Source: Asaia bogorensis
Lineage (GTDB): Bacteria > Pseudomonadota > Alphaproteobacteria > Acetobacterales > Acetobacteraceae
Direction of reading: 5' to 3'
Length of the DNA: 64,000 nucleotides
Assembly (NCBI RefSeq): GCF_900465345.1
Contig: NZ_UEGO01000035.1
Span: forward strand, 1 to 64,000
The notes under the pieces are model-generated. The model ran no database searches and had not been told where the DNA came from. It worked only from the letters and a program-made list of their open reading frames with translations. Shown piece after piece: positions 1 through 64,000 of this stretch (positions are counted from its first letter, which is position 1; each line of letters starts with the position of its first letter). Made by a program: the position numbers and the translations under genes.

Positions 1-188
1 CGTGAACGCACGCCCTTCGTCCAGCTTCTCACATTATGTCATGCACAAAACCATGGTTTACCTCCCGGGTCGCGTTGGACCAGAGGCATTACGCTGAACC
101 ATTGCGATATCGTATTGTATAGGGCTAGCCTGCTCATCCGGTCCCAGAATGACTGCCTGTTTTTGACTGGAAAGGGAGAGAGACCTGT

Positions 189-902
189 ATGAGCGAGAGA
201 GGCATCATGGCCACGTTGAATGGTCTTGGCATGATAATGGTCGGGTTGCTGATCGGCTTGTCGAACGGGCGCGCCGCACCGGTAGATAAAATGCAACCCG
301 ATGCCTGGCATCAGCAGTTACAGGCGATGGGCCTCCCACCCGGGTTGGGGGAGAAAGCATCGCCTGCAAGTCCAATCCATCAGGTGACGCTTGCGCCACT
401 CTTCCACGAGCCATTCGCCTGCACGGAGCATCCTGTGGGGCAGCTCTTCGGTACGGGTGATGCGCTTGGAACTGATTGCATGATCGTAGGGGGGGCGGCT
501 GACGCCACGCACGGCTATAACAAGCTCTATCGCGGGCTCGGAGAAAAGAATGAGGACTGGTATGGCTGGCACAAGACCGTGCATGCGCCTTTCGACTCAA
601 TCGTGACCTATATCCACATGAATCCGGTGACCAATAGTCCGGGCGAAATGGGTAAACCCCCAGCCAGCGTCATCATGTTCACCAGAGCAGATGGCATGAA
701 CGTGATCTATGCCCATATTGGCGATATCAGGGTAAAGAAGGGCGATCATGTAAAAGCGGGCGATGTCGTGGCGCTTGACAGCAATAACGGGTTCGCGCGC
801 AACCCCCATGTTCATGTTGGTGCCTACAAGGGTACCGAGCCGTTCCAGATCCGATGGGATCTGAAGGCAATGGGGGCCATTCCGGCGCTGAGCGGAAATT
901 AG
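189..902 (+). CDS. Secreted M23/LytM-type peptidase-like protein
   Basis: A 237-residue protein with a hydrophobic N-terminus (about residues 7-30, ending near NGRAAP) that looks like a signal peptide or anchor. The second half resembles the M23 (LytM/lysostaphin) fold: a H-G-Y block after DATH near residue 109, a YAHI strand near residue 175 and the NPHVHVG motif near residue 207, which matches the H-x-H zinc and catalytic motif of the family. M23 enzymes cleave peptidoglycan cross-bridges in the cell envelope. The first zinc motif (HxxxD) is not textbook, so the protein could be a non-catalytic LytM-like factor. A purine-rich stretch (aagggagag) about 9 bases upstream supports the ATG. It stands alone, facing the nth pair tail to tail. 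Confidence 0.7.
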   Translation: MSERGIMATLNGLGMIMVGLLIGLSNGRAAPVDKMQPDAWHQQLQAMGLPPGLGEKASPASPIHQVTLAPLFHEPFACTEHPVGQLFGTGDALGTDCMIVGGAADATHGYNKLYRGLGEKNEDWYGWHKTVHAPFDSIVTYIHMNPVTNSPGEMGKPPASVIMFTRADGMNVIYAHIGDIRVKKGDHVKAGDVVALDSNNGFARNPHVHVGAYKGTEPFQIRWDLKAMGAIPALSGN

Positions 903-953
903 ACTCTCTCAGGCTGTCAGAATGCAGCCTGAAAGCCTTGCACCGCGTGGGTG

Positions 954-1241
954 TTATACGCCCTCAACCAGGGTGGCGCGATACCTTGCTCCGGCAAAGC
1001 GATGCTCGCGCACCTTGCGATAGGCATCGCCATCATACCAGGCCAGCGCCGATGCCTTGTCGGGGAATTCCACAATGACTATGCCCTCGGGCTCATCACC
1101 CTCGAGAGATTTCTGTGCGCCATAAGCCACGATCGGCTTGATGGGATGACCTTCGAATGTCTCGGCAACGAGAGAGAAATAAGTGTCGAGCTCGTTCTGG
1201 TCGAGCGTCTCTTCGCGGGTAAAGACGATATAGGTGCTCAT
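954..1241 (-). CDS. DUF1330 family protein
   Basis: A 95-residue protein beginning MSTYIVFTREE. The open frame extends further upstream, but this ATG has a clear aaaggagag ribosome site and overlaps the nth stop as ATGA, so I chose it. The body (QKSLEGDEPEGIVIVEFPDKASALAWYDGDAYRKV) is typical of DUF1330, a small dimeric ferredoxin-like fold related to monooxygenase-type alpha/beta barrels. No reaction is established for the family. Its position downstream of and translationally coupled to endonuclease III says only that the two are co-expressed. Confidence 0.85.
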   Translation of the reverse strand: MSTYIVFTREETLDQNELDTYFSLVAETFEGHPIKPIVAYGAQKSLEGDEPEGIVIVEFPDKASALAWYDGDAYRKVREHRFAGARYRATLVEGV

Positions 1242-1972
1242 GCAGTCTCTCCTTTGTTTCTGATGCCATTTCTGATCTGGTTCTTGAGCGGGAAAAGGCA
1301 AGGCGTGTAGGCAACACAGACTCCGCATTCGGGGCTGCGTGCCTTGCACACATAACGCCCATGCAGGATCAGCCAGTGATGTGAGGGGCGCAGCATGTCA
1401 GGCGGGATGCGTTTGATCAGCCCTTCTTCAACGGCGCGTGTCGTCTTGCCAGGCGCCAGACCGGTACGGTTGCCAAGCCGGAAGATATGCGTGTCCACGG
1501 CCATGGCGCTCTCGCCAAACATCACGTTCAGCACCACGCTCGCGGTCTTGCGCCCGACGCCTGCCAAAGCCTCCAGCGCGGCCCGATCCGAGGGGACCGC
1601 CCCGCCATGCAGGGCGAGAAGCTGCTCGGATAGCCTGAGCACGTTCTTCGCCTTCGCACGCCACAGTCCGATGGTGCGGATATGTGCAGCGATGCCTTCT
1701 TCGCCCAGCGCTACCATGGCCTCTGCATCCGGTGCGTCACGGAACAGGCCGATCGTGACCTTGTTGACCGATTTATCCGTCGCCTGCGCCGAGAGCACAA
1801 CGGCCACGAGAAGCGAAAAGGCGTCGGTGTAGACCAGCTCGCTTTCGGCATCGGGCATGGATTCGGCCAGAGCGGTGATGAACTGGCGGGCCTGAACACG
1901 AGTCATGGGTCTTTTGGCCGAGGGAAGAGACATCAGAACCATTTCATCATGTTGCATAAGGGCGATCGACAC
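1238..1972 (-). CDS. nth: Endonuclease III, base-excision DNA glycosylase/AP lyase
   Basis: Removes oxidised pyrimidines from DNA and nicks the abasic site. The helix-hairpin-helix with the catalytic lysine (LAGVGRKTA), the catalytic aspartate (VDTHIFRLGNR) and the C-terminal [4Fe-4S] ligands in the exact Cys-x6-Cys-x2-Cys-x5-Cys spacing (CKARSPECGVCVAYTPC) are all present. Length is 244 residues from a GTG at 1972; the conserved part begins near MTRVQARQF (1906), so the first 22 residues are uncertain. The stop overlaps the following DUF1330 start by four bases. A divergent ABC exporter starts 76 bases away, so the short region between carries both promoters. Confidence 0.95.
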   Translation of the reverse strand: MSIALMQHDEMVLMSLPSAKRPMTRVQARQFITALAESMPDAESELVYTDAFSLLVAVVLSAQATDKSVNKVTIGLFRDAPDAEAMVALGEEGIAAHIRTIGLWRAKAKNVLRLSEQLLALHGGAVPSDRAALEALAGVGRKTASVVLNVMFGESAMAVDTHIFRLGNRTGLAPGKTTRAVEEGLIKRIPPDMLRPSHHWLILHGRYVCKARSPECGVCVAYTPCLFPLKNQIRNGIRNKGETA

Positions 1973-2048
1973 CCCACAATAAGCGCTTCCCGCACCAGAC
2001 TTCCAGTATGCCCGCCCGGTCGATCGTCAGGCGGAGGAGCTTTCTTTC

Positions 2049-3863
2049 GTGTCCGACACCGACCAGACTACCCGCCAGAAACGTGATATCGCCTTTGTCG
2101 ATATCGTGCGCTTTGTCATGCGCCGATGGCTTGAGCATCCGGCCTTCCTGACACGCACCGTACTGGGTATTGCGCTCGCCACCATCGCCGATGTGGCGAC
2201 GCCGGTCCTGTCGGGCCGATTGGTAACCGATATCTCCAGCCATACCGGCGGTGCCCCTCACGACGCCGCTCAAATGGCCTTGCGCAATGATGCGCTGTTC
2301 ATGGTGGGTGGGCTGATCGCGCTTGGGTTGGTGGGGCTTCTCGGGCGGCGCTCCTCCTATCTAGGCATCACCCATCTCAGCCTTGCCATCATGCAGCGCG
2401 CCCTGTCCCAGGGCTTTGCGCGCGTACAGCGCTTTTCGACCGACTGGCATGCCAATAATTTTGCAGGGTCCACCGTACGCAAACTGACCCGCGGCATGTG
2501 GGCCATCGACACACTCGACGACACCTTGCTGCTGCTGATCGCCCCGGAGGTGCTGGTATTGACCGGCACCACGCTTGTTCTGGCATGGCACTCTCCGTTC
2601 ATGGGGGCCGTGCTGGCACTTTCTGTTGTGCTGTTCACCTGGCTCTCCGTGGTGCTGACACTGCGCTACGTGGCGCCATCGGCGCGTGCGGCCAATCGCT
2701 GGGATACGAAAGTGGGCGCGGCCATCGCGGATGCTGTGACCTGCAATGCCGTGGTCAAGGCTTTCGGCGCCGAACATCGCGAGGAACGCCGGCTGGACCG
2801 CGTGTTGCGCGCCTGGAGCGGGCGTACAGCGCGGACCTGGATCAGGGGGACCAACAGCGCCAATCTGCAGGGCTTTGCCTCGCTGGTCATGCGTATGCTT
2901 CTGGTGGCGTTGATCGTCTGGCAATGGTGGCAAGGCAAGGCCGGACCCGGCGATGTGGCCTATGTGCTGACCATGGTGTTTCTGGTGCAGGGCTATCTGC
3001 GTGATCTGGGTCAGCAGGTCAGCCAGGTCCAGCGCTCTGTCAACGAGATGGAAGAACTGGTCGCGATTTTTGATGAGGCACCGGGCGTGCAGGACCGCAA
3101 GGGGGCCGAAAAGGCGGCTTTCACCCAAGGGCACGTGCGTTTCGAGGATGTGACATTCCAGTATCCCGGGCAGGACACGCCGCTCTATCGCGATCTTGAT
3201 GTCTCGATTGCACCCGGTTCGCGTGTTGCCCTTGTCGGGCCAAGCGGGTCGGGCAAGACGACCTTCACCAAGCTCATTCAGCGCTTGTATGACACCAGTG
3301 CGGGCAGGGTGCTGATTGATGGCGTCGATGTGCGCGATGTCACGCAGGACTCATTGCGGGCCCATATCGCGATTGTTCCACAGGAGCCGATGCTGTTCCA
3401 TCGCTCGCTTGCGGAAAATATTGCCTATGCCCGGCCGGGGGCGACGCAGGCCGAAATCGAGCATGCCGCGCAACTGGCCAATGCCAGCGCCTTTATCGAA
3501 CGCCTGCCGGAAGGCTATGCCACGCTGGTCGGTGAGCGTGGGGTCAAGCTGTCTGGCGGTGAGCGTCAGCGCGTGGCAATTGCCCGCGCGTTTCTGGCTG
3601 ATGCGCCACTGCTGATTTTTGATGAGGCAACGTCCAGCCTCGATTCCGAGTCCGAAGTGCTGGTGCAGGACGCCATGCATCGCCTGATGGCCGGCCGCAC
3701 GGTGATTGTGGTGGCGCATCGGTTGTCTACGGTCATGGAACTGGACCGTATCCTCGTCTTCAGCAAGGGCACATTGAAGGAAGATGGCTCCCATGCGGAG
3801 CTGGTGCGGCGCGAAGGGGGTATCTATCGACGGCTCTTCGAGCTTCAGTCGCTCGAAGGGTAA
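2049..3863 (+). CDS. ABC exporter, fused membrane and ATPase domains
   Basis: A 604-residue half-transporter of the type I exporter (MsbA/LmrA-like) class that works as a dimer in the inner membrane. Residues about 25-320 form the six-helix membrane domain; the nucleotide-binding domain follows with Walker A GPSGSGKTT, signature LSGGERQR, Walker B LLIFDEATSSLD and switch histidine VVAHRLST. The GTG start is chosen because ggcggaggagc lies just upstream. Substrate cannot be told: lipids, peptides and drugs are all known for the class. No partner protein (HlyD or outer-membrane factor) is adjacent, so it probably acts alone across the inner membrane. Confidence 0.92.
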   Translation: MSDTDQTTRQKRDIAFVDIVRFVMRRWLEHPAFLTRTVLGIALATIADVATPVLSGRLVTDISSHTGGAPHDAAQMALRNDALFMVGGLIALGLVGLLGRRSSYLGITHLSLAIMQRALSQGFARVQRFSTDWHANNFAGSTVRKLTRGMWAIDTLDDTLLLLIAPEVLVLTGTTLVLAWHSPFMGAVLALSVVLFTWLSVVLTLRYVAPSARAANRWDTKVGAAIADAVTCNAVVKAFGAEHREERRLDRVLRAWSGRTARTWIRGTNSANLQGFASLVMRMLLVALIVWQWWQGKAGPGDVAYVLTMVFLVQGYLRDLGQQVSQVQRSVNEMEELVAIFDEAPGVQDRKGAEKAAFTQGHVRFEDVTFQYPGQDTPLYRDLDVSIAPGSRVALVGPSGSGKTTFTKLIQRLYDTSAGRVLIDGVDVRDVTQDSLRAHIAIVPQEPMLFHRSLAENIAYARPGATQAEIEHAAQLANASAFIERLPEGYATLVGERGVKLSGGERQRVAIARAFLADAPLLIFDEATSSLDSESEVLVQDAMHRLMAGRTVIVVAHRLSTVMELDRILVFSKGTLKEDGSHAELVRREGGIYRRLFELQSLEG

Positions 3864-3914
3864 AGGGATCGCGGCTGTTTTGGAGCCTGGATCCGTCAGA
3901 TCGCACGGATAGGA

Positions 3915-3935
3915 GCCCCCGCTCTGTATGGGGGC
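3915..3935 (+). terminator. Possible hairpin terminator after ABC exporter
   Basis: gccccc and gggggc form a six-pair GC stem around a nine-base loop, 50 bases after the ABC exporter stop. The following bases (gtctctgct) are only mildly T-rich, so termination is plausible but not secure. Confidence 0.35.
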
Positions 3936-4094
3936 GTCTCTGCTGCCTGAAGGGTCATGCCGGCTTCCGGATGTGCACGGGCAGGCGAGGCAGGGCTGTT
4001 CGATTGCTGCAAGGTGATCTTTGCGCTTGGTGACCGCGTGTTATCGGCTATCTTTGCTGCTCGCACAGTTCTTCAGCGTGAAATGGTACCTTGG

Positions 4095-4724
4095 ATGACC
4101 CTGCAAACCTGGTGGCTTTTCGTTGTCACGGTGTTTTTCATTTCGGCGACACCAGGGCCGAACATGATGCATGCGCTTGGGCGTAGTGTTCAGGTGGGGT
4201 TCCGCCGCAGCACTGCCGCCATGGCGGGGTGTGTCACTGCGCTGCTGCTGGCCCTGGTTTTGTCCGTCATGGGTATAGGCGCGATACTGGTCGCCATGCC
4301 CCGGCTGTTCGACGTCATTCGCTATGCCGGTGCAGCTTACCTTGTCTATCTCGGTATCAAGGCATGGCGCGCCAGCGATATGTCCGAATCACCCGGGGCG
4401 GGTATCGGGCAGTTGCAGCGTGTCAGTGTCTGGATGCTGTATCGCACAGGGTTTCTTGTCGGTATCAGCAATCCCAAATTGCTGCTTTTTGCGGCCGCAT
4501 TCTTTCCGCAATTCATCGACCATCATCAACCGGTTCTGCCCCAGTTCGGCATACTGGTCGCGACCTATCTGGTCTCTGACGGATTATGGCTTACCCTGTA
4601 TGGGCTGGGTGGAAGGTCGCTTTCACGCTTCCTGATGCGTCGGCCGGTCAGGCGGGCGTTCAACCGCCTGACCGGTGTTGTCTTCGTGGTATTCGGGATT
4701 GTGGTCTTACGAGCGAAGGCCTGA
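4095..4724 (+). CDS. LysE/RhtB family amino-acid exporter
   Basis: An inner-membrane exporter of the LysE/RhtB family, which expels amino acids such as threonine, homoserine or lysine. From the ATG at 4095 the product is 209 residues, the usual family length, and begins MTLQTWWLFVVTVFFISATPGPNMM with the family signature TPGPNMM in helix 1. A GISNPKLLLFAAAFFPQF segment near residue 125 is the second typical motif. About six membrane helices are visible. The open frame extends to 3957 but that region is soluble and family-unlike; an ATG at 4083 is the alternative. No LysG-like regulator is adjacent. Its last 18 bases overlap the converging lyase-like gene. Confidence 0.9.
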   Translation: MTLQTWWLFVVTVFFISATPGPNMMHALGRSVQVGFRRSTAAMAGCVTALLLALVLSVMGIGAILVAMPRLFDVIRYAGAAYLVYLGIKAWRASDMSESPGAGIGQLQRVSVWMLYRTGFLVGISNPKLLLFAAAFFPQFIDHHQPVLPQFGILVATYLVSDGLWLTLYGLGGRSLSRFLMRRPVRRAFNRLTGVVFVVFGIVVLRAKA

Positions 4725-5423
4725 TTGCGCGGCGCCATGGTGGACGCTCAGGCCAGTGAGCGTGATCTCGACCTCATCAGGCGTGGTGCCAATATCGTTC
4801 ACGACATGCGCCCCTGTTCTGAACATCACCGGGATACCCGTGGCCTTGGGAAACAGGCGGAATTCGCTTGCCGTGCCATTTGTCCCCACCATGACTGTTC
4901 CGTCAGGGCGGGTATGCACCACGATATGAGTCGTATGCGTATCATCCATTGTTCCGAGAACGACGCCGTTTTCCGGGATGTTTTCGACCTGACCATGAAG
5001 CACCAGACGATCGCCATCAACGAGAATACGCAGGATCGGTGCGGCATCCTCATCCGTGGTCAGTTCCGCGAGCACCACATTGCCGCGCTTGGGAAAGCGA
5101 TCAATATGGAGTGTTGCGTCGAGCAAGGCCTCGGCATCACGGACACGCCAGGGGCGGGATTCCGAGAATTCCGTCCGGGGCTGGCGCGCATGATAGGCAG
5201 TTGGCTTGCGCGCCGGGCTGGTCAGGGCAATTCCGTCGGGCGTCAGGCGATAGGGAGATTCTGCCTTGGCCTGTCCCAGTGCACTGGCGGGCAGGACCGA
5301 CATGCTGAAGGCTCTTGTCTCACGCAGGTCAAAGCCGGTTGGATCGAAAATGGGCGCCGCATGGGCTGCCGCCACGAAGGAGGCAAGGGCGCAGGCCGGA
5401 AAAAGGAACAAGCCTTTCTTCAT
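4707..5423 (-). CDS. Secreted protein resembling PL7 alginate lyase
   Basis: A 238-residue exported protein with a clean signal peptide (MKKGLFLFPACALASFVAAAHA) and a strong aaggag ribosome site. The mature part has RQPRTEFSE near residue 83 followed by beta-strand-rich sequence (TLHIDRFPKRGNVVLAELTTDED, RLVLHGQVENIP), which recalls the jelly-roll polysaccharide lyase family 7, where an R-[ST]-E-[LF] motif and a Q-I-H strand form the active cleft. The Q-I-H triad is not evident, so catalytic activity is doubtful and the assignment is tentative. It lies 21 bases downstream of rdgB on the same strand and probably shares its transcript. If it is a lyase, it could trim an extracellular polymer. 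Confidence 0.5.
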   Translation of the reverse strand: MKKGLFLFPACALASFVAAAHAAPIFDPTGFDLRETRAFSMSVLPASALGQAKAESPYRLTPDGIALTSPARKPTAYHARQPRTEFSESRPWRVRDAEALLDATLHIDRFPKRGNVVLAELTTDEDAAPILRILVDGDRLVLHGQVENIPENGVVLGTMDDTHTTHIVVHTRPDGTVMVGTNGTASEFRLFPKATGIPVMFRTGAHVVNDIGTTPDEVEITLTGLSVHHGAAQSGLRS

Positions 5424-5444
5424 GACGGGTACTCCTTTTGGAAT

Positions 5445-6092
5445 TCAGTCGCCATCGGGCGCAACGCAGGTCTCCAGAAACCGGGCCAACGCACGACCTC
5501 TATGGCTGGTCGCGTTCTTTTCTTCCGCCGAGAGTTCGGCAAAACTGCGGCAATCACCTTCGGGGATGAAAATCGGGTCGTAACCATGGCCCTGCGCGCC
5601 GCGTGGCGGCCAGCAGACCGCTCCCTCGCAACGACCTTCCGCAAAGCGCGTCACACCATCCGGCCAGGCAACGCAGAGCACAGCCACGAAGGAGGCTGAG
5701 CGATCGGACGCCCCGTTCATTTCGTCATGAACGCGCTGCATGGCCACCTGCATGTCACCACCCGGGCCGGCCCAGCGGGCTGAATAGACGCCGGGACGCC
5801 CTTGAAGGGCACTGACGCAGAACCCGGAATCATCAGACAGGGCAGGCATCCCCGTCGCGCGCGCTGCAGCCAGTGCCTTGATGGCGGCATTGCCCTCGAA
5901 ACTGTCAGCCGTCTCTTCCGGCTCGGGCAGGGAGAGCTCCGCCGCCGAGACGATCTCGATGCCGCTATCGGCCAGCAGAACCCGGAATTCAGCCAGCTTG
6001 CCCTTGTTGTGGCTGGCGAGCACAACGCGCTCGCCCCGCCTGAGAACCCGCTGGCCGGGCGCGGTCATGTCGGCTGGCGCCGCGCTGCTCAC
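5445..6092 (-). CDS. rdgB: Non-canonical purine NTP pyrophosphatase (Ham1)
   Basis: Hydrolyses ITP, dITP and XTP to monophosphates, keeping deaminated purines out of nucleic acids. The N-terminal substrate motif [12 protein letters not shown], the central [26 protein letters not shown] block and the C-terminal GHGYDPIF and [14 protein letters not shown] motifs are all present. The 215-residue frame starts with GTG overlapping the rph stop as GTGA, a translational coupling common for the rph-rdgB pair. The hemW gene often found next is absent; a secreted lyase-like gene follows instead. Confidence 0.95.
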
Positions 6093-6850
6093 GCCGTTTT
6101 TCCGTTTGCAGCGCTGCTGTTTGTCACGCTCTCAAGCGCCTCGCGCTGGGCAACGAACAGGCGCGACGTGCCCAGCTTCGCAAGCGTCATCAGCGACGCG
6201 AATTCGCTTTCGCTGAACGGTGCGTCTTCTGCCGTGCCCTGAATTTCGACAATGCCGCCTTCGCTGGTCAGAACGAAATTCGTATCGGCCTGGGCTGAGC
6301 TGTCTTCGATGTAATCGAGATCGAGCACAGCGCCGGCATCGGTCAGACCGCAAGAGACCGCAGCCACCTGCGCACGCAGGGGCGAGCGCTTGAGCACGCC
6401 AGCCTTGATCTGCTTGTCGAGAGCAATGGCAAGGGCCACCCAGGCGCCTGTGATGGCGGCGCAGCGCGTGCCACCATCGGCGTTGAGCACGTCGCAATCG
6501 AGCGTGATGGTCATCTCACCCAAAGCACGCAAATCCACACAGGCGCGCAAAGCGCGGCCGATAAGGCGCTGGATTTCCTGCGTGCGGCCCGACTGCTTGC
6601 CCTTGGCCGCTTCACGGTTGCCACGGGTATGCGTCGCGCGCGGCAGCATGCCGTATTCCGCGGTAATCCAGCCCTGGCCCTGACCACGCAGGAAAGGCGG
6701 CACGCGGTTTTCGATCGAGGCTGCACAAAGAACCTCGGTGCCACCCACGCGGATCAGCACGGAGCCCTCGGCATGGCGGGCAAAACCCGGCTCGATGGAG
6801 ACGACGCGGTTCTCGTCGGCCTTGCGGCCTGAAGGGCGGGTGCTGGACAT
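6089..6850 (-). CDS. rph: Ribonuclease PH, tRNA 3'-end processing
   Basis: A phosphorolytic 3'-5' exoribonuclease that trims tRNA precursors. The 253-residue product carries the family's RPSGR N-terminus, [21 protein letters not shown] and the phosphate-site stretch [18 protein letters not shown]. The open frame starts seven codons earlier, but the ATG at 6850 has gaggaaaa about nine bases upstream and matches the family N-terminus (MSSTRPSGR). It leads an rph-rdgB-lyase-like transcript. In many alphaproteobacteria rph sits divergent from hrcA; here a MOSC gene has been placed between them. Confidence 0.96.
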
Positions 6851-7074
6851 GGAGCGTTTTCCTCGTTTCAAGCGCAGAGATGCGGTCGGGTGCAGCTTTA
6901 GCGCCTGGGGCCCTGAATGACAAAGCCGAATGACAAGTCGGAATCATGCGGGTCAGCCCCGTCCGGGACCCTGCCGTTACCGCCATCGCTCAAGGCATTG
7001 CGCAAGGCACGCGCCCCACGATGAAGGTCAGGCGGTTGCATAATCGGACACGGCGTCGTGCCTGGCCGACCCGC

Positions 7075-7863
7075 TCAGCCGATCAGTTCAACCGCATCGC
7101 CAAGGCGGATGGTCCCTGCGTGGCGGATGACCGCATTCTGGCCGAACATGACTCCACCGGGACGGTGGCGAAACCCGGTCATGGTCTTGAGTGGCTCGCG
7201 CGGAACAGGAATCGTCCCGCTCTCCTGATCGATGGTGGTGACGATGCAGCGGCTGCAGGGTTTGACCAGGTCGAGTTCAACTGTACCGATCCGGATGGAG
7301 CGCCATTCATCCTCAGCCCAGGGCTGATCGGTCTCGATGACGATATTGGGCCTGAAACGCTCCATCGGCACGGGCTGATCGAGACGGGCGTTGAGGTCCT
7401 CGAGTGACGCCGTGTTGGTAACAAGCAGGGGAAACCCGTCTGCAAAGCTCACACTGCCAAACTCGGTTGGTCTGGCATGGGCCGGGTCGGCCATATGCAC
7501 GAGCCTGCACGTCGTGCCGAGAATAGCGCTCAGCCATGCCGCTGCCTCGTCTCCGGCATCCCGTGCCGCAATGGCATGATCTTTCCAGACGCTCACTGTC
7601 ATTGCGGGTGCCTGAGGGGCAGGCGGATCGATCCTCAGCGCCGAGCCGTCGCTAACGGTCAGGTGAAGTGTCTCACCGTTTAACGCCGTCAGGATGCGTG
7701 CCATGGCCGGATGCTGGCGCTGCGTCATGAAGCGGCCGTCTGGCGCGACCACGAGCCAGCGTCGGTCGCCACGCGGCCCCCAGGGGTCGAGTTCGAGTGC
7801 CGTCATATCAACCCGGTGCAGGCTTTTGACAGGATGGATATATAAGGCTGCAACGCGGGTCAT
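7075..7863 (-). CDS. MOSC domain protein, YcbX/mARC-like
   Basis: A molybdenum-cofactor-dependent protein of the YcbX/mARC type. The N-terminal beta-barrel (VAALYIHPVKSLHRVDM, DRRWLVVAPDGRFMTQRQHP) is followed by the MOSC domain, with the diagnostic VKPCSRCIVTTID near residue 200, where one cysteine binds the metal in relatives that reduce N-hydroxylated compounds. At 262 residues it lacks the C-terminal ferredoxin domain of E. coli YcbX, so electrons must come from a separate partner. The ATG at 7863 is preferred over a GTG two codons upstream because ggag lies nine bases before it. The moa/moeA operon at 57-60 kb can supply the cofactor. Confidence 0.85.
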   Translation of the reverse strand: MTRVAALYIHPVKSLHRVDMTALELDPWGPRGDRRWLVVAPDGRFMTQRQHPAMARILTALNGETLHLTVSDGSALRIDPPAPQAPAMTVSVWKDHAIAARDAGDEAAAWLSAILGTTCRLVHMADPAHARPTEFGSVSFADGFPLLVTNTASLEDLNARLDQPVPMERFRPNIVIETDQPWAEDEWRSIRIGTVELDLVKPCSRCIVTTIDQESGTIPVPREPLKTMTGFRHRPGGVMFGQNAVIRHAGTIRLGDAVELIG

Positions 7864-7965
7864 CGGCACGACTCCGAAGCGGATGGACAGGACACGTCGT
7901 GACAGGTCTAGTCGCTCGGGACGGTGACAGGAAGTCAGCTGGCGCGTTGGGAAAAGGGGCAGGGC

Positions 7966-9012
7966 ATGATCGATCTCTCAAACCTGCCGGGTGGCATGGA
8001 TGCCCGGTCGGCGAATGTGCTGCGCGAGATTGTCGAACAGTACATGGAGACGGGTGATCCCGTGGCCAGCAAGACGCTTGCCCAGCGCCTGACGCCCTCG
8101 CTCTCTCCCGCGACCATACGCAATGTCATGGCGGAGCTGACCCAGGCCGGATTGCTGTTCAGCCCCCATGTCTCGGCGGGTCGCCTGCCCACCGAGAAAG
8201 GCGTGCGACTATTCGTGGATGGCCTGTTGCAGTTCGGCGCGCTCGATGAACTGGAGCGCGCCCAGATTGCCGGGCGTCTGGCGCTCAAGGGGCGATCCAT
8301 GCAGGAGACGCTGGCTGAGGCTTCTTCCATGCTTTCAGGGCTTTCGGCAGCAGCCGGTCTGGTTCTGGCCCCCAAGGGCGATGGCGCCCTCAAGCATATA
8401 GAATTTGTCGCGCTTGGTCCGGGCAAGGCTCTGGTGATCCTTGTGGCCGCTGATGGTCAGGTCGAGAACCGCGTGATTGAAACGCCACCGGGTCTGCCGC
8501 CATCAGCCCTTGTCGAGGCAGGCAATTATCTTAACTCCCTGCTTGGCGATGTGACACTGAGTGCCTTGCGCCAGCGCGTCTTGGAGAATTTGCAGCAGAA
8601 CCGCTCTGATCTGGATGTGCTGGCGACCAGCGTGATCGAGAGCGGCCTTGCGATGTGGGATGAGCAGCATGGCACGCTCTATCTGCGCGGGCAGGGCAAT
8701 CTGCTGACCGACATCACCGAAATCGAGAAACTCACGACCATCCAGATGCTCTTTGAGCGGCTGGAGGCGCAGGAAACGATGCTGCGCCTGCTTCAGCTGG
8801 CGCAGGAATCGGACGGTGTACGGATCTATATCGGTGCCGAGAGCGGGTTTTTTGGCATGTCGGGCGTATCGATGGTCGTGGCACCGGCGCGCAACGAGAC
8901 GAATCGCATTGTCGGTGCCATCGGGGTGATTGGCCCGACACGGCTCAATTACGGGCGGATCGTGCCTGTGGTGGATTACACGGCCCGTGTGATCGGTCGC
9001 CTCCTGAGCTGA
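7966..9012 (+). CDS. hrcA: Heat-inducible transcription repressor HrcA
   Basis: Represses chaperone operons by binding the CIRCE operator and is stabilised by GroEL. The N-terminal winged helix (NVLREIVEQYMETGDPVASKTLAQRL, SPATIRNVMAELTQAGLL, HVSAGRLPTEKGVR) and the C-terminal IGVIGPTRLNYGRIVPVVDYTARVIGRLL signature are complete. I take the ATG at 7966 (348 residues, aaaggggc upstream); the frame opens with GTG at 7924. grpE, the usual next gene, is absent. I see no CIRCE inverted repeat upstream, so autoregulation at this promoter is not supported. Confidence 0.95.
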   Translation: MIDLSNLPGGMDARSANVLREIVEQYMETGDPVASKTLAQRLTPSLSPATIRNVMAELTQAGLLFSPHVSAGRLPTEKGVRLFVDGLLQFGALDELERAQIAGRLALKGRSMQETLAEASSMLSGLSAAAGLVLAPKGDGALKHIEFVALGPGKALVILVAADGQVENRVIETPPGLPPSALVEAGNYLNSLLGDVTLSALRQRVLENLQQNRSDLDVLATSVIESGLAMWDEQHGTLYLRGQGNLLTDITEIEKLTTIQMLFERLEAQETMLRLLQLAQESDGVRIYIGAESGFFGMSGVSMVVAPARNETNRIVGAIGVIGPTRLNYGRIVPVVDYTARVIGRLLS

Positions 9013-9070
9013 ACCGGCAGGGTCTGACACTGCTATGACATGTTTTTTAAGAATCACTCGCAATTTATCA

Positions 9071-9087
9071 TTGAGAATTATTCTCAA
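9071..9087. promoter_or_regulatory. Fur-type iron operator upstream of bfd
   Basis: ttgagaattattctcaa is a perfect 8-1-8 palindrome. Its core TGAGAAT-n-ATTCTCA differs from the classical 7-1-7 Fur box TGATAAT-n-ATTATCA at one position per arm. It lies 40 bases before the bfd start, where it would cover the promoter. Iron-replete repression of bfd is the known pattern in other bacteria, so this is a likely Fur or Fur-like site. Confidence 0.75.
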
Positions 9088-9126
9088 ACGCTGTTAGGGT
9101 CGCGCCGTTCTGAAGTGGAATGGCTG

Positions 9127-9357
9127 ATGATCGTCTGTTCGTGTAACGCCCTGACCAATCATGATATCGCTGATGCCGTAAACAGAGGGGCCTCGCGCGC
9201 GCGCGAGGTCTATGCCTCCAAGGGGTGCAAGGCCCAGTGCGGCAATTGCGTGCCCGGCGTGGTATGTGCCCTGCGTAGCCTGCTGCGCGAAAGGAACGAA
9301 GCCGCGATGGCCTTCAACACAGTCGATCAGGGTGCAGGCAACGCCGCTTACGCCTGA
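9127..9357 (+). CDS. bfd: Bacterioferritin-associated ferredoxin
   Basis: A 76-residue [2Fe-2S] protein that donates electrons to bacterioferritin so that stored iron is released. The cluster ligands follow the family pattern: Cys-x-Cys at residues 4 and 6 (MIVCSCNALT) and a C-x2-C pair in KAQCGNCVPG about 32 residues later. The frame opens at 9040, but the conserved protein begins at the ATG at 9127. The extra C-terminal tail after the cluster (about 25 residues) is longer than in the 64-residue E. coli protein. It faces bfr across a shared terminator and has a Fur-type palindrome in front. Confidence 0.93.
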   Translation: MIVCSCNALTNHDIADAVNRGASRAREVYASKGCKAQCGNCVPGVVCALRSLLRERNEAAMAFNTVDQGAGNAAYA

Positions 9358-9449
9358 GTGAGGGCGCCCGCACCGGGCCATGGTGACGTACCGTCATGTC
9401 GGCAGGCTTGCTGATCTGCCCATAGGGGCCGGACATCCGACCGGCCATG

Positions 9450-9483
9450 AAAAAACCCGCCAGCCTACGCTGACGGGTTTTTT
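9450..9483. terminator. Bidirectional terminator between bfd and bfr
   Basis: An 11-base stem, aacccgccagc against gctgacgggtt (one G-T wobble), with a four-base loop. It is flanked by an A-run on the left and a T-run on the right, so it can end transcription of bfd on the plus strand and bfr on the minus strand. Confidence 0.9.
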
Positions 9484-9534
9484 GTTTTCGGGGTCCTGCG
9501 CGGGCAAGCCCGGGGCAGGATGTCCGGTTCTGTC

Positions 9535-10026
9535 TTACTCGGCGGTCTGGTCGGGAGCCGGCGAGGAGTTCAGCGTGATGTAGCGCTGGATACCGACCTG
9601 CTTGATCAGATCGAACTGACGGTCGATGAAATCCTCATGCTCTTCCTCGTTCGCGAGGATACGGATCAGCAGATCGCGTGACACGTAATCGCGCACGCTT
9701 TCGCAATAGGCGATGCCTTCGCGCAGATCGGCCAGCGCCTTTTCTTCCAGCTTGAGATCGCAGGCGAGGATTTCCTCAACGCTCTCACCCACCAGGATCT
9801 GGTTCAGACGCTGCACGTTCGGCAGGCCACCCAGATACAGGATGCGCTCGATCAGCCAGTCGGCATGACGCATCTCTTCGATGGATTCGTCATATTCCTT
9901 CTTGCCCAGCTTGGTGACGCCCCAGTGATTCAGGGTGCGGGCATGAAGGAAATACTGGTTGATGGCCGTCAGCTCATTGGTGAGCTGGATGTTCAGATGC
10001 TCGATAACCTTCGGATCTTTAAGCAT
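9535..10026 (-). CDS. bfr: Bacterioferritin, haem-binding iron store
   Basis: A 163-residue subunit of the 24-meric iron-storage shell that oxidises and mineralises iron. The ferroxidase ligands are visible: NELTAINQYF, the E-E-M-R-H-A-D helix (which also holds the haem-ligand methionine), a central glutamate in the third helix, and NEEEHEDFI. The start at 10026 (MLKDPKVIEHLN) is fixed by aaaaaggagcc directly upstream; the frame continues 25 codons further but unconvincingly. Two palindromes at 10161-10175 and 10200-10222 lie in its long upstream region, which suggests metal-dependent control. Confidence 0.96.
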   Translation of the reverse strand: MLKDPKVIEHLNIQLTNELTAINQYFLHARTLNHWGVTKLGKKEYDESIEEMRHADWLIERILYLGGLPNVQRLNQILVGESVEEILACDLKLEEKALADLREGIAYCESVRDYVSRDLLIRILANEEEHEDFIDRQFDLIKQVGIQRYITLNSSPAPDQTAE

Positions 10027-10160
10027 GGTTGGCTCCTTTTTCTGTCCTGCACGCAGAAGGGGCGCATGGCCACTCCCCGCAGGCTGTGTGACGCTGTTCA
10101 AGCATGGAAAAGAAGCGGGTGCAATAGAAATAACGTTGTTCAGTATTGAAGTATCGAAGT

Positions 10161-10175
10161 TGAGAATGACTCTCT
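10161..10175. promoter_or_regulatory. Weak Fur-like half-palindrome upstream of bfr
   Basis: tgagaatgactctct shares its left arm exactly with the perfect Fur-type palindrome in front of bfd, while the right arm is degenerate. It is about 135 bases upstream of the bfr ATG, next to candidate -10 elements (gatact, aatact on the minus strand). Confidence 0.45.
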
Positions 10176-10199
10176 CTATTGGTGTGGAGTCAGTAAATG

Positions 10200-10222
10200 T
10201 TGTTGCAATTTAATTGCAACAA
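10200..10222. promoter_or_regulatory. Perfect 23-base palindrome upstream of bfr
   Basis: Two 11-base arms, ttgttgcaatt and aattgcaacaa, are exact reverse complements around one central T. It sits about 175 bases upstream of the bfr start and beyond the end of the helicase gene, so it belongs to bfr. The TTGCAAT-n-ATTGCAA-type layout resembles alphaproteobacterial Fur/Mur-family sites. Which regulator binds is inference. Confidence 0.65.
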
Positions 10223-10268
10223 CGAAGTTACCTCAAATCATGGGTGCAAAATCAGGCCCCTGAACGCA

Positions 10269-10292
10269 AAACACCCCGCACAAGGCGGGGTG
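10269..10292 (-). terminator. Terminator of the DEAD-box helicase gene
   Basis: caccccgc and gcggggtg form a perfect eight-pair stem with a five-base loop; read on the minus strand it is followed by tttt. It is 80 bases past the helicase stop. Confidence 0.8.
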
Positions 10293-10370
10293 CAGCGGGA
10301 CAGAATCCCGTCAGATCGCGAGAGCCGTCGCCCGGTGGCACAACCGCCCGGACGAACGCTTCTTATCCGA

Positions 10371-12209
10371 TCAATAGCGCTTGCGCGACGAGCCCTTGCC
10401 GTTGCCGACCGAGTTGCCCTTGCGGAATGAAGGGCGGTCGCCGCGATCACCCCTGTCACCACCACGCTCACCTCTGTCGCCACCGCGATCGCCGCCACGG
10501 TCACCACCGCGGAAGCCACCCTTGCCACGGGGAGCAAAGCCACCCTCACGCGGGCGGCGCGGGCCGCGCGGCGGGGCAGAAGGGCCAGTCGGGGCGGAAG
10601 CCGGCTCGATCTTGGCTTCATCCGCATCGGCACCGGCAACGCAGGAGCGGAAACGCTCGGCGCTGTCAGGGGCAATCTCGAAGAGTGTGTGATCCGTGTC
10701 GATATGGATCGCACCGATCTCGCTCTTGGTCACACCACCCAGGCGGCAGATGAGGGGGACAAGCCATTTCGGGTCGGCACGTTCGGTACGACCAATGGCG
10801 AGGCTGAACCACTCACCGCCCATACGGTCCACCCGGCCTGTGAACTCGCGGGGTGCACGATCGTCGCGCATGCCACGGGCAGGGGCGTCGACGCTGACCG
10901 GACGGATCGACTCGACGCTCGGCAGGCGGCTCTTGTACAGGCGCACGAGGGCCGTTGCGAGCTGATGCGCGTCATGTGCATTTGCCAGCTGCGATGCCAG
11001 GGCATCTTCATTGGCCTGCGACGGCGCGAAAAGCGTCTCGTCTTCCATCAGGCGCTTGGCGTCCTGCTCAAGGATGGCATCGGCCGAAGGGACGCTTTCC
11101 CACTCGGCATTGCTGATCTTGGCAAAGGAGAGCAGGCGCTCAGCCTTGCGACGCTGGCTGACAGGCACCATGACCACGCAGGTGCCCTTGCGGCCTGCAC
11201 GGCCCGTACGGCCCGAACGGTGCAGCAATGTTGCTGCCTCGCTCGGCATATTGGCATGGATCACGAGTGAAAGTGCCGGAATGTCGATGCCACGTGCGGC
11301 CACGTCGGTTGCCACGCAAACGCGTGCCACACCCGAACGCAGGGCTTCGATGGCGCGCGAACGCTCGTTCTGGCCCATTTCGCCGGAGATGGCGACCGAG
11401 GCAAAGCCACGCTCGACCAGCGCTGCCTGCACCTGCGCGACCATGGCGCGGGTGTTGCAGAACAGCATGGCGGTCGGGCTCTCGTAATAACGCAGCACAT
11501 TGACGACACCGCGACCAATGTCATTCGGCGCTGTCAGCACGCATTTATACGTGATATCATCATGCTGCTTGGACGTGGAGACCGTGTTGATGCGCTCGGC
11601 GTTTTTCTGGAAGCGGCGCGCCAGATTGGCGATTTCCTTGGCAATGGTCGCCGAGAAAAGCAGCGTGCGGCGTTCGACCGGCGCGGCATCCAGAAGTTGC
11701 TCCAGCTCGTCGCGAAAGCCCAGATCGAGCATCTCGTCGGCTTCGTCCAGCACGACCACGCGCAGATCGGACAGGTTCAGGGCACCGCGCGACAGATGAT
11801 CGCACAGGCGGCCCGGCGTCCCCACAACGATATGGGCACCGTTTGACAGGTTGCGGGCTTCGCGACGGGCATCCGTGCCGCCAATGCAGCTGACGATACG
11901 CGCACCGGTCTCGGCATAAAGCCACTGAAGTTCGGTCTGCACCTGCAGGGCCAGTTCGCGCGTTGGTGCAACCACCAGAGCAAGCGGGCTGTTGGCAGGC
12001 GGAAGGCGCTCACTGCCCTCGGGAATGAGGGTCGGGGCAAAGGCGAGACCGAAAGCAACCGTCTTGCCCGATCCTGTCTGTGCGGAAACGAGGAGATCCC
12101 GTGTCTCAAGGCCTGGCTGCAGAACGGCTTCCTGCACGGCGGTCGGTGTTTCATAACCGCGTGCCGCCAGAGCGCGGCTTAGAGACGGTACGGTATCGGG
12201 AAAGGGCAT
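10371..12209 (-). CDS. DEAD-box RNA helicase with DbpA-type and RGG tail
   Basis: An ATP-dependent RNA helicase of the DeaD/CsdA type, expected to remodel rRNA or mRNA. Motifs appear in order: Q motif, AQTGSGKT (I), PTRELALQV (Ia), TPGRL, VLDEADEMLD (II), SAT (III), then ATDVAARGIDIP and HRSGRTGRAGRKG (V, VI). After about residue 470 comes a DbpA-like RNA-binding fold (VDRMGGEWFSLAIGR). The last 60 residues are an arginine-glycine-rich tail with repeated G-G-D-R units. The ATG at 12209 is the first ATG; an in-frame TTG lies five codons upstream. The long divergent gap to the FUSC gene may hold its promoter. I cannot distinguish deaD from rhlE-type naming by eye. Confidence 0.92.
   Translation of the reverse strand: MPFPDTVPSLSRALAARGYETPTAVQEAVLQPGLETRDLLVSAQTGSGKTVAFGLAFAPTLIPEGSERLPPANSPLALVVAPTRELALQVQTELQWLYAETGARIVSCIGGTDARREARNLSNGAHIVVGTPGRLCDHLSRGALNLSDLRVVVLDEADEMLDLGFRDELEQLLDAAPVERRTLLFSATIAKEIANLARRFQKNAERINTVSTSKQHDDITYKCVLTAPNDIGRGVVNVLRYYESPTAMLFCNTRAMVAQVQAALVERGFASVAISGEMGQNERSRAIEALRSGVARVCVATDVAARGIDIPALSLVIHANMPSEAATLLHRSGRTGRAGRKGTCVVMVPVSQRRKAERLLSFAKISNAEWESVPSADAILEQDAKRLMEDETLFAPSQANEDALASQLANAHDAHQLATALVRLYKSRLPSVESIRPVSVDAPARGMRDDRAPREFTGRVDRMGGEWFSLAIGRTERADPKWLVPLICRLGGVTKSEIGAIHIDTDHTLFEIAPDSAERFRSCVAGADADEAKIEPASAPTGPSAPPRGPRRPREGGFAPRGKGGFRGGDRGGDRGGDRGERGGDRGDRGDRPSFRKGNSVGNGKGSSRKRY
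10434..10508 (-). repeat. G-G-D-R coding repeats in helicase tail
   Basis: Tandem, imperfect nine- to twelve-base units encode about 25 residues of repeated GGDR/GDR, an RGG-box-like low-complexity RNA-binding tail. Such units can gain or lose copies by slippage. Confidence 0.8.
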
Positions 12210-12399
12210 GCGGTTCGGACTCAATCAGGATCGTGCGAAGAGAGAACGCCGAGACAGGAATGCGCTGTTCGAGCATGGCTCGCGGCGTAAGGAAGGCGGT
12301 CAATAAAGAATATGCGAGCTGAAATCTAGGATTAAACGGCACCCGTGCTGAAAACGCTTCTGCGGGAACCTGACTCGGCACACTCCCAATATATGGGAC

Positions 12400-14625
12400 A
12401 TGCGCGCCAAATTGAAGCGATTGCTGCCACACAAACCGTTAAATTCGGGTAAGACGCCACGCATGATCGTCGCGTTCTTCTCCCGTCAAAAGGGTGCGTT
12501 TCTGAGTCTGCACGCGCAGCAATGGCCTTTGAAATGGCTTTTTGCCCCCAGCGGCAATGCGTTCGAATTCGCCTTGCGCAACACTATCGCCTCGCTCGTC
12601 GCGCTCGGAATCGCGTTCTGGATGGAACTGGGCGAACCGCAATGGGCCGCCATGACCGTATGGATCACGGCGCAGGGCTCACGTGGCGAGAGCCTCTCCA
12701 AGGGTCGGTGGCGTCTGGTCGGCACCGTGCTGGGCATGGCAGGCGCGGTGGGGCTGGTTTCGGCGTTTCCCCAGGCTCCGTGGCTGTTCATTCCTGCGCT
12801 GGCACTCTGGGCCGGGCTCTGCACGGGGCTGGCGACGCTGTGCCAGAATTTCCGCGCCTATGCCTTTGTGCTGGCGGCCTATACCTGCGCCATTATTGCA
12901 ACCGGCGCCCTGAACGCGCCCGATCATGTGTTTGAAATCGCCATGGCGCGCGGCACCTATATTTTTCTGGGTGTCGTGTGCGAGATGGTGGCGGGGCTGG
13001 TCTTTTCGGCGTCTCTGGCGGTCAAGGCCAGACGTACCATGCGCGGCTGGCTGATCGAGGCCATAGGGGCCGCCTCAAAGGTCATCGGTGATGTGCTTGA
13101 TGGCGCCCCGCCGCCCGAGGCGGCGATACGTGCCGTGTTCAGCCGAACACTCAGTCTTAACGAGCAACTCGAATTTACCGTGGTTGAGGTTGGGCGCAGT
13201 GACCATGCAATCGCCTGTGCCTATGCCACGATCGGCATCCTGTCGCGACTCGTCTCGCGTGCATTGGGGATGCAGGCGCGACTTTCCACACAGCTTGTCC
13301 TTTCCGAACGCGCCAGAGCGGGGCTGGCCGAGGTGGCGCGTTTTGTCCGCAACGTACCGGCAAGGCTGGACGATGCTGACACGCTTCTGGCGCTGCGTCG
13401 GGATCTCGAGGCGCTCGCTGCGCGCTGCGACATCCTGCATGACGAAGCTGGCGCGACCGATCATCCGGGAGAAGGGTTCAACCCCGATGACGCGATCATC
13501 CTTCAGGGTATGCGCCTGATTCTGGAGGAATATCGCACGCTGCTGATCTATTTCGAGGCCCGTCCGACCGAAGCCACGACTCCTGCGCGGTATCGGCTGC
13601 GACGCGTGCTGCATTTTCATGCGGCATTCCATAACGCCATGCGCTCTGCCGCTGCCATCTGTCTGGCCGGACTGGTATGGGAGGTCACGGCCTGGCCACA
13701 GGGGGCAGCGTTTATCTCGTTCATCGCTGTGGTGGTGGGGCGGTTTGCCACCACCGATAATACCGTGCTCGTCAGCAACCGCTTTTTCTACGGTGCCTGT
13801 CTCGCCGCTCTGGCTTCCATCCTGCCGGTATTCTTCCTTATTCCCACCGGGACGGGGTTCGAGGCCCTGATCGTAGCTCTGGCCCCTTTGATGTTCATCG
13901 GTGGGCTTGCGGCACGCAACCCAGCCACTGCCACCGCGGCGGGGTCATATAATACCTTCCTGCCCGCGCTGATTGGTCTCGATAACCATATGCGCATGAA
14001 TGAGCTTACCTGGTTCAATGCCACGATCGCCCTGCTGCTCGGGCTTGGGGCAGGGGTGCTTGTGTTCCGTTGTATCCTGCCATTCAATATCTATCAGGTA
14101 TGTGCCCTGTTGCGACGACGTGCCCTGCATGGATTGCAGCGTATCTGTGCGACGCCGCGGTTTCTGCCGGCCGAGAATCGCTGGATCGGGCTCATTACCC
14201 AAGGCATGGAACGTGTCATCCGTTATGCAGGCGCCTCGCTCACGCCGTTCATGGAGCTCAACCTGCATGGTCTGCTCTCCACCATGACCCTTGGGCGTAA
14301 CCTGCTTTTCCTGCGTGGTGTTGCGGCGCGATCTGCACTTCCTGCGGCACTGCGCGACATTCTTACGCAGTTCTTTACTGGGCTCGGTCCCCATTGGCTT
14401 CGTGGCCCCGGTGTCGAGGCGGCCGTGTTCACGTCGCGGATAGAAAGCGCCATCAGCGCTATTCACCAGCATGCGGCATCGGCGGACGACACGGAATGTC
14501 CGGCTTATGCCGAGGTGCTCGGGAGCTTGCTCGTGGTGCGGCACGAATGGCAGGGCAATCAGGACTGGCTGAATGACCGGCACTTCAGGCGCTGCCTGCA
14601 ACTGGCCCGTGCGACCGGGCAGTAA
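12400..14625 (+). CDS. FUSC family (YccS/AaeB-like) efflux permease
   Basis: A 741-residue inner-membrane protein with two hydrophobic blocks, about residues 55-200 and 415-570, separated by soluble alpha-helical domains: the layout of the fusaric acid resistance/aromatic carboxylate exporter family (FusC, AaeB, YccS). The stretch GEPQWAAMTVWITAQGSRGESLSKGRWRLVGT near residue 78 is the family's signature region. Family members need a HlyD-like adaptor (AaeA), and none is adjacent. The ATG at 12400 has only a poor ribosome site; MIVAFFSRQK at 12463 is the alternative. Confidence 0.88.
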   Translation: MRAKLKRLLPHKPLNSGKTPRMIVAFFSRQKGAFLSLHAQQWPLKWLFAPSGNAFEFALRNTIASLVALGIAFWMELGEPQWAAMTVWITAQGSRGESLSKGRWRLVGTVLGMAGAVGLVSAFPQAPWLFIPALALWAGLCTGLATLCQNFRAYAFVLAAYTCAIIATGALNAPDHVFEIAMARGTYIFLGVVCEMVAGLVFSASLAVKARRTMRGWLIEAIGAASKVIGDVLDGAPPPEAAIRAVFSRTLSLNEQLEFTVVEVGRSDHAIACAYATIGILSRLVSRALGMQARLSTQLVLSERARAGLAEVARFVRNVPARLDDADTLLALRRDLEALAARCDILHDEAGATDHPGEGFNPDDAIILQGMRLILEEYRTLLIYFEARPTEATTPARYRLRRVLHFHAAFHNAMRSAAAICLAGLVWEVTAWPQGAAFISFIAVVVGRFATTDNTVLVSNRFFYGACLAALASILPVFFLIPTGTGFEALIVALAPLMFIGGLAARNPATATAAGSYNTFLPALIGLDNHMRMNELTWFNATIALLLGLGAGVLVFRCILPFNIYQVCALLRRRALHGLQRICATPRFLPAENRWIGLITQGMERVIRYAGASLTPFMELNLHGLLSTMTLGRNLLFLRGVAARSALPAALRDILTQFFTGLGPHWLRGPGVEAAVFTSRIESAISAIHQHAASADDTECPAYAEVLGSLLVVRHEWQGNQDWLNDRHFRRCLQLARATGQ

Positions 14626-14686
14626 TCTGCGCCACAGGACCGGATTGCCCGGAGGGCATTAGATGGAATGTTAGTCGATCACAGCC

Positions 14687-14698
14687 AAATGATCATTT
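14687..14698. promoter_or_regulatory. 12-base palindrome before isomerase-like gene
   Basis: aaatgatcattt is a perfect palindrome about 100 bases before the isomerase-like start, in an AT-rich stretch between two GC-rich genes. It may be an operator. Confidence 0.3.
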
Positions 14699-14732
14699 CA
14701 TAACGAATATATGTTCCGATTCGGGTGTAAGA

Positions 14733-14750
14733 AGAGAATATAAATTCTCT
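14733..14750. promoter_or_regulatory. 18-base inverted repeat before isomerase-like gene
   Basis: agagaat and attctct are exact reverse complements around ataa, 50 bases before the start codon at 14800. Position and symmetry suit a repressor operator overlapping a promoter. Confidence 0.4.
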
Positions 14751-14799
14751 CATGCGGGCCATTCCACCAGTCCCGTCACACTGAAAGGGTCGTCACGCC

Positions 14800-15759
14800 A
14801 TGAAGATCGGTTTCGTTTCCGACAGTCTCGGCAAACTTTCTTTCGAAGCCATGCTGGATCAGGCCGTTGCGCTCGGCGTGTCGGGCGTGGAGGTCAATAC
14901 AGGCGGGTGGTCACCGGCGCCGCATGTCGATCTCATGGAACTCAGGCAAAGCGCCGAAGCGCGTCGGCGTTTTCTGCGTGCTTTCGAGCAGCGCGATCTC
15001 GAAATCATCGCCCTGAACGTCAACGGCAACCCTCTCCACCCGGTGGATACGCGTCAGGGTCAGGATCTTGAGGAGACGATCCGGCTGGCGGGTGATCTTG
15101 GTATCGGCACGATCTGTACCATGTCGGGCCTGCCGGAAGGGCAGGAGGGGGACCGTTTGCCCAACTGGGTGGTGAGTTCATGGCCGCCCGAAGGCCAGGT
15201 CGCCAAGGAATGGCAGTTGCGCGAGCGTTTGCTGCCCTATTGGGAACGTATCCTGCGTATGGCGCCTGATCACGGTATCACGCGCATTGCGCTCGAACTG
15301 CATGGCGGACAATGGGCCTATAACGTTCCCAATTTCCTGCGCCTGCGCGAAGCGCTCGACCCGATGATCGGGGCCAATCTCGACCCGTCACACATGTTCT
15401 GGATGGGGGCGGACCCGATCGCCGCTATCGATGCGCTGGGTGACGCCATTTTCCATGTCCACGCCAAGGATGCCGGTTTCAATGAGGCGAGGCGGGGGGT
15501 GACATCGAATCTCGAAAACGGCCCGCTGGGTCTGCCCTCTGCACGTGCCTGGTCGTATCTCACGCTTGGCTACGGCCATGACACGCTATGGTGGCGTCAA
15601 TTCTGCTATCGCCTGCGCATGGTGGGCTATGATGGCTGGCTGTCCATCGAGCATGAGGATCCATTGCTCGATGCAGTGGAAGGGCTCGAGAAATCAGTCA
15701 CCCTTCTGCGTGAGGTCATGCCAGTAGCCCTTGGCGGCTTTGATCAGATGGATATCTGA
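14800..15759 (+). CDS. Sugar phosphate isomerase/epimerase-like TIM barrel
   Basis: A 319-residue protein of the AP-endonuclease-2/xylose-isomerase-like TIM-barrel superfamily. Family metal-site elements are visible: a glutamate on a strand (GVEVNTGGW), ALELHGGQWAYN, ANLDPSHMFWMGAD, FHVHAKDAGF and LSIEHEDPLLD. Relatives isomerise or epimerise sugars, inositol intermediates or hydroxypyruvate; substrate cannot be named here. The ATG has gaaagg about 12 bases upstream. The gene stands alone behind a promoter region with two palindromes, so it is probably regulated by its own repressor encoded elsewhere. Confidence 0.85.
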   Translation: MKIGFVSDSLGKLSFEAMLDQAVALGVSGVEVNTGGWSPAPHVDLMELRQSAEARRRFLRAFEQRDLEIIALNVNGNPLHPVDTRQGQDLEETIRLAGDLGIGTICTMSGLPEGQEGDRLPNWVVSSWPPEGQVAKEWQLRERLLPYWERILRMAPDHGITRIALELHGGQWAYNVPNFLRLREALDPMIGANLDPSHMFWMGADPIAAIDALGDAIFHVHAKDAGFNEARRGVTSNLENGPLGLPSARAWSYLTLGYGHDTLWWRQFCYRLRMVGYDGWLSIEHEDPLLDAVEGLEKSVTLLREVMPVALGGFDQMDI

Positions 15760-15822
15760 ACGCCGCCTATTTTCCGGGCCTACCCGAAGGCCGGCCTCTG
15801 ACATGAAGTCGAACGCAGCCGA

Positions 15823-16470
15823 TCAGGCCGCGAGTTTCTTGCGGCCAATCACGGCATGGACGGTATCATTCCACGCCGTAAGGTCCTCGGGGGGCACGAC
15901 CTCTCCGGTGTCCAGATCACCAAAACCTGCCTTGTCGAGCAAGAGCGTGACAAGACGGGTGCGGTCGGCGGGCTCAAGAGCCTGCCACAGGGCCACGGCT
16001 TTCTGCGCGATGAAATTGTCGGAGAAGGTAATGATGAATGGCGCGCCGGGTCGCAGTACGCGGTTGACCTCCTCCAGCACGGCCAGCGGATTTGTCAGAT
16101 AGGCAAACCCGTCGCACAGACACACGGCATCGAGCGTATCGTCAGGCAGGTCGAGTGCCGGTGTTTCGTTCAGATCCTGCTCGATCCGTCGTGTCAGGGC
16201 GATATTGGCCTCAAGGGCCTTGCCGTTCACATCCAGCCCAAGCACAGTTTCAAGTTGCGCCTCCGCAGGGAGGTGACTCATCGTCCCGGCCATGAGGTCG
16301 AGTATGACACCCGTGGCAGGAAGCGCGGTCTGGTAAAGGGCCGTGACCGCGGTGCGGGCGCCCGCATCCATCTGCGTTGAATCGCCACGACCAGCATAGA
16401 AACTGCGGTCGGGGTCGTTATTGGCGCGGGTGAAGGCTGCCGGGTGCAGCCCTGACGGGGTATCAGTCAT
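15823..16470 (-). CDS. Class I SAM-dependent methyltransferase
   Basis: A 215-residue methyltransferase-like protein. Motif I is VILDLMAGTMSHLP near residue 55, the acidic end of strand beta-2 is VLGLDVNGKAL, motif IV region LDAVCLCDGFAYLTNP, and the following EEVNRVLRPGAPFIITFS is the usual post-IV stretch of the UbiE-like group. The first ATG of the open frame is 27 codons earlier; MTDTPSGLHPAAF at 16470 has an aggac-type site and a better N-terminus. Substrate unknown. It is convergent with the isomerase-like gene and upstream of nothing on its strand. Confidence 0.8.
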   Translation of the reverse strand: MTDTPSGLHPAAFTRANNDPDRSFYAGRGDSTQMDAGARTAVTALYQTALPATGVILDLMAGTMSHLPAEAQLETVLGLDVNGKALEANIALTRRIEQDLNETPALDLPDDTLDAVCLCDGFAYLTNPLAVLEEVNRVLRPGAPFIITFSDNFIAQKAVALWQALEPADRTRLVTLLLDKAGFGDLDTGEVVPPEDLTAWNDTVHAVIGRKKLAA

Positions 16471-16626
16471 CGGACCAGTCCTGCCTGTCTCTGCTCTGGC
16501 GTGCTCGCGGCATTGCGAGAACCCGCGCAGGGATGACGCCATGAAAAGCACACGTCAAGACAGGCACATGTCAAGACAGACAGCCTCTTTACGCGCGCTT
16601 CCCGCTCAGGCGATGTAAGGCCGGGT

Positions 16627-17253
16627 TCAGAGCGCTGCGCCGTGCCACTCAAACGGACCATCGGAAATCCCGGCAATGCGGGCGTGACGGTCCACCGGTA
16701 TGGCCTGCTGGCGCAGGAGCGGCTGCAGCGCCTCACTCACTTCGCGATAGGGCGCACGGGATGGGGGCGCCGTGAGGATGACATCAAACAGCCCAAGCTT
16801 GCGATAGTCATTGAGGCGCTGCGCGACTTCCTGCGCGGTGCCAACAAGCGCCGAGGCTGCCACCTGCGAGGGGAGCCCCTGATCAATCAGGGTTTCGGTT
16901 TCGTCCCATGCCTCTTCCGTGCTGTCCTTGAGCACGATGTCCAGTGCCACAACGGAGCGGGCCGGGTGGTCGACAATCTGCGATGGAAGGCAGTGCTCAT
17001 AGAGCGTCATGGTCTCAGCCACGCTGCCATCGGGCCTTAGCCGTTCAATGCCACCAGGGCCCTGGCGCAGCAGATTATGCTGCGCGGCATGACCATGCAT
17101 CCAGTCGATCATGTCATCACGAACGAGCAGGCTGCATCCGGTGGGCAGTTGTGTCAGGCAGTTTTCAAGCGCCTCCCGGCTCATATCAAGGCACGACCAG
17201 ATAAGGCGGATATGGCGTGCAGTGGCGGGGGTGTCGTAGGAGGCGATGAACAT
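16627..17253 (-). CDS. Truncated luciferase-like (LLM) monooxygenase fragment
   Basis: A 208-residue protein whose second half (SALVGTAQEVAQRLNDYRKLGLFDVILTAPP) matches the C-terminal barrel strand of flavin-dependent luciferase-like monooxygenases such as alkanesulfonate monooxygenase. Those enzymes are 320-400 residues, and the N-terminal flavin-binding part is not recognisable here, so this is either a shortened, diverged relative or a decayed copy. The reading frame itself is intact. The ATG at 17253 has aggataa ten bases upstream and is preferred over one six codons earlier. It lies divergent from dapF with about 110 bases between. Confidence 0.5.
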   Translation of the reverse strand: MFIASYDTPATARHIRLIWSCLDMSREALENCLTQLPTGCSLLVRDDMIDWMHGHAAQHNLLRQGPGGIERLRPDGSVAETMTLYEHCLPSQIVDHPARSVVALDIVLKDSTEEAWDETETLIDQGLPSQVAASALVGTAQEVAQRLNDYRKLGLFDVILTAPPSRAPYREVSEALQPLLRQQAIPVDRHARIAGISDGPFEWHGAAL

Positions 17254-17363
17254 GGGTCGGTTATCCTGCATCGCAACGGGCGATGCGTCGGCTTTGAAAA
17301 TTTACGTCAAGAAACCGGAGGTTTCCCGTGCCGTGGCGGCCCGGACCCACTATAACTGCCCAT

Positions 17364-18164
17364 ATGATGATCCGGTTCCATAAGATGCAGGGCCTCGGCA
17401 ATGACTTCGTCATTATCGACAGGCGCCGCGAGCGTTTCGACGCCACATTACATACCATGTCCAGGCTCTGTGACCGTCGCTTTGGCGTCGGGTGTGACCA
17501 GCTTGTGCTGCTCGATGCGCCAGATCGCGATGGAGCCGATATCCGGGTGCGTTTCTACAATCCTGATGGATCCGAAGCAGGGGCGTGCGGCAATGCCTCA
17601 CGCTGTGTCGCTGCTCTTATTGGCAATGCGCCGGTATTGCAGACAAGCGCGGGATTGCTGCCGAGTTTCATTACGCCCGAGGGCGAAATCGGGGTGGATA
17701 TGGGTGTGCCCGCGCTGGATTGGCAGCGTGTCCCCCTGTCGCAGGCGATGGATACCGTCGAACTGCCCCTGCCGGGCAGCCCTGCGGCCTGCTCGATGGG
17801 TAATCCGCATGCGACCTTCTTTGACGGGATGGACCGTGCGGACCGCGAGGGCGCCGCGCTGGAGCGCGATGCGCTCTTTCCGGAACGCGCCAATATCGGC
17901 TGCGCCGAGATCGTCTCCCGTGATTTCATTCGGCTGCGCGTGTGGGAGCGTGGCGCCGGACTGACACTGGCCTGCGGGTCCGGAGCCTGTGCTGCCGTGG
18001 TCAATGGTGTGCGTCGCGGCCTTCTGGACCGGGAGTGCCAGGTGGAAATGGACGGCGGTGCGCTGCGTATCCATTGGCGCGAGGCAGACGGTCATGTCCT
18101 CATGATCGGCCCGGCGACCCATGTTTTCGAGGGGCTTTATCCGCTCGGGACGCATGACGGATGA
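17364..18164 (+). CDS. dapF: Diaminopimelate epimerase
   Basis: Interconverts LL- and meso-diaminopimelate for lysine and peptidoglycan synthesis. Both catalytic cysteines are in their motifs: GACGNASRC near residue 75 and [12 protein letters not shown] near residue 205. The N-terminus [15 protein letters not shown] is canonical, so the start is one of the two adjacent ATGs at 17364/17367 rather than the frame opening at 17328. The stop overlaps the mtaB start as ATGA, giving a coupled dapF-mtaB-ftsY unit, an order common in alphaproteobacteria. Confidence 0.96.
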
Positions 18165-19405
18165 GCGATGCCCGTCTTCTGACCTTCGGCTGCCGCCTCA
18201 ACCTGCATGAAAGCGAGCGTATGCAGGCCCTGACCGGCCATTTGCCGGATGTCGTGGTGGTCAATACCTGCGCGGTGACGACAAGTGCTGAACGTCAGGC
18301 GCGTCAGGCTATCAGACGTGCCCATCGTGATGACCCCGGCAAGCGTATTGTGGTGACAGGCTGTGCGGCCCAGATCGCCCCGCAGGACTGGGCCAGCCTG
18401 CCCGGCGTGTCGCACGTAATGGGCAATACCGAAAAGCTCGAGGCCGCCAGCTGGTCGGAAACCGCGCTTAAGCAGCAGGGGGCTGTTGCTGACATCATGC
18501 AGGTTACACCCGCTCCCGCTTCCCCCGTGGTCGAAACGGGCGGGCATGTGCGTGCCCTGCTTCAGGTGCAGCAGGGCTGCGACCATCGCTGCACATTCTG
18601 CATCATCCCGTATGGGCGCGGCCGCTCGCGTTCGGTGCCCACCCGGGATGTGATCGCCCGCGCCCGGGCGCTGGTCGAGGCGGGCCATCATGAAATTGTT
18701 CTGACGGGTGTCGATATCGCCTCCTGGGGGCGGGATCTCGATGGCACGCATGCACTGGGCACGCTTTGCCGTGACGTGCTGTCAGCCGTGCCGGAACTGC
18801 CCCGACTGCGCCTGTCCTCGCTCGATCCGGCCTCGGTCGATGCCGATCTGTGGTATCTGCTGGCTGAGGAGCCCCGCTTTCTGCCGCATCTGCATCTCTC
18901 GCTACAGGCAGCGAGCGATATGGTGCTCAAGCGCATGAAGCGTCGCCATTCGGTGCAGGATGCTGCCGATCTGATCACGCGGGCGCGGCGCCTGCGCCCC
19001 GATATCGCGATCGGGGCCGATCTGATTGCCGGATTCCCGACAGAAACCGAGGCTCAGGCGCAGGAGACGCTCGATTTTGTCGTGCGTCATGAACTGCCCT
19101 ATCTGCACGTCTTTCCCTATAGCGAGCGCCCAGGCACACCGGCGGCCCGTATGCCCAGCGTCCCTAATGCAAAACGTCAGGCGCGTGCGGCGGCCCTGCG
19201 TGAGGCAGGCGAGGCCAATCGGCAGGCCTATTGGCGCGGTATGATGGGGCGCCCTCTCGATGTCCTGATGGAGGGTGCAACCAGGGGCCACTCGGCCCAT
19301 TTCGTGCCGGTGCGTCTGTCGCGTGGGCAGGCAGTTCGTGGCACACGCCTCACCCTTGTCGCCCGAACCCTTGACGAAGCAGGGCTGGTAGCAGAGATCA
19401 ACTGA
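18161..19405 (+). CDS. mtaB: tRNA t6A37 methylthiotransferase
   Basis: A radical-SAM enzyme that adds a methylthio group to threonylcarbamoyladenosine-37 of tRNA. The N-terminal MTTase domain has three cysteines ([27 protein letters not shown]) for one [4Fe-4S] cluster. The radical-SAM triad is [12 protein letters not shown], followed by GRGRSRS. The C-terminal region is the expected TRAM-type RNA-binding fold. Length 414 residues is normal for MtaB and shorter than MiaB or RimO. It overlaps dapF by four bases and precedes ftsY by one base. Confidence 0.93.
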
Positions 19406-19406
19406 C

Positions 19407-20354
19407 ATGGCCGGATTTTTCTCACGTCTGAAACAGGGGCTGACGCGCTCGACGCAGAAGCTGAATGCTGCTCTCACCCATCGCTATCTCGACGAGACAG
19501 CGCTGGAGGAACTCGAGGACGAGCTGATTGCAGCCGATCTCGGCCCCGCAGTGGCCGGGCGTGTGATCGAGGAGTTCCGCACGTCGCGTTTTGGTCGCAA
19601 TGTCACGACCGAGGAAATTCAGGAGGCTCTGGCCACCGAAATCGCCCGCGTGCTCGAACCTGTGGCCCAGCCCTTCGAGCTCAAGACCGAGCACAAGCCG
19701 CATGTCGTGCTCGTGGTGGGCGTCAATGGCGTGGGCAAGACCACGACCATCGGCAAGATGGCCAAATGGTTCCGGGATCAGGGACGCTCGGTCATGATGG
19801 TGGCGGGTGACACTTTCCGTGCCGCTGCTGTCGAGCAGTTGCAGGTCTGGGGTGAGCGTACCGGCGCGCCTGTCATTGCGGGCAAGCCGGGTGGGGATGC
19901 CGCAGGTCTCGCCTATGAAGGCATCAAGCAGGCGCGTGAATCAGGAACCGACCTGCTGTTCGTCGACACGGCAGGGCGTCTGCACAACAAGGGCGCGCTG
20001 ATGGAAGAGCTCGCCAAGATCATCCGCGTCATGAAGAAGTTCGACGAAACCGCCCCTCATTCAGTGTTGCTGGTGCTCGATGCCACGACCGGACAGAATG
20101 CAATGGAGCAGGTGCGTGTTTTCCGTGAACTCGTGAATGTAACGGGTCTGATCGTGACCAAGCTCGATGGCTCCGCACGGGGTGGTATCGTTGTCGCACT
20201 GGCTGACGCCTTCAAACTTCCAGTGCATCTGGTGGGCGTGGGTGAGCAGGTCGAGGATCTGCGTCCCTTTTCGGCACAGGAATATGCGCGCGGTCTCGTG
20301 GGCGGGAGCGGTGCCGATCTGACCAGCCATCTGATCGACGAAGCTCAGGATTGA
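19407..20354 (+). CDS. ftsY: Signal recognition particle receptor FtsY
   Basis: The membrane-associated GTPase that receives SRP-ribosome complexes for inner-membrane protein insertion. The GTPase motifs are G1 GVNGVGKTTT, the DTFRAAA insertion-box stretch, G3 DTAGRLHNKG and G4 TKLDGSARGG. The 315-residue protein starts almost directly with the N domain (MAGFFSRLKQGLTRS); the long acidic A domain of E. coli FtsY is missing, as in many alphaproteobacteria. It ends the dapF-mtaB-ftsY unit. A six-pair hairpin (agccag/ctggct) sits right at the stop but has no T-run. Confidence 0.97.
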   Translation: MAGFFSRLKQGLTRSTQKLNAALTHRYLDETALEELEDELIAADLGPAVAGRVIEEFRTSRFGRNVTTEEIQEALATEIARVLEPVAQPFELKTEHKPHVVLVVGVNGVGKTTTIGKMAKWFRDQGRSVMMVAGDTFRAAAVEQLQVWGERTGAPVIAGKPGGDAAGLAYEGIKQARESGTDLLFVDTAGRLHNKGALMEELAKIIRVMKKFDETAPHSVLLVLDATTGQNAMEQVRVFRELVNVTGLIVTKLDGSARGGIVVALADAFKLPVHLVGVGEQVEDLRPFSAQEYARGLVGGSGADLTSHLIDEAQD

Positions 20355-20823
20355 GCCAGTAATCTGGCTTGTCCATGCGTGGCTTGTGATGGCTACGCGA
20401 CCGACACCATTCCGGCATGGCTTTTCATAGGTGAGGGTCTGTATCGGCCATCACGAGCCTGAGCAGGCGCCTGTCGTGCAACACTGACAGCCGTGCCGTC
20501 TCGCACCTGACATAGCCGGATTCCGGGGGCAGGGGCACTGCCGCTCCGAAGGCGATTCACGCCTCATGCCTGATGTCGTCCTCATGCCGAAATGAGCGCC
20601 TCGGATGATCTTTTTTGCGAGGCTTTCCTCCAAAACGTGTCATTTTCGCAACGAAAAACTGGATGCCAATAAGCCGATTAACGATCGGATAACGAAATGA
20701 GGCTGATTCAATTTATTTTTAAAGTTCGACACAAAGAAGAAATATTTCGTCGCACGCGCCAGCTCCTCGTTATGACAGCGTTACGTTTCAGATGAATTAC
20801 GTTACGTGTGGAGCGTGTGACCT
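20355..20823. other. 469-base intergenic region, no gene seen
   Basis: No convincing gene; a 60-codon minus-strand frame is not protein-like. The right half (from about 20640) becomes AT-rich and probably carries the promoter of the TonB-dependent receptor. The heptamer cgttacg appears twice within 25 bases near 20780-20808. Confidence 0.5.
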
Positions 20824-23643
20824 ATGGCGTTGAGCCTGCGCAGATCTTTCCTTTTGACGTTTACGGCAGTGGCCGGACTATCCACCTCGGCAGCCATGGC
20901 GGCCACTGTGCCGATGGATGCAACCGCCACCAAGAAAAAGACCCTGGTCAAGACCAAACAGGCCACGCCCAAATCAGAAACGATCATGGTAACGGGATCG
21001 TATCTGCGCAGCTCGAACAACAGCTCGGCCAACCCCGTTCAGATCGTGACTGCCAAACAGATCCAGCAGACTTCGGCTGTTTCGCTGGGTGACTATCTCC
21101 AGCGCCTCCCCTCGGTCGGTTCGTCGGGCACGCCCAACCAGCAGACCAATGGCGGTGGTGGTGTGAGCTGCACCGATATCCGCAATTTCGGCTCCAAGCG
21201 AGTGCTCATCCTGATTGACGGCAAGCGCACGGCAATTAACGCGGCCACATCCTGCGTCGATCTGAACACGATCCCCATCGAGGAAATCGCCAGCGTCGAA
21301 ATGCTCAAGGATGGCGGCTCCGAGCTTTACGGTGCGGATGCCGTCTCCGGCGTGATCAACATCAAGCTGCGTCATGACGTCACCAAGGCGACCATCACCA
21401 TGCGTGGCGGGATCTCGCAATACGGCGATGCCAAGACGGGCCTGCTTTCCGCCATGAAGGGTTTCAACTTCGATCACGGCAAGGGCAACGTCACCCTTTT
21501 TGGCCAGTATAATACATCTGGCGGCATCATGAGCCAGGACCGTGCCTGGGCGGCCAACCCGCAGCAGAGCAACCCGGTGACCGGCACACCGCTCTATGGC
21601 TCCTCCATCATTCCGGCTGGCCGTGTGACCGACCCGCGCACAGGAACCAATCTGGTCTCGAATGGGGATGGCACTTTTCATCGCTACAGCAATGCCGACC
21701 GGTATAATTTTGCCAAAGACACGATGGTGCAGAATTATAACCAGAATTCAGCCCTGTCCGGCGATGCCCATTACGATGTGGACAGCCATTTCAAGCCCTA
21801 TGCCAATGTGCGGTACAGCCATACGACAACGGCACGGCAGATGGCTGCAGCCCCGGTTTCCGGTGGTATCAAGCCGTCTCCGCTGCTGTCGTCCTGGACC
21901 ATCCCGGCAGGGAGCCCCTATAATATCTGGGGACGTGACGCGATCATGTCGCGTCGTATGAATGATCTCGGTCCGCGCAAGATGGATTACGCGACCGACA
22001 CCTGGACCGTTATCGGTGGTGCCAAGGGCAAGATCTGGCGTGGCTGGGAATATGATGCGTCCATGACATACGGCCAGAGCCGCTGGACCGCCAACACGCA
22101 GAACATGGGCAATTATCGTCATCTGCTGCAGATGACCGGTGTGCGTCAGCTCGACCCCACCAATCCGGGCAGCAAGATTGTGTATGACCCGACCGTCTGC
22201 ACCAGCCAGCCAGGCTGCGTCCTGTCCAATCCGCTTGCGCCGCTTTCACCCGAGGCTGCCGCCTATGGCAAGTTCACACAGCACGATCATGCTGAATATC
22301 AGCTGCGCGATTTCAACCTGCGCATCAATAACAGCAGCGTCGTCAAGATGCCCTACGAGCATGGCGGCAATGTCGGTATCGCCTTTGGCATGGAGCATCG
22401 CAGCGAGCAGCTGAGCAGCGCGCCCGACCCGATCGTTGTGAGCGGTGATTCCACGGGCAATGCCTCAAGCTATAGCGGCGGTGGATTCAATGTGAACGAA
22501 GTCTATGCCGAAGGTCAGATCCCGCTGCTTCAGAACGCCTTTCTTGCCAAGGATCTGACCATTGACGGTCAGGGCCGCTGGTCAGACTACAATACCTTCG
22601 GATCGACCAAGAACTGGAAGGTCTCGATCAACTGGGCCCCGGTGCGCGATATCCGTTTCCGTGCGACGCTCGGAACGTCTTACCGTCAGCCCAACGTCTA
22701 TGAGCTCTATGGCGGTCAGAGCCTCGGCTACCCGTCAGCTTACGATCCCTGCAGTGCCGTTTCCAGTTACGGCGTACAGGCCGCCGCTGTTCAGGCCCGT
22801 TGCGCAAGCGAAGGGATCAATACGGCGACTTTCGTTCCGCAGAACACGGGGCAGGTTCCGACGGTTTCCGGCGGCAACGCCAAGCTGCAGCCTGAGAGTG
22901 GTCGTACCTATACGGTCGGCACGGTTGTCACGCCGCGCTGGGTACCGGGTCTCTCTGCCTCGGTCACGTATTGGCATTATTCGCTCAACAACACGATCAG
23001 CACGCTGGGCACGCAGTATATTCTCGACCAGTGCTATACCGGTGCAGATACCAGCAATTGCGGCGCTATCGCTGCGCGCTCTTCCTCGCAGCAGCTGACT
23101 TCGGTCAACGCATTCTATCAGAATCTGGGCGGAATCCGCACCAGCGGCATTGATTTCGATCTCGACTATCATGTGCGTCTGACGCCCCATGACAGCCTCA
23201 CCGTGTCGAACAACATGCAGCAGCTTGTCAGCTACCTGCAGCAGAACGTACCCAATGGTAAGTGGTACAACTACACTGGCCGTCTGTTCTATGCCGGTGG
23301 AAGCGGCCAGCCACGCGTAAGCGATTATGCCCAGGCGACCTGGCAGCATGACGATTTCAGCTTCACCTACATGATGCGCTATATCGGCGGCATGGTGTGG
23401 AATAACGGTGTGACCGATCTGACGGCCAAGACAGCCGGACAGTACAAGACCCCCGGTATCTTCACACATGACATCACGCTGGGCTATCGCCTCAACCGCT
23501 GGAACTTCCAGGCGGGCGTCAGCAACCTGCTCGACAAGAAGCCGCCCTTCGTCATGGATGCGGCCACCAACACCAATATCTATCAGTATGGCAGCCTCAT
23601 TGTCGGCCGCTATGCCTTCCTGCAGGCTGGCGTCAGCTTCTGA
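20824..23643 (+). CDS. TonB-dependent outer-membrane receptor
   Basis: A 939-residue outer-membrane importer. It has a signal peptide (about residues 1-27, ending SAAMAA), a TonB-box-like ETIMVTGS near residue 52, then the plug domain (PVQIVTAKQIQQTSAVSLGDYLQRLPSV, RVLILIDGKR, SVEMLKDGGSELYGADAVSGVINI), and a long beta barrel ending in the typical aromatic C-terminus (AGVSF). Ligand is not evident; no siderophore or vitamin genes are adjacent, and no Fur-like palindrome was seen in front. A 7-pair hairpin at 23664-23684 (ggccatg/catggcc) follows the stop without a T-run. It may be functionally linked to the secreted-protein/TpsB pair downstream. Confidence 0.93.
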   Translation: MALSLRRSFLLTFTAVAGLSTSAAMAATVPMDATATKKKTLVKTKQATPKSETIMVTGSYLRSSNNSSANPVQIVTAKQIQQTSAVSLGDYLQRLPSVGSSGTPNQQTNGGGGVSCTDIRNFGSKRVLILIDGKRTAINAATSCVDLNTIPIEEIASVEMLKDGGSELYGADAVSGVINIKLRHDVTKATITMRGGISQYGDAKTGLLSAMKGFNFDHGKGNVTLFGQYNTSGGIMSQDRAWAANPQQSNPVTGTPLYGSSIIPAGRVTDPRTGTNLVSNGDGTFHRYSNADRYNFAKDTMVQNYNQNSALSGDAHYDVDSHFKPYANVRYSHTTTARQMAAAPVSGGIKPSPLLSSWTIPAGSPYNIWGRDAIMSRRMNDLGPRKMDYATDTWTVIGGAKGKIWRGWEYDASMTYGQSRWTANTQNMGNYRHLLQMTGVRQLDPTNPGSKIVYDPTVCTSQPGCVLSNPLAPLSPEAAAYGKFTQHDHAEYQLRDFNLRINNSSVVKMPYEHGGNVGIAFGMEHRSEQLSSAPDPIVVSGDSTGNASSYSGGGFNVNEVYAEGQIPLLQNAFLAKDLTIDGQGRWSDYNTFGSTKNWKVSINWAPVRDIRFRATLGTSYRQPNVYELYGGQSLGYPSAYDPCSAVSSYGVQAAAVQARCASEGINTATFVPQNTGQVPTVSGGNAKLQPESGRTYTVGTVVTPRWVPGLSASVTYWHYSLNNTISTLGTQYILDQCYTGADTSNCGAIAARSSSQQLTSVNAFYQNLGGIRTSGIDFDLDYHVRLTPHDSLTVSNNMQQLVSYLQQNVPNGKWYNYTGRLFYAGGSGQPRVSDYAQATWQHDDFSFTYMMRYIGGMVWNNGVTDLTAKTAGQYKTPGIFTHDITLGYRLNRWNFQAGVSNLLDKKPPFVMDAATNTNIYQYGSLIVGRYAFLQAGVSF

Positions 23644-23838
23644 TCTGGCCTTGTCACCGGGCGGGCCATGCCTGAGTCATGGCCTGACCGAGCAGGCTTA
23701 GAGACCTGTATTCCCGTTATCCGGCCTGTTTGTTACGGGTCCGGGGCAGGGGGCGGCGGAAGAAAAACCCGGAACGAGCAGCACTGATCACGGTTTGGTG
23801 ATATACTGAACCCTTCCTCGTCTTCCTGCCCGGTTAAC

Positions 23839-24651
23839 ATGCGTCGCCCTCATGCTCTTCGCCGTCTCTGGCGGTCATCGCTTCCTGTTGTTCTCCCCGG
23901 CATCATGCTGCTTGGCGCAGGGGTAAACCCGTGCCACGCGCAGCGGGCGGAGGGAGCACAATCGGCGGGCGGTTTTGCTCCCGGTGCGCGTGCTTCGGCC
24001 TCGGCCAATGGCACGCTCGATAGCGTCGTTGGCAATCGGCCCTCTCCCGTCAAGGCAGAGGTCGGACTGAATGGCGAGACCTATCGCGTCACTCCTGCCG
24101 GCACATTGATCGGGCCTGACGGACAGGCTGTGTCTGGCGGCTGCCCGGCGCCAGACAACGTAGCATCCGGCCAGTTCGTTGCGGGCGGTGCGCCATCCGA
24201 ACCGGCCCTGAGGGGAAGTGCCGGCGCAGGGATTGGCGCCCGCAAGGACGAGGCTGTCATGATTGGTGTGACGGATCAGGCCGCCCCCCTGAAAACAGCT
24301 CGTAACCATGACGAATGGGCAGGTAATAGCGGGATACGTCCGCAGGCCACCATGAACGCCTCTTTTGGCCCCGCAGGCGTGTATGTGCTGCCCGAGCCAT
24401 GCCGTCATCATGGCGCGAGTAAGGCGGCCATGATTCATGATGCCGCGGCCTCGCTCGCTTCAGCCGGGGGTAATGTGTTTGCTCTGGCGGGTAATCGCGA
24501 TGGTATGCGACAGGCCAATCATGCCGTCGCCTTGCCAGATGGCGATGTGCTGCTGACGACAGAACGCCCCGACCATGCAGAGCCGCGCCTTGCACCGGTT
24601 GCAAAGGACGACCGGGCTGCTGCATCCACCCGGCAGGAAGCCAGACCATGA
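23839..24651 (+). CDS. Secreted protein of unknown function coupled to TpsB
   Basis: I do not recognise a family. The 270-residue product has a basic start and hydrophobic stretch (about residues 15-35) ending in an AQ-type cleavage region (NPCHAQRAEG), so it is probably exported to the periplasm. The rest is glycine-, alanine- and proline-rich with short beta-like stretches (VGLNGETYRVTPAGTLIGPDG) and four cysteines or fewer. It lacks the roughly 250-residue filamentous-haemagglutinin secretion domain (NPNL, NPNGI motifs) that marks TpsA substrates. Its stop overlaps the transporter start as ATGA, so the two are made together, which makes it a candidate non-classical substrate or periplasmic accessory. 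Confidence 0.7.
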   Translation: MRRPHALRRLWRSSLPVVLPGIMLLGAGVNPCHAQRAEGAQSAGGFAPGARASASANGTLDSVVGNRPSPVKAEVGLNGETYRVTPAGTLIGPDGQAVSGGCPAPDNVASGQFVAGGAPSEPALRGSAGAGIGARKDEAVMIGVTDQAAPLKTARNHDEWAGNSGIRPQATMNASFGPAGVYVLPEPCRHHGASKAAMIHDAAASLASAGGNVFALAGNRDGMRQANHAVALPDGDVLLTTERPDHAEPRLAPVAKDDRAAASTRQEARP

Positions 24652-26462
24652 AGGGGCTGCGCGGGCACGCTTCGGGTCATTCGGGACAGGAGAGGGCAGG
24701 ATGCACGCCCTTCGCGGTCAGACTCGTCAGGGCCGGTGCTCTCTGCTGCGCCGTCATCTTTATGGCCAATTCCCCCTTGGCGCAGGCTCAGACGGTCTTT
24801 CATTCCGGCGCAGCCAGCCGCAGCGCAAATCTTCCGGATCTGTCAGCACCTGCGAGCAGAACACACGATCTCGCGCCCGTTGCCTTGCAGTCGGACCGCC
24901 TGGTGCTGCCCCAGCTTCGTGCACTCATCATCCAGCCTGCAGGGCGTATCAGCGAACAGGACGGGCGCTCCTCCCTGACCACTACCGGGCTCGATATCCT
25001 CCGCTCTCCTGATTTCACAGCCATCATGACGCCGTTCATCGGGCAGGCTCTGCGCTTCGGGCAGATGCAGGCGCTTATCGATGCCGTGGTCGGGTATTAT
25101 CGCGCCAGGGGTCATGCCTTCGTGACGGTCAGCGTACCGCCCCAGAAGATCCATCAGGGCATCTTGCATATCGATGTCCTCGAATATCGCATCGGTGCGA
25201 TACGGGTCGTCGGCAATCGCTGGTTTTTCGACCGCACCATTCGCAACCAGAGCGGGCTGCAAACAGGTCAGACACTCTCGCTGGATAGCCTGCAGACCGA
25301 TCTGAGCTGGGTCAACAGCAACCCGTTCCGGACCGTTGATATGGTCTACCGCCCCGGTGCCGCGCCGGGTTTGACGGATGTCGACCTGAAGGTTGCCGAT
25401 CGCCTGCCGCTCTATGTTTACGGGGCCTACAACAACCAGCTCGATCCCACGCTGGGCCGCGTGAACTGGGATCTTGGCATATCATGGGGCAATGCCTTCA
25501 ATCTGGGGCATATCCTTACCTATCAGTTGCAGCGCAGTGTCTCGGGGCGTTTCACGGGGCATAATGGCAGCTGGGAAATTCCGTTGACTTCCCGCGATGC
25601 CCTGCTGGTATTCGGAAGTTACTCAGTCTCTTATCCGGTGGCCGATCAGCCCCTTACCAATAAGGGTATTTCAGGTCAGGCATCTCTGCGCTGGCAGCAT
25701 ATGTTGCCCCATATCGCCCTTGGTACGTTGTTCGGCCTTGATGGCACGACACAGCTTGGTTTTGACTGGAAATCGACCATCTCGGACCAGTTCAGCGCGG
25801 CTGTGCCACTCATTCTGGCCAATGCCGAGACCAACCAGTTTGTCGCCGGATTCATGGGATCGCTGCAGGACCCTCTGGGTAAGACCGAGATCAACAACCA
25901 GATCGTTTACGGGCCGCCCGGCATTTCAGCCTATAACAAGCGGGGCTGGTATGAGACGATCTTCCCTAACGCCAAGCCGAATTACGTCTATGACCGCCTG
26001 ACCCTGAAGCGCGCCTTATCGCTTCCCTGGGGGTTCAAGGCCAATACGCGTGCCGCGTGGCAGGGCGCGACCCATAACCTGCTGTATAGCGAGCAGCTGA
26101 TGATTGGCGGTATGGGCACGGTGCGTGGCTATTACGTCAACACGTCCTTCGGCAGTCGTGGCCTGATGTTCAGCGAGGAGATCAATACCAAGGGCTTCTC
26201 GCTTGGCAAATGGACGGGGTTCAGCGCGTTGGAAGACACCAATACGCTCGGCGCTTTCTGGGATTGGGGTGATAATTCACAGGTTCATCCGGCCGGTATC
26301 GGGCCTCGTGTGGTAACGCTTTCCAGTATCGGGGCCGATCTGAACAGCAAGATCAATCGGCATCTCAACATGACGGTCGACGCAGGCTGGCGTCTGCGCC
26401 GCGCAGCCAGTCGCGGCGATCGGGGCGTGTTCTGCGATTTCAATCTGGTGGCAGGGTTCTAG
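24648..26462 (+). CDS. TpsB/ShlB-type two-partner secretion transporter
   Basis: A 604-residue Omp85-superfamily outer-membrane protein of the FhaC/ShlB/HecB class, which moves partner proteins across the outer membrane. After a signal region come POTRA-type folds (about residues 85-260; INPDV-like strands ILHIDVLEYRIGAIRVVGNRWF and LQTGQTLSLDSLQTDLSWVN) and a 16-strand barrel with the L6-loop motif TVRGYYVNTSFGSRG near residue 487 and a terminal F. Unusually, no TpsA substrate gene is next to it; the only coupled gene is the 270-residue secreted protein. The convergent small secreted gene follows 26 bases later. Confidence 0.88.
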   Translation: MKGLRGHASGHSGQERAGCTPFAVRLVRAGALCCAVIFMANSPLAQAQTVFHSGAASRSANLPDLSAPASRTHDLAPVALQSDRLVLPQLRALIIQPAGRISEQDGRSSLTTTGLDILRSPDFTAIMTPFIGQALRFGQMQALIDAVVGYYRARGHAFVTVSVPPQKIHQGILHIDVLEYRIGAIRVVGNRWFFDRTIRNQSGLQTGQTLSLDSLQTDLSWVNSNPFRTVDMVYRPGAAPGLTDVDLKVADRLPLYVYGAYNNQLDPTLGRVNWDLGISWGNAFNLGHILTYQLQRSVSGRFTGHNGSWEIPLTSRDALLVFGSYSVSYPVADQPLTNKGISGQASLRWQHMLPHIALGTLFGLDGTTQLGFDWKSTISDQFSAAVPLILANAETNQFVAGFMGSLQDPLGKTEINNQIVYGPPGISAYNKRGWYETIFPNAKPNYVYDRLTLKRALSLPWGFKANTRAAWQGATHNLLYSEQLMIGGMGTVRGYYVNTSFGSRGLMFSEEINTKGFSLGKWTGFSALEDTNTLGAFWDWGDNSQVHPAGIGPRVVTLSSIGADLNSKINRHLNMTVDAGWRLRRAASRGDRGVFCDFNLVAGF

Positions 26463-26488
26463 CCTGCGTGACGGCCCTGCGGTCGGGT

Positions 26489-27013
26489 TCAGTCCATGGG
26501 GATTGCGACGGCAACGCCCGCGGCCATCGAGCCATGCCCGCGTCTCTGGTCGTTGGCACCCGCGCCACCGGCCAATGCATCGCCAACCTGATGATGGTTA
26601 CGCTGGAAGAAATCAGGGCGCAGCTTCGTATCGTCATCCCCGACACGCTCTTTGGGGGCGTCGAGCGAGTCATCGGGCAAGGGTGCTTCGGTAAAGCCGT
26701 CATGCGATGCCGGTGCCTGCGCCCTGACGGTCAGCGAGGCCTGTCTGATCAGGGGGGCGTCTGCTGTTTCTGGCTCCAGTGAGAAAGCCGAAACCGTGTT
26801 GAGGCCTGAGCGGAGGGACCGCACATGGCTGGGTGTTTTTTGCGTCTCGGCTCCGGGCGTCGCCGCATTGTCGGGGGCGGGTCCATTGCCGGGTTGGGCC
26901 GGGGAGGCGTCAGGCGGCGCAAATTGTCCTGCTACACCGGTTTCCGCTGCATGAAGCGGGGCGATGGAGGCGCAACTCACAAGGCCGAGTATCAAGGCAG
27001 AACAGAAACGCAA
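26489..27013 (-). CDS. Small secreted protein of unknown function
   Basis: No family recognised. The frame extends to a GTG at 27049, but a TTG at 27013 is preferred because ggaaagagg lies nine bases before it and translation then begins with a good signal peptide (MRFCSALILGLVSCASIAPLHA). LVSC is also lipobox-like, so it might be a lipoprotein. The mature 150 residues are proline- and alanine-rich and probably disordered, ending in a glycine-rich hydrophobic tail (GAGANDQRRGHGSMAAGVAVAIPMD). It converges with the TpsB gene and follows pgk's terminator region. Confidence 0.55.
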   Translation of the reverse strand: MRFCSALILGLVSCASIAPLHAAETGVAGQFAPPDASPAQPGNGPAPDNAATPGAETQKTPSHVRSLRSGLNTVSAFSLEPETADAPLIRQASLTVRAQAPASHDGFTEAPLPDDSLDAPKERVGDDDTKLRPDFFQRNHHQVGDALAGGAGANDQRRGHGSMAAGVAVAIPMD

Positions 27014-27117
27014 CAGCGCGATCCTCTTTCCGTTGGTGCAGTATTTCACGAAAATACCGGACTCGATTACCGGCTGACGTGACTGTATCCAGGTCAGAAA
27101 ATCTTATGCAACCGAAA

Positions 27118-27165
27118 CCCGCCGATTGTATCACGCTGTCATCAAACGTGATGCAACCCGGCGGG
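27118..27165 (-). terminator. Long hairpin downstream of pgk
   Basis: cccgccg pairs with cggcggg, and after a small bulge tgtatcacg pairs with cgtgatgca, making a 16-pair imperfect stem 15 bases past the pgk stop. Read on the minus strand the stem is followed by tttcgg. Probable terminator of the gap-pgk transcript. Confidence 0.65.
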
Positions 27166-27179
27166 TAAGCTGTTCCCGA

Positions 27180-28397
27180 TCAGATCGGGAAAGCGTTGTG
27201 AGCAGCGTCGGTGAGCACTGCAATACCGGGCAGAAGCTTGCCCTCCAGCCATTCGAGGAAGGCACCGCCGGCTGTCGAGACATAGCTCATCTGGTCGGCA
27301 GCCCCGGCATGGCGCAGCGCCGAGACGGTATCGCCACCACCGGCGATGGTCTTGAGCTTGCCTGCCTTGGTCAGTTCAGCCGCCTTGCGGGCGACAGAAA
27401 CCGTGGCCGTATCGAAAGGCTTGATCTCGAAGGCGCCGAGCGGACCATTCCAGACAAGGGTCTTGAGACCCTCGAGCTTGGCGTTGATCAGCGCGATCGT
27501 CTTAGGGCCAGCATCGAGAATCATGGCATCGGCCGGGACGGCATGGATGTCACAGACTTCCGAAGGGGCACCCTCGCGGAATTCGCGGGCGATCACGGCG
27601 TCGACCGGCAGGATGATCTCGCACTTGCCGTCATTGGCCTGTGCCATGATCTTGCGTGCTGTCTCATGCATGTCGGCTTCCTGAAGCGACTTGCCAACAG
27701 CGACGCCCTGCGCCGCAAGGAAGGTGTTCGCCATGGCGCCGCCAATGAACAGCACATCGACCTTGCCCAGTACGTTCCCGATGAGATCGAGCTTGGTGGA
27801 GATCTTCGCGCCGCCAACAAGCGCACCGACAGGGCGCTCAGGCAGTTCGAGCGCTGCGGTCAGGGCGTTCAGCTCCGCTTCCATCAGGCGACCGGCATAG
27901 GCCGGCAGATGATGGGCCAGACCTTCGGTCGAGGCATGAGCGCGATGGGCCGCCGAGAAAGCGTCATTGACATACACATCGCCCAGACGGGCCAGCATGT
28001 CTGTAAAAGCTGGATCGTTCTTTTCCTCACCGGCATGGAAGCGGGTGTTTTCGAGAACGCAGACTTCGCCATCCTTAAGATTGGCAACGGCTTCTTCCGC
28101 TTTCGGTCCAACGCAGTCGGACACGAAATGCACCTTGTGCTGGATTTTTGACTCCAGCATTTCGGCAACAGGGGCGAGTGACATGCTGGGCACGACCTGG
28201 CCCTTGGGGCGGTCGAAATGGCTCAGGATGATCACGCGCGCGCCCTTGTCGGCCAGCTCGCAGATGGTGGGAATGACGCGATCAATACGCGTCGTGTCCG
28301 TGATGGCGCCATCACGCACCGGCACGTTGAGGTCAGCGCGCAAAAGGACGCGCTTTCCCTCAGGAGACAGGTCATCGAGCGTATGGAAACTGGCCAT
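27180..28397 (-). CDS. pgk: Phosphoglycerate kinase
   Basis: Transfers the phosphate of 1,3-bisphosphoglycerate to ADP. The substrate motif [15 protein letters not shown], the RPKGQ basic patch, the HRAHAST stretch, [12 protein letters not shown] hinge and the nucleotide loop [12 protein letters not shown] are all present. The ATG at 28397 is set by gggagaaag upstream; an open frame extends 41 codons further but is not family-like. Length 405 residues is standard. It follows gap by 25 bases in the same direction, so the two glycolytic/Calvin-type steps are co-transcribed, with a hairpin terminator after it. Confidence 0.97.
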
Positions 28398-28422
28398 GCT
28401 CTTTCTCCCGGTTTCTTGTTGC

Positions 28423-29442
28423 TTACAGGCTGCCGAAAAGCGCTGCCGTGTCGGACATGCGGTTCGAGAAGCCCCATTCATTGTCGTACCACGAGCAGAT
28501 GCGCACCATCTTGCCGCCATCGATCACGGCCGTCTGCGTGGCATCGAAGGTGGAGGAGGCATAGGAGTGGTTGAAGTCCGTGCTCACCAGCGGGGCTTCG
28601 TTGTAGTCCAGAACGCCCTTCAGCGGGCCTTCGGCAGCGGCGCGCAGGGCGTCGTTGATGGCCTGGACGGAACCCGGTGCGCGGCTCGGGATGAAGTCGA
28701 GCGAGACGACCGAGACATTCGGCGTCGGCACGCGGATCGAGGTGCCATCCAGACGCCCCTTGAGGTGCGGCAAAACCAGGCCGATGGCCTTGGCAGCGCC
28801 CGTCGAGGTCGGGATCATGTTCAGGGCGGCAGCGCGGGCGCGGCGCGGGTCGCGGTGGTGGGTGTCCACCGTGCGCTGGTCACCGGTGTAGGAGTGGATG
28901 GTCACCATGTAGCCGCATTCGATGCCGAAGGCCTCGTCCAGCACCTTGGCAACCGGTGCCAGGCAGTTGGTCGTGCAGGATGCGTTGGAGATGACCGTCA
29001 TGTCCTTCGTCAGCATGGCATTGTTCACGCCATAGACGATGGTGGCATCGACATCGGTGCCCGGAGCGGAAATCAGGACCTTGCGTGCGCCAGCCTTGAT
29101 CAGGGCCGAAGCCTTTTCCTTGCTGGTGAACAGGCCGGTACATTCCATGGCCACGTCGACGCCTTCGAACGGCACCTTGGTCGGGTCGCGCTCGGCGGAA
29201 ACACGGATGGGGCCATAGGTGCGGCCATTGGCTTCGATGATCAGGTTGCTGCCATCAACGCGAACCGTGCCGGGGAAACGGCCATGAACGCTGTCATAAG
29301 CCAGCAGATGGGCGTTTTCTTCAACCGAGCCGAGGTCATTGATGGCGACCGGCACGACATCCGTACGTCCGCTTTCAATGATGCCACGCAGCACCAGACG
29401 TCCGATACGTCCAAAACCGTTGATCGCGATTTTCACAGCCAT
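28423..29442 (-). CDS. gap: Glyceraldehyde-3-phosphate dehydrogenase
   Basis: Oxidises glyceraldehyde-3-phosphate to 1,3-bisphosphoglycerate with NAD(P). The Rossmann start [20 protein letters not shown], the catalytic cysteine in [12 protein letters not shown], and the [27 protein letters not shown] block are complete in 339 residues. A gggaga site sits just before the ATG at 29442. It is the first gene of a gap-pgk unit. Cofactor preference cannot be read with confidence. Confidence 0.97.
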
Positions 29443-29619
29443 TGTAGTCTCCCGGCCAGTAGGCGGTTTCGTTATAAGAGATGAAACCATAGCACCCTTG
29501 GAAGACGAGACGAGAGGGGGCTACCAAAAATCTTATCGATATTTTCGTGAAAACTGGTCTTTCTGTTCCCGCTCTCTTGCTTGTGTGCGGTCTTCCTGCA
29601 AGTTCTTTAGGTCATGACG

Positions 29620-30099
29620 ATGACGAATGCTTCAAATTGTGGTTTCCTGAAATTTCGGTCTTTGGCGATCGCCGGTTTGTGCCTCGTCTCGGGGGCGCTC
29701 ACGGCCTGTACCCCGCCCGATCAAAGGCTGTTCAACCCCAATGCGGGCAAGCCACCCAAGCCCCATTATCCGCCTGCGCCTCCGGGCAAGCCCGCGCCCG
29801 CACCCTTCCTGCAGATTGTTGCAGGCACACCCAAGGCGGAATGGGCACCAGCTGTCTCACGCAGTACGAAGCTCGCTTTGTCACGCAAGCCCGACCTTCT
29901 GTTTGTGGTCACCGTGCTCTCCCCCGAGACAGGTAGTCCGGCAGCGCAGGTGAAATCGATCGAGACACTGACCGAGCAGGACGGCAAGGATGTGGCGGAT
30001 CAGATCGTGGCATCGGGCGCACCGCCCAATCAGGTCCAGATTGAGGCCAAGACCGATGGTTCCAGCCCCAAGGGGCGTATTCGCGTCGATCTGCGCTAG
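29620..30099 (+). CDS. Putative lipoprotein, unknown function
   Basis: A 159-residue protein with a lipobox: hydrophobic stretch LAIAGLCLVSGALTAC, so it is probably lipid-anchored at that cysteine. A proline-rich linker follows (KPPKPHYPPAPPGKPAPAPF). The remaining 90 residues (LLFVVTVLSPETGSPAAQVKSIETL, VADQIVASGAPPNQVQIEAKTDG) resemble a small OmpA-like or SPOR-sized alpha/beta domain, with no certain match. Two ATGs are possible; the second (29620) has agg at a better distance. It stands alone between divergent gap and a downstream plus-strand gene. Confidence 0.7.
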   Translation: MTNASNCGFLKFRSLAIAGLCLVSGALTACTPPDQRLFNPNAGKPPKPHYPPAPPGKPAPAPFLQIVAGTPKAEWAPAVSRSTKLALSRKPDLLFVVTVLSPETGSPAAQVKSIETLTEQDGKDVADQIVASGAPPNQVQIEAKTDGSSPKGRIRVDLR

Positions 30100-30313
30100 G
30101 CCACACCACACCATGTTTCTGCGCCTGCCGCTTCGAGGCAGGCGGTGCCTTCATGGCCGTCCGGGGTGACGCTGGACAAGCCTTCAATGCAGCAGCGAGC
30201 GTGGATACCTTCCGGGCAATCCTGCCTGTTTCTGTCTGCTGACACCCCCTGACAGGCCACCCGCCCCGTTGCGGTCTGGTCGGGTGGCGTATTGATTACC
30301 GGAGAGACATCAC

Positions 30314-31231
30314 ATGAGCTTGCGCAAGGATATCTGGCGAACCGGCATCTTGCAGGCCCCGCTCGCAACGTTGCTCGAAAACCCCGACTGGACAGATATT
30401 CCCTGCCACTTTCTGCCGGACATGCCGCGTGACTTCCAGTTTCGTGCCGACCCGTTCGGGGTGTGGTACGAGGGCAGGCTGCACGTCTTTGTCGAGATCT
30501 ATGACTACCGCAACCGCATTGGCGAGATTGAGGTGCTCATCTACGACCTAGAGTATCGGCTTCTCAGCCAGCAGATCGTGCTGCGTGAACCCTGGCATCT
30601 TTCCTACCCGCAGATCATCGAGGCAGAGGGCGCGTTCTGGATGCTCCCCGAGGCGCATCGCTCGGGCACACAGACACTTTATCGTGCCACGTGCTTCCCC
30701 GATCAATGGGAACCCGTCTGCCAGATCGATCTGGGTGGTGAAGTCGCGGTTGATGCCACGCTCTGCTTCCATGACGATCTCTGGTGGATGATCTACACCC
30801 CTGTCGAAGCCGCCAAGAAAGCCCCAAGCCGTCTGCATGTCGCCTATGCCCAAAGCCTGACGGGCCCCTGGACGCGTCATGGTCAGAACCCGATACGCCT
30901 CGATCCTTCCAGCGCGCGGGCGGGAGGCACGCCGGTCATGATTGATGGAAAGCTCATGCTGCCGGTTCAGGATTGCGCTCATACCTATGGTGGCGCCATC
31001 CGCCCCCTCTGGTTCGATGTGCTCACCACCGAGCGCGTTGTAACCCGCAGCGGGCCAGCCTTGCCCATACCGCCGGTTTACGCACCCTATGATGAAGGCA
31101 TGCACACCCTGTCTGCGGCAGGCGATGTCACGCTGTTCGATATCAAGCGAACAGTTCTGTCGCCGCATGGCCTCATGATCGAGGCCGGACGCGAACTGCG
31201 CAAACTGCGCAAGCGCGTGGGTCTGGCCTGA
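30314..31231 (+). CDS. Beta-propeller protein like GINT1 N-terminal domain
   Basis: A 305-residue soluble protein with a five-bladed propeller pattern: repeated blocks such as FRADPFGVWYEGRLHVFVEIYD, SYPQIIEAEGAFWMLPEAH, VAVDATLCFHDDLWWMIYTP and GGTPVMIDGKLMLPVQDC. These resemble the glycosidase-like N-terminal domain of glucosamine inositolphosphorylceramide transferase (GINT1) family proteins, which in plants pairs with a glycosyltransferase. The bacterial protein here has the propeller alone. A role in glycan or sphingolipid headgroup synthesis would fit acetic acid bacteria, which make sphingolipids, but that is inference. A ggagag site supports the ATG. Confidence 0.55.
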   Translation: MSLRKDIWRTGILQAPLATLLENPDWTDIPCHFLPDMPRDFQFRADPFGVWYEGRLHVFVEIYDYRNRIGEIEVLIYDLEYRLLSQQIVLREPWHLSYPQIIEAEGAFWMLPEAHRSGTQTLYRATCFPDQWEPVCQIDLGGEVAVDATLCFHDDLWWMIYTPVEAAKKAPSRLHVAYAQSLTGPWTRHGQNPIRLDPSSARAGGTPVMIDGKLMLPVQDCAHTYGGAIRPLWFDVLTTERVVTRSGPALPIPPVYAPYDEGMHTLSAAGDVTLFDIKRTVLSPHGLMIEAGRELRKLRKRVGLA

Positions 31232-31402
31232 TCCATCACCTCTCGTCCGAGGGGGGGTGCGAATGGTATGAGCGCCTCTTCGCCGGCCCGTGCGGAGCCA
31301 GAGTTGCTGGTCGTTCCATACCGGCCATACCGACCGGGAGGCTGTCGTCAGGGGTGATATTCTGCGGTGCCGTGCCTGCAGGATAGCCGGCACCAGGTCG
31401 CG

Positions 31403-32806
31403 CTAGTTCCGACGACCCGAGCGGTGGCCATTCAGCCAGGGCGGCGCCATATCACCGGCCATGATGCAGCCGACAGGATCGATATAATCCTCGATATCCG
31501 CCAGATCATAACGCCCGATCTGCTCAACGACACTTGAAGCCCGTTTGTAGCTCGATGGGAGCTCGGATACGTCGATCCTCCCCCCGAAAAACCGGACATC
31601 CAGCCCCTGTGTCTCGGCGGCAAGCAGCGCTTCCGGGGTTGCATCACCCATGCGGCGGCGATGCTCGGTGCGCGACATGTTACGGCCCGCACCATGGGGC
31701 GCAAAGCCCAGGGCGTGACCAGCATCGCGCCCCCGTGCGACCAGAACCGGCTCGGCCATGTTGAGCGGGATCAGCACCTTGCCTGTCGCATCGCTGGCAT
31801 AGCTGCCCCAGGCCGGGGTCGCCCCCTTGCCGTGATGGTACAGCCCGTCGCGCTCAAACACGAAATTATGCTCGTTCCAGAAACGCTCTGCCGGCGTAGC
31901 GCGCAAGCTTTCCGTTACCGCCTGATGAATGGCGTTATGGTTAGCCTTGGTCCAGCGGCGTATGATCTGGAGCGCCTCCCAGTAATCGCGCCCTTCATCA
32001 CTATCTGCAGGGATCCAGGCATTCTGCCGCGATGTCTCGGGCGACAGGCGACGCCTCCAGCGTTCAGCGACCTCCACACCGGCACGGTAGAGCTGGGCAC
32101 CTGGCCCGCGTGACCCGTGATGCGTCACGATGGCGGTATGACCTGTCGCACGGGACCGCCCCACAAACAGGAAGTGATTGCCATCCCCCTGCGTACCCAT
32201 ATGGGACTGCGCCGTGTGCAGCATTTTCTGGTGGCTGAGGAAAGGATTGGCCCTGAACGCATCAAGCAGATCGAGCGAGAGCGTGAAGCGTCGCCCCTGA
32301 TCGCGCCCGCCCGCACCGAAATGCGTAACCCCGGAGGCCGCATCAAGCACAGCCACAGGATCGACCATGCCCAGATCCGTCATCATCACCGAGCAGCAGA
32401 TATCGGGTGAATGCATGCCGGGATGGATGGCATTGCGCGTGCTGACAATGCCGCCGACCGGAATAGTGCCGAGCGGCCCCGCCGGGCAGGCATCGGGCAT
32501 GATGGCTGCCGCTGTCACCGTGGGTGTGCGCATCAGCGTTCGCATCGTCTCGATGACACGCTCACGGTTGAGCGCCTCATCGGGTGTTTCGGCATCCAGC
32601 GAAACATGAAGCGGTACTGTATCGGCGTCCTGAAGCGGAAGTTTGGGCGGTAATGGCGCCGGAGCCACGGCAGCGCGTATGGCGGCCTCATCACGCCCTT
32701 CTGCTGCCAATGCGCGTGCCTGCTCAAGCGCTGCGCCAAACGCGGGCCCGGGTGTGTGGCCCCATTCAATCAGAATTTTGCCGTCGATCTCTACAGGCGC
32801 GCTCAT
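31403..32806 (-). CDS. rtcB: RtcB family RNA 3'-phosphate ligase
   Basis: Joins RNA 2',3'-cyclic-phosphate or 3'-phosphate ends to 5'-OH ends using GTP and manganese. The metal-site motif SPDICCSV, the GDGNHFLFVG motif, the HHGSRG stretch and the nucleotidylated histidine in PHGAGRNMSRTE are all present, so it should be active. At 467 residues it is near E. coli RtcB (408) plus extra N-terminal sequence. Of several in-frame ATGs, 32806 best fits aggac upstream. It is divergent from rtcR; the rtcA cyclase is absent. Confidence 0.93.
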   Translation of the reverse strand: MSAPVEIDGKILIEWGHTPGPAFGAALEQARALAAEGRDEAAIRAAVAPAPLPPKLPLQDADTVPLHVSLDAETPDEALNRERVIETMRTLMRTPTVTAAAIMPDACPAGPLGTIPVGGIVSTRNAIHPGMHSPDICCSVMMTDLGMVDPVAVLDAASGVTHFGAGGRDQGRRFTLSLDLLDAFRANPFLSHQKMLHTAQSHMGTQGDGNHFLFVGRSRATGHTAIVTHHGSRGPGAQLYRAGVEVAERWRRRLSPETSRQNAWIPADSDEGRDYWEALQIIRRWTKANHNAIHQAVTESLRATPAERFWNEHNFVFERDGLYHHGKGATPAWGSYASDATGKVLIPLNMAEPVLVARGRDAGHALGFAPHGAGRNMSRTEHRRRMGDATPEALLAAETQGLDVRFFGGRIDVSELPSSYKRASSVVEQIGRYDLADIEDYIDPVGCIMAGDMAPPWLNGHRSGRRN

Positions 32807-32991
32807 GGCCATGTCCTTTCTTTTCGTCGCTTGCATCTGGCTCAAGCATGAATGGCAGCAGGTTTGGCCGGAAGAAAACTCGATTTTCAGGATAAGGCAT
32901 TGATATAGATAGAGAAAACCTGGCTTCTTGTTAAATCGACCTTTCCGGTTCTGATCTATGCGTATCGTCTTTTATCTGGAATAATCGTCTC

Positions 32992-34566
32992 ATGAGAAAC
33001 GTGGTTATCGGTCTGCTTGGCGTCAAAATTGATCGCACACGCGGAGTCGGGTCATGGCAGCCAAGCGCCAGGCTTTGCGGCCATGATTCCCTGCCGGTCG
33101 ATCGCTTCGAACTGCTCTATCCCGGATATGCCGAGGCACTGGCCCACCACGTTGCCCGTGACATTGCGGCCATTTCGCCGGATACCGAAGTGCGTCTGAC
33201 CGTGCTTGATTTCGACAATCCCTGGGATCTGGAGGAGGTCTATGCCAAGCTTTATGACTTTGCTCTCGCCTACGGTTTCGATGAGGACCGGGAGCGTTAC
33301 TTCGTCCATCTGACAACAGGCACGCATGTCGCGCAGATCTGCTGGTATCTGCTCACAGAAAGTCGTTACGTCCCGGCGCGCCTTATCCAGATGGAGCCCC
33401 CGCGTCCCGATACGGGACCCAACGGGCGCCTAACACTCATCGATCTCGATCTCGCACGATATGACGCGATCAGGCATCGCTTCGAGATCGCCTCTGCCGA
33501 ACATTCCACCTTGCTGCGTAGCGGTATTTCGGGTGCCGACCCCGCGATTGATCGCCTGATCGGGCGGCTTGAGCAGATAGCCCTGAGGTCAGATGCCCCC
33601 ATCCTGATTACCGGCCCGGCGGGCTGCGGCAAGAGCACGCTTGCGGCCAATATTCATGATCTGCGTATTCAGCGCCGTTTGCTGCGCGGACCGCTCGTTC
33701 GGGTGGATGGCAGTCTGCTTGCCACGCAGGATGGCACCGCGTTGCTTCTGGGTCAGAAACGAGGCCTCGGCAGTGCGGCCGGGACCGAACGGGCAGGGTT
33801 TCTGGCACAGGCCCATCGTGGCACGCTCCTGATCGACGGCATGGAAAATGTGCCACAGGCCCTGCGCGAAACTCTTCTTCGCGCGGTGGTGGCAAAACGC
33901 TACCGTCCGCTGGGTGGCGAGACCGATCTGGATGCACAGTTCAGCCTGATTGCGACCGCGCGGGACGGGGCGGGCATGGAGTCCGTTTTTCCCTGGATCA
34001 TACGTCTGCCGTCCTTGCGGGAACGTCTTGCAGATATTGAAGCGGCGTTTGATCACGCGCTTGACGCAGCCGAACGCCGTTCAGGAACCAAAACCGGGTT
34101 CGTTCCGGGCGCACGGGCGCGCTATATGCGTTTTGCGACATCGATCGATGCGGCCTGGTCGGGCAATTATCGCGATCTGTCGGACTCATTGCTCAGGCTA
34201 TGCACGCTGGCCGAACGCGGTCGCATCACGGTACCCATGATCGACGAGGAAATTGCAGAGCTGTCGGCGCGCTGGCGTCCCGCAAGGCAGGATGCTGCGG
34301 GTTCTGTTCCCACAGACGATATGGCCATGCTGGCCGATATCGTTCCGGATCCGGCCGCAATCGATATGTTCGATCGCGTTCAGTTGGCCACGGTCGTGCG
34401 GATATGCCGCATGTCGTCCAGCCTGTCTGACGCAGGGCGAACCCTGTTCTCTGTCTCTCGTACGCAGCGTTCGAGCCGCAATGATGCAGACCGGTTGCGC
34501 AAATATCTGGCACGTTTCGATCTGGATTGGGACGCCGTCAGGAAAGGTGGAAAGACGCTCACCTGA
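32992..34566 (+). CDS. rtcR: RtcR-like regulator with degenerate sigma-54 motifs
   Basis: The N-terminal CARF-type ligand domain (residues 1-180, VVIGLLGVKIDR, RYFVHLTTGTHVAQICWYLL) and the C-terminal helix-turn-helix (SLSDAGRTLFSVSRTQRSSRNDADRLRKYL) match RtcR, the sigma-54 activator of rtcBA. The AAA+ centre keeps Walker A (GPAGCGKS, 208-215) and a plausible arginine-finger stretch (LPSLRER). However, the GAFTGA loop that contacts sigma-54 is replaced by GLGSAA (near 258-263), and the Walker B D-E pair is D-G (LLIDGM, 282-283). Both are essential in studied activators, so this protein probably regulates differently or is a decoy. It faces rtcB across 185 bases where I find no -24/-12 promoter. 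Confidence 0.9.
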   Translation: MRNVVIGLLGVKIDRTRGVGSWQPSARLCGHDSLPVDRFELLYPGYAEALAHHVARDIAAISPDTEVRLTVLDFDNPWDLEEVYAKLYDFALAYGFDEDRERYFVHLTTGTHVAQICWYLLTESRYVPARLIQMEPPRPDTGPNGRLTLIDLDLARYDAIRHRFEIASAEHSTLLRSGISGADPAIDRLIGRLEQIALRSDAPILITGPAGCGKSTLAANIHDLRIQRRLLRGPLVRVDGSLLATQDGTALLLGQKRGLGSAAGTERAGFLAQAHRGTLLIDGMENVPQALRETLLRAVVAKRYRPLGGETDLDAQFSLIATARDGAGMESVFPWIIRLPSLRERLADIEAAFDHALDAAERRSGTKTGFVPGARARYMRFATSIDAAWSGNYRDLSDSLLRLCTLAERGRITVPMIDEEIAELSARWRPARQDAAGSVPTDDMAMLADIVPDPAAIDMFDRVQLATVVRICRMSSSLSDAGRTLFSVSRTQRSSRNDADRLRKYLARFDLDWDAVRKGGKTLT

Positions 34567-34591
34567 TCACCAGAATCCTGAACACTGGTGA
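34567..34591 (+). terminator. Hairpin after rtcR
   Basis: tcaccag and ctggtga form a seven-pair stem starting at the rtcR stop, with an 11-base loop. No T-run follows, so it may be a weak terminator or mRNA-end stabiliser. Confidence 0.35.
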
Positions 34592-34697
34592 CCATAGCGT
34601 CTTGATTCTGGCCCACAGGGGGTTGTTTGGCTGCAACAACTCTCAGCCTGAAAGCGCAGATGCTTCCGGGGCGTCCAGCAGCCATCAGGGGGCAGGC

Positions 34698-35765
34698 TTA
34701 TTGTTCCTGTCGCGCAAATGCCTTGATCTGCAAGGCCAGATCGGGGTCCGATCCGTCGATCATCCGTGACAGGCGGCCGTCTTTCGTAATGAGTGCCATG
34801 GCCGGGATCTGACGTACGCCAAACCGCGTGAAAGCGAGATTATCCCGATCAAGCAGCACGTGGAATCCGGGGCCGTAAAGGGTCTGGAACGGGCCCATGT
34901 CTGCAGGCTCTGTCCAGAGCCTTGCCCCCACGACAACCCAGTCTGCTGCGATGTGCCCGACGAGTTTTTGCGCCACGCGACGTGTGTTGACGCAAGCGCG
35001 GGCGGTCGGCGGGTCCATCGTGGCGAGATAGCTTTCGCACCAGGGCGCCGTGAACAGGACAATCTGCGGTTTGTGGCTTCTGGTCGCGCCAGACTGGCGC
35101 AGAGGCACCGTGGCACCTGTCGTATCGCTTAGTGTGATCTCGGGAACCCGTTCCCCGGTGGTCAGCGGTGGTGTGGGGGTGATGTCGGCGAAGTGGATCT
35201 CACCCGCTGTGCGTGGTCTGGCCGATACCCGCTCAAGCGCTGCATCGAGGGCTGGGCCATCCTGATGGCCGAGATAGGTCAGTCGTCCATCGCGGTCGAT
35301 CAACACATGCAGGGGAGTGGCACGAATCTGCAGCCAGTCGCTCAGCTTGCCGTCATCTATCACGACCGGCATCGTCAGTCCGGTCTTTTTGATAAAAGCG
35401 GCAACCTTGTCCCGGTTTTCCCCAAAGCCGATATCGACGGCAATGACGCTCATGCGTGTCCTGTAGCGCTGATAAAGCGCCTCGAAGCCGGGCATCTGGG
35501 CGCGACAGGGAATACAATAGGTCGCCCAGAGCTTGAGATAGACAGGCCCCTTGCGGGTCAGTGCCGCGAGATCCAGCGTCTGCCCGTCCAGCGTTTGCCA
35601 TTGCAAAGCCGGAATGGCGCGGCCAACCATTTTCGACAGGGCCGGGTCTTCGGCAATGAAAGCTGCTGAGTCAGGAGCAGGCGCTGTGTCGGCTCGCGCC
35701 TGACTGGACCCCCAGATCGGAAATAGAAAGGGAAGAGCCAGAAGGCCGCGTCGGAAGCCGGGCAT
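34698..35765 (-). CDS. Exported protein with two thioredoxin-like domains
   Basis: A 355-residue protein with a signal peptide (MPGFRRGLLALPFLFPIWGSSQARA). The first domain (about 48-180) is TlpA/ResA-like with the active CxxC in LKLWATYCIPCRAQMPGFEALY and a cis-proline TPLHVLID strand. The second (about 200-350) repeats the fold (PQIVLFTAPWCESYL, RQIPAMALITKDGRL) but has a single cysteine, CESY, so only one half looks like a dithiol oxidoreductase. It probably acts on periplasmic disulfides, perhaps with the second domain for binding. An aagga site supports the ATG. It follows the MocR gene by 83 bases on the same strand. Confidence 0.85.
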   Translation of the reverse strand: MPGFRRGLLALPFLFPIWGSSQARADTAPAPDSAAFIAEDPALSKMVGRAIPALQWQTLDGQTLDLAALTRKGPVYLKLWATYCIPCRAQMPGFEALYQRYRTRMSVIAVDIGFGENRDKVAAFIKKTGLTMPVVIDDGKLSDWLQIRATPLHVLIDRDGRLTYLGHQDGPALDAALERVSARPRTAGEIHFADITPTPPLTTGERVPEITLSDTTGATVPLRQSGATRSHKPQIVLFTAPWCESYLATMDPPTARACVNTRRVAQKLVGHIAADWVVVGARLWTEPADMGPFQTLYGPGFHVLLDRDNLAFTRFGVRQIPAMALITKDGRLSRMIDGSDPDLALQIKAFARQEQ

Positions 35766-35847
35766 GGTTGATCGTCCTTGTCCTGAAATTGAAAAGGGTA
35801 GGGTGCGTGGGTAGTGGGGGCGCAGGGAAGCGGGGCGTGTGTCCCTG

Positions 35848-37314
35848 TCAGGGCCCCGTGCCCATAAGGCTCAGGAGTGTCTGACAATCGGCCTCGACCT
35901 GCTCGGGGCGTATATTGGCCACGCCCAGCAACACGCCTGACCGGGCGCGTGACCCCTTGGCGAACCACGCCGAGAGTGGCGTAATCCCGAGGGACGCTGC
36001 CCGCGCCTGCTGCGCCAGCCGCGCATCATCATAGCCCGAGGGGAGTGGCAGGATGACGGACAGCCCCGCATCATGGGCCACGGGCGCCCGGCAATGCCGC
36101 AATGTCTGGTGCAGCAGGTCACGCCGTTGGGTATAGGCTTCGCGCGTGCGTCGCAGATGTCGGAAATAATGCCCTTCGCGCATGAACCGCGTCACGGCAA
36201 TCTGCACCGCGTTATTGGGCGGGGTGGCCAGCCACCAAGCGGTTTCGGTCAGGCGTTTGAGCAAGCTGGGCGGCGCCACGACAAAGCCGAGCCCGACCAT
36301 AGGGGCAAGTGTCTTGCTGAATGTGCCGATATGGATCACACGATCAGCATGCTCACCCGAGGCCAGGGCCGGGGGCGAGCGGCCGTCCAGATGCAGTTCA
36401 GCCAGATAATCGTCTTCGATAATCCAGCCATTGCTTAGCCGCGCCCAGTGCAGCAAGGCACGGCGACGCGCTGCGCTGAGCGAAACCCCCATGGGTGCCT
36501 GCTGACCAGGGGTAACAAGCGCGAATGCTGCACCGGGAGCGGTGGCTTGCCCCTGCGCGACATCCAGTCCTTCGTCATCCACAGCAATCGGCACAGGGTG
36601 CACACCGGCACTTTCGAGCGCCATACGCGTGATGGGAAAGCCCGGATCTTCCACCCAGGCCTGTTTGCCTGCGCAATCAATGGCACGCAGGACCATGGCA
36701 AGCCCACTGCGAAATCCCGTCGTAATCAGGATCTGATCAGGGCTGCAATCCAGCCCGCGGGCCAGAGCAAGGTGAGAAGCCAGTGCGGTCCGTAATTCCG
36801 GCAGGCCGCGCGGGTCCATGACGCCTGTATTGAGCGCAGAAGCCTGCACAGCCTGCCGATGCAGACGCGCCCAGAGCGTGGCAGGAAACACGTCATGCGC
36901 GGGGACACCCATCTGGAATGATAGTGGCCTTGTATCCCTCTGCCGGAAAAGGGCAAGAGACCCGTAACCGGTCTCGTCATCCAGGCGCGATGCCGCAGCA
37001 GACATCGGTGGATTGTCCGTATCGGCCTGTTTCATTCGGCCTGGCCATTCCGGTCGGGAGGCTATGCGTGTTCCGGCTGCCCCGGCAGTATAAAGCAGAT
37101 CGCGATCGATCAGGCGATCATAGGCCGCACGCACGGTCCCACGGGCGACGCCAAGTTGCGTCGCCAGATCACGCCAGGACGGCAGGCGACTGCCTTCGGG
37201 CAAGGCGCCAGAGCGTATGGCACTTTCGATATGCCCTGCGATCTGCTCGCTCAGGGTCCGCGTGCTCTGCCTGTCGAGTGTGAGTCCCGCGAGCGGGGCC
37301 GTGGGTGCGGTCAT
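35848..37314 (-). CDS. MocR/PdxR-type GntR-aminotransferase regulator
   Basis: A 488-residue transcription factor that fuses an N-terminal GntR winged helix (LSEQIAGHIESAIRSGALPEGSRLPSWRDLATQLGVARGTVRAAY) to a class I aminotransferase-like PLP domain. The PLP lysine sits in IHIGTFSKTLAPMVGLG, and the DDYLAELHLDGRSP region is typical. PdxR regulates pdxST, which is not here; MocR proteins usually control a neighbouring gene. The immediate upstream gene on the same strand is the azoreductase (15 bases apart), so it may regulate that operon and the divergent AhpD-like gene. Confidence 0.9.
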   Translation of the reverse strand: MTAPTAPLAGLTLDRQSTRTLSEQIAGHIESAIRSGALPEGSRLPSWRDLATQLGVARGTVRAAYDRLIDRDLLYTAGAAGTRIASRPEWPGRMKQADTDNPPMSAAASRLDDETGYGSLALFRQRDTRPLSFQMGVPAHDVFPATLWARLHRQAVQASALNTGVMDPRGLPELRTALASHLALARGLDCSPDQILITTGFRSGLAMVLRAIDCAGKQAWVEDPGFPITRMALESAGVHPVPIAVDDEGLDVAQGQATAPGAAFALVTPGQQAPMGVSLSAARRRALLHWARLSNGWIIEDDYLAELHLDGRSPPALASGEHADRVIHIGTFSKTLAPMVGLGFVVAPPSLLKRLTETAWWLATPPNNAVQIAVTRFMREGHYFRHLRRTREAYTQRRDLLHQTLRHCRAPVAHDAGLSVILPLPSGYDDARLAQQARAASLGITPLSAWFAKGSRARSGVLLGVANIRPEQVEADCQTLLSLMGTGP

Positions 37315-37329
37315 GCCTGGGAGCCCGTC

Positions 37330-37980
37330 TCAGACATGTGGCGCCGGGATTTCGCGTGACGACTTGGATGTGGTGCAGGCGGAAAGGACAGGTGAAAGCG
37401 TTGACAGGGCGTTCTTCAGGGCCGCGGCCTTCGCGGAGGCATCGCAGAATGCCGTACCCTGAACCGAAACAATATGCAGGTCATGAAGTCCGATACAGCC
37501 GAGAACTGCCCTGAGATACGGAGTAAAAAAATCGGGCTGCTGGGCATCTTCGCCGAGGATGACGCCACCTGCTGCGACACTCACAAGTACAGGCCGGTCC
37601 GTCAGCAGGCCCTTCTTGCCTTGAGCACTTAGCGCAACCGTCCGGTTCGCGCGCACAACATGGTCCAGCCAGGACTTCAGGGAAGCGGGAACCGTGAAAT
37701 TATGCACGGGCGTACCCAGCACCAGAATATCGGCAGCCTCGATTTCCCTGATGAGTGTTTCTGACAGGGTAATCGATCCCTGCGCAGCAGGGGGCGTCAC
37801 ATCATCAGGGTGTGCCAGAAGTGCAGCGTAGGGTGCATCGGGCATCGGCAGAGCACTGATATCGCGCCAGACAATGGCAGCATCGGGTTCGAGCGCGCGG
37901 AGACGCGTCACGATAGCCGCCGAAATGATCCGGCTTTGCCCGTCAGGGCGAGGGCTGCAATCGATATGAAGAATTTGCAT
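37330..37980 (-). CDS. FMN-dependent NADH-azoreductase-like protein
   Basis: A 216-residue flavodoxin-fold NAD(P)H:quinone/azo reductase of the AzoR type. The N-terminus MQILHIDCSPRPDGQSRIIS binds the FMN phosphate, GTPVHNFTVPASLKSWLDHVVRANRTV is the family's central block and VSVAAGGVILGEDAQQPDFFTPYLRAVLGCIGL its C-terminal one. The frame opens 61 codons earlier but the family start is at 37980. It forms a unit with the MocR gene behind it and is divergent from the broken AhpD-like gene, suggesting a quinone or oxidant-response cassette. Confidence 0.88.
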   Translation of the reverse strand: MQILHIDCSPRPDGQSRIISAAIVTRLRALEPDAAIVWRDISALPMPDAPYAALLAHPDDVTPPAAQGSITLSETLIREIEAADILVLGTPVHNFTVPASLKSWLDHVVRANRTVALSAQGKKGLLTDRPVLVSVAAGGVILGEDAQQPDFFTPYLRAVLGCIGLHDLHIVSVQGTAFCDASAKAAALKNALSTLSPVLSACTTSKSSREIPAPHV

Positions 37981-38177
37981 CGCTTGGGCACCGCAAGGCG
38001 AGAGAAGAAGTGTGATGGTTCTTGGGTCTATCCGCCCTGCGACGACAGGACCAGAAACCTGTTCTTCGCGTGTACCAAGATGGGAGGTCCAGCTGAAAAC
38101 ATCATTCTTCGTCCTGTCCGATGGGGCAGGACCCATGGGAGGAACATCGGGACACATCACCACCGGGAGACAAAAAC

Positions 38178-38629
38178 ATGCCGCAGCGTCTGGATTATGA
38201 AGCGATTGCCCCGCAGGGTGTCAGGGCATTGGGTGACGTCTATCGCTACATTGCCCGTTCGGGACTCGATGCGCTTCTGGTCGAGTTGATCTATCTGCGC
38301 ATTTCACAGATCAATGGCTGCGCCTATTGTCTCGATCTCCATACGAAAACCCTGCTCGAAAAGGGCGTTTCCCCACGTAAACTCGGTGTGCTTCAGGCAT
38401 GGCGTGAGGTGGAGGTAACATTCAGCGCGCGCGAATGTGCGGCCTTGCCTGGGCGGAGAGTGTCACCTGCGTGCGAGAGACGGTCATTCCTGACGCCGAA
38501 TTTTGCACGCTTTCCGAGGTGTTCTCTGAGAAGGAAATTGTGGACCTGACCATCGCTGTCGGACTGATGAACCTGTTCAACCGTTTGGCAATCGGTTTCA
38601 GGCGCAGGAGCGACCCGTTTGACTCATAA
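38178..38629 (+). pseudogene. AhpD-like carboxymuconolactone decarboxylase, frameshifted
   Basis: Residues 1-90 are a normal AhpD-family protein with the redox motif INGCAYCLDLHTK near residue 50. After RECAA the frame runs into unrelated sequence, while the next frame continues as ALAWAESVTCVRETVIPDAEF and FSEKEIVDLTIAVGLMNLFNRLAIGFRRRSDPFDS, the standard family end. One base is missing near 38441-38445 (gcggccttgcc; an extra c would restore AALAWAE). The restored product would be about 150 residues, the usual length. gggagac lies before the ATG. It could be a recent inactivating mutation or a base-call error. Confidence 0.8.
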
Positions 38630-38911
38630 GTCCGGATGCCTCGCGGTAATGGCGCATGATGGCCCCATGACCTTGCATCAACTTCGAGGGGACACGAGGC
38701 TCCTCAATTCAGTGATGGGTGCGCATGGTACAAATATTTTCCGCAGCGAGCCGGTCCGGTTTACACCGAATGCCGCTTGTTACGGTCATTATGTTACAAT
38801 GAAATGCTTTTGAAGCGGACAAAAACGACAGTCAGCGTCAACAGTGAAAGAACCGGTTTGTTATTCCTTTCCTGATCATCTTGGCCCGGTCAGAGCGTGC
38901 CAGACCCAGCG

Positions 38912-39363
38912 TTAGAAACGAGCTTCTGCAAGCATGGCCCTGACGACAAGAGGCGGTAATCCAAGATCCTTCAGCTTGTCTGGATCGCCAGTTTTGCCGA
39001 ATACAAGTCGCATAGCAGCAATCAGGACGGTGCTTTCGCACAGAACGGCGAGGCCGACGCTGATGAAGCGGACCCACCCGATATGAGGGGTTGTACCCTC
39101 ATCGAAGCTGGGCAGTGTATGGCGCGCTATCCATAAGCCAGAACCTCCAAGGGCAAGGCTGCGCACAAGGCCACGCATGAGCGTGGGGGGGGGCGATAGC
39201 ACACCCAGCAAGCAAGGACGAGCGTGCTTATCCACGTCGTACCGATGAGCGTCTGGTGGGCCGCCTTCACTGGGGAATTCTGAAAACCTGAGAGCCACAG
39301 AAACACAGCGATGTAGGACATGACGATATAGGGATAGAACCAATGCTTACGCATCAAGGTCAT
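38912..39363 (-). pseudogene. Small membrane protein broken at a run of nine G
   Basis: From ATG at 39363 (ggag eight bases upstream) the frame encodes MTLMRKHWFYPYIVMSYIAVFLWLSG, then another hydrophobic segment ending in VCYRPPP. At the G-run the frame shifts; the other frame continues LMRGLVRSLALGGSGLWIARH and a third helix (FISVGLAVLCESTVLIAAMRLVFG) to AEARF. Joined, this is a membrane protein of about 150 residues with three or four helices and no recognised family. Ten (or seven) G would join the frames. Either a sequencing artefact or a switchable gene; the tract explains the break. Confidence 0.7.
39185..39193. repeat. Run of nine G at the frame break
   Basis: A mononucleotide tract of nine G (nine C in the coding direction) inside the small membrane-protein gene. 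Length change by slipped pairing would switch the reading frame. Confidence 0.95.
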
Positions 39364-39372
39364 GAGTCACTC

Positions 39373-39390
39373 CGTTGCGGATCCGCAACG
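39373..39390. promoter_or_regulatory. Perfect 18-base palindrome before membrane-protein gene
   Basis: cgttgcggatccgcaacg is perfectly self-complementary. It lies ten bases upstream of the membrane-protein ATG and touches its ribosome site, so it could be an operator or an mRNA hairpin limiting translation. Confidence 0.55.
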
Positions 39391-39568
39391 TATCGCCTTC
39401 GGTCCTGTAGCGTCAGGATGGTGAGCTTCACAATATCGCTCGACTTTCGAGTTCCAATACGGGTGTCGAGCCGGACCGGAGATGACCGGCGCGCAATTAC
39501 TACGGCAAATTGGGGCACCATCTTGTGATGCGTCTGAGTCAGTCATCCCCCCTTTGAAGAAGCGGGGT

Positions 39569-40999
39569 TTATGTACCGCAGAATGTCGCCTGCACGACTT
39601 CCTCTGGACGCGGTGGGGTTTCATAGATGACATCGTCAACGAAGGGGCGTTCCAGTCGGGAGAGAAGGGTGTGGAATACCGATAAATCACCGCTCTCCGC
39701 AGCGTCTATCGCCTCGGCAATCCGATGATTGCGCGGAATGACTGCGGGGTTGATCTGGCGCATGGCATTTTCACGGACAATGGTGGATACGCCTTCCCGT
39801 GTGCAACGTGCGTCCCAGTCCTGCAGCCATTGCGTCATGCCTGGTGAGTTCTGTGCATCGCATAATAACTCGCGGCGGGTCAGGCGTCGGAAACTCAGTG
39901 TCCAATCCAGTTTGTCCTGCTCCAGGATCGCCAGAAAACGCTCGATCAGACCCTTGTCATCCGGTTCGCATGTTGTGAGCCCGAATTTCGAACGCATTCT
40001 TTCGAGCCATGCATTTTCGTAGAGCGTGGCAAACGTGCCCAGTGTCTCCTGTGCCCAGGCCAGGGAACGCGCTTCGTCCGCATCGAAGAAGGGAAGCAGG
40101 GTTTCGGCGAGGCGGGCCAGATTCCAGCCTGCGAGTTTTGGCTGGTTGGCATAGGCGTAGCGACCGTTACGGTCGATGGAGCTGAATACCTTGTTCTGGC
40201 TGTAGACATCGAGAAAGGCACAGGGACCGTAATCGATCGTCTCTCCCGAAATGGCCATGTTGTCAGTGTTCATCACGCCGTGCACAAACCCGAGACTCAT
40301 CCACTGGGCGATCAGCCTTGCCTGAGCCGCGACCACATTTTCGTAGAGAGCTCTTACAGGATTTTCGGCTGTGGCTGCGTGCGGATAATGGCGCGTGATT
40401 GCCAGATTACAAAGAAAGCGCAGCGCCTCATTGTCCTGCCGTGCAGCGAAATACTGGAATGTACCGACACGTAGATGGCTTGCAGCAACCCGTGTGAGAA
40501 TGGCACCCGGCAGGGGGCGATCACGCCAGACAGTCTCGCCGGTCAGGACAGCCGCAAGGGCGCGGGTCGTTGGAACGCCGAGCGCGGTCATGGCCTCACT
40601 GACGAGATATTCGCGCAAGACCGGCCCGATGGCGGCCAACCCGTCGCCACGCCGGGAGAATGGCGTGGGGCCGGAGCCTTTGAGCTGAACATCGAAAACA
40701 CGGCCTTGCCGGTCGGCTGCAACCCCGAGCAAATGGGCGCGCCCATCGCCCAGTTGCGGCACGAACTGGCCGAATTGATGGCCGGCATAGGCCTGTGCCA
40801 CAGGGGCAATACCGTCGGGCCGTGTCTGCCCTCCAAGAAAATCGACACCCTCGGGAGTTTCGAGCCATGCGGGGGAAAAGCCCAGCGATTCAGCCAGCGT
40901 AGCATTCAGGGCAACAAGTTTCAGCGCGGAAAACCTTGCGGGATCAGCCTGAACGGCCATGGTGGGGGGGAAGGGTGCCGGGCTCAGGGGCAGGGACAT
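39569..40999 (-). CDS. selO: Protein adenylyltransferase SelO (YdiU)
   Basis: A pseudokinase-fold enzyme that transfers AMP to proteins, linked to redox control. The glycine-rich and lysine motifs DVQLKGSGPTPFSRRGDGLAAIGPVLREYLVSEAM, HGVMNTDNMAISGETIDYGPCAFLD (metal-binding N and D) and the C-terminal FCGT ending match bacterial SelO. In eukaryotes that last block holds selenocysteine; here it is Cys. Length 476 residues. The ATG has gaggtccc upstream. It stands alone, divergent from the flippase gene. Confidence 0.93.
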   Translation of the reverse strand: MSLPLSPAPFPPTMAVQADPARFSALKLVALNATLAESLGFSPAWLETPEGVDFLGGQTRPDGIAPVAQAYAGHQFGQFVPQLGDGRAHLLGVAADRQGRVFDVQLKGSGPTPFSRRGDGLAAIGPVLREYLVSEAMTALGVPTTRALAAVLTGETVWRDRPLPGAILTRVAASHLRVGTFQYFAARQDNEALRFLCNLAITRHYPHAATAENPVRALYENVVAAQARLIAQWMSLGFVHGVMNTDNMAISGETIDYGPCAFLDVYSQNKVFSSIDRNGRYAYANQPKLAGWNLARLAETLLPFFDADEARSLAWAQETLGTFATLYENAWLERMRSKFGLTTCEPDDKGLIERFLAILEQDKLDWTLSFRRLTRRELLCDAQNSPGMTQWLQDWDARCTREGVSTIVRENAMRQINPAVIPRNHRIAEAIDAAESGDLSVFHTLLSRLERPFVDDVIYETPPRPEEVVQATFCGT

Positions 41000-41221
41000 G
41001 GGACCTCGCTGGTGGGGCCGACGCGAAAGCGGCCCTGTTGAAGTGGCACCCGAAACGTCAGGGGTGAAAAGAACAAACTCGCCTTTGACGGAGAGCCCTG
41101 TGTCTCATCAGATGGTTTCTCACGCATTTCGCGCAAGGCAGTCAGGGATTGATAAGCGAAACCCGCAAGTTTTTTCGACCCCTCCCTTCCCATTTCATGG
41201 CCGGACGTTCAAAACCCCTGC

Positions 41222-42640
41222 ATGTCGACCCACCCCTCTGCCGCCAGACGGATCTTCCATAATGTCAGCTTCCTGACATTGGGGCGCATTGCGACGGCCA
41301 TATGCAGTTTTGCCTATATCGCTTTTGCCGTGCGGGCACTGGGGCTGGCGTCGTTCGGCCTGCTGATCCTGATCCATTCTCTGGGCATCATGGCCTCGAC
41401 CTTCTCGCGCATGCAGTCATGGCAGACGCTCATCCGCTATGGAAATGACCCTTACGCCAGACGCGACCTGGTTCTTCTGCGCCAGATCATCGGGTTCTGT
41501 ATCAGGCTCGATCTGATTTCCGCGGTGGTGGCGGTCTGTATCGGGGTGATCAGCGTCACGTTTTACGCGCATGTGGCGCGATGGTCGCACTGGGTGACGT
41601 TCCTGGCCTATGGCTACGCGCTGATCTGTCCGTTCATGTATACTGGGTGGAGCAATGGCGTTCTGCGCCTGACGGAGCGTTTCCATCTCGTGCCGGTTAG
41701 CGATACCTGTACGGCCATTTTCCGGACGGCGGGCACGGCTGTCGGCTATGGGCTTCATCTTGATCTCGGCTTTTTCGTTCTGGTCTGGGCCGGGGCCGTG
41801 CTGATGGATTATGGCCTGTTCCTGTATTTTGCGCTTTCGACCCTGCGTCGGAAAATCGGCCTGCGTCTGCGCTGGCGTGATGTGCTCGGGCAATGGCGCT
41901 GGCAATTGCCGGGTATGTGGGCCTTCACCCGCTCGACAAGCATCAATCAGACCCTCGGGGCAGTGTCCGGCCATATCAGCACGCTGGTCGTGGGGTCGTT
42001 ACTCGGCTCTGCCGAGGCCGCTGTATTCAGGATCTGCCGTCAGATTGCCGACGGGATCGTCACACCGGCGCAGATGCTTTCGCCTGTGCTTTATCCCGAG
42101 CTGGTCAAGATGCGTGACCGGCAGGATTGGAGCGGTCTCAAGCGCCTGACATGGAAGATATTCGGCATCCTCTGCGCTGTATCTATCGCGCTCCTTCTGG
42201 TGGCGGCATTCTTCGGTGGGCGAATTTTCTCGCTGATGCTGCATATTCATCTGCATGGCACCACCTATTACATCTCGATCATGCTCGTTTCTGCCGTGCT
42301 TACCCTTCTGGTCGTGCCGCTCGAACCCTTGCTGACGGTCATGGGTCAGATCGGCTTTCTCATGGCCAATCGTACCTGGATCACACTGGCCTATTTTCCC
42401 GTGCTTTATGGTCTCACGCGCCATTTTTCGCTGGCTGGTGCCTGCTATGCGACCGCTCTCAGCAGCTTTGTGATGTTCGTGACGCGTCTGTGGCGCGCCG
42501 TGGCGAGCTCCCTGCGTCCACCGGCCGATCCGCTCAAGCCAGCGTCACCCGCGATCAAGCCTATCAAAGAGACCACGCCCGAAAACGCCCCAGGTCATGC
42601 CGGGGGCGAGACGCAAAGCAGGGTTGTTATCGAGGCTTGA
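41222..42640 (+). CDS. Polysaccharide/oligosaccharide flippase-like membrane protein
   Basis: A 472-residue inner-membrane protein with about 12-14 hydrophobic helices and the layout of the MOP-superfamily Wzx-type flippases, which turn lipid-linked oligosaccharides across the membrane. The start SFLTLGRIATAICSFAYIAFAVRALGLASFGLLILIHSLG is typical (small residues and the ALGLASFG motif). The 40-residue C-terminal tail is proline-rich and probably cytoplasmic. No glycosyltransferase neighbour is in the window, so the substrate is unknown. Ribosome site is weak. Confidence 0.82.
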   Translation: MSTHPSAARRIFHNVSFLTLGRIATAICSFAYIAFAVRALGLASFGLLILIHSLGIMASTFSRMQSWQTLIRYGNDPYARRDLVLLRQIIGFCIRLDLISAVVAVCIGVISVTFYAHVARWSHWVTFLAYGYALICPFMYTGWSNGVLRLTERFHLVPVSDTCTAIFRTAGTAVGYGLHLDLGFFVLVWAGAVLMDYGLFLYFALSTLRRKIGLRLRWRDVLGQWRWQLPGMWAFTRSTSINQTLGAVSGHISTLVVGSLLGSAEAAVFRICRQIADGIVTPAQMLSPVLYPELVKMRDRQDWSGLKRLTWKIFGILCAVSIALLLVAAFFGGRIFSLMLHIHLHGTTYYISIMLVSAVLTLLVVPLEPLLTVMGQIGFLMANRTWITLAYFPVLYGLTRHFSLAGACYATALSSFVMFVTRLWRAVASSLRPPADPLKPASPAIKPIKETTPENAPGHAGGETQSRVVIEA

Positions 42641-42681
42641 GGCTTATTGCTGCTGGGCCGGAGTAAGCTTCTGATCGGATA

Positions 42682-44082
42682 TTACTGCTCGGCTCCGGCA
42701 GGATCGAAGCCCAGCGACGCCAGAACGAGCCTGTCCTCCCAGACATCATGCATCAGCGCGGGGAGAGAACCCAGCGTGGCAAGGGCAGGATCACGCAGCA
42801 TGATCCCGGCAAGGCGTGACTCCTTGAGGCGCACCCAGCACCAGATATCGCCATGAGGGCCCTCGACAGCGCCAATACCCTCCCCGGACCCGGATGTGTC
42901 CGCTGCCGGTGAGGGCAAAGGCACGCCGAAATCAGCGGCGATGCGGTCAATGCGTCTGAGCGAGTCACGTATCTCATCAAGGCGCAGGCATTGTCTGGCC
43001 CAGCCATCGCCACCAAGGCGCGAGCCTGCCCGGCCGGGAACGTGGCGCATGTCATCTTCGAGCTGGCGCAGGTCGAATGAACGTCCCGAAGCCCGACCGA
43101 CCAGCCCACCGAGGCACAGGGCCTGGGCACGGGCTGGGGGTATCGTTCCAAGTCCCTCCAGCGTCTCCGCCATCTGGAAATGCAACCCCTCGATGACAGG
43201 CAGGCGCGGCATCAGGGCATCATGGATGGCATGAGCAAGGCCGCAGATATCAACCCCTGCTGAAATGCCTTGTGGCGTGATCATGTCGGTCAGGCGGCGG
43301 CTGGTCCCGTGATGGGCGCATAGCCCTGCACAGAGATCCTCAGCAAGACTGGCATGAGTGGCCAGAAGGGCAAAGCCCGTCAGCTGTGCCATCTGGGCGA
43401 TATCGCGGCAATGAACCATGATACGCTCGATCTCCAGGAGGATCGTGCGGGCATCACGTATCCCGTCATCGGGAACGATGCCCAGGGCGTTCTCGATGGC
43501 ACGTGAATAGGCCAGAGGGGCGGCAACAAAAGCCGCTGCGTTGCTGCGCCCGATCAAACCCAGTGCCGCTTCTGGTTTCTGTCCCTTGAAGTGATGCATC
43601 AGGCCGATATGTGCGGCACCCGGCATGACCTTGCCACGTCCCCAGATGAAGGGAGCCATATCGGCATGCAAACTCTGCGCGAATGCCAGTGAGGGCGGAG
43701 TGTGATCCGGTGAGATGGAAGCAGGGACGGATCGTGCGGATAAAGGGGCAATGCTTGCCCAGCCGCCCCGGTCCAGCGCGGGCTCGTTGTCGATTGCTCC
43801 AAGGGGAAGGCAACCCCAAAGATCCTGCGCGATGCGTTCGGGCCAGGAGGCGCAAGGCAGAGCCGCCGACAGGGCGAAATAACGCCCGTCGATCAGCTCC
43901 GTACTGACCACAAGCGGTGTCTCTTGGTCGAGGAAGAGTGCATAGGCACGCAGGTCATCGCACCAATGGGCGATGAACCAGCCGGGTGCCGCTGCAATCA
44001 TCTCACGCCACTGCGTCTCATCAAGGCTGTAATGATTGGGTGTCAGGCGCTCGCCGGCCCTGATGAGGGCGATCATGCTCAT
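42682..44082 (-). CDS. HyfG/NuoCD-like large subunit without NiFe ligands
   Basis: A 466-residue relative of formate hydrogenlyase large subunit (HycE/HyfG, fused NuoC and NuoD). The NuoC-like part ends with ERIAQDLWGCLPLGAIDNEPALDRGGW (82-108), and the NuoD-like core has AIENALGI (195-202) and RTILLEIERI (212-221), both diagnostic. The first NiFe motif RVCGICG should lie just before; here the stretch is GRSNAAAFVAAP with no cysteine. The second motif SLDPCxxC is SLGFDPAGAE, again without cysteines. So it cannot hold a NiFe centre; it may be a scaffold. It ends a five-gene operon; its start overlaps the preceding stop as ATGA. Confidence 0.8.
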   Translation of the reverse strand: MSMIALIRAGERLTPNHYSLDETQWREMIAAAPGWFIAHWCDDLRAYALFLDQETPLVVSTELIDGRYFALSAALPCASWPERIAQDLWGCLPLGAIDNEPALDRGGWASIAPLSARSVPASISPDHTPPSLAFAQSLHADMAPFIWGRGKVMPGAAHIGLMHHFKGQKPEAALGLIGRSNAAAFVAAPLAYSRAIENALGIVPDDGIRDARTILLEIERIMVHCRDIAQMAQLTGFALLATHASLAEDLCAGLCAHHGTSRRLTDMITPQGISAGVDICGLAHAIHDALMPRLPVIEGLHFQMAETLEGLGTIPPARAQALCLGGLVGRASGRSFDLRQLEDDMRHVPGRAGSRLGGDGWARQCLRLDEIRDSLRRIDRIAADFGVPLPSPAADTSGSGEGIGAVEGPHGDIWCWVRLKESRLAGIMLRDPALATLGSLPALMHDVWEDRLVLASLGFDPAGAEQ

Positions 44083-45236
44083 GGGGCACTCCAGGAAAGA
44101 GCCCAGACCCGACTGGACTGGTGTACGAGGCCAAGTGCGAATGGTGTAGCCAGACCGAGGCCGAGCAGAGCAAGGACAAGCGTCCGGTCGCGCCAGTTTG
44201 CCGGCAGGCGCCACTCGAATGAGGCCCGACTGGCTGTCAGTCCCAGAGCTGCAAGGACAAGCAGGGCCGATATGACCCCAACGGCATCAAGACCCGCCAC
44301 AATCATGCATCCTGCTGCAAAACCCGGCCACGGAGGAAGGCTGCTCGTGATCCAGCGTCGCATGGATTCCGGGATATCCGGCTCGGCAGCAAGAGCCATT
44401 CCCGAACTGAGGAGCAGCAGCGAGGGGATCGGCCCTATGGGCAAGGCTGTGGCGACCGTAGCAAGGGCCACCAGTGGTCTTGAGCCGCCCTGACGTGACA
44501 GAACGCAAAGCCATAGCCCCGTCAGACCAGCCAGCAGTAGCACCACATGTGTAACCTCACGGCTGGGCAGACGAAGCATGAGCGACACAGCGCTCAGGCA
44601 TAAAAGCATGTCGGGCAGGGCCGCGACACGTTCGGGCCGCAATGTGCGTGTGTCGTGCCTTTCATCCGGCATGAGGCTTCGTGAAGGGAGGGTCGTACCG
44701 AGCCCTGCCAGAAGGCACAGACCGACTGCCAGAAAAAGGTCACCCAGACGCGATATGGCGAGGTCAGGGCTCATGGTTGTCAGGCTGGTTCCCAGCAGCG
44801 CGAGGATCAGCCCTGCGAGACGCATGCGCATCGAGTCCCAGGCCTGGCGCGCGCGTGTGGTTGCTAGGGTTTCCCGATAGGCCAGGATGAGTGCCGCGCA
44901 GGCTGTCAGGCATACCACGGTCAGAACGTCATGGGCGCAAAGGGCCAGGGTGATGATGCTGCCTGAGATGAAATCGAGACACAGGGTCAGGCGTGTCTGA
45001 CCCTTGCCCAGCGCCAGAGCGGGCGCGGTGCCCGCCAGCAGACATCCCCAGCGTGTCAGCAGATCCTGCCCCGGAAGGAGCGCGGTCAGGCAAACCGTGA
45101 GTGCCAGTCCGATGAGAGCGAAATGCCGGGCCGAGCGCATGGCCTGCGCTCGCGGCAGCAAAGCCAGGAGACACGCCGCCAGAAGCGGCCATGCTGGCAC
45201 CAAGAAGCGGGCAAGCTGATGAAGGGTCTCAGCCAT
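44079..45236 (-). CDS. HyfF-like membrane subunit (diverged)
   Basis: A 385-residue protein with about a dozen hydrophobic helices, in the place where hyfF (antiporter-like proton-pump subunit) sits in hyf operons. It is shorter than HyfF (about 520) and I cannot see the canonical charged residues (Glu on TM5, Lys on TM7/TM8, LPxW-type motifs), so proton pumping is doubtful. Identification rests mainly on gene order plus hydrophobicity. The ATG at 45236 overlaps the hyfE-like stop by eight bases; upstream in-frame sequence is not membrane-like. Confidence 0.5.
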   Translation of the reverse strand: MAETLHQLARFLVPAWPLLAACLLALLPRAQAMRSARHFALIGLALTVCLTALLPGQDLLTRWGCLLAGTAPALALGKGQTRLTLCLDFISGSIITLALCAHDVLTVVCLTACAALILAYRETLATTRARQAWDSMRMRLAGLILALLGTSLTTMSPDLAISRLGDLFLAVGLCLLAGLGTTLPSRSLMPDERHDTRTLRPERVAALPDMLLCLSAVSLMLRLPSREVTHVVLLLAGLTGLWLCVLSRQGGSRPLVALATVATALPIGPIPSLLLLSSGMALAAEPDIPESMRRWITSSLPPWPGFAAGCMIVAGLDAVGVISALLVLAALGLTASRASFEWRLPANWRDRTLVLALLGLGLATPFALGLVHQSSRVWALSWSAP

Positions 45237-45783
45237 GACCTGCCCCATCCATACGATGCCATGCGAGGCGCGGCATAAGCCAGCTGCCCAATGAGAGGAG
45301 CCCGATCCAGACAAGCGTTGTACCAAGCACCAGCGGCCAGCTATGCCTGTAGCCGCCCAATAGAAGCAGGCCATTGAGCGTGCAGAGCAGGGCGACCAGT
45401 TGCAAGAGAGGTGCGGCCAGGGAGGCTCCGCATAATCCGGCCAGGACTATACCGATGCAGATCAGTACCGGTATGCCGGGCGTCGCCACCAGCGCCGTCA
45501 AAAGTACGAGAATGATTGCCGCGCAGACAGCAAGACCCGCAGCCTGCTGGGCTGCGCGTCGCTCTCGTGGTTCACCCGAGCGCAAGGCGGCATGACGACG
45601 CAACGTGATGAGTCCGACCCCGTTGAGCACTGGTAGCAAGGCAAGAGCTGCAAGAGCGGGGGCACCATGCCCGATGCCCGAAACGCATGCCGCAGCGCAG
45701 GTGCCATGAAATGGCAGAATACGCGCATCCCGGCCAATAGCCGCCAGCGCGATGAGTAGGGTCAGACCCAGGAGAACAATCAC
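45229..45783 (-). CDS. HyfE-like membrane subunit (diverged)
   Basis: A 184-residue membrane protein with about six helices, similar in length and layout to HyfE (NuoK-like subunits, 216 residues in E. coli). A short match to HyfE is LVALLCTLNGLLLLGG near residue 145 (the L-E-N-G stretch of HyfE). It starts at a GTG that overlaps the hyfC-like stop as GTGA. The first strand is IVLLGLTLLIALAAIGRDA. Weak identification; order and overlaps carry it. Confidence 0.5.
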   Translation of the reverse strand: MIVLLGLTLLIALAAIGRDARILPFHGTCAAACVSGIGHGAPALAALALLPVLNGVGLITLRRHAALRSGEPRERRAAQQAAGLAVCAAIILVLLTALVATPGIPVLICIGIVLAGLCGASLAAPLLQLVALLCTLNGLLLLGGYRHSWPLVLGTTLVWIGLLSLGSWLMPRLAWHRMDGAGHG

Positions 45784-46688
45784 GCTGCAAGTCTCCCGGC
45801 GACAACCAGCAAGATGGCTGCGCCACTCAATACGAGAGCCAGCCTTGCCGACGGCAAGGGACGTATCATGCGCCAGGCTGTGGCAAGAATTACCAGAAGC
45901 CCCAGTTTGACCGGGGCGGCCAGACACCAGAGCAGGGCCAGTTGACCAGGAGGCGTTGTCGCTGTGGCGATCGAGTCCGGCCAGATCAGGTCAGCGACCA
46001 GCAGATACCAGCACATTGCTGAAAGATCGTGCTGGTACCGCAGCAGACTGCGATGGCGTCCTTCGGCGCCGGATATCAGCATTTCATGCCAAGACTGTGA
46101 CAAAAGCCGGCGGTTGAGAATCAGCAGCAAGGCTCCGGCGATGAACACCAGGCCACCCATCAGGGCAGGAGCTGGCTGAAGGAGACGCTGTTGCAACAAC
46201 CCGGTGATCGTTGCCGAACCCGGTAGCCCGACGGTGATCAGAGTGCCTGTCAGGGTAAGAAGGGAGACCAGAAAAAGCAGATCATGTCCCAGGGCACCAA
46301 CCGAGCTGGTCAGTCGAAGCTGTATCATGCGCGTCGGCGCGTGGGTCAGGGCCTGCGCCCAGACTGTTGCGCTCGAGATGATCAGCAACAGCCCGCAGGC
46401 CAGAGGCTCCGAGAGAAAGTGAAAGGGTATCTGGGTGGAGGCAAAAGGAAGGCTCAGCCCTGCGAGCAGTGTGGCACACAGCCCCATCCAGGATAGTGAT
46501 GAGATCGGCGTATTCTGTCGCCATCCGCCGCGCAGTTGTCGCCATCTCCAGCCGGGCCAAGGGCCATGACGCCCCGCCATGATGCGTTCTACAATGCATT
46601 GCAGATCGGTCAGGAATGGCGCGAGCAGGGCCAGACTCAGAATCTGGCCCAGCAGGACGCATAGCTGCAGGGCGACTGGAACGATCAT
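45780..46688 (-). CDS. HyfC/NuoH-like membrane subunit (diverged)
   Basis: A 302-residue membrane protein related to HycD/HyfC (NuoH, the subunit linking the peripheral and membrane arms). QILSLALLAPFLTDLQCIVERIMAGRHGPWPG near residue 15 matches the conserved helix 1 plus the R-R-G-P loop. The middle TSSVGALGHDLLFLVSLLTLTG matches the G-A-S-R-E region only loosely; the key acidic and arginine residues of the quinone cavity are not clearly kept. The ATG at 46688 overlaps the hyfB-like stop as ATGA. Confidence 0.6.
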   Translation of the reverse strand: MIVPVALQLCVLLGQILSLALLAPFLTDLQCIVERIMAGRHGPWPGWRWRQLRGGWRQNTPISSLSWMGLCATLLAGLSLPFASTQIPFHFLSEPLACGLLLIISSATVWAQALTHAPTRMIQLRLTSSVGALGHDLLFLVSLLTLTGTLITVGLPGSATITGLLQQRLLQPAPALMGGLVFIAGALLLILNRRLLSQSWHEMLISGAEGRHRSLLRYQHDLSAMCWYLLVADLIWPDSIATATTPPGQLALLWCLAAPVKLGLLVILATAWRMIRPLPSARLALVLSGAAILLVVAGRLAA

Positions 46689-48268
46689 GCCGTCCACCCC
46701 ATCCACGATAATGCAACGGCGATAAGCAACAGCCAGAGCACCAGGGCGTGGCGCGTGATGAACAGGTCGGGTCGAAGTGGCAGCAGACCCGCAGACCCGG
46801 GTGTGGTGCCACCGGCTCTGCTCTGGCGTAGCAGGACATGGCGGGTCAGGGTGATGCGCCGACGTATCGAGGCAAGCAGTCGTCGCGTGCTCCATGGAAG
46901 GCGGACCCGAAGCGCGGAAGATGGCCAGTCAGGTATGGGTGCCGATAGCGAGGGGAGGTGGGTGATGAAGGCCGGCGCAATGAGAGCCGGTATGAGAAAG
47001 ACCAGCGCCGGATACCAGAAGGCGCCATCACCTCCGGCAACTGACCATACCGGCCAACTACGCCAGAAATCCTGGGGAACGCCGGCGACGATCAGTATGG
47101 CAGCGTGCAGGAAGCCGATAAGCAACCCCGGGCATACGGACAGGCACAGTCCGAGAGTGAGTGAGGGAATTCCCCGAACCCCGAAAGAGACTGCAGCCTC
47201 GGCATTGTTGCCTGGCGCAGGATTGTTCCTGCCGGGGGATCCTGCGAGGTCTGATCGACATATCCGGGAAACGGTCTGCCATGAGGCGAGCCATGCCCTG
47301 ACCATGACGACACCGAGTGTCAGGCTGAGGATCATGCCGCCGGCCGTCCATGCAGGCGAGAGGCCGGTCAATCCATTGATCGCATGCAAACCGAGCCAGA
47401 AGGGCAGAAAGCCCGCCAGAGGTGGCAGCGGAGCTTGCAGAAAACAAGCCCTGCCTTTCAGCCCTTGCAGGGCGAGGGCAAGGATGAAGGCTTCACTCCC
47501 TGCAAGTGCACAATCAGCGAGGCCACCAGCGCGGGCGCTCAGCGCAATTCCCAGCAGGAAGAGAGGCCAGAAGGATAATGCTCGGGAGAGAGGAAGAAAG
47601 AGGGATAGGCTTCCCCCGATCAGGACAAGGCTGACAGGCCAGAACATGCCACCTTGTGCGAGCAGGGCTGGGACGAGCAGAGAATAGGCGAGAACAGGTG
47701 TTGCGGCGAAAGCAGGCAGGAGAGCCAACGCGGCGAACGGAACAAGCGGGCTCGATGATACGGTCTCCAGCGGCTGCACGATGGCGGCCGCGCCGGAAGT
47801 CACCGAGGAAAGGATGCCCCCTTTTACAGGCTGTGCGAACAGGGCTGTGGCGGCGAGACAGCAGGCGGCGGGGGCCAGAAGGCCTGTCTGCCATGCGCCG
47901 GACCACCATTTTCCAGCAGGTTCTCCGCGCTGTCCGCTGGGAAGGACAATATGGGCATGAGGATCGCTGCGGTTTGCCGCTGTCCGGTGACGGAAGGGCA
48001 GGCGCCCCTGGTTCTCAATCAGGCATGGCATGAAGCAGATCAGGGCGAGGGCCTGATTGTGACAGAGGAGACCTATCGCGCCGCAGGCGTCACCAAATGG
48101 GCCACATGCACGTTCGGGCGAGATCTGCTCCAGGCTCCACAGAACAATCCAGCAGGCGGCGAGAGGATTGAGCGCCAACGGCCCTAGCCGGGTGTCGTAC
48201 GCGCCGATGGCAGCCCAACATCCCAGGGCGATCTGGAGCGCAAGCAGAGCCGTGCGCAAGATTGCCAT
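46685..48268 (-). CDS. HyfB-like membrane subunit (diverged)
   Basis: A 527-residue membrane protein placed first in the operon, like HyfB (an antiporter-like NuoL/M/N relative, about 670 residues). The best match is the late stretch PLPPLAGFLPFWLGLHAINGLTGLSPAWTAGGMILSL, resembling the LPPLxGFxSEW motif. The earlier charged residues of proton pumps are not visible. The ATG at 48268 has a poor ribosome site, and the frame stays open about 35 codons upstream, encoding another hydrophobic segment (LLASTILVLLSACIVLRL) with no ATG/GTG start. The true N-terminus is therefore uncertain. Confidence 0.55.
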   Translation of the reverse strand: MAILRTALLALQIALGCWAAIGAYDTRLGPLALNPLAACWIVLWSLEQISPERACGPFGDACGAIGLLCHNQALALICFMPCLIENQGRLPFRHRTAANRSDPHAHIVLPSGQRGEPAGKWWSGAWQTGLLAPAACCLAATALFAQPVKGGILSSVTSGAAAIVQPLETVSSSPLVPFAALALLPAFAATPVLAYSLLVPALLAQGGMFWPVSLVLIGGSLSLFLPLSRALSFWPLFLLGIALSARAGGLADCALAGSEAFILALALQGLKGRACFLQAPLPPLAGFLPFWLGLHAINGLTGLSPAWTAGGMILSLTLGVVMVRAWLASWQTVSRICRSDLAGSPGRNNPAPGNNAEAAVSFGVRGIPSLTLGLCLSVCPGLLIGFLHAAILIVAGVPQDFWRSWPVWSVAGGDGAFWYPALVFLIPALIAPAFITHLPSLSAPIPDWPSSALRVRLPWSTRRLLASIRRRITLTRHVLLRQSRAGGTTPGSAGLLPLRPDLFITRHALVLWLLLIAVALSWMGWTA

Positions 48269-48531
48269 GCGGGTATCATGAACATTCTGTATCGTCAGCC
48301 TCAGGACGATACATGCAGACAGCAGGACAAGGATGGTGGATGCGAGCAGGGGGGATCCTGACAGGAAGGGGCGTTGAGGGCCTTCTTCTTAAACCAGTTT
48401 GATGCCTCGCCCAATCGTCTGATCACGTGATTCCCGGCGTCTGAGGTATCAGCTCTCGCGTCTCAGAGAAGTAAACCGACAGAGCCGTATTCCTGCCCCA
48501 ACACGTATCGTACCTTGGACCCGGAATGGAA

Positions 48532-48551
48532 AGCGCCTCCCCGGTGGCGCT
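48532..48551 (-). terminator. Weak hairpin after 91-residue ORF
   Basis: agcgcc and ggcgct form a six-pair stem with an eight-base loop just past the stop of the 91-residue gene; read on the minus strand it is followed by ttcc. Confidence 0.35.
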
Positions 48552-48558
48552 GACTGGA

Positions 48559-48834
48559 TCAGATATACATCGACTCCCCCGCACGCCTGTGAGCGAGATC
48601 GAGCAATTCATTGTCCGAATTGCCAAAAGCCTCGGGATCATAGATGACGGATTCGAGTTCAGGCTCGATCTGGGTCGAAAGCAGACGGCACCCGACCAGC
48701 TTGCCAAGATGTTCTGTGAAGCTGCGAAGCTGGATGCTGGGGATATGCGATACCCAGATCCGGCGATCTCTCTGAAACTGCTCGACCAGGTCGGGATGTA
48801 CAGCCATGAATTTGTCGAATTCTTCATGTGTCAT
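48559..48834 (-). CDS. Hypothetical 91-residue soluble protein
   Basis: No family recognised. The product is acidic and helical (MTHEEFDKFMAVHPDLVEQFQRDRRIW) with a balanced composition and normal GC-rich third positions, and ggaaag lies nine bases before the ATG, so it looks like a real gene. The opposite-strand open frame covering it has much poorer composition. The upstream stretch is AT-rich and could hold its promoter. It lies 290 bases upstream of the hyfB-like gene on the same strand, so it could be the first gene of that transcript, though the hairpin between them argues against. Confidence 0.5.
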   Translation of the reverse strand: MTHEEFDKFMAVHPDLVEQFQRDRRIWVSHIPSIQLRSFTEHLGKLVGCRLLSTQIEPELESVIYDPEAFGNSDNELLDLAHRRAGESMYI

Positions 48835-48952
48835 CTGGATCTGCTTTCCAATACAGCGGTGATGGTAGTTTATTTCATAAATATATCATCTGTGCATCGA
48901 ATACAAAACAAAGTGTTAAATCGTATTGTTCAGGGCCTGATGATGACAGTCG

Positions 48953-49798
48953 TCATATCATCTCAAGGGGCATTTTATGCTTTGGCGAAGGAAAATAATC
49001 GTTCAGCCGCGTCATGTCCTCTTCACGCAGGGTGATTGAAAGGGCAGCGATATTTTCCTGCATATGCCGGCGTGTGCCCGCCTTGGGAATCGAGAGGATT
49101 CCGGGCTTTCGCAAGGTCCACGCCAGCGCGATCTGTGCAGGTGTTGCAGGACCGGACCGGGTCTCGTGCTCTCTGGCAATTTCTGCGAGAACAGGCGCAT
49201 TCAGGAGTTCGCCTCCCTGTCCCAGCGGGGAATAGGCCATGGTTACAACCCTGCCCGCGCTATTATGCTCGATCAGGTCGAAATCGACGCCGCGTGCATC
49301 AAGATTATAGAGAATCTGATTGGCGGCGCATCCTGACGAGGTGTCTTCGAGCTCATGCATATCCTCTGTATCGAAGTTCGAGACACCCCAATGCCTGATA
49401 AGGCCCCGGCTGACGAGCGTCTCAAAGGCCTCGACAGTTTCCGCGAGGGGAACGCCACCCCGCCAATGCAGGAGATAAAGGTCGAGGAAACCCGTTCCCA
49501 GTCTTTTGAGGGATGCCTCACAGCTTCTGATTGTCCCCTCACGGGTGGCATTTGAAGGCAGAACCTTGCTGACAAGGAAGACGTCGGATCGCCGGTCGGC
49601 GATGGCTTCTCCAACAAGATGTTCGGAGCGTCCGCTCCCATACATCTCGGCGGTGTCAATCACCCGAAGACCCTGGTCGAGACCGCTGTGCAGGCTCGCA
49701 ATTTCCTCGGCTCTATGCGCCGTCGAGTCGCCAATATTCCAGCTTCCCATTCCTAGCGCGGGGACCACGTCACCACTGTCAAAGCGGACAGTTTGCAT
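48953..49798 (-). CDS. Aldo/keto reductase
   Basis: A 281-residue NAD(P)H-dependent oxidoreductase of the aldo/keto reductase TIM-barrel family. The catalytic tetrad is visible: Asp in VIDTAEMYGSGRSE with the tyrosine, Lys in VFLVSKVLPS and His in DLYLLHW. The signature LIRHWGVSNFD and C-terminal LSIPKAGTRRHMQEN cofactor loop are present. The ATG at 49798 with ggag seven bases upstream fits the family start (MQTVRFDSG). Substrate unknown. It is divergent from the bicupin gene across 184 bases. Confidence 0.93.
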   Translation of the reverse strand: MQTVRFDSGDVVPALGMGSWNIGDSTAHRAEEIASLHSGLDQGLRVIDTAEMYGSGRSEHLVGEAIADRRSDVFLVSKVLPSNATREGTIRSCEASLKRLGTGFLDLYLLHWRGGVPLAETVEAFETLVSRGLIRHWGVSNFDTEDMHELEDTSSGCAANQILYNLDARGVDFDLIEHNSAGRVVTMAYSPLGQGGELLNAPVLAEIAREHETRSGPATPAQIALAWTLRKPGILSIPKAGTRRHMQENIAALSITLREEDMTRLNDYFPSPKHKMPLEMI

Positions 49799-49982
49799 TG
49801 GAAACTCCTGTTTATCCTGCGATTCCAAGCGCCACAGCGTCATCAGCGTTCATCTGCCTTGGGTAAAGAATAATCACGAATTCGTGATTTCATGCGGCCT
49901 TTTTCTACTTTGGCGTTAGTCTGACGGGGAGACACGCACCGCCCCACGCAAAATCCCTGCGTTCCTGGAGAGGAGGCCGGTC

Positions 49983-51005
49983 ATGGCGTCTTTCGACCGT
50001 ACCGTTTTTCAGCGCTTTCTTGGCGTTGCCCCGATGGGCGGTGCGGGATTGTTCGCCGTTCGACGTGCAGCAAGCGATGCCACGCCGGCTCTCAGGACGA
50101 AGACACGCCGTTTGACGCACTGTCCGGTCGTGCAGCAGGAGGAAGGGTGGTCCTGGTCCGAGCGGATTGCGCCTTTCGGTATACAGGGCGTCCGCATCAG
50201 TCATCATTCCCTGGGTGACGCGACGGATGGCGCAGCAACTGCCTGCCCTGCGAAAGGCTGGGGCATGGTCATAGCCGGGTGCGCCACGCTCAATATGAGA
50301 CACCACGCAAAGGCGGCGATTCATAGTGAAACGCTGGCTGAGGGTGATGTATGGAGCGTTCCTGCCGCGGCCAATGCCTGGTTTCACTGCATTGGCTCAG
50401 AGCAGGCCAGTATCGTCGCCTTTACGGGAGGGCGCGAGACGGAGAGGGATGCTGGCACCTGGCCGGATTCCTGTCTCGACGCGAAGATGATCAGCCCCGG
50501 ATTGCATCATTGCCTTCTGAAACAGGAAGCGCAGCGAACCTGCTGGGGAAGTCTCAGGGTTGTCGAGGCTGACGCATTCAGCGACCCTGACGCGCTCTCG
50601 GCGGCACTGGTCGAGATCGAGCCAGGCTGCCGCACCGACCTGCACTGGCATCTCAATACATCCGTATGGCAGATATGCCTGGATGGAGCAGGTCAGCTTA
50701 CCCGGTTTCCCAAAGGGGGTGGCCAGCATAGCACAGCCCTTCGACCGGGCATGATGGCCCATATTCCGCGTGGCGAGGGGCATCTCATCAGTAATGAAGA
50801 CGGTCGCGCGATAAGAATGCTCGAAATATTTCCGTCAGACCACTATCACGACCTGTCGCTCCTGCAATGGCTTGAAGCAAGTTCAGTGGAGGATATTGCA
50901 GCCCATCTGGGCGTCGATATAGAGGTTGTCGCCGATCTCGCGCGTTGTGGGAGGCAGCCACTTGGTCAGGCTCATGTTTTTCCCGTGCCGCATGGTTCGC
51001 ATTGA
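49983..51005 (+). CDS. Oxalate decarboxylase-like bicupin lacking metal ligands
   Basis: A 340-residue two-cupin protein close to oxalate decarboxylase (OxdC). The C-terminal cupin has HWHLNTSVWQ (H221, H223) and HIPRGEGHLI, plus the tail LEIFPSDHYHDLSLLQWL. In OxdC the Mn site needs H-x-H, then Glu (HWHPNTHEWQ) and a later His; here the Glu is Val (V228). The N-terminal cupin, where OxdC has its active manganese, has no H-x-H at all. So oxalate decarboxylation is unlikely, and the protein may be a binding or structural relative. A strong ggagaggagg site precedes the ATG. Confidence 0.8.
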   Translation: MASFDRTVFQRFLGVAPMGGAGLFAVRRAASDATPALRTKTRRLTHCPVVQQEEGWSWSERIAPFGIQGVRISHHSLGDATDGAATACPAKGWGMVIAGCATLNMRHHAKAAIHSETLAEGDVWSVPAAANAWFHCIGSEQASIVAFTGGRETERDAGTWPDSCLDAKMISPGLHHCLLKQEAQRTCWGSLRVVEADAFSDPDALSAALVEIEPGCRTDLHWHLNTSVWQICLDGAGQLTRFPKGGGQHSTALRPGMMAHIPRGEGHLISNEDGRAIRMLEIFPSDHYHDLSLLQWLEASSVEDIAAHLGVDIEVVADLARCGRQPLGQAHVFPVPHGSH

Positions 51006-51327
51006 CACAACATGGCTCGCGGCATGTGATATCGGCGGACAGTCTCGCGCCATACATTGCATGGTCGAAACAGCCTGCGCGTTGCTGCCACGAAAAGGAC
51101 TGGGATCTGGGATCGCATGCATGATGCGGCTGTCTTTTTTGGACCGAACCCCAGGCGCTATGGTTGACGCGGCGAAACCATCTATGGTGGACCAGTGACC
51201 TGTTTCTTGCACCCCGCGATATGGGGCCTGATTGAAATAGTGTCTGAACCTGTCACGCGGCAGATTTTCGAGCTACCGGACTGCCGAACCGCCATAGACC
51301 TCACGATGAGCGAGCCCTGAGACATTA
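51006..51327. other. 322-base intergenic region, no gene seen
   Basis: Between the bicupin gene and sdaA. A 90-codon plus-strand frame overlapping the bicupin end lacks a ribosome site and protein-like composition. I see no clear promoter or palindrome; the sdaA leader is probably within it. Confidence 0.4.
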
Positions 51328-52716
51328 ATGATCAGCCTTTTTGACCTTTTCAAGATAGGTATCGGTCCCTCATCCTCTCACACGGTTGGTCCCATGCGCG
51401 CAGCGCAGCGCTTTGCTATCGGGCTGGCAGAAACTGGTCATATGGGCTCTCTGTCCAGGATCGTGCGACTACGCGTCACACTTTATGGCTCTCTCGCCTG
51501 GACGGCCAAGGGTCATGCAACTGACAAGGCTGTCATTCTGGGTCTGTGTGGTGAACTGCCCCAGACGATCGACCCCGATCAGGCAGATGGAATCGTGGAG
51601 CGCGTCATTCGAACGAAGCATGTCGGATGGGGTGACTGGTTCATCCCGTTCGATCCCGATCATGATCTTGTCCTTGATCGGGAGACCGTGCCACCGGTCC
51701 ATCCGAATACCCTGCAATTCGAGGCGCTCTCGGCAGAAGGCATCGTGCTGGAATCTGCCCGTTTCTGCTCGGTTGGTGGGGGATTTATTGTCTCTGAAAG
51801 TGTGACGGAGGCCGCAGGCTACTCTCAGCCTGATGTGCCTTATCCCTTTACCAGCGGCGCGGAATTGCTGGAACAGGCACGCATCCATGGGCTGAGTATC
51901 GCGGAGCTTGTCATGGCCAATGAATGTGCCCTGCGGCCACGCTCGGAAGTCGAGCAGTATCTCGACGAGATCATCGCTGTCATGATGGCCTGTATCGAGC
52001 GCGGTATCGTGCAAAAGGGTATCCTGCCCGGCAGGCTCAGGGTACGGCGTCGCGCCCCCGCCCTTCATGAAAAACTCTGCGCCCATGAACGTGGTAATAT
52101 GCGGTCGGCCCATGCCATCATGGACTGGATCAGCCTGTTTGCCATCGCGGTGAATGAGGAAAACGCGGCAGGTGGGCGTGTCGTGACGGCCCCGACAAAT
52201 GGTGCAGCTGGCATCATACCCTCGGTCCTGCGTTATTACCGTGACTATTGCGCGCCGCTGGCGTCGGCAGACACGATCCCGGCGATGCGGGAATTCTTGC
52301 TGACCGCCTCGGCTATTGGTGGACTGTTCAAACTCAATGCCTCGATTTCCGGCGCAGAGGTCGGTTGTCAGGGAGAAGTGGGCGTTGCGTCATCCATGGC
52401 AGCAGCGGGATTGACAGCCGCTCTGGGAGGGACCCCCGAGCAGATCGAGGATGCTGCCGAGATCGGGATGGAACATCATCTGGGCATGACATGCGATCCG
52501 GTCGCCGGTCTGGTTCAGATACCCTGTATCGAGCGTAATGCCTTTGGTGCGGTCAAGGCGGTGAATGCAGCTTCACTCGCCCTGAATGGTGACGGAGCCC
52601 ATCTTGTGTCGCTGGATCAGGTCATTCGCACGATGGCGGAAACCGGTCGCGACATGAACCAGCGTTACAAGGAAACGTCGCTTGGCGGCCTTGCGGTGAA
52701 TCTGCCGGAGTGTTGA
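51328..52716 (+). CDS. sdaA: L-serine ammonia-lyase, iron-sulfur type
   Basis: Converts L-serine to pyruvate and ammonia using a [4Fe-4S] cluster. The N-terminal beta domain starts [25 protein letters not shown] (family signature), and the alpha domain has [58 protein letters not shown] with the cluster cysteines. The protein ends in cysteine (NLPEC), as in the single-chain (type II) enzymes whose C-terminal Cys plugs the active site. Length 462 residues. The ribosome site is weak. It stands alone. Confidence 0.96.
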
Positions 52717-52797
52717 TCCGGCCTCGCCTGACCAACGTGGCGCCCCAAGACTCTGAACCGTCAGCCAGATGTGTGACCGGGCTGACGGCCGGGATGA

Positions 52798-53577
52798 TCA
52801 GCGATAGACGATGCCGCCATCTGTCAGGATCGACTGACCTGTGATGTAGTCTGAATCGTCACCTGACAGGAAGGAGACGAGGGCCGCCACATCGTCCGGC
52901 GTCTGGGCACGGCCCAGCGCGATGCCTTCAACGAACTTCTCGTAGGTGCGGCCCTTCTCTGCGCCGGTCAGTTCGGAGAACCGTTCGTCGATTTCGACCC
53001 ACATATCGGTGCCGACAATGCCGGGGCAGTAGGCATTTACCGTGATGCCGGCGCTGGCATATTCCTTGGCGGCGGCCTGTGTGAGGCCGCGTACGGCAAA
53101 TTTGGTGGCGGAATACACACCCAGCATCGCAAAACCGTCATGCCCGGCAATGGACGAGGCATTGATGATCTTGCCCTTTTGGCCTCGTGCCTTGAACTTG
53201 GCCGCGGCAGCCTGGATACCCCAGAGAACGCCCTGGATGTTGATACGCAGAATACGCTCGACTTCCTCAGGCGCTACATCGGCAATCGGGTTCACCTGCG
53301 CGATACCCGCATTGTTGATCATGATGTCAAGACCGCCCAGTTCCGCTTCCGCGTGATCAATGGCGGCATAGACGGCATCGCGCTGGCTTACATCGGCCGC
53401 CGAAGCACTGGCCTTGCGTCCCAGCGCCTGGACCTCACGACGAACCTGTGCAAGCCGATCCGTATTGAGATCCACCAGAGCGATATCGGCGCCATCGCGC
53501 GCCAGCCTGAGCGCAATACCGCGACCAATGCCCTGAGCGGCGCCGGTAACGAGGGCGACTTTTCCATTGAGTGACAT
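52798..53577 (-). CDS. SDR acetoin/butanediol dehydrogenase-type oxidoreductase
   Basis: A 259-residue NAD(P)-dependent short-chain dehydrogenase. The cofactor loop [12 protein letters not shown], the NNAGIAQV motif, the catalytic Ser (NASSIAGH), Tyr-Lys ([10 protein letters not shown]) and the C-terminal [22 protein letters not shown] match acetoin (diacetyl) reductase / 2,3-butanediol dehydrogenase (BudC type). The ATG at 53577 has aaggggaa upstream. Substrate assignment is by similarity to that subfamily and not certain. Confidence 0.88.
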
Positions 53578-53730
53578 GGCTGTTCCCCTTCTTATGCGGG
53601 CGGGCAACAGCCGGAAAGGCATGTCACATGGCCCTTTATCAGGAGCATGAACGGCCAATTGGGGGAGAGGATCGAGAGGTTAACTCTCTTGTGACAAGCG
53701 AAACGTTTCGTGTCTGGTCGGGTCGCGGGC

Positions 53731-54177
53731 CTATCCCGCTTTCTGCCAGCCGCGCTCCTGCTGCTGCCAGTAGGCCAGATTATGACCGGCCTTTTTGACA
53801 AGGCTCCAGCGTGCCCGAGCCCTCGCAACAGCCTCCGGATCATTGCCGTCGAACAGGGTGAAGATACGCTCGAACGTTTCCAGCCCGTCCTCGACACCGC
53901 CATCGAGCAGGAAGAGGAAGCGCGCGCCGTTGGGGACATCGTCTCCCCTGGTCAGCCAGATGGGCTGACGCGGCCCAAACCCCATGCGCTGGCTGCCATG
54001 AGGCAGCCAGAGGGGTGATTTCGCCTTCCAGAGAGCCTCGTCCAGTGCCTTTACCTGTGCCGCGTCGCTACACCGGATGACGGCACGCTGCCCCGCTTCG
54101 AGCGTGCGGCCCAATAGCGGCGGCAAGGCGTCTTCCAGCGTCGTGCGCGTCAGATGATAGAAGCCGATATCGCTCAT
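53731..54177 (-). CDS. holC: DNA polymerase III chi subunit
   Basis: The clamp-loader accessory subunit that links to single-strand-binding protein. The 148-residue product has the family start MSDIGFYHLTRTTLEDALPPLLGRTLEAGQRAVI, DEALWKAKSPLWLPHG and the end EAVARARARWSLVKKAGHNLAYWQQ. Its ATG overlaps the pepA stop as ATGA; pepA-holC order is conserved in proteobacteria. Confidence 0.93.
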   Translation of the reverse strand: MSDIGFYHLTRTTLEDALPPLLGRTLEAGQRAVIRCSDAAQVKALDEALWKAKSPLWLPHGSQRMGFGPRQPIWLTRGDDVPNGARFLFLLDGGVEDGLETFERIFTLFDGNDPEAVARARARWSLVKKAGHNLAYWQQQERGWQKAG

Positions 54178-55673
54178 GAGGCCTTGTTGTCTGCCTCTTC
54201 ATGATGACGCACGAGCGCGTCCAGCAGACGCACGCCAAACCCGGTTGCGCCCTTGGGGCATTGCGGTGCCGCGTCGCTGCGCCACGCCACGCCTGCGATA
54301 TCGAGATGCGCCCAGGGTGTGTCACCCACGAAACGCGCCAGGAATTGCGCGGCCGTGATCGAACTGCCAGGGCGGCCCGTGATATTCTTCATATCGGCGA
54401 TGTCCGAGCGCAATTGCCGGTCATAGGCCTTGCCCATCGGCATGCGCCAGACGGCCTCACCCGTGGTTTCACCAGCCTCGAAAACTGCGTTGGCCAGCGC
54501 GTCGTCATTGCTGAACAGCCCAGCACGCACATGGCCGAGGCTGACCACAATGGCACCGGTCAGCGTGGCCAGATCGACCATCAGACGCGGCGCAAAACGC
54601 GCCTTGGCGTAAGCCAGAACATCGGCGAGAACCAGACGCCCCTCCGCATCGGTATTGAGTACTTCGATGGTCTTGCCAGCATAGCTGCGCACGACATCGC
54701 CGGGGCGCTGGGCATTGCCCGAGAGCATGTTCTCGACCAGTCCCACCACGCCGATCACATGGACGTCTGCCTTGCGTCGTGCCACGGCTTCGAGCGCACC
54801 GACAACGGCGGCTGCGCCGCCCATATCGGTTTTCATTTCATCCATACCGGCAGCCGGCTTGATGGAGATGCCGCCTGAATCGAAAGTCACGCCCTTGCCG
54901 ATGAAGGCAAGCGGTGCCTCGTCCGAACCCCGATAGCGCATGATGGCCACGCGGGCTTCCTGATCGCTACCCTGCGCCACGCCCAGCAAGGCGCCAAAGC
55001 CTAGTTCGCGCAACTCTGCGGCATTGAGAATTTCCACCTCGACCCCGAGATCGCGCAATGTCTCGATACGACGGGCAAATTCGGGCGGGTTCAGAATGTT
55101 GGGCGGCTCACTGACCAGATCACGGGCGCGGAACACGCCTGCCGCGACAGCCTTCAGGCTCTCCCAGGCTTCACGCACAGCGTCGATCTCGGCGACGCCC
55201 AGATGCAGGCGCTGAAGCTGCGGTGCGTTTTCCGCTTCGTCGGTATGATACAGGTCGAAGCTGTAGCGGCCCAGTGCGGCGCCATAGGCAGCATGGGCGG
55301 CGAATTCTGCGCAGCGTCCCGCAAAAGCAAGATCCGCATGGGTGGTGTCACGAACGGCACGTGCGGCCTGTCCGCCTGCGGCCTCCATCGTCGGAATATC
55401 AAGCTCGTCCTCGGGACCGCAGCCGATCAGGACGATTCGGGCCAGCGCCGCACAGGGGGCAAGCAGGACACAGCTCTGGTCGCGTTGCCCCTTGAAGCGC
55501 GAGATGGCAACAGCCCGGCGCAACGCCCCGCCCGTTGCGGCATCGAGATGCGAGAATGGGCCATCAGCCACATCGAACTCGGGGCCAGTCAGCAGGACGA
55601 GGGTCTGCTCCGATTCCGGGGCGCCCTTGCCCTGCAGGATTGGAAAAGGGGCCTGGATCTGGATATCGAGCAT
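54174..55673 (-). CDS. pepA: Leucyl aminopeptidase (M17)
   Basis: A cytosolic zinc/manganese aminopeptidase hexamer that trims N-terminal residues. The metal site runs GKGVTFDSGGISIKPA, DEMKTDMGGAAAV and NTDAEGRLVLADVLAYAK, with the catalytic arginine in the last. Length 499 residues is typical. It is translationally coupled to holC behind it. The divergent upstream space to the TauE gene is AT-rich (around 55750-55800) and likely holds promoters for both. Confidence 0.96.
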   Translation of the reverse strand: MLDIQIQAPFPILQGKGAPESEQTLVLLTGPEFDVADGPFSHLDAATGGALRRAVAISRFKGQRDQSCVLLAPCAALARIVLIGCGPEDELDIPTMEAAGGQAARAVRDTTHADLAFAGRCAEFAAHAAYGAALGRYSFDLYHTDEAENAPQLQRLHLGVAEIDAVREAWESLKAVAAGVFRARDLVSEPPNILNPPEFARRIETLRDLGVEVEILNAAELRELGFGALLGVAQGSDQEARVAIMRYRGSDEAPLAFIGKGVTFDSGGISIKPAAGMDEMKTDMGGAAAVVGALEAVARRKADVHVIGVVGLVENMLSGNAQRPGDVVRSYAGKTIEVLNTDAEGRLVLADVLAYAKARFAPRLMVDLATLTGAIVVSLGHVRAGLFSNDDALANAVFEAGETTGEAVWRMPMGKAYDRQLRSDIADMKNITGRPGSSITAAQFLARFVGDTPWAHLDIAGVAWRSDAAPQCPKGATGFGVRLLDALVRHHEEADNKAS

Positions 55674-55871
55674 GATCTTTCCGGTCTGTAGCTGAGAAGG
55701 CCCTCACTATCGTCATCGCGACCGGATAAGGCAAGGCACAGCGCCGGCTTCTGGCTGTAAACAACGATACAAATTCGTTTATTAAATTCAAACCACTATC
55801 AACGTTGATTGTTGCCCGGAAATATGGCCTAGTCCCGTCTCTTCCATCGCTTCGTGCTTCAAGGCCCGTTC

Positions 55872-56657
55872 ATGTCACTGCTTGTCGACCTCAATTATCT
55901 CTACGTGCTCTCCGGTCTCGGTGTGGGCTTTCTGGTTGGCATGACCGGTGTGGGCGGCGGCTCCCTCATGACACCGTTGCTGATTCTGCTGTTCAAGGTG
56001 CATCCCCAGGCTGCCGTGGGCACGGATCTGCTTTATGCAGCCATCACCAAATCGGTGGGCACCTTGGTGCATGGTCATCGCGGCGCGGTGGAATGGCGTG
56101 TCGTGTTCCGCATGCTGGCCGGCAGTCTGCCTGCAACGCTGGTCTCACTGCTGTTTCTGCACTGGTATGGCAGCCCGTCTCACGACACGACGCGTCTGGT
56201 CTCGACAGCTCTTGGCGTGGCCCTGCTCATTACGGCGCCCAGCGTGTTTTTTCGCAAGGAGCTGCAGGCCTGGTCCCATCGCCATGCGGGCGAGCTCTCC
56301 TCCGGCGCAGCGGCGGCGCTCACCGTGGTGCTTGGCGCCGTGCTTGGTGTGATGGTCACCCTGTCTTCTGTGGGCGCAGGGGCGATCGGCATGACTGTGC
56401 TGATCCTGCTCTACCCCTCGCTCAGCACGGCACGCCTCGTGGGGTCGGATATCGCCCATGCCGTACCGCTCACCCTGATTGCGGGCATGGGGCACTGGTA
56501 TCTGGGGGCGGTCAAGATCCCGATGCTGGTCTCGCTGCTTTGCGGCTCGATCCCCGGCATCGTGCTCGGCAGCCTGTGCGTGGGGCAGGTCAATGAGCGC
56601 GTACAACGCTCCGTTCTGGCAGCGGTGCTCTTTATTGTCGGGTGGCGCCTCGTCTGA
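55872..56657 (+). CDS. TauE/SafE family permease
   Basis: A 261-residue inner-membrane protein with about eight helices of the TauE/SafE (DUF81) anion exporter family, whose members export sulfite, sulfoacetate or related anions. The family loop GLGVGFLVGMTGVGGGSLMTPLLI and the repeat VGAGAIGMTVLILLYP are clear, and the mid-protein QAAVGTDLLYAAITKS motif is typical. The ATG at 55872 has aagg upstream; an in-frame TTG lies six codons earlier. It ends 11 bases from the converging moaE stop. Confidence 0.9.
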   Translation: MSLLVDLNYLYVLSGLGVGFLVGMTGVGGGSLMTPLLILLFKVHPQAAVGTDLLYAAITKSVGTLVHGHRGAVEWRVVFRMLAGSLPATLVSLLFLHWYGSPSHDTTRLVSTALGVALLITAPSVFFRKELQAWSHRHAGELSSGAAAALTVVLGAVLGVMVTLSSVGAGAIGMTVLILLYPSLSTARLVGSDIAHAVPLTLIAGMGHWYLGAVKIPMLVSLLCGSIPGIVLGSLCVGQVNERVQRSVLAAVLFIVGWRLV

Positions 56658-56667
56658 GGCACACCGA

Positions 56668-57102
56668 TCACAGCTCGGGTGAGGGCTCGGTGTCGTGGCA
56701 GGCAATCCACTCGGAATGGCCATCGGCATAGCGCTCACGTTTCCAGATGGGCACACGTCGCTTGATCTCGTCGATCACATAGCGGCAGGCGACGAAGGCC
56801 GCATCACGATGGGCGGCTGAAACCCCGATCCATACCGCCATATCCCCGAGCCCGAGACTGCCGATACGATGAATGGCCGAGACGGCCACGATATCGAACC
56901 GGCTTTCCGCCTCCTGCAGGATGAGCGCCGCCTCCGCCTCTGCCAGGGGGCGATAGGCCTGATAATCGAGGCCAAGCACAGCTTGTCCCTCGCTATGATT
57001 GCGCACCCATCCCTCGAAACTGCAGTAACCGCCCGCCTCGTTGCGCCGCAAGGCGCGGGCGACGCTGTCTGGCTCGATCGGGGTTTCGGTCAGAAGGAAC
57101 AT
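56668..57102 (-). CDS. moaE: Molybdopterin synthase catalytic subunit
   Basis: Uses MoaD thiocarboxylate to add sulfur to precursor Z, making molybdopterin. The 144-residue protein has GGYCSFEGWVRNHSEGQAV, VAVSAIHRIGSLGLGDMAVWIGVSAAHRDAAF and the catalytic lysine region IKRRVPIWKRERYADG. It starts three bases after the moaD stop, last of the moeA-moaA-moaC-moaD-moaE operon. Confidence 0.96.
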   Translation of the reverse strand: MFLLTETPIEPDSVARALRRNEAGGYCSFEGWVRNHSEGQAVLGLDYQAYRPLAEAEAALILQEAESRFDIVAVSAIHRIGSLGLGDMAVWIGVSAAHRDAAFVACRYVIDEIKRRVPIWKRERYADGHSEWIACHDTEPSPEL

Positions 57103-57104
57103 GG

Positions 57105-57374
57105 TCAACCCCCCGAAACTGGTGGGATGAACACGATATGGTCGCCATTGGCGGGCCTGTGCTCCCATGGCGTGAAGGCGGCATTGACGGCCACGCGAAG
57201 CCGCATCCGGGGGAGGCTGAAGCCGTGCCGGGCAGAACATTCGTCGTAAAGCGCTGCAAGCGTGGCCGCTTCTGTGGTGACGGTTTCAGTCGGGCAGCCG
57301 GCCTCATCGCGCAGCTGCGCGAAATATTCCAGCGTCACGCAGGCCGGTCCGGTCAGGGTGGCGGCTTCAGACAT
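57105..57374 (-). CDS. moaD: Molybdopterin synthase sulfur carrier subunit
   Basis: A small ubiquitin-like protein whose C-terminal Gly-Gly (IVFIPPVSGG) is thiocarboxylated and fits into MoaE. The 89-residue product begins MSEAATLTGPACVTLEYFAQLRDEAG. The ATG at 57374 lies inside the end of moaC (eight-base overlap), with the frame open 15 codons upstream. Confidence 0.95.
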   Translation of the reverse strand: MSEAATLTGPACVTLEYFAQLRDEAGCPTETVTTEAATLAALYDECSARHGFSLPRMRLRVAVNAAFTPWEHRPANGDHIVFIPPVSGG

Positions 57375-57867
57375 GGCCGGACCCGTGGCCGGGTTCGTGG
57401 CTGAAATCACGCTTGCCACCGCTCTTTCCCATCAGGCGCACCTCGTGAATGACCATGTCATGGCTGAGCGCCTTGCACATATCGTAAAGCGTCAGGGCGG
57501 CGACCGTGGCACCCGTGAGTGCTTCCATCTCCACACCGGTCTTGCCTTCACATTTCACCCGGCAATCGATCACGGCATCATGACCCTCGATCGTGATGTC
57601 CACCTTGCAGCCCGTGAGCGAAAGCGGATGACAGAGTGGAATAAGCTGTGATGTCGCTTTCGTTCCCATGATACCGGCAAGCTGCGCCACGGTGAGTACC
57701 GCGCCCTTGCTGGTCATGTAACCGGCATCAGCCAGGGTATTGGCGACTTCCGGGGGAAAGCGCAGACGTGCCTGGGCATGGGCCTCGCGGCGGGTGACTG
57801 TCTTGTCACCGATCTCGACCATACGGGGCCGTTCGCCTTTTTCATCCACATGGGTCAGCGATGTCAC
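57367..57867 (-). CDS. moaC: Cyclic pyranopterin monophosphate synthase
   Basis: Closes the cyclic phosphate of precursor Z after MoaA. The 166-residue product has the family motifs MVEIGDKTVTRREA, KGAVLTVAQLAGIMGTKATSQLIPLCHPL, KTGVEMEALTGATVAALTLYDMCKA and GKSGGKRDF. The start is a GTG with ggagg six bases upstream, one base past the moaA stop. It overlaps moaD. Confidence 0.96.
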   Translation of the reverse strand: MTSLTHVDEKGERPRMVEIGDKTVTRREAHAQARLRFPPEVANTLADAGYMTSKGAVLTVAQLAGIMGTKATSQLIPLCHPLSLTGCKVDITIEGHDAVIDCRVKCEGKTGVEMEALTGATVAALTLYDMCKALSHDMVIHEVRLMGKSGGKRDFSHEPGHGSGHV

Positions 57868-57868
57868 A

Positions 57869-58942
57869 TCAGCCTCCGATATAATACATTTCTATTTTCC
57901 GGTCGCCCGTCCGGCCCGTCCCGTGTCCGTCTTCCGGGGGCGCTGGCTGCACCGGTGCAGGATGACGCATTTCACTATAACGATCGCTGCGCTCATGCCA
58001 GATGCCGCGCAGGGCCGCACGCAGGGCCTCATCCGACTCATCTGTCAGCGCGGCCCGGAGATCCGTACCTTTTGTGGCAAAGAGGCAGGTGAAGATCTGC
58101 CCATCCGATGACAGCCGCGCACGAGAGCAATCACCACAGAAGGGTGCCGTGACCGAAGAGATGAAACCGATCTCACCTGCGCCATCGGTAAAGCGGTATC
58201 GACGGGCGACTTCCCCCCTGTAGCGGGGGGCGATGGCCTCAACCGGCCAGCGGGTGGCAATACGCTCAAGGACCACCGCCGAGGGGACGACGGCACTCTG
58301 CGACCAGTGGTTGCGCGTGCCAACATCCATGTATTCGATGAAACGCAGCGTAATGCCGGTATGGCGGAAGCGGGCAACGAGCGGCAGGATTTCGCTCTCG
58401 TTCACATCGCGCTGCAAGACGGTATTGATCTTGATACCGCCGGGAAAACCCCGTTGTGCAGCCTTGTCGATGGCCGCCAGAACGGTCTCGACCACGGCGC
58501 GACCGCCGCTCATGCGGCTGAATATTGCCGGGTCAAGACTGTCCAGACTGATGGTCAGGCGTGTCAGCCCGGCGTCATGCAGCGCGTCGAGATGGCGTTC
58601 GAGCAGAACCGCGTTTGTGGTAAGCGCGACATCATCAATGCCCTCGATTGCCACGAGCCGTCTCACAAGAAGGGAAAGATCGGGCCGTAAAAGCGGTTCG
58701 CCACCCGTCAGGCGCAGCTTGCTGACACCAAACCATGAGGCCACGCGGGCCACGCGCTCGATCGCCTCGAAACTCAGACGAGCGTCAGGGGCGAGAAAGG
58801 CGAAATCGTCATGAAAGACCGATTCCGGCATACAATAAGGGCAGCGGAAATTGCACCGGTCCATGACCGAGATGCGCAGATCATGCCAGGGGCGTCCGAG
58901 CCGGTCGCGTGGTGCGCTGGTCTGTGACGCCTCACCAGTCAT
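57869..58942 (-). CDS. moaA: GTP 3',8-cyclase
   Basis: The radical-SAM enzyme that starts molybdenum-cofactor synthesis from GTP. The N-terminal cluster is RCNFRCPYCMPE, the GGEPLLRPDL motif binds SAM, and the C-terminal second cluster is in FCGDCSRARLSSDGQIFTCLF. Length about 357 residues from the ATG at 58942; a TTG lies four codons upstream. It overlaps the moeA stop by a few bases. Confidence 0.96.
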   Translation of the reverse strand: MTGEASQTSAPRDRLGRPWHDLRISVMDRCNFRCPYCMPESVFHDDFAFLAPDARLSFEAIERVARVASWFGVSKLRLTGGEPLLRPDLSLLVRRLVAIEGIDDVALTTNAVLLERHLDALHDAGLTRLTISLDSLDPAIFSRMSGGRAVVETVLAAIDKAAQRGFPGGIKINTVLQRDVNESEILPLVARFRHTGITLRFIEYMDVGTRNHWSQSAVVPSAVVLERIATRWPVEAIAPRYRGEVARRYRFTDGAGEIGFISSVTAPFCGDCSRARLSSDGQIFTCLFATKGTDLRAALTDESDEALRAALRGIWHERSDRYSEMRHPAPVQPAPPEDGHGTGRTGDRKIEMYYIGG

Positions 58943-60158
58943 GGAACAGCACAACCGAGCCGATATCCAATGTCGCTTCGCCGGGGGGCAGGCTGATCAG
59001 CCCCTGCGTTGCGCCAAGCCGGTTGAAATCACCTGAGGTCGGCATGGGGCGCGGTATCGCAATGACCATGCCGGTGTCGTCCTGAACGAGCTGGGTGGGA
59101 ACAAGTCGGGTCATGTTGGCCAGCGGTGCCAGCGAGGCCCCCAGCCGGACAGGGCGAGGAGTTACCGAAAACCCCTGGGCACGCAGCAGGGCAGGCACGA
59201 CATGGCGACTGCAACAGGCGAGGGCCGAGACAGGATTACCCGGCAAAGCAAAGACCGGCTTGCCTGCGGGCGAGACGCCGAACCAGAATGGTTTGCCAGG
59301 GCGCTGGGCCACCTTATAGAATATATTGCGCACGCCCAGCGCTGAGAGGGCCTGCGGGACGAAATCGAACTGCCCCATCGATACGCCCCCGCTGATGACC
59401 AGAACATCCTGTTCCGCCAGGAGCGCGCCGAGCTGATCGGTCAGCGTTGCCAGATCATCGGGTAACACCGCAAAGCTCTGCCGGGTGAAGCCATTGCGGG
59501 CAAGTGAGGCGGCTATGGCATATTCATTCGAGCGGCGTATCTGCCAGTCTGCAACAGGCGCATCAGGGGCTGCAAGCTCGTCGCCTGTCGAGATGATGGC
59601 GACCGAGGGAATCTGCGCGACGAGGGGATGGCTGACTCCATTGGCGGCCAGCACGGCCAGATCGGGTGGGGAAAGGCTGATGCCTGCGCGCAGCAGGATG
59701 TCGCCCGCGACGCAATCCGCACCCCGACGATGGATATGCTGTCCGGTTTGCAGGTGAGCTGAAGCGTGCAGGGTGATCAGGTCGTTCTCCACGCTGTAAT
59801 GCTCACGCGGGATGACCGTGTCAGCGCCGGTCGGTAGAACAGATCCTGTCATGACGGCGATGCAGGGCGCGACAAACGACCCTGCGTCTGCTGGCACAGG
59901 CTGAGGGGGCAGGGTGAGGGGAGGATGCCCGGCAGGTTGCGTCGCGGCCAGCCTGAAAATCCGGTTCTGCGCCTGCCAGCGCACGGCAATGCCATCGAGA
60001 ATGACGCGATCATAAGGCGGGAGCGCACGCTCGGCCTGAACGTCCTGGCGAAGTACGCGCCCGGTACATTGAGCGAGAGGCACAGCCTCGACAGGAAACG
60101 GCACAAGCGTTTCACCAATCAGACGCTCGGCGGTCTCGATATCCAGCAGATCACCCAT
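58932..60158 (-). CDS. moeA: Molybdopterin molybdenumtransferase
   Basis: Inserts molybdate into adenylylated molybdopterin. Key stretches: LPPYDRVILDGIAVRW, MTGSVLPTGADTVIPREHY, SIISTGDELAAP-type SVAIISTGDELA, ISGGVSMGQFDFV and ALPGNPVSALAC. Product 408 residues from the ATG at 60158; the frame opens ten codons earlier. First gene of the moeA-moaA-moaC-moaD-moaE operon; moaB, mogA and mobA are not here. Confidence 0.95.
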   Translation of the reverse strand: MGDLLDIETAERLIGETLVPFPVEAVPLAQCTGRVLRQDVQAERALPPYDRVILDGIAVRWQAQNRIFRLAATQPAGHPPLTLPPQPVPADAGSFVAPCIAVMTGSVLPTGADTVIPREHYSVENDLITLHASAHLQTGQHIHRRGADCVAGDILLRAGISLSPPDLAVLAANGVSHPLVAQIPSVAIISTGDELAAPDAPVADWQIRRSNEYAIAASLARNGFTRQSFAVLPDDLATLTDQLGALLAEQDVLVISGGVSMGQFDFVPQALSALGVRNIFYKVAQRPGKPFWFGVSPAGKPVFALPGNPVSALACCSRHVVPALLRAQGFSVTPRPVRLGASLAPLANMTRLVPTQLVQDDTGMVIAIPRPMPTSGDFNRLGATQGLISLPPGEATLDIGSVVLFHDW

Positions 60159-60480
60159 ATACGCCCCCCAAGGAACCCTGACAGCCACGATATTTCAGAT
60201 ACGCCGAGTCCGGCATCAGGTCCTCAGATGGGGCGGAACCGGGCCAAAGGCAAATACATCCCCGCATGTGTTGTGTCTTTTGCGTAACAGAAACGGCGGT
60301 GTCGTGCACGATGAGACCTAAGTGGGCAACTTCGCGATGATCTGATGGGTTGTTGGCTTTAGGCCATCGTGATGTGCCGGATAGGCAAGTAACGCCTGGT
60401 CTCTGGCGCGTAACGAAGGCGTAAGCCGGGGCGTGGCAGGATGTCGCAGAGCTTAGGAATTCAGGCATGGCGGTGGTGAG

Positions 60481-60525
60481 GAAGGCCCCAGACACTGTCT
60501 GAAACAGATGATTGAAGGCCCCAGA
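60481..60525. repeat. Direct repeat of 12 bases, 33-base period
   Basis: gaaggccccaga occurs at 60481-60492 and again at 60514-60525, about 120 bases before the efflux operon. Possibly paired binding sites. Confidence 0.5.
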
Positions 60526-60540
60526 GACCTATGCTAGTCC

Positions 60541-60561
60541 ATGACCGAACCGAACGGTCAT
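60541..60561. promoter_or_regulatory. Inverted repeat before the efflux operon
   Basis: atgaccg and cggtcat are exact reverse complements separated by seven bases, 90 bases before emrA. TetR- and MarR-type regulators of efflux pumps often bind such sites; no regulator gene is in the window. Confidence 0.5.
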
Positions 60562-60649
60562 TTTCAGCTCAGGCGATGAGAATTCGGGATTACAGAGCCA
60601 AAAACTGAGTTGCTGCGCGCAAGGGCGGGGCAACGCCGAGAGGATGCAC

Positions 60650-61771
60650 ATGGCGCAGGGCGACGAGCAGGATAATCGCGCATCGCAGGGTGATGACGAT
60701 AAAAACGGTAAGCAGGACAAGAAAAACGGGGGCAAGAAACGCAGCCCCCTTTTGCGTATCATTCTGATTGCTGTTGTCGTTGTCGTGGTGATCGTCTGGA
60801 TCGCCTACTGGCTGCTGACACGCAACCAGATCGAGACGGATGATGCCTATACGACAGGACGCAAGGTTTCGATTGCGCCTCATGTGAACGGCTATGTCAC
60901 CCAGCTTCTGGTGAATGACAATCAGTTCGTCCATGCCGGGCAGCTTCTGGTCAAGATCGATGACCGCGACTACATCGCCTCATTGCACAAGGCTGAAGCC
61001 AGCATTGCACAGGCCCAAGCCAATTTTGCCGCTGCCACGCAGATGGTGATGGTTGCCAAGCAGAACTTCCCCGGTCGCCTGATTGCGGCCAAGGGCGCTC
61101 TTGCTTCGGCGCAGGCCCAGCTTTTCAAGGCCGAGACGGATTATCGTCGCCAGCACAGCGTGTCCCGCGCTGCGACCACGCAGCAGGATATCGATTACTC
61201 GAAGGCCGCGCTCGACCAGGCTCATGCCGAGGTCATGCGCGCTGAAGGTGAATTGCAGCAGGCCACCCCGGTCAAGCCGAACATCGAAAACCAGGAAGCC
61301 ACGATGAAGCAGCAGAACGCTGCCCTCAAGGCGGCCGAGGCTGATCTTGTTCAGGCACAGCTGAATTACGGCTGGACCGAAGTGCGCGCACCGCATGATG
61401 GCTGGATCTCGCAGCGTAATGTCGAGCAGGGCGATTTCGTCCAGACCGGTCAGAAGCTGTTCTCTGTAGTCGAGCCTGAAGTCTGGGTTGTTGCGAACTA
61501 CAAGGAAACGCAGATCCAGAAGATGCGTCCCGGCCAGAAGGTCGAGATCGAGGTCGATGCCTACCCCAACCTGACCCTGCACGGCCATGTGGATTCCATC
61601 CAGCTCGGTGCGGGTGCCGCGTTCAGCGCCTTTCCGCCCGAAAATGCGACGGGCAACTTCGTGAAGATCGTCCAGCGCGTCCCGGTCAAGATCCTGATCG
61701 ATAGCGGGCTCGACCCCAATGTGCCGCTGCCGCTTGGCGTCTCTGTCGTGCCGACGGTGACCGTCCAATGA
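60650..61771 (+). CDS. HlyD/EmrA-type periplasmic adaptor
   Basis: A 373-residue membrane-fusion protein linking an inner-membrane pump to an outer-membrane channel. After a charged start comes one membrane anchor (LLRIILIAVVVVVVIVWIAYWLL), then the lipoyl-like motif (NQIETDDAYTTGRKVSIAPHVNGYVTQLLVNDNQFVHAGQLLVKID), a coiled coil (about 95-210) and the second barrel half (VRAPHDGWISQRNVEQGDFVQTGQKLF). The ATG at 60650 has gagagg six bases upstream; one two codons earlier is less good. It overlaps the next gene as ATGA. Confidence 0.93.
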   Translation: MAQGDEQDNRASQGDDDKNGKQDKKNGGKKRSPLLRIILIAVVVVVVIVWIAYWLLTRNQIETDDAYTTGRKVSIAPHVNGYVTQLLVNDNQFVHAGQLLVKIDDRDYIASLHKAEASIAQAQANFAAATQMVMVAKQNFPGRLIAAKGALASAQAQLFKAETDYRRQHSVSRAATTQQDIDYSKAALDQAHAEVMRAEGELQQATPVKPNIENQEATMKQQNAALKAAEADLVQAQLNYGWTEVRAPHDGWISQRNVEQGDFVQTGQKLFSVVEPEVWVVANYKETQIQKMRPGQKVEIEVDAYPNLTLHGHVDSIQLGAGAAFSAFPPENATGNFVKIVQRVPVKILIDSGLDPNVPLPLGVSVVPTVTVQ

Positions 61772-63348
61772 GCGACGCGTCCAGCGAAAACAACCATGCC
61801 GACTGGAAGCCCAAAGCCAACCCCTGGTTGATTGCAGTGGTTGTGACGCTGGGCGCCTTCATGGAGGTGCTCGACACCACCATCATCAATGTGGCGCTCC
61901 CGCACATTTCGGGCGCGCTCGGCAGTTCCTATGACGATGCCACCTGGGCGCTCACCTCCTATCTGGTGGCAAACGGTATCGTGCTGACGATCTCGGCATG
62001 GTTCGGCAAGCTTCTGGGGCGCAAGCGCTACTTCCTGATCTGCATCGCCATGTTCACGGTGTCGTCGTTCCTTTGTGGACTATCGACAAGCCTGCCCATG
62101 CTGATCGTTTTCCGCCTGATGCAGGGTTTCTTCGGGGGCGGGCTTCAGCCAAACCAGCAATCCATCATTCTGGATACATTCCCGCCTGAAAAGCGCGGTG
62201 CGGCTTTCGGTCTGACCGCCATTGCCACCATCGTCGCCCCCATTCTCGGCCCGCTGCTTGGTGGTTATCTGGTCGATAACTATTCCTGGCGCTGGATTTT
62301 CTACGTCAACGTGCCTTTCGGTATCCTGACCCTCATCGGCGTTTCGGCGCTTGTGGAGGACCCGCCATGGGAGAAGCAGAAGCGCGAAAAGGTCGATGTC
62401 ATCGGCATCTGCCTGATCTCGCTCGGTCTTGGCTGCCTCGAAGTCATGGCCGATCGCGGTGAGGATGATGACTGGTTTGGCTCGAACTTCATCATCATCA
62501 TGGCGGCGCTTGGCGTAGCCGGGGTGGTGGGTGCTGTGATCTGGCTGCTGCGCGCCAAGAACCCGCTGCTCAACCTTGCCATCTTCAAGGATCGCAATTT
62601 TGCTGTTGGGACGTTCCTGATGGCGATGGTGGGTGGTCTGCTTTACGCCTCAGCCATTATCGTGCCCCAATTTGCCCAGCAGGTCCTTGGCTATACGGCC
62701 ACGATCTCGGGTGAGGTGCTCGCACCGGGCGGGGCTGTGATCATCTGTCTTATCCCGATTGTGGGCAAGCTGATGGGCTTCGTTCAGGTGCGCAATCTGA
62801 TCGCGTTCGGCTTCTTCCTGATGGGGCTGGCCATGTTCTATTCGGCGCAGCTCGTGCCGACCACGAGTTATGCCCATCTGGTGGAATATCGTATCTTCCA
62901 GACGTCGGCTCTGGCCTTCCTGTTCGTGCCCATTTCGACAATTGCCTATTCGACCCTGCCCAAGGAGCTGAACTCCGATGCTTCGGCCATGTTCAGCATG
63001 TCGCGTAACTATGTGGGCTCTCTGGCAATCTCGCTCGCCACGGCAGCGATTACAGAAACCAAGCAGGTGCGTCAGAGCCTGATGGCGCATTGGTCGTCCG
63101 ACTATAATGCCAACGGACAGGATTACCTCAACACTGTGCAGAAGGTGGCGACCGATGCCGGTCTGACCCAGTCGGCCGCGCATCAATATGCCGTACACAG
63201 CTATTATCAGAGTTTCATGCAGCAGGTGTCGATGGTGGCCTACAACCAGACGTTCATGGTGATTGGCATCATGGCGTTCTTTGTCGTGCCCTTCTGCTTC
63301 CTGTTGTCCCCGGTGGCCAAGAAAGGCCCGGCCGGAGGTGCCCATTGA
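61768..63348 (+). CDS. EmrB/QacA-type MFS drug exporter (DHA2)
   Basis: A 526-residue 14-helix major-facilitator pump. The DHA2 signature is LGAFMEVLDTTIINVALPHISGALG near residue 30, with the GKLLGRKRYFL loop between helices 2 and 3 and the helix-5 motif PLLGGYLVDNYSWRWIFYVNVPFGI. Substrates are usually hydrophobic drugs or weak acids. It overlaps emrA by four bases and the outer-membrane gene by one (TGATG), so all three are translationally coupled. Confidence 0.94.
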   Translation: MSDASSENNHADWKPKANPWLIAVVVTLGAFMEVLDTTIINVALPHISGALGSSYDDATWALTSYLVANGIVLTISAWFGKLLGRKRYFLICIAMFTVSSFLCGLSTSLPMLIVFRLMQGFFGGGLQPNQQSIILDTFPPEKRGAAFGLTAIATIVAPILGPLLGGYLVDNYSWRWIFYVNVPFGILTLIGVSALVEDPPWEKQKREKVDVIGICLISLGLGCLEVMADRGEDDDWFGSNFIIIMAALGVAGVVGAVIWLLRAKNPLLNLAIFKDRNFAVGTFLMAMVGGLLYASAIIVPQFAQQVLGYTATISGEVLAPGGAVIICLIPIVGKLMGFVQVRNLIAFGFFLMGLAMFYSAQLVPTTSYAHLVEYRIFQTSALAFLFVPISTIAYSTLPKELNSDASAMFSMSRNYVGSLAISLATAAITETKQVRQSLMAHWSSDYNANGQDYLNTVQKVATDAGLTQSAAHQYAVHSYYQSFMQQVSMVAYNQTFMVIGIMAFFVVPFCFLLSPVAKKGPAGGAH

Positions 63349-64000
63349 TGACCCGTTTCATGATTTCCCGGAGCCATGACTTGAAGACTGGCCGTTCCCC
63401 GCGTGCGCTCATGCTGTGCGGTGCTTCCCTTGCCGTGGTCCTTTCGCTGCCGGGCTGCGTCGGGCCAAAATACCAGAAGCCTGACCTGTGGTCGCCAACC
63501 CAGTATGACATGCATGCCCATGCTGGCCAGAAGGGAAGCCTGACCACGCCGGACGCGCCCGATGTCAACTGGTGGAAGATCTTCAACGATCCGACCCTGA
63601 CCTCGCTCGAAACGCGACTGGCGACCCAGAACCTCGATATCCAGCGTGCCACGGCACAGCTGGCGCAGAGCCGTGCCCAGCTGCTGATGGCTGGTGCGGA
63701 GCGCTTTCCCGGGCTTTCTGCCAGCGGGTCCTACACACGCTCGCAGTACAGCACCAAATCGCTGCAGCGCATCCTTTCCGGTGTCGCCAAGGATAATGCG
63801 ACGGCGCTGGGTCAACAGAATGCCACGCTTCTCGACCAGAGCGTGGGGTCTGCCACGATCCCTGTTCTGAACCAGTGGAAATATTCCATCGACGCCTCTT
63901 ACGAGCTCGATATCTGGGGGCGCGTGGCGCGTCAGTACGAGGCCGCCAAGGCTGATCTGCAGGCAACCGATGAGGAGCGCCGCGGCGTCCTTATTGCCCA
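63348..64000 (+). CDS. NodT/TolC-type outer-membrane efflux lipoprotein (partial)
   Basis: Only the first 217 codons are inside the window. The frame begins MTRFMISRSHDLKTG, has a hydrophobic stretch with the lipobox LSLPGC near residue 41, then VGPKYQKPDLWSP (the family CVGPKY motif), WWKIFNDPTLTSLETRLATQNLDIQRATAQLAQSRAQLLMAGAERFPGLSASGSYTRS and YELDIWGRVARQYEAAKAD, which is the NodT-family outer-membrane factor pattern. It completes a tripartite pump with the EmrA and EmrB genes just before it. Confidence 0.92.
   Translation, partial: MTRFMISRSHDLKTGRSPRALMLCGASLAVVLSLPGCVGPKYQKPDLWSPTQYDMHAHAGQKGSLTTPDAPDVNWWKIFNDPTLTSLETRLATQNLDIQRATAQLAQSRAQLLMAGAERFPGLSASGSYTRSQYSTKSLQRILSGVAKDNATALGQQNATLLDQSVGSATIPVLNQWKYSIDASYELDIWGRVARQYEAAKADLQATDEERRGVLIA

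Follow-up and report, generated by a model that had tools for sequence, protein, structure and literature searches.

A predicted Ehr-type membrane complex of Asaia bogorensis with an unlinked iron-sulfur subunit, no NiFe ligands and no antiporter channel motifs

Gene sets that resemble those of group 4 hydrogenases and lack the NiFe site have been described as energy-converting-hydrogenase-related (Ehr) complexes (PMC10284858, PMC12342949, PMC7894505, PMC6349859). In the available text of these papers, the function of Ehr is called unknown (PMC10284858, PMC12342949), and charge translocation is suspected owing to the antiporter-like subunits (PMC6349859). As far as that text describes them, the Ehr sets of Geobacter sulfurreducens (GSU0739-45) and Nitrospira combine a large and a small subunit with NuoL-like and HyfE-like membrane subunits, and have no NiFe ligands. 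In the Acetobacteraceae, the accessible part of a further paper reports that a bc1 complex and a COX1-like protein have been kept after the loss of their metal ligands (PMC10715153); its main text makes no mention of 'hyf' or 'ehr'. A literature search, which reached few subscription papers, returned no description of an Ehr-like complex in acetic acid bacteria. What the genes described here share with the deranged bc1 complex and COX1-like protein, as portrayed in that source, is the retention of respiratory proteins whose metal ligands are gone.

The window analysed is a stretch of 64,000 nucleotides from Asaia bogorensis (NCBI RefSeq assembly GCF_900465345.1, contig NZ_UEGO01000035.1, positions 1 to 64,000 of the forward strand). 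Its minus strand carries, from 48268 to 42682, five stop-free open reading frames that overlap by a few bases and follow the gene order of hyf operons, B-C-E-F-G, as an initial annotation of the sequence had proposed:

46685..48268, minus strand: B, 527 aa, HyfB/NuoL-like membrane subunit, shortened, channel motifs absent
45780..46688, minus strand: C, 302 aa, HyfC/NuoH-like membrane subunit
45229..45783, minus strand: E, 184 aa, HyfE-like membrane subunit
44079..45248 (or 45236), minus strand: F, 389 or 385 aa, HyfF/NuoN-like membrane subunit, channel motifs absent
42682..44082, minus strand: G, 466 aa, HyfG/HycE-like large subunit (NuoC and NuoD parts), without NiFe cysteines

Read directly in the sequence, the junctions are ATGA for B/C, GTGA for C/E and ATGA for F/G; E and F overlap by 8 bases if F starts at 45236 and by 20 bases if it starts at 45248. 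The listed open reading frames of C, E, F and G were longer than these best models, because the list took the first possible start codon. Taken singly, the window's B, C, E and F gave no credible Pfam match, and a promoter and terminator scan of the locus returned nothing informative. That the operon is more than a chance arrangement follows from the NuoD match of G, the HycE match of the G family profile and the recurrence of the same gene order across genera, in many genomes.

The large subunit was compared with hydrogenases at their CxxC and DPCxxC motifs. In G the place of the first CxxC reads GRSNAAAFVAAPL, the C-terminus reads LGFDPAGAEQ at the place of DPCxxC, and no CxxC occurs anywhere in the protein, which bears out the earlier observation that both NiFe cysteine pairs are gone. 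The NuoC and NuoD landmarks pointed out at the same time are present, with matches to the NuoD model (4.4e-13) and to PF00346 (1.1e-06). The G family profile scored best against HycE (7z0s_E, 1.8e-51), ahead of MbhL (1.4e-46) and Nqo4 (4.4e-41). Any CxxC is likewise missing from the aligned G proteins of the family (0/23); judged from this alignment, the loss of the NiFe site is old and common to all 23 relatives, and is not peculiar to the Asaia operon. About half of the conserved charged residues of G are kept.

For the membrane subunits, homology is clearest in an outgroup operon (G143, L082), whose genes match the curated models of HyfB (6.3e-172), NuoH (1.8e-15), HyfE (3e-20), HyfF (5.1e-158), NuoD (9.9e-53) and NuoB (1.5e-36), the C copy also matching NADHdh (1.5e-35). 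Profiles of C, E, G and I built from the window's group reach the outgroup copies. The derived B and F profiles reached neither the channel-intact nor the outgroup copies, so that a column-by-column alignment of these two subunits is uncertain, and since they also found nothing credible among PDB sequences we turned to structure. The predicted structures of B and F match HycC and NuoL/M/N, with HycC the best match of B, and it is by position and predicted fold that B and F are tied to the outgroup copies. The initial annotation was to be abandoned if the membrane proteins proved unrelated to NuoL folds; for B and F these folds were recovered.

The residues that would carry protons through such folds have fared differently across the family. 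Antiporter Lys/Glu/His motifs are kept in some relatives, the F Lys motif in 20 of the 71 tree rows, and none was found in B or F of Asaia and the other acetous genera sampled (60 rows). Among the other two membrane subunits, C keeps 7 of 33 conserved charged columns, the same rate as for aliphatic ones (14/69), and E keeps none of 13; in B and F the loss of charged residues exceeds their general divergence by a modest margin only. The description of the membrane subunits as shortened and eroded therefore holds, B and F being shortened and charged residues lost. That C has lost most of its conserved charged residues argues against a quinone step in the complex. The remaining sequence of B is constrained, since an alignment of 24 derived sequences contains the invariant residues P282, G286, W291 and H295 and a near-invariant GGDG at 412-415. 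A complex that was still an ion pump, with replacement charges carrying protons in altered B, F, C and E, could draw on the folds kept in predicted B and F, on the invariant H295 and near-invariant D414 of B and on the near-invariant R141 of F. These three are, however, the only charged or His residues conserved to at least 90% in derived B (24 sequences) and F (26), and no conserved Lys/Glu pair is left in either alignment, which makes continued pumping improbable.

As the initial annotation had recognised, no PF01058 (NuoB/HyfI) gene lies within the window, and it was on this absence that a new complex without any small subunit had been proposed. In the whole genome, PF01058 has two matches, C5:69432, beyond the end of the window, and C34:271235. 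The first is part of a nuo-like operon (operon genes named by eye) whose start lies about 5 kb beyond the window; the second falls in the following gene:

C34:271130-271609 (= L004:9131-9610): I, 160 aa, HyfI/NuoB-like small subunit, PF01058 6.1e-22

The protein carries CDGC, GDC and GCPP, and with them the four cluster cysteines, and it aligns with the I gene in the operons of relatives; a comparison of 18 derived I sequences showed all four cysteines in each. The genome thus does contain a small iron-sulfur subunit, and the discovery of a four-cysteine orthologue outside the window effectively rules out a complex without one.

The position of I relative to G varies across the family. Measured between profile edges, it follows G at 81-308 bp in 62 of the 80 named loci, at 1.0-1.2 kb in three and at about 4 kb in seven, from Bombella and one relative. 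Near G it was not found in eight loci: six (Asaia, Swaminathania, Acidomonas) with 9 kb of downstream sequence covered, and two others with 1.1 kb or 69 bp covered. In the window's genome I overlaps nadQ by ATGA, followed by genes that we take to be nadA, nadB and nadC. NadQ was assigned through its NrtR-type winged-helix domain, an identification that the available text of PMC5343134 supports. Two genomes (G025, G079) have the order G, an opposite-strand NUDIX gene, I and nadQ, which is an intermediate arrangement. Their NUDIX gene shares 53% identity with its counterpart next to I in the genome of the window. I precedes nadQABC in seven of the eight unlinked genomes examined, G037 being the exception, and nadQ directly follows I in nine genomes examined. 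A different nad neighbourhood is found in Bombella, Saccharibacter and relatives (L132-L143, L146), whose nad genes are convergent with I at a distance of a few kb. Control of I by NadQ was considered and set aside, because the only perfect NadQ-type operator in L004, ATGCTCATATAGAGCAT at 10624-10640, sits between nadQ and nadA and not before I; the window has no such site with 0 mismatches.

This linkage invites a reading in which the complex would pass no electrons to quinone and would act as a non-redox scaffold or sensor, its cluster sensing redox state or iron, its membrane part serving as an anchor, and the whole perhaps linked by the I-nadQ operon to the supply of NAD. The ATGA overlap with nadQ and the nine genomes with I directly before it fit such a role, as do the lost charged residues of the membrane subunits and one lineage that has lost cluster ligands and keeps the I frame. 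Against this, a nad gene occurs in the covered DNA of only 14 of the 80 named loci, none of them from Gluconobacter, Gluconacetobacter or the outgroup, the one perfect operator in L004 is not placed before I, and the four cysteines are retained in all 18 derived I sequences compared; we consider a sensor or scaffold rather unlikely.

Across 150 family genomes, a hand tally found both G and I in 122, neither in 25, G only in two (G031, G069) and I only in one (G009). The threshold for counting I as present was E <= 1e-16, since values of 7.5e-9 to 7.6e-15, presumably from nuoB, occur in genomes without G. In eight genomes I is the sole PF01058 gene, so complex I is not needed for its retention, and a role of the Ehr set as an accessory of complex I is unlikely. 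In one locus (L083, genome G100), I has lost three of its four cluster cysteines and its frame is still open, a further stripped version of the subunit.

Set against the features of Ehr, the large subunit is without NiFe CxxC pairs (23 of 23 G proteins) and matches the HycE profile, an unlinked small subunit with iron-sulfur ligands is present, its association with the rest being predicted from sequence, and antiporter-like and HyfE-like membrane subunits are recognisable by homology or fold, with a NuoL/M/N antiporter-like fold in the predicted structures of B and F. Ion-channel residues in the antiporter subunits, which relate to the suspected function and do not formally define Ehr, are absent from B and F. 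By its predicted parts, the operon together with I is an Ehr-type complex, a known kind of complex of unknown function. The proposal of a new complex that is neither a hydrogenase nor ordinary complex I thus stands as regards the chemistry; as regards novelty it does not, the Ehr class having already been described. Unlike Ehr elsewhere, in so far as the available text describes it, the Asaia set has lost the channel motifs, has shortened B and F, and has its small-subunit gene outside the operon. What is new here is the degree of stripping: a channel-dead Ehr with a relocated small subunit.

Formate hydrogenlyase and hydrogenases 3 and 4 (HycE, HycC; HyfB-C-E-F-G-I) have the same types of subunit, G being most similar to HycE and B to HycC. 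The Asaia operon differs from them in lacking NiFe cysteines and a further iron-sulfur subunit (it includes no NuoI/HyfH-like gene), and the two NiFe-binding CxxC pairs by which a group 4 [NiFe] hydrogenase is recognised are absent. HypD, a marker of Hyp maturation, had no match in the window's genome and was missing, in all, from 27 of 30 genomes, being found in three. With respiratory complex I (NuoCD, B, H, K, L/M/N), families or folds are common for G, I, C and F, whereas the Asaia five-gene operon has neither an NADH module nor NuoB, and the nuo-like operon is separate.

Retention was assessed by dN/dS (Nei-Gojobori, pairs with 0.1 < dS < 1, the pairs not being independent). In Gluconobacter, with 105 pairs for each gene, the medians (usable pairs in brackets) were 0.17 for B (42), 0.12 for C (47), 0.05 for E (63), 0.09 for F (51), 0.08 for G (49) and 0.06 for I (48); in Bombella, where 2-8 of 15 pairs were usable, they were 0.06-0.16. 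These ratios show purifying selection on each of the six genes in both genera, and the selection suggested for the operon is borne out in relatives. Within Asaia, the dS of the five operon genes is mostly saturated: among the 21 Asaia/Swaminathania pairs, a single one was usable for G (0.08), and B, C, E and F had no usable pair. For I of the window's genome, dN/dS was 0.05, 0.09 and 0.11 against G149, G085 and G008, the last at a dS of 1.7.

Broken frames in relatives, which the initial annotation had named as a sign of decay, were seen in G of two loci, L077 (G126), where it lies in three overlapping pieces, and the Asaia astilbis draft (L110), where it lies in two; sequencing error is possible in both. 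For G126 we do not claim that I decays along with G, since I has an open frame there that begins at a start codon right behind its TAG. These breaks, the lack of a G match in 26 of the 150 genomes and the shortened, diverged B and F would be expected of a relic in slow decay, an Ehr being lost from acetic acid bacteria whose frames are open only by recent ancestry. Such a relic should not show the low dN/dS medians of Gluconobacter (0.05-0.17) and Bombella, frames that stay open across Asaia species at dS above 1, residues of B such as H295 and GGDG that are invariant or nearly so, or a gene order kept across genera, and we judge it unlikely.

We tentatively favour an iron-sulfur redox complex that is retained and anchored in the membrane but uncoupled, a mechanism that we infer as follows. 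B to G and the unlinked I would together make up a single complex of the Ehr type, with a HyfBCEFGI-like membrane enzyme as its ancestor, as their homology, their linkage in relatives and their joint presence suggest. The sequences show that in acetic acid bacteria the membrane arm has lost the conserved charged residues through which NuoL/M/N, HyfB and HyfF conduct protons, and that the peripheral pair G-I keeps the [4Fe-4S] ligands and about half of the conserved charged residues. I may take single electrons from a putative cytoplasmic donor into its cluster, from which they could pass through a pocket between G and C to quinone, or be stored, with B, C, E and F serving mainly as membrane anchor and scaffold and pumping no ions. 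The signs of decay in G, together with the loss of cysteines in G100 and the absence of a NuoI/HyfH-like gene from the operon, count against this redox reading. In a fuller and more speculative version, a six-subunit relative of complex I may have changed from pumping ions to uncoupled redox catalysis at the membrane, with all subunits retained and under selection, the pump residues gone from four membrane subunits, one [4Fe-4S] cluster, the cluster subunit moved into an NAD-biosynthesis operon and an aldo/keto reductase joined to the membrane operon. If the complex works, it would be a natural experiment on complex I, revealing which parts stay useful without proton channels and metal site, with a series from channel-intact to channel-dead relatives inside one bacterial family. 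Alongside the bc1 complex and COX1-like protein (PMC10715153), it would be one more example of Acetobacteraceae respiratory machinery outliving its core chemistry, and the cultivable hosts, Gluconobacter and Asaia, would open the function of Ehr to testing.

The aldo/keto reductase gene lies upstream of B in the window:

48953..49843, minus strand: aldo/keto reductase gene, PF00248 1.7e-51

Such a gene, on the same strand and upstream of B, is found in 33 of the 69 tree rows with enough upstream DNA, namely in 33 of 50 channel-dead rows versus 0 of 19 channel-intact ones (F Lys motif). Its distance from the stop-to-stop B frame is mostly 19-170 bases; in Asaia it is about 580-820, and no match was obtained at the Asaia astilbis locus. 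A link with channel loss was not upheld, as six changes on the tree make few independent events and a paired test was not significant, and the reductase is only a hypothetical partner of the channel-dead complex.

Other features of the surroundings were also recorded. Compared with a second genome of the genus (G149), positions 43500-52000 of the window form a tract 60-81% identical, against 90-98% in neighbouring 500-base bins, with one edge within G and the other within the gene at 51328-52716. From this identity profile, the tract looks as if recombination had replaced the local allele, in either of the two strains, with that of a distant Asaia lineage. Hopanoid genes HpnA, HpnC and HpnB (NCBIfam, three loci) lie near the operon in the flanks of L152, L174, L175 and others; of the non-acetous loci compared, 7 of 17 with intact channels and 5 of 14 with dead channels share these flank clusters. 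A G unlike that of Asaia occurs on L173 and L176, two MAG contigs labelled Asaia bogorensis, the former matching at 34% and the latter grouping with channel-intact tree rows; both are probably mislabelled or foreign bins.
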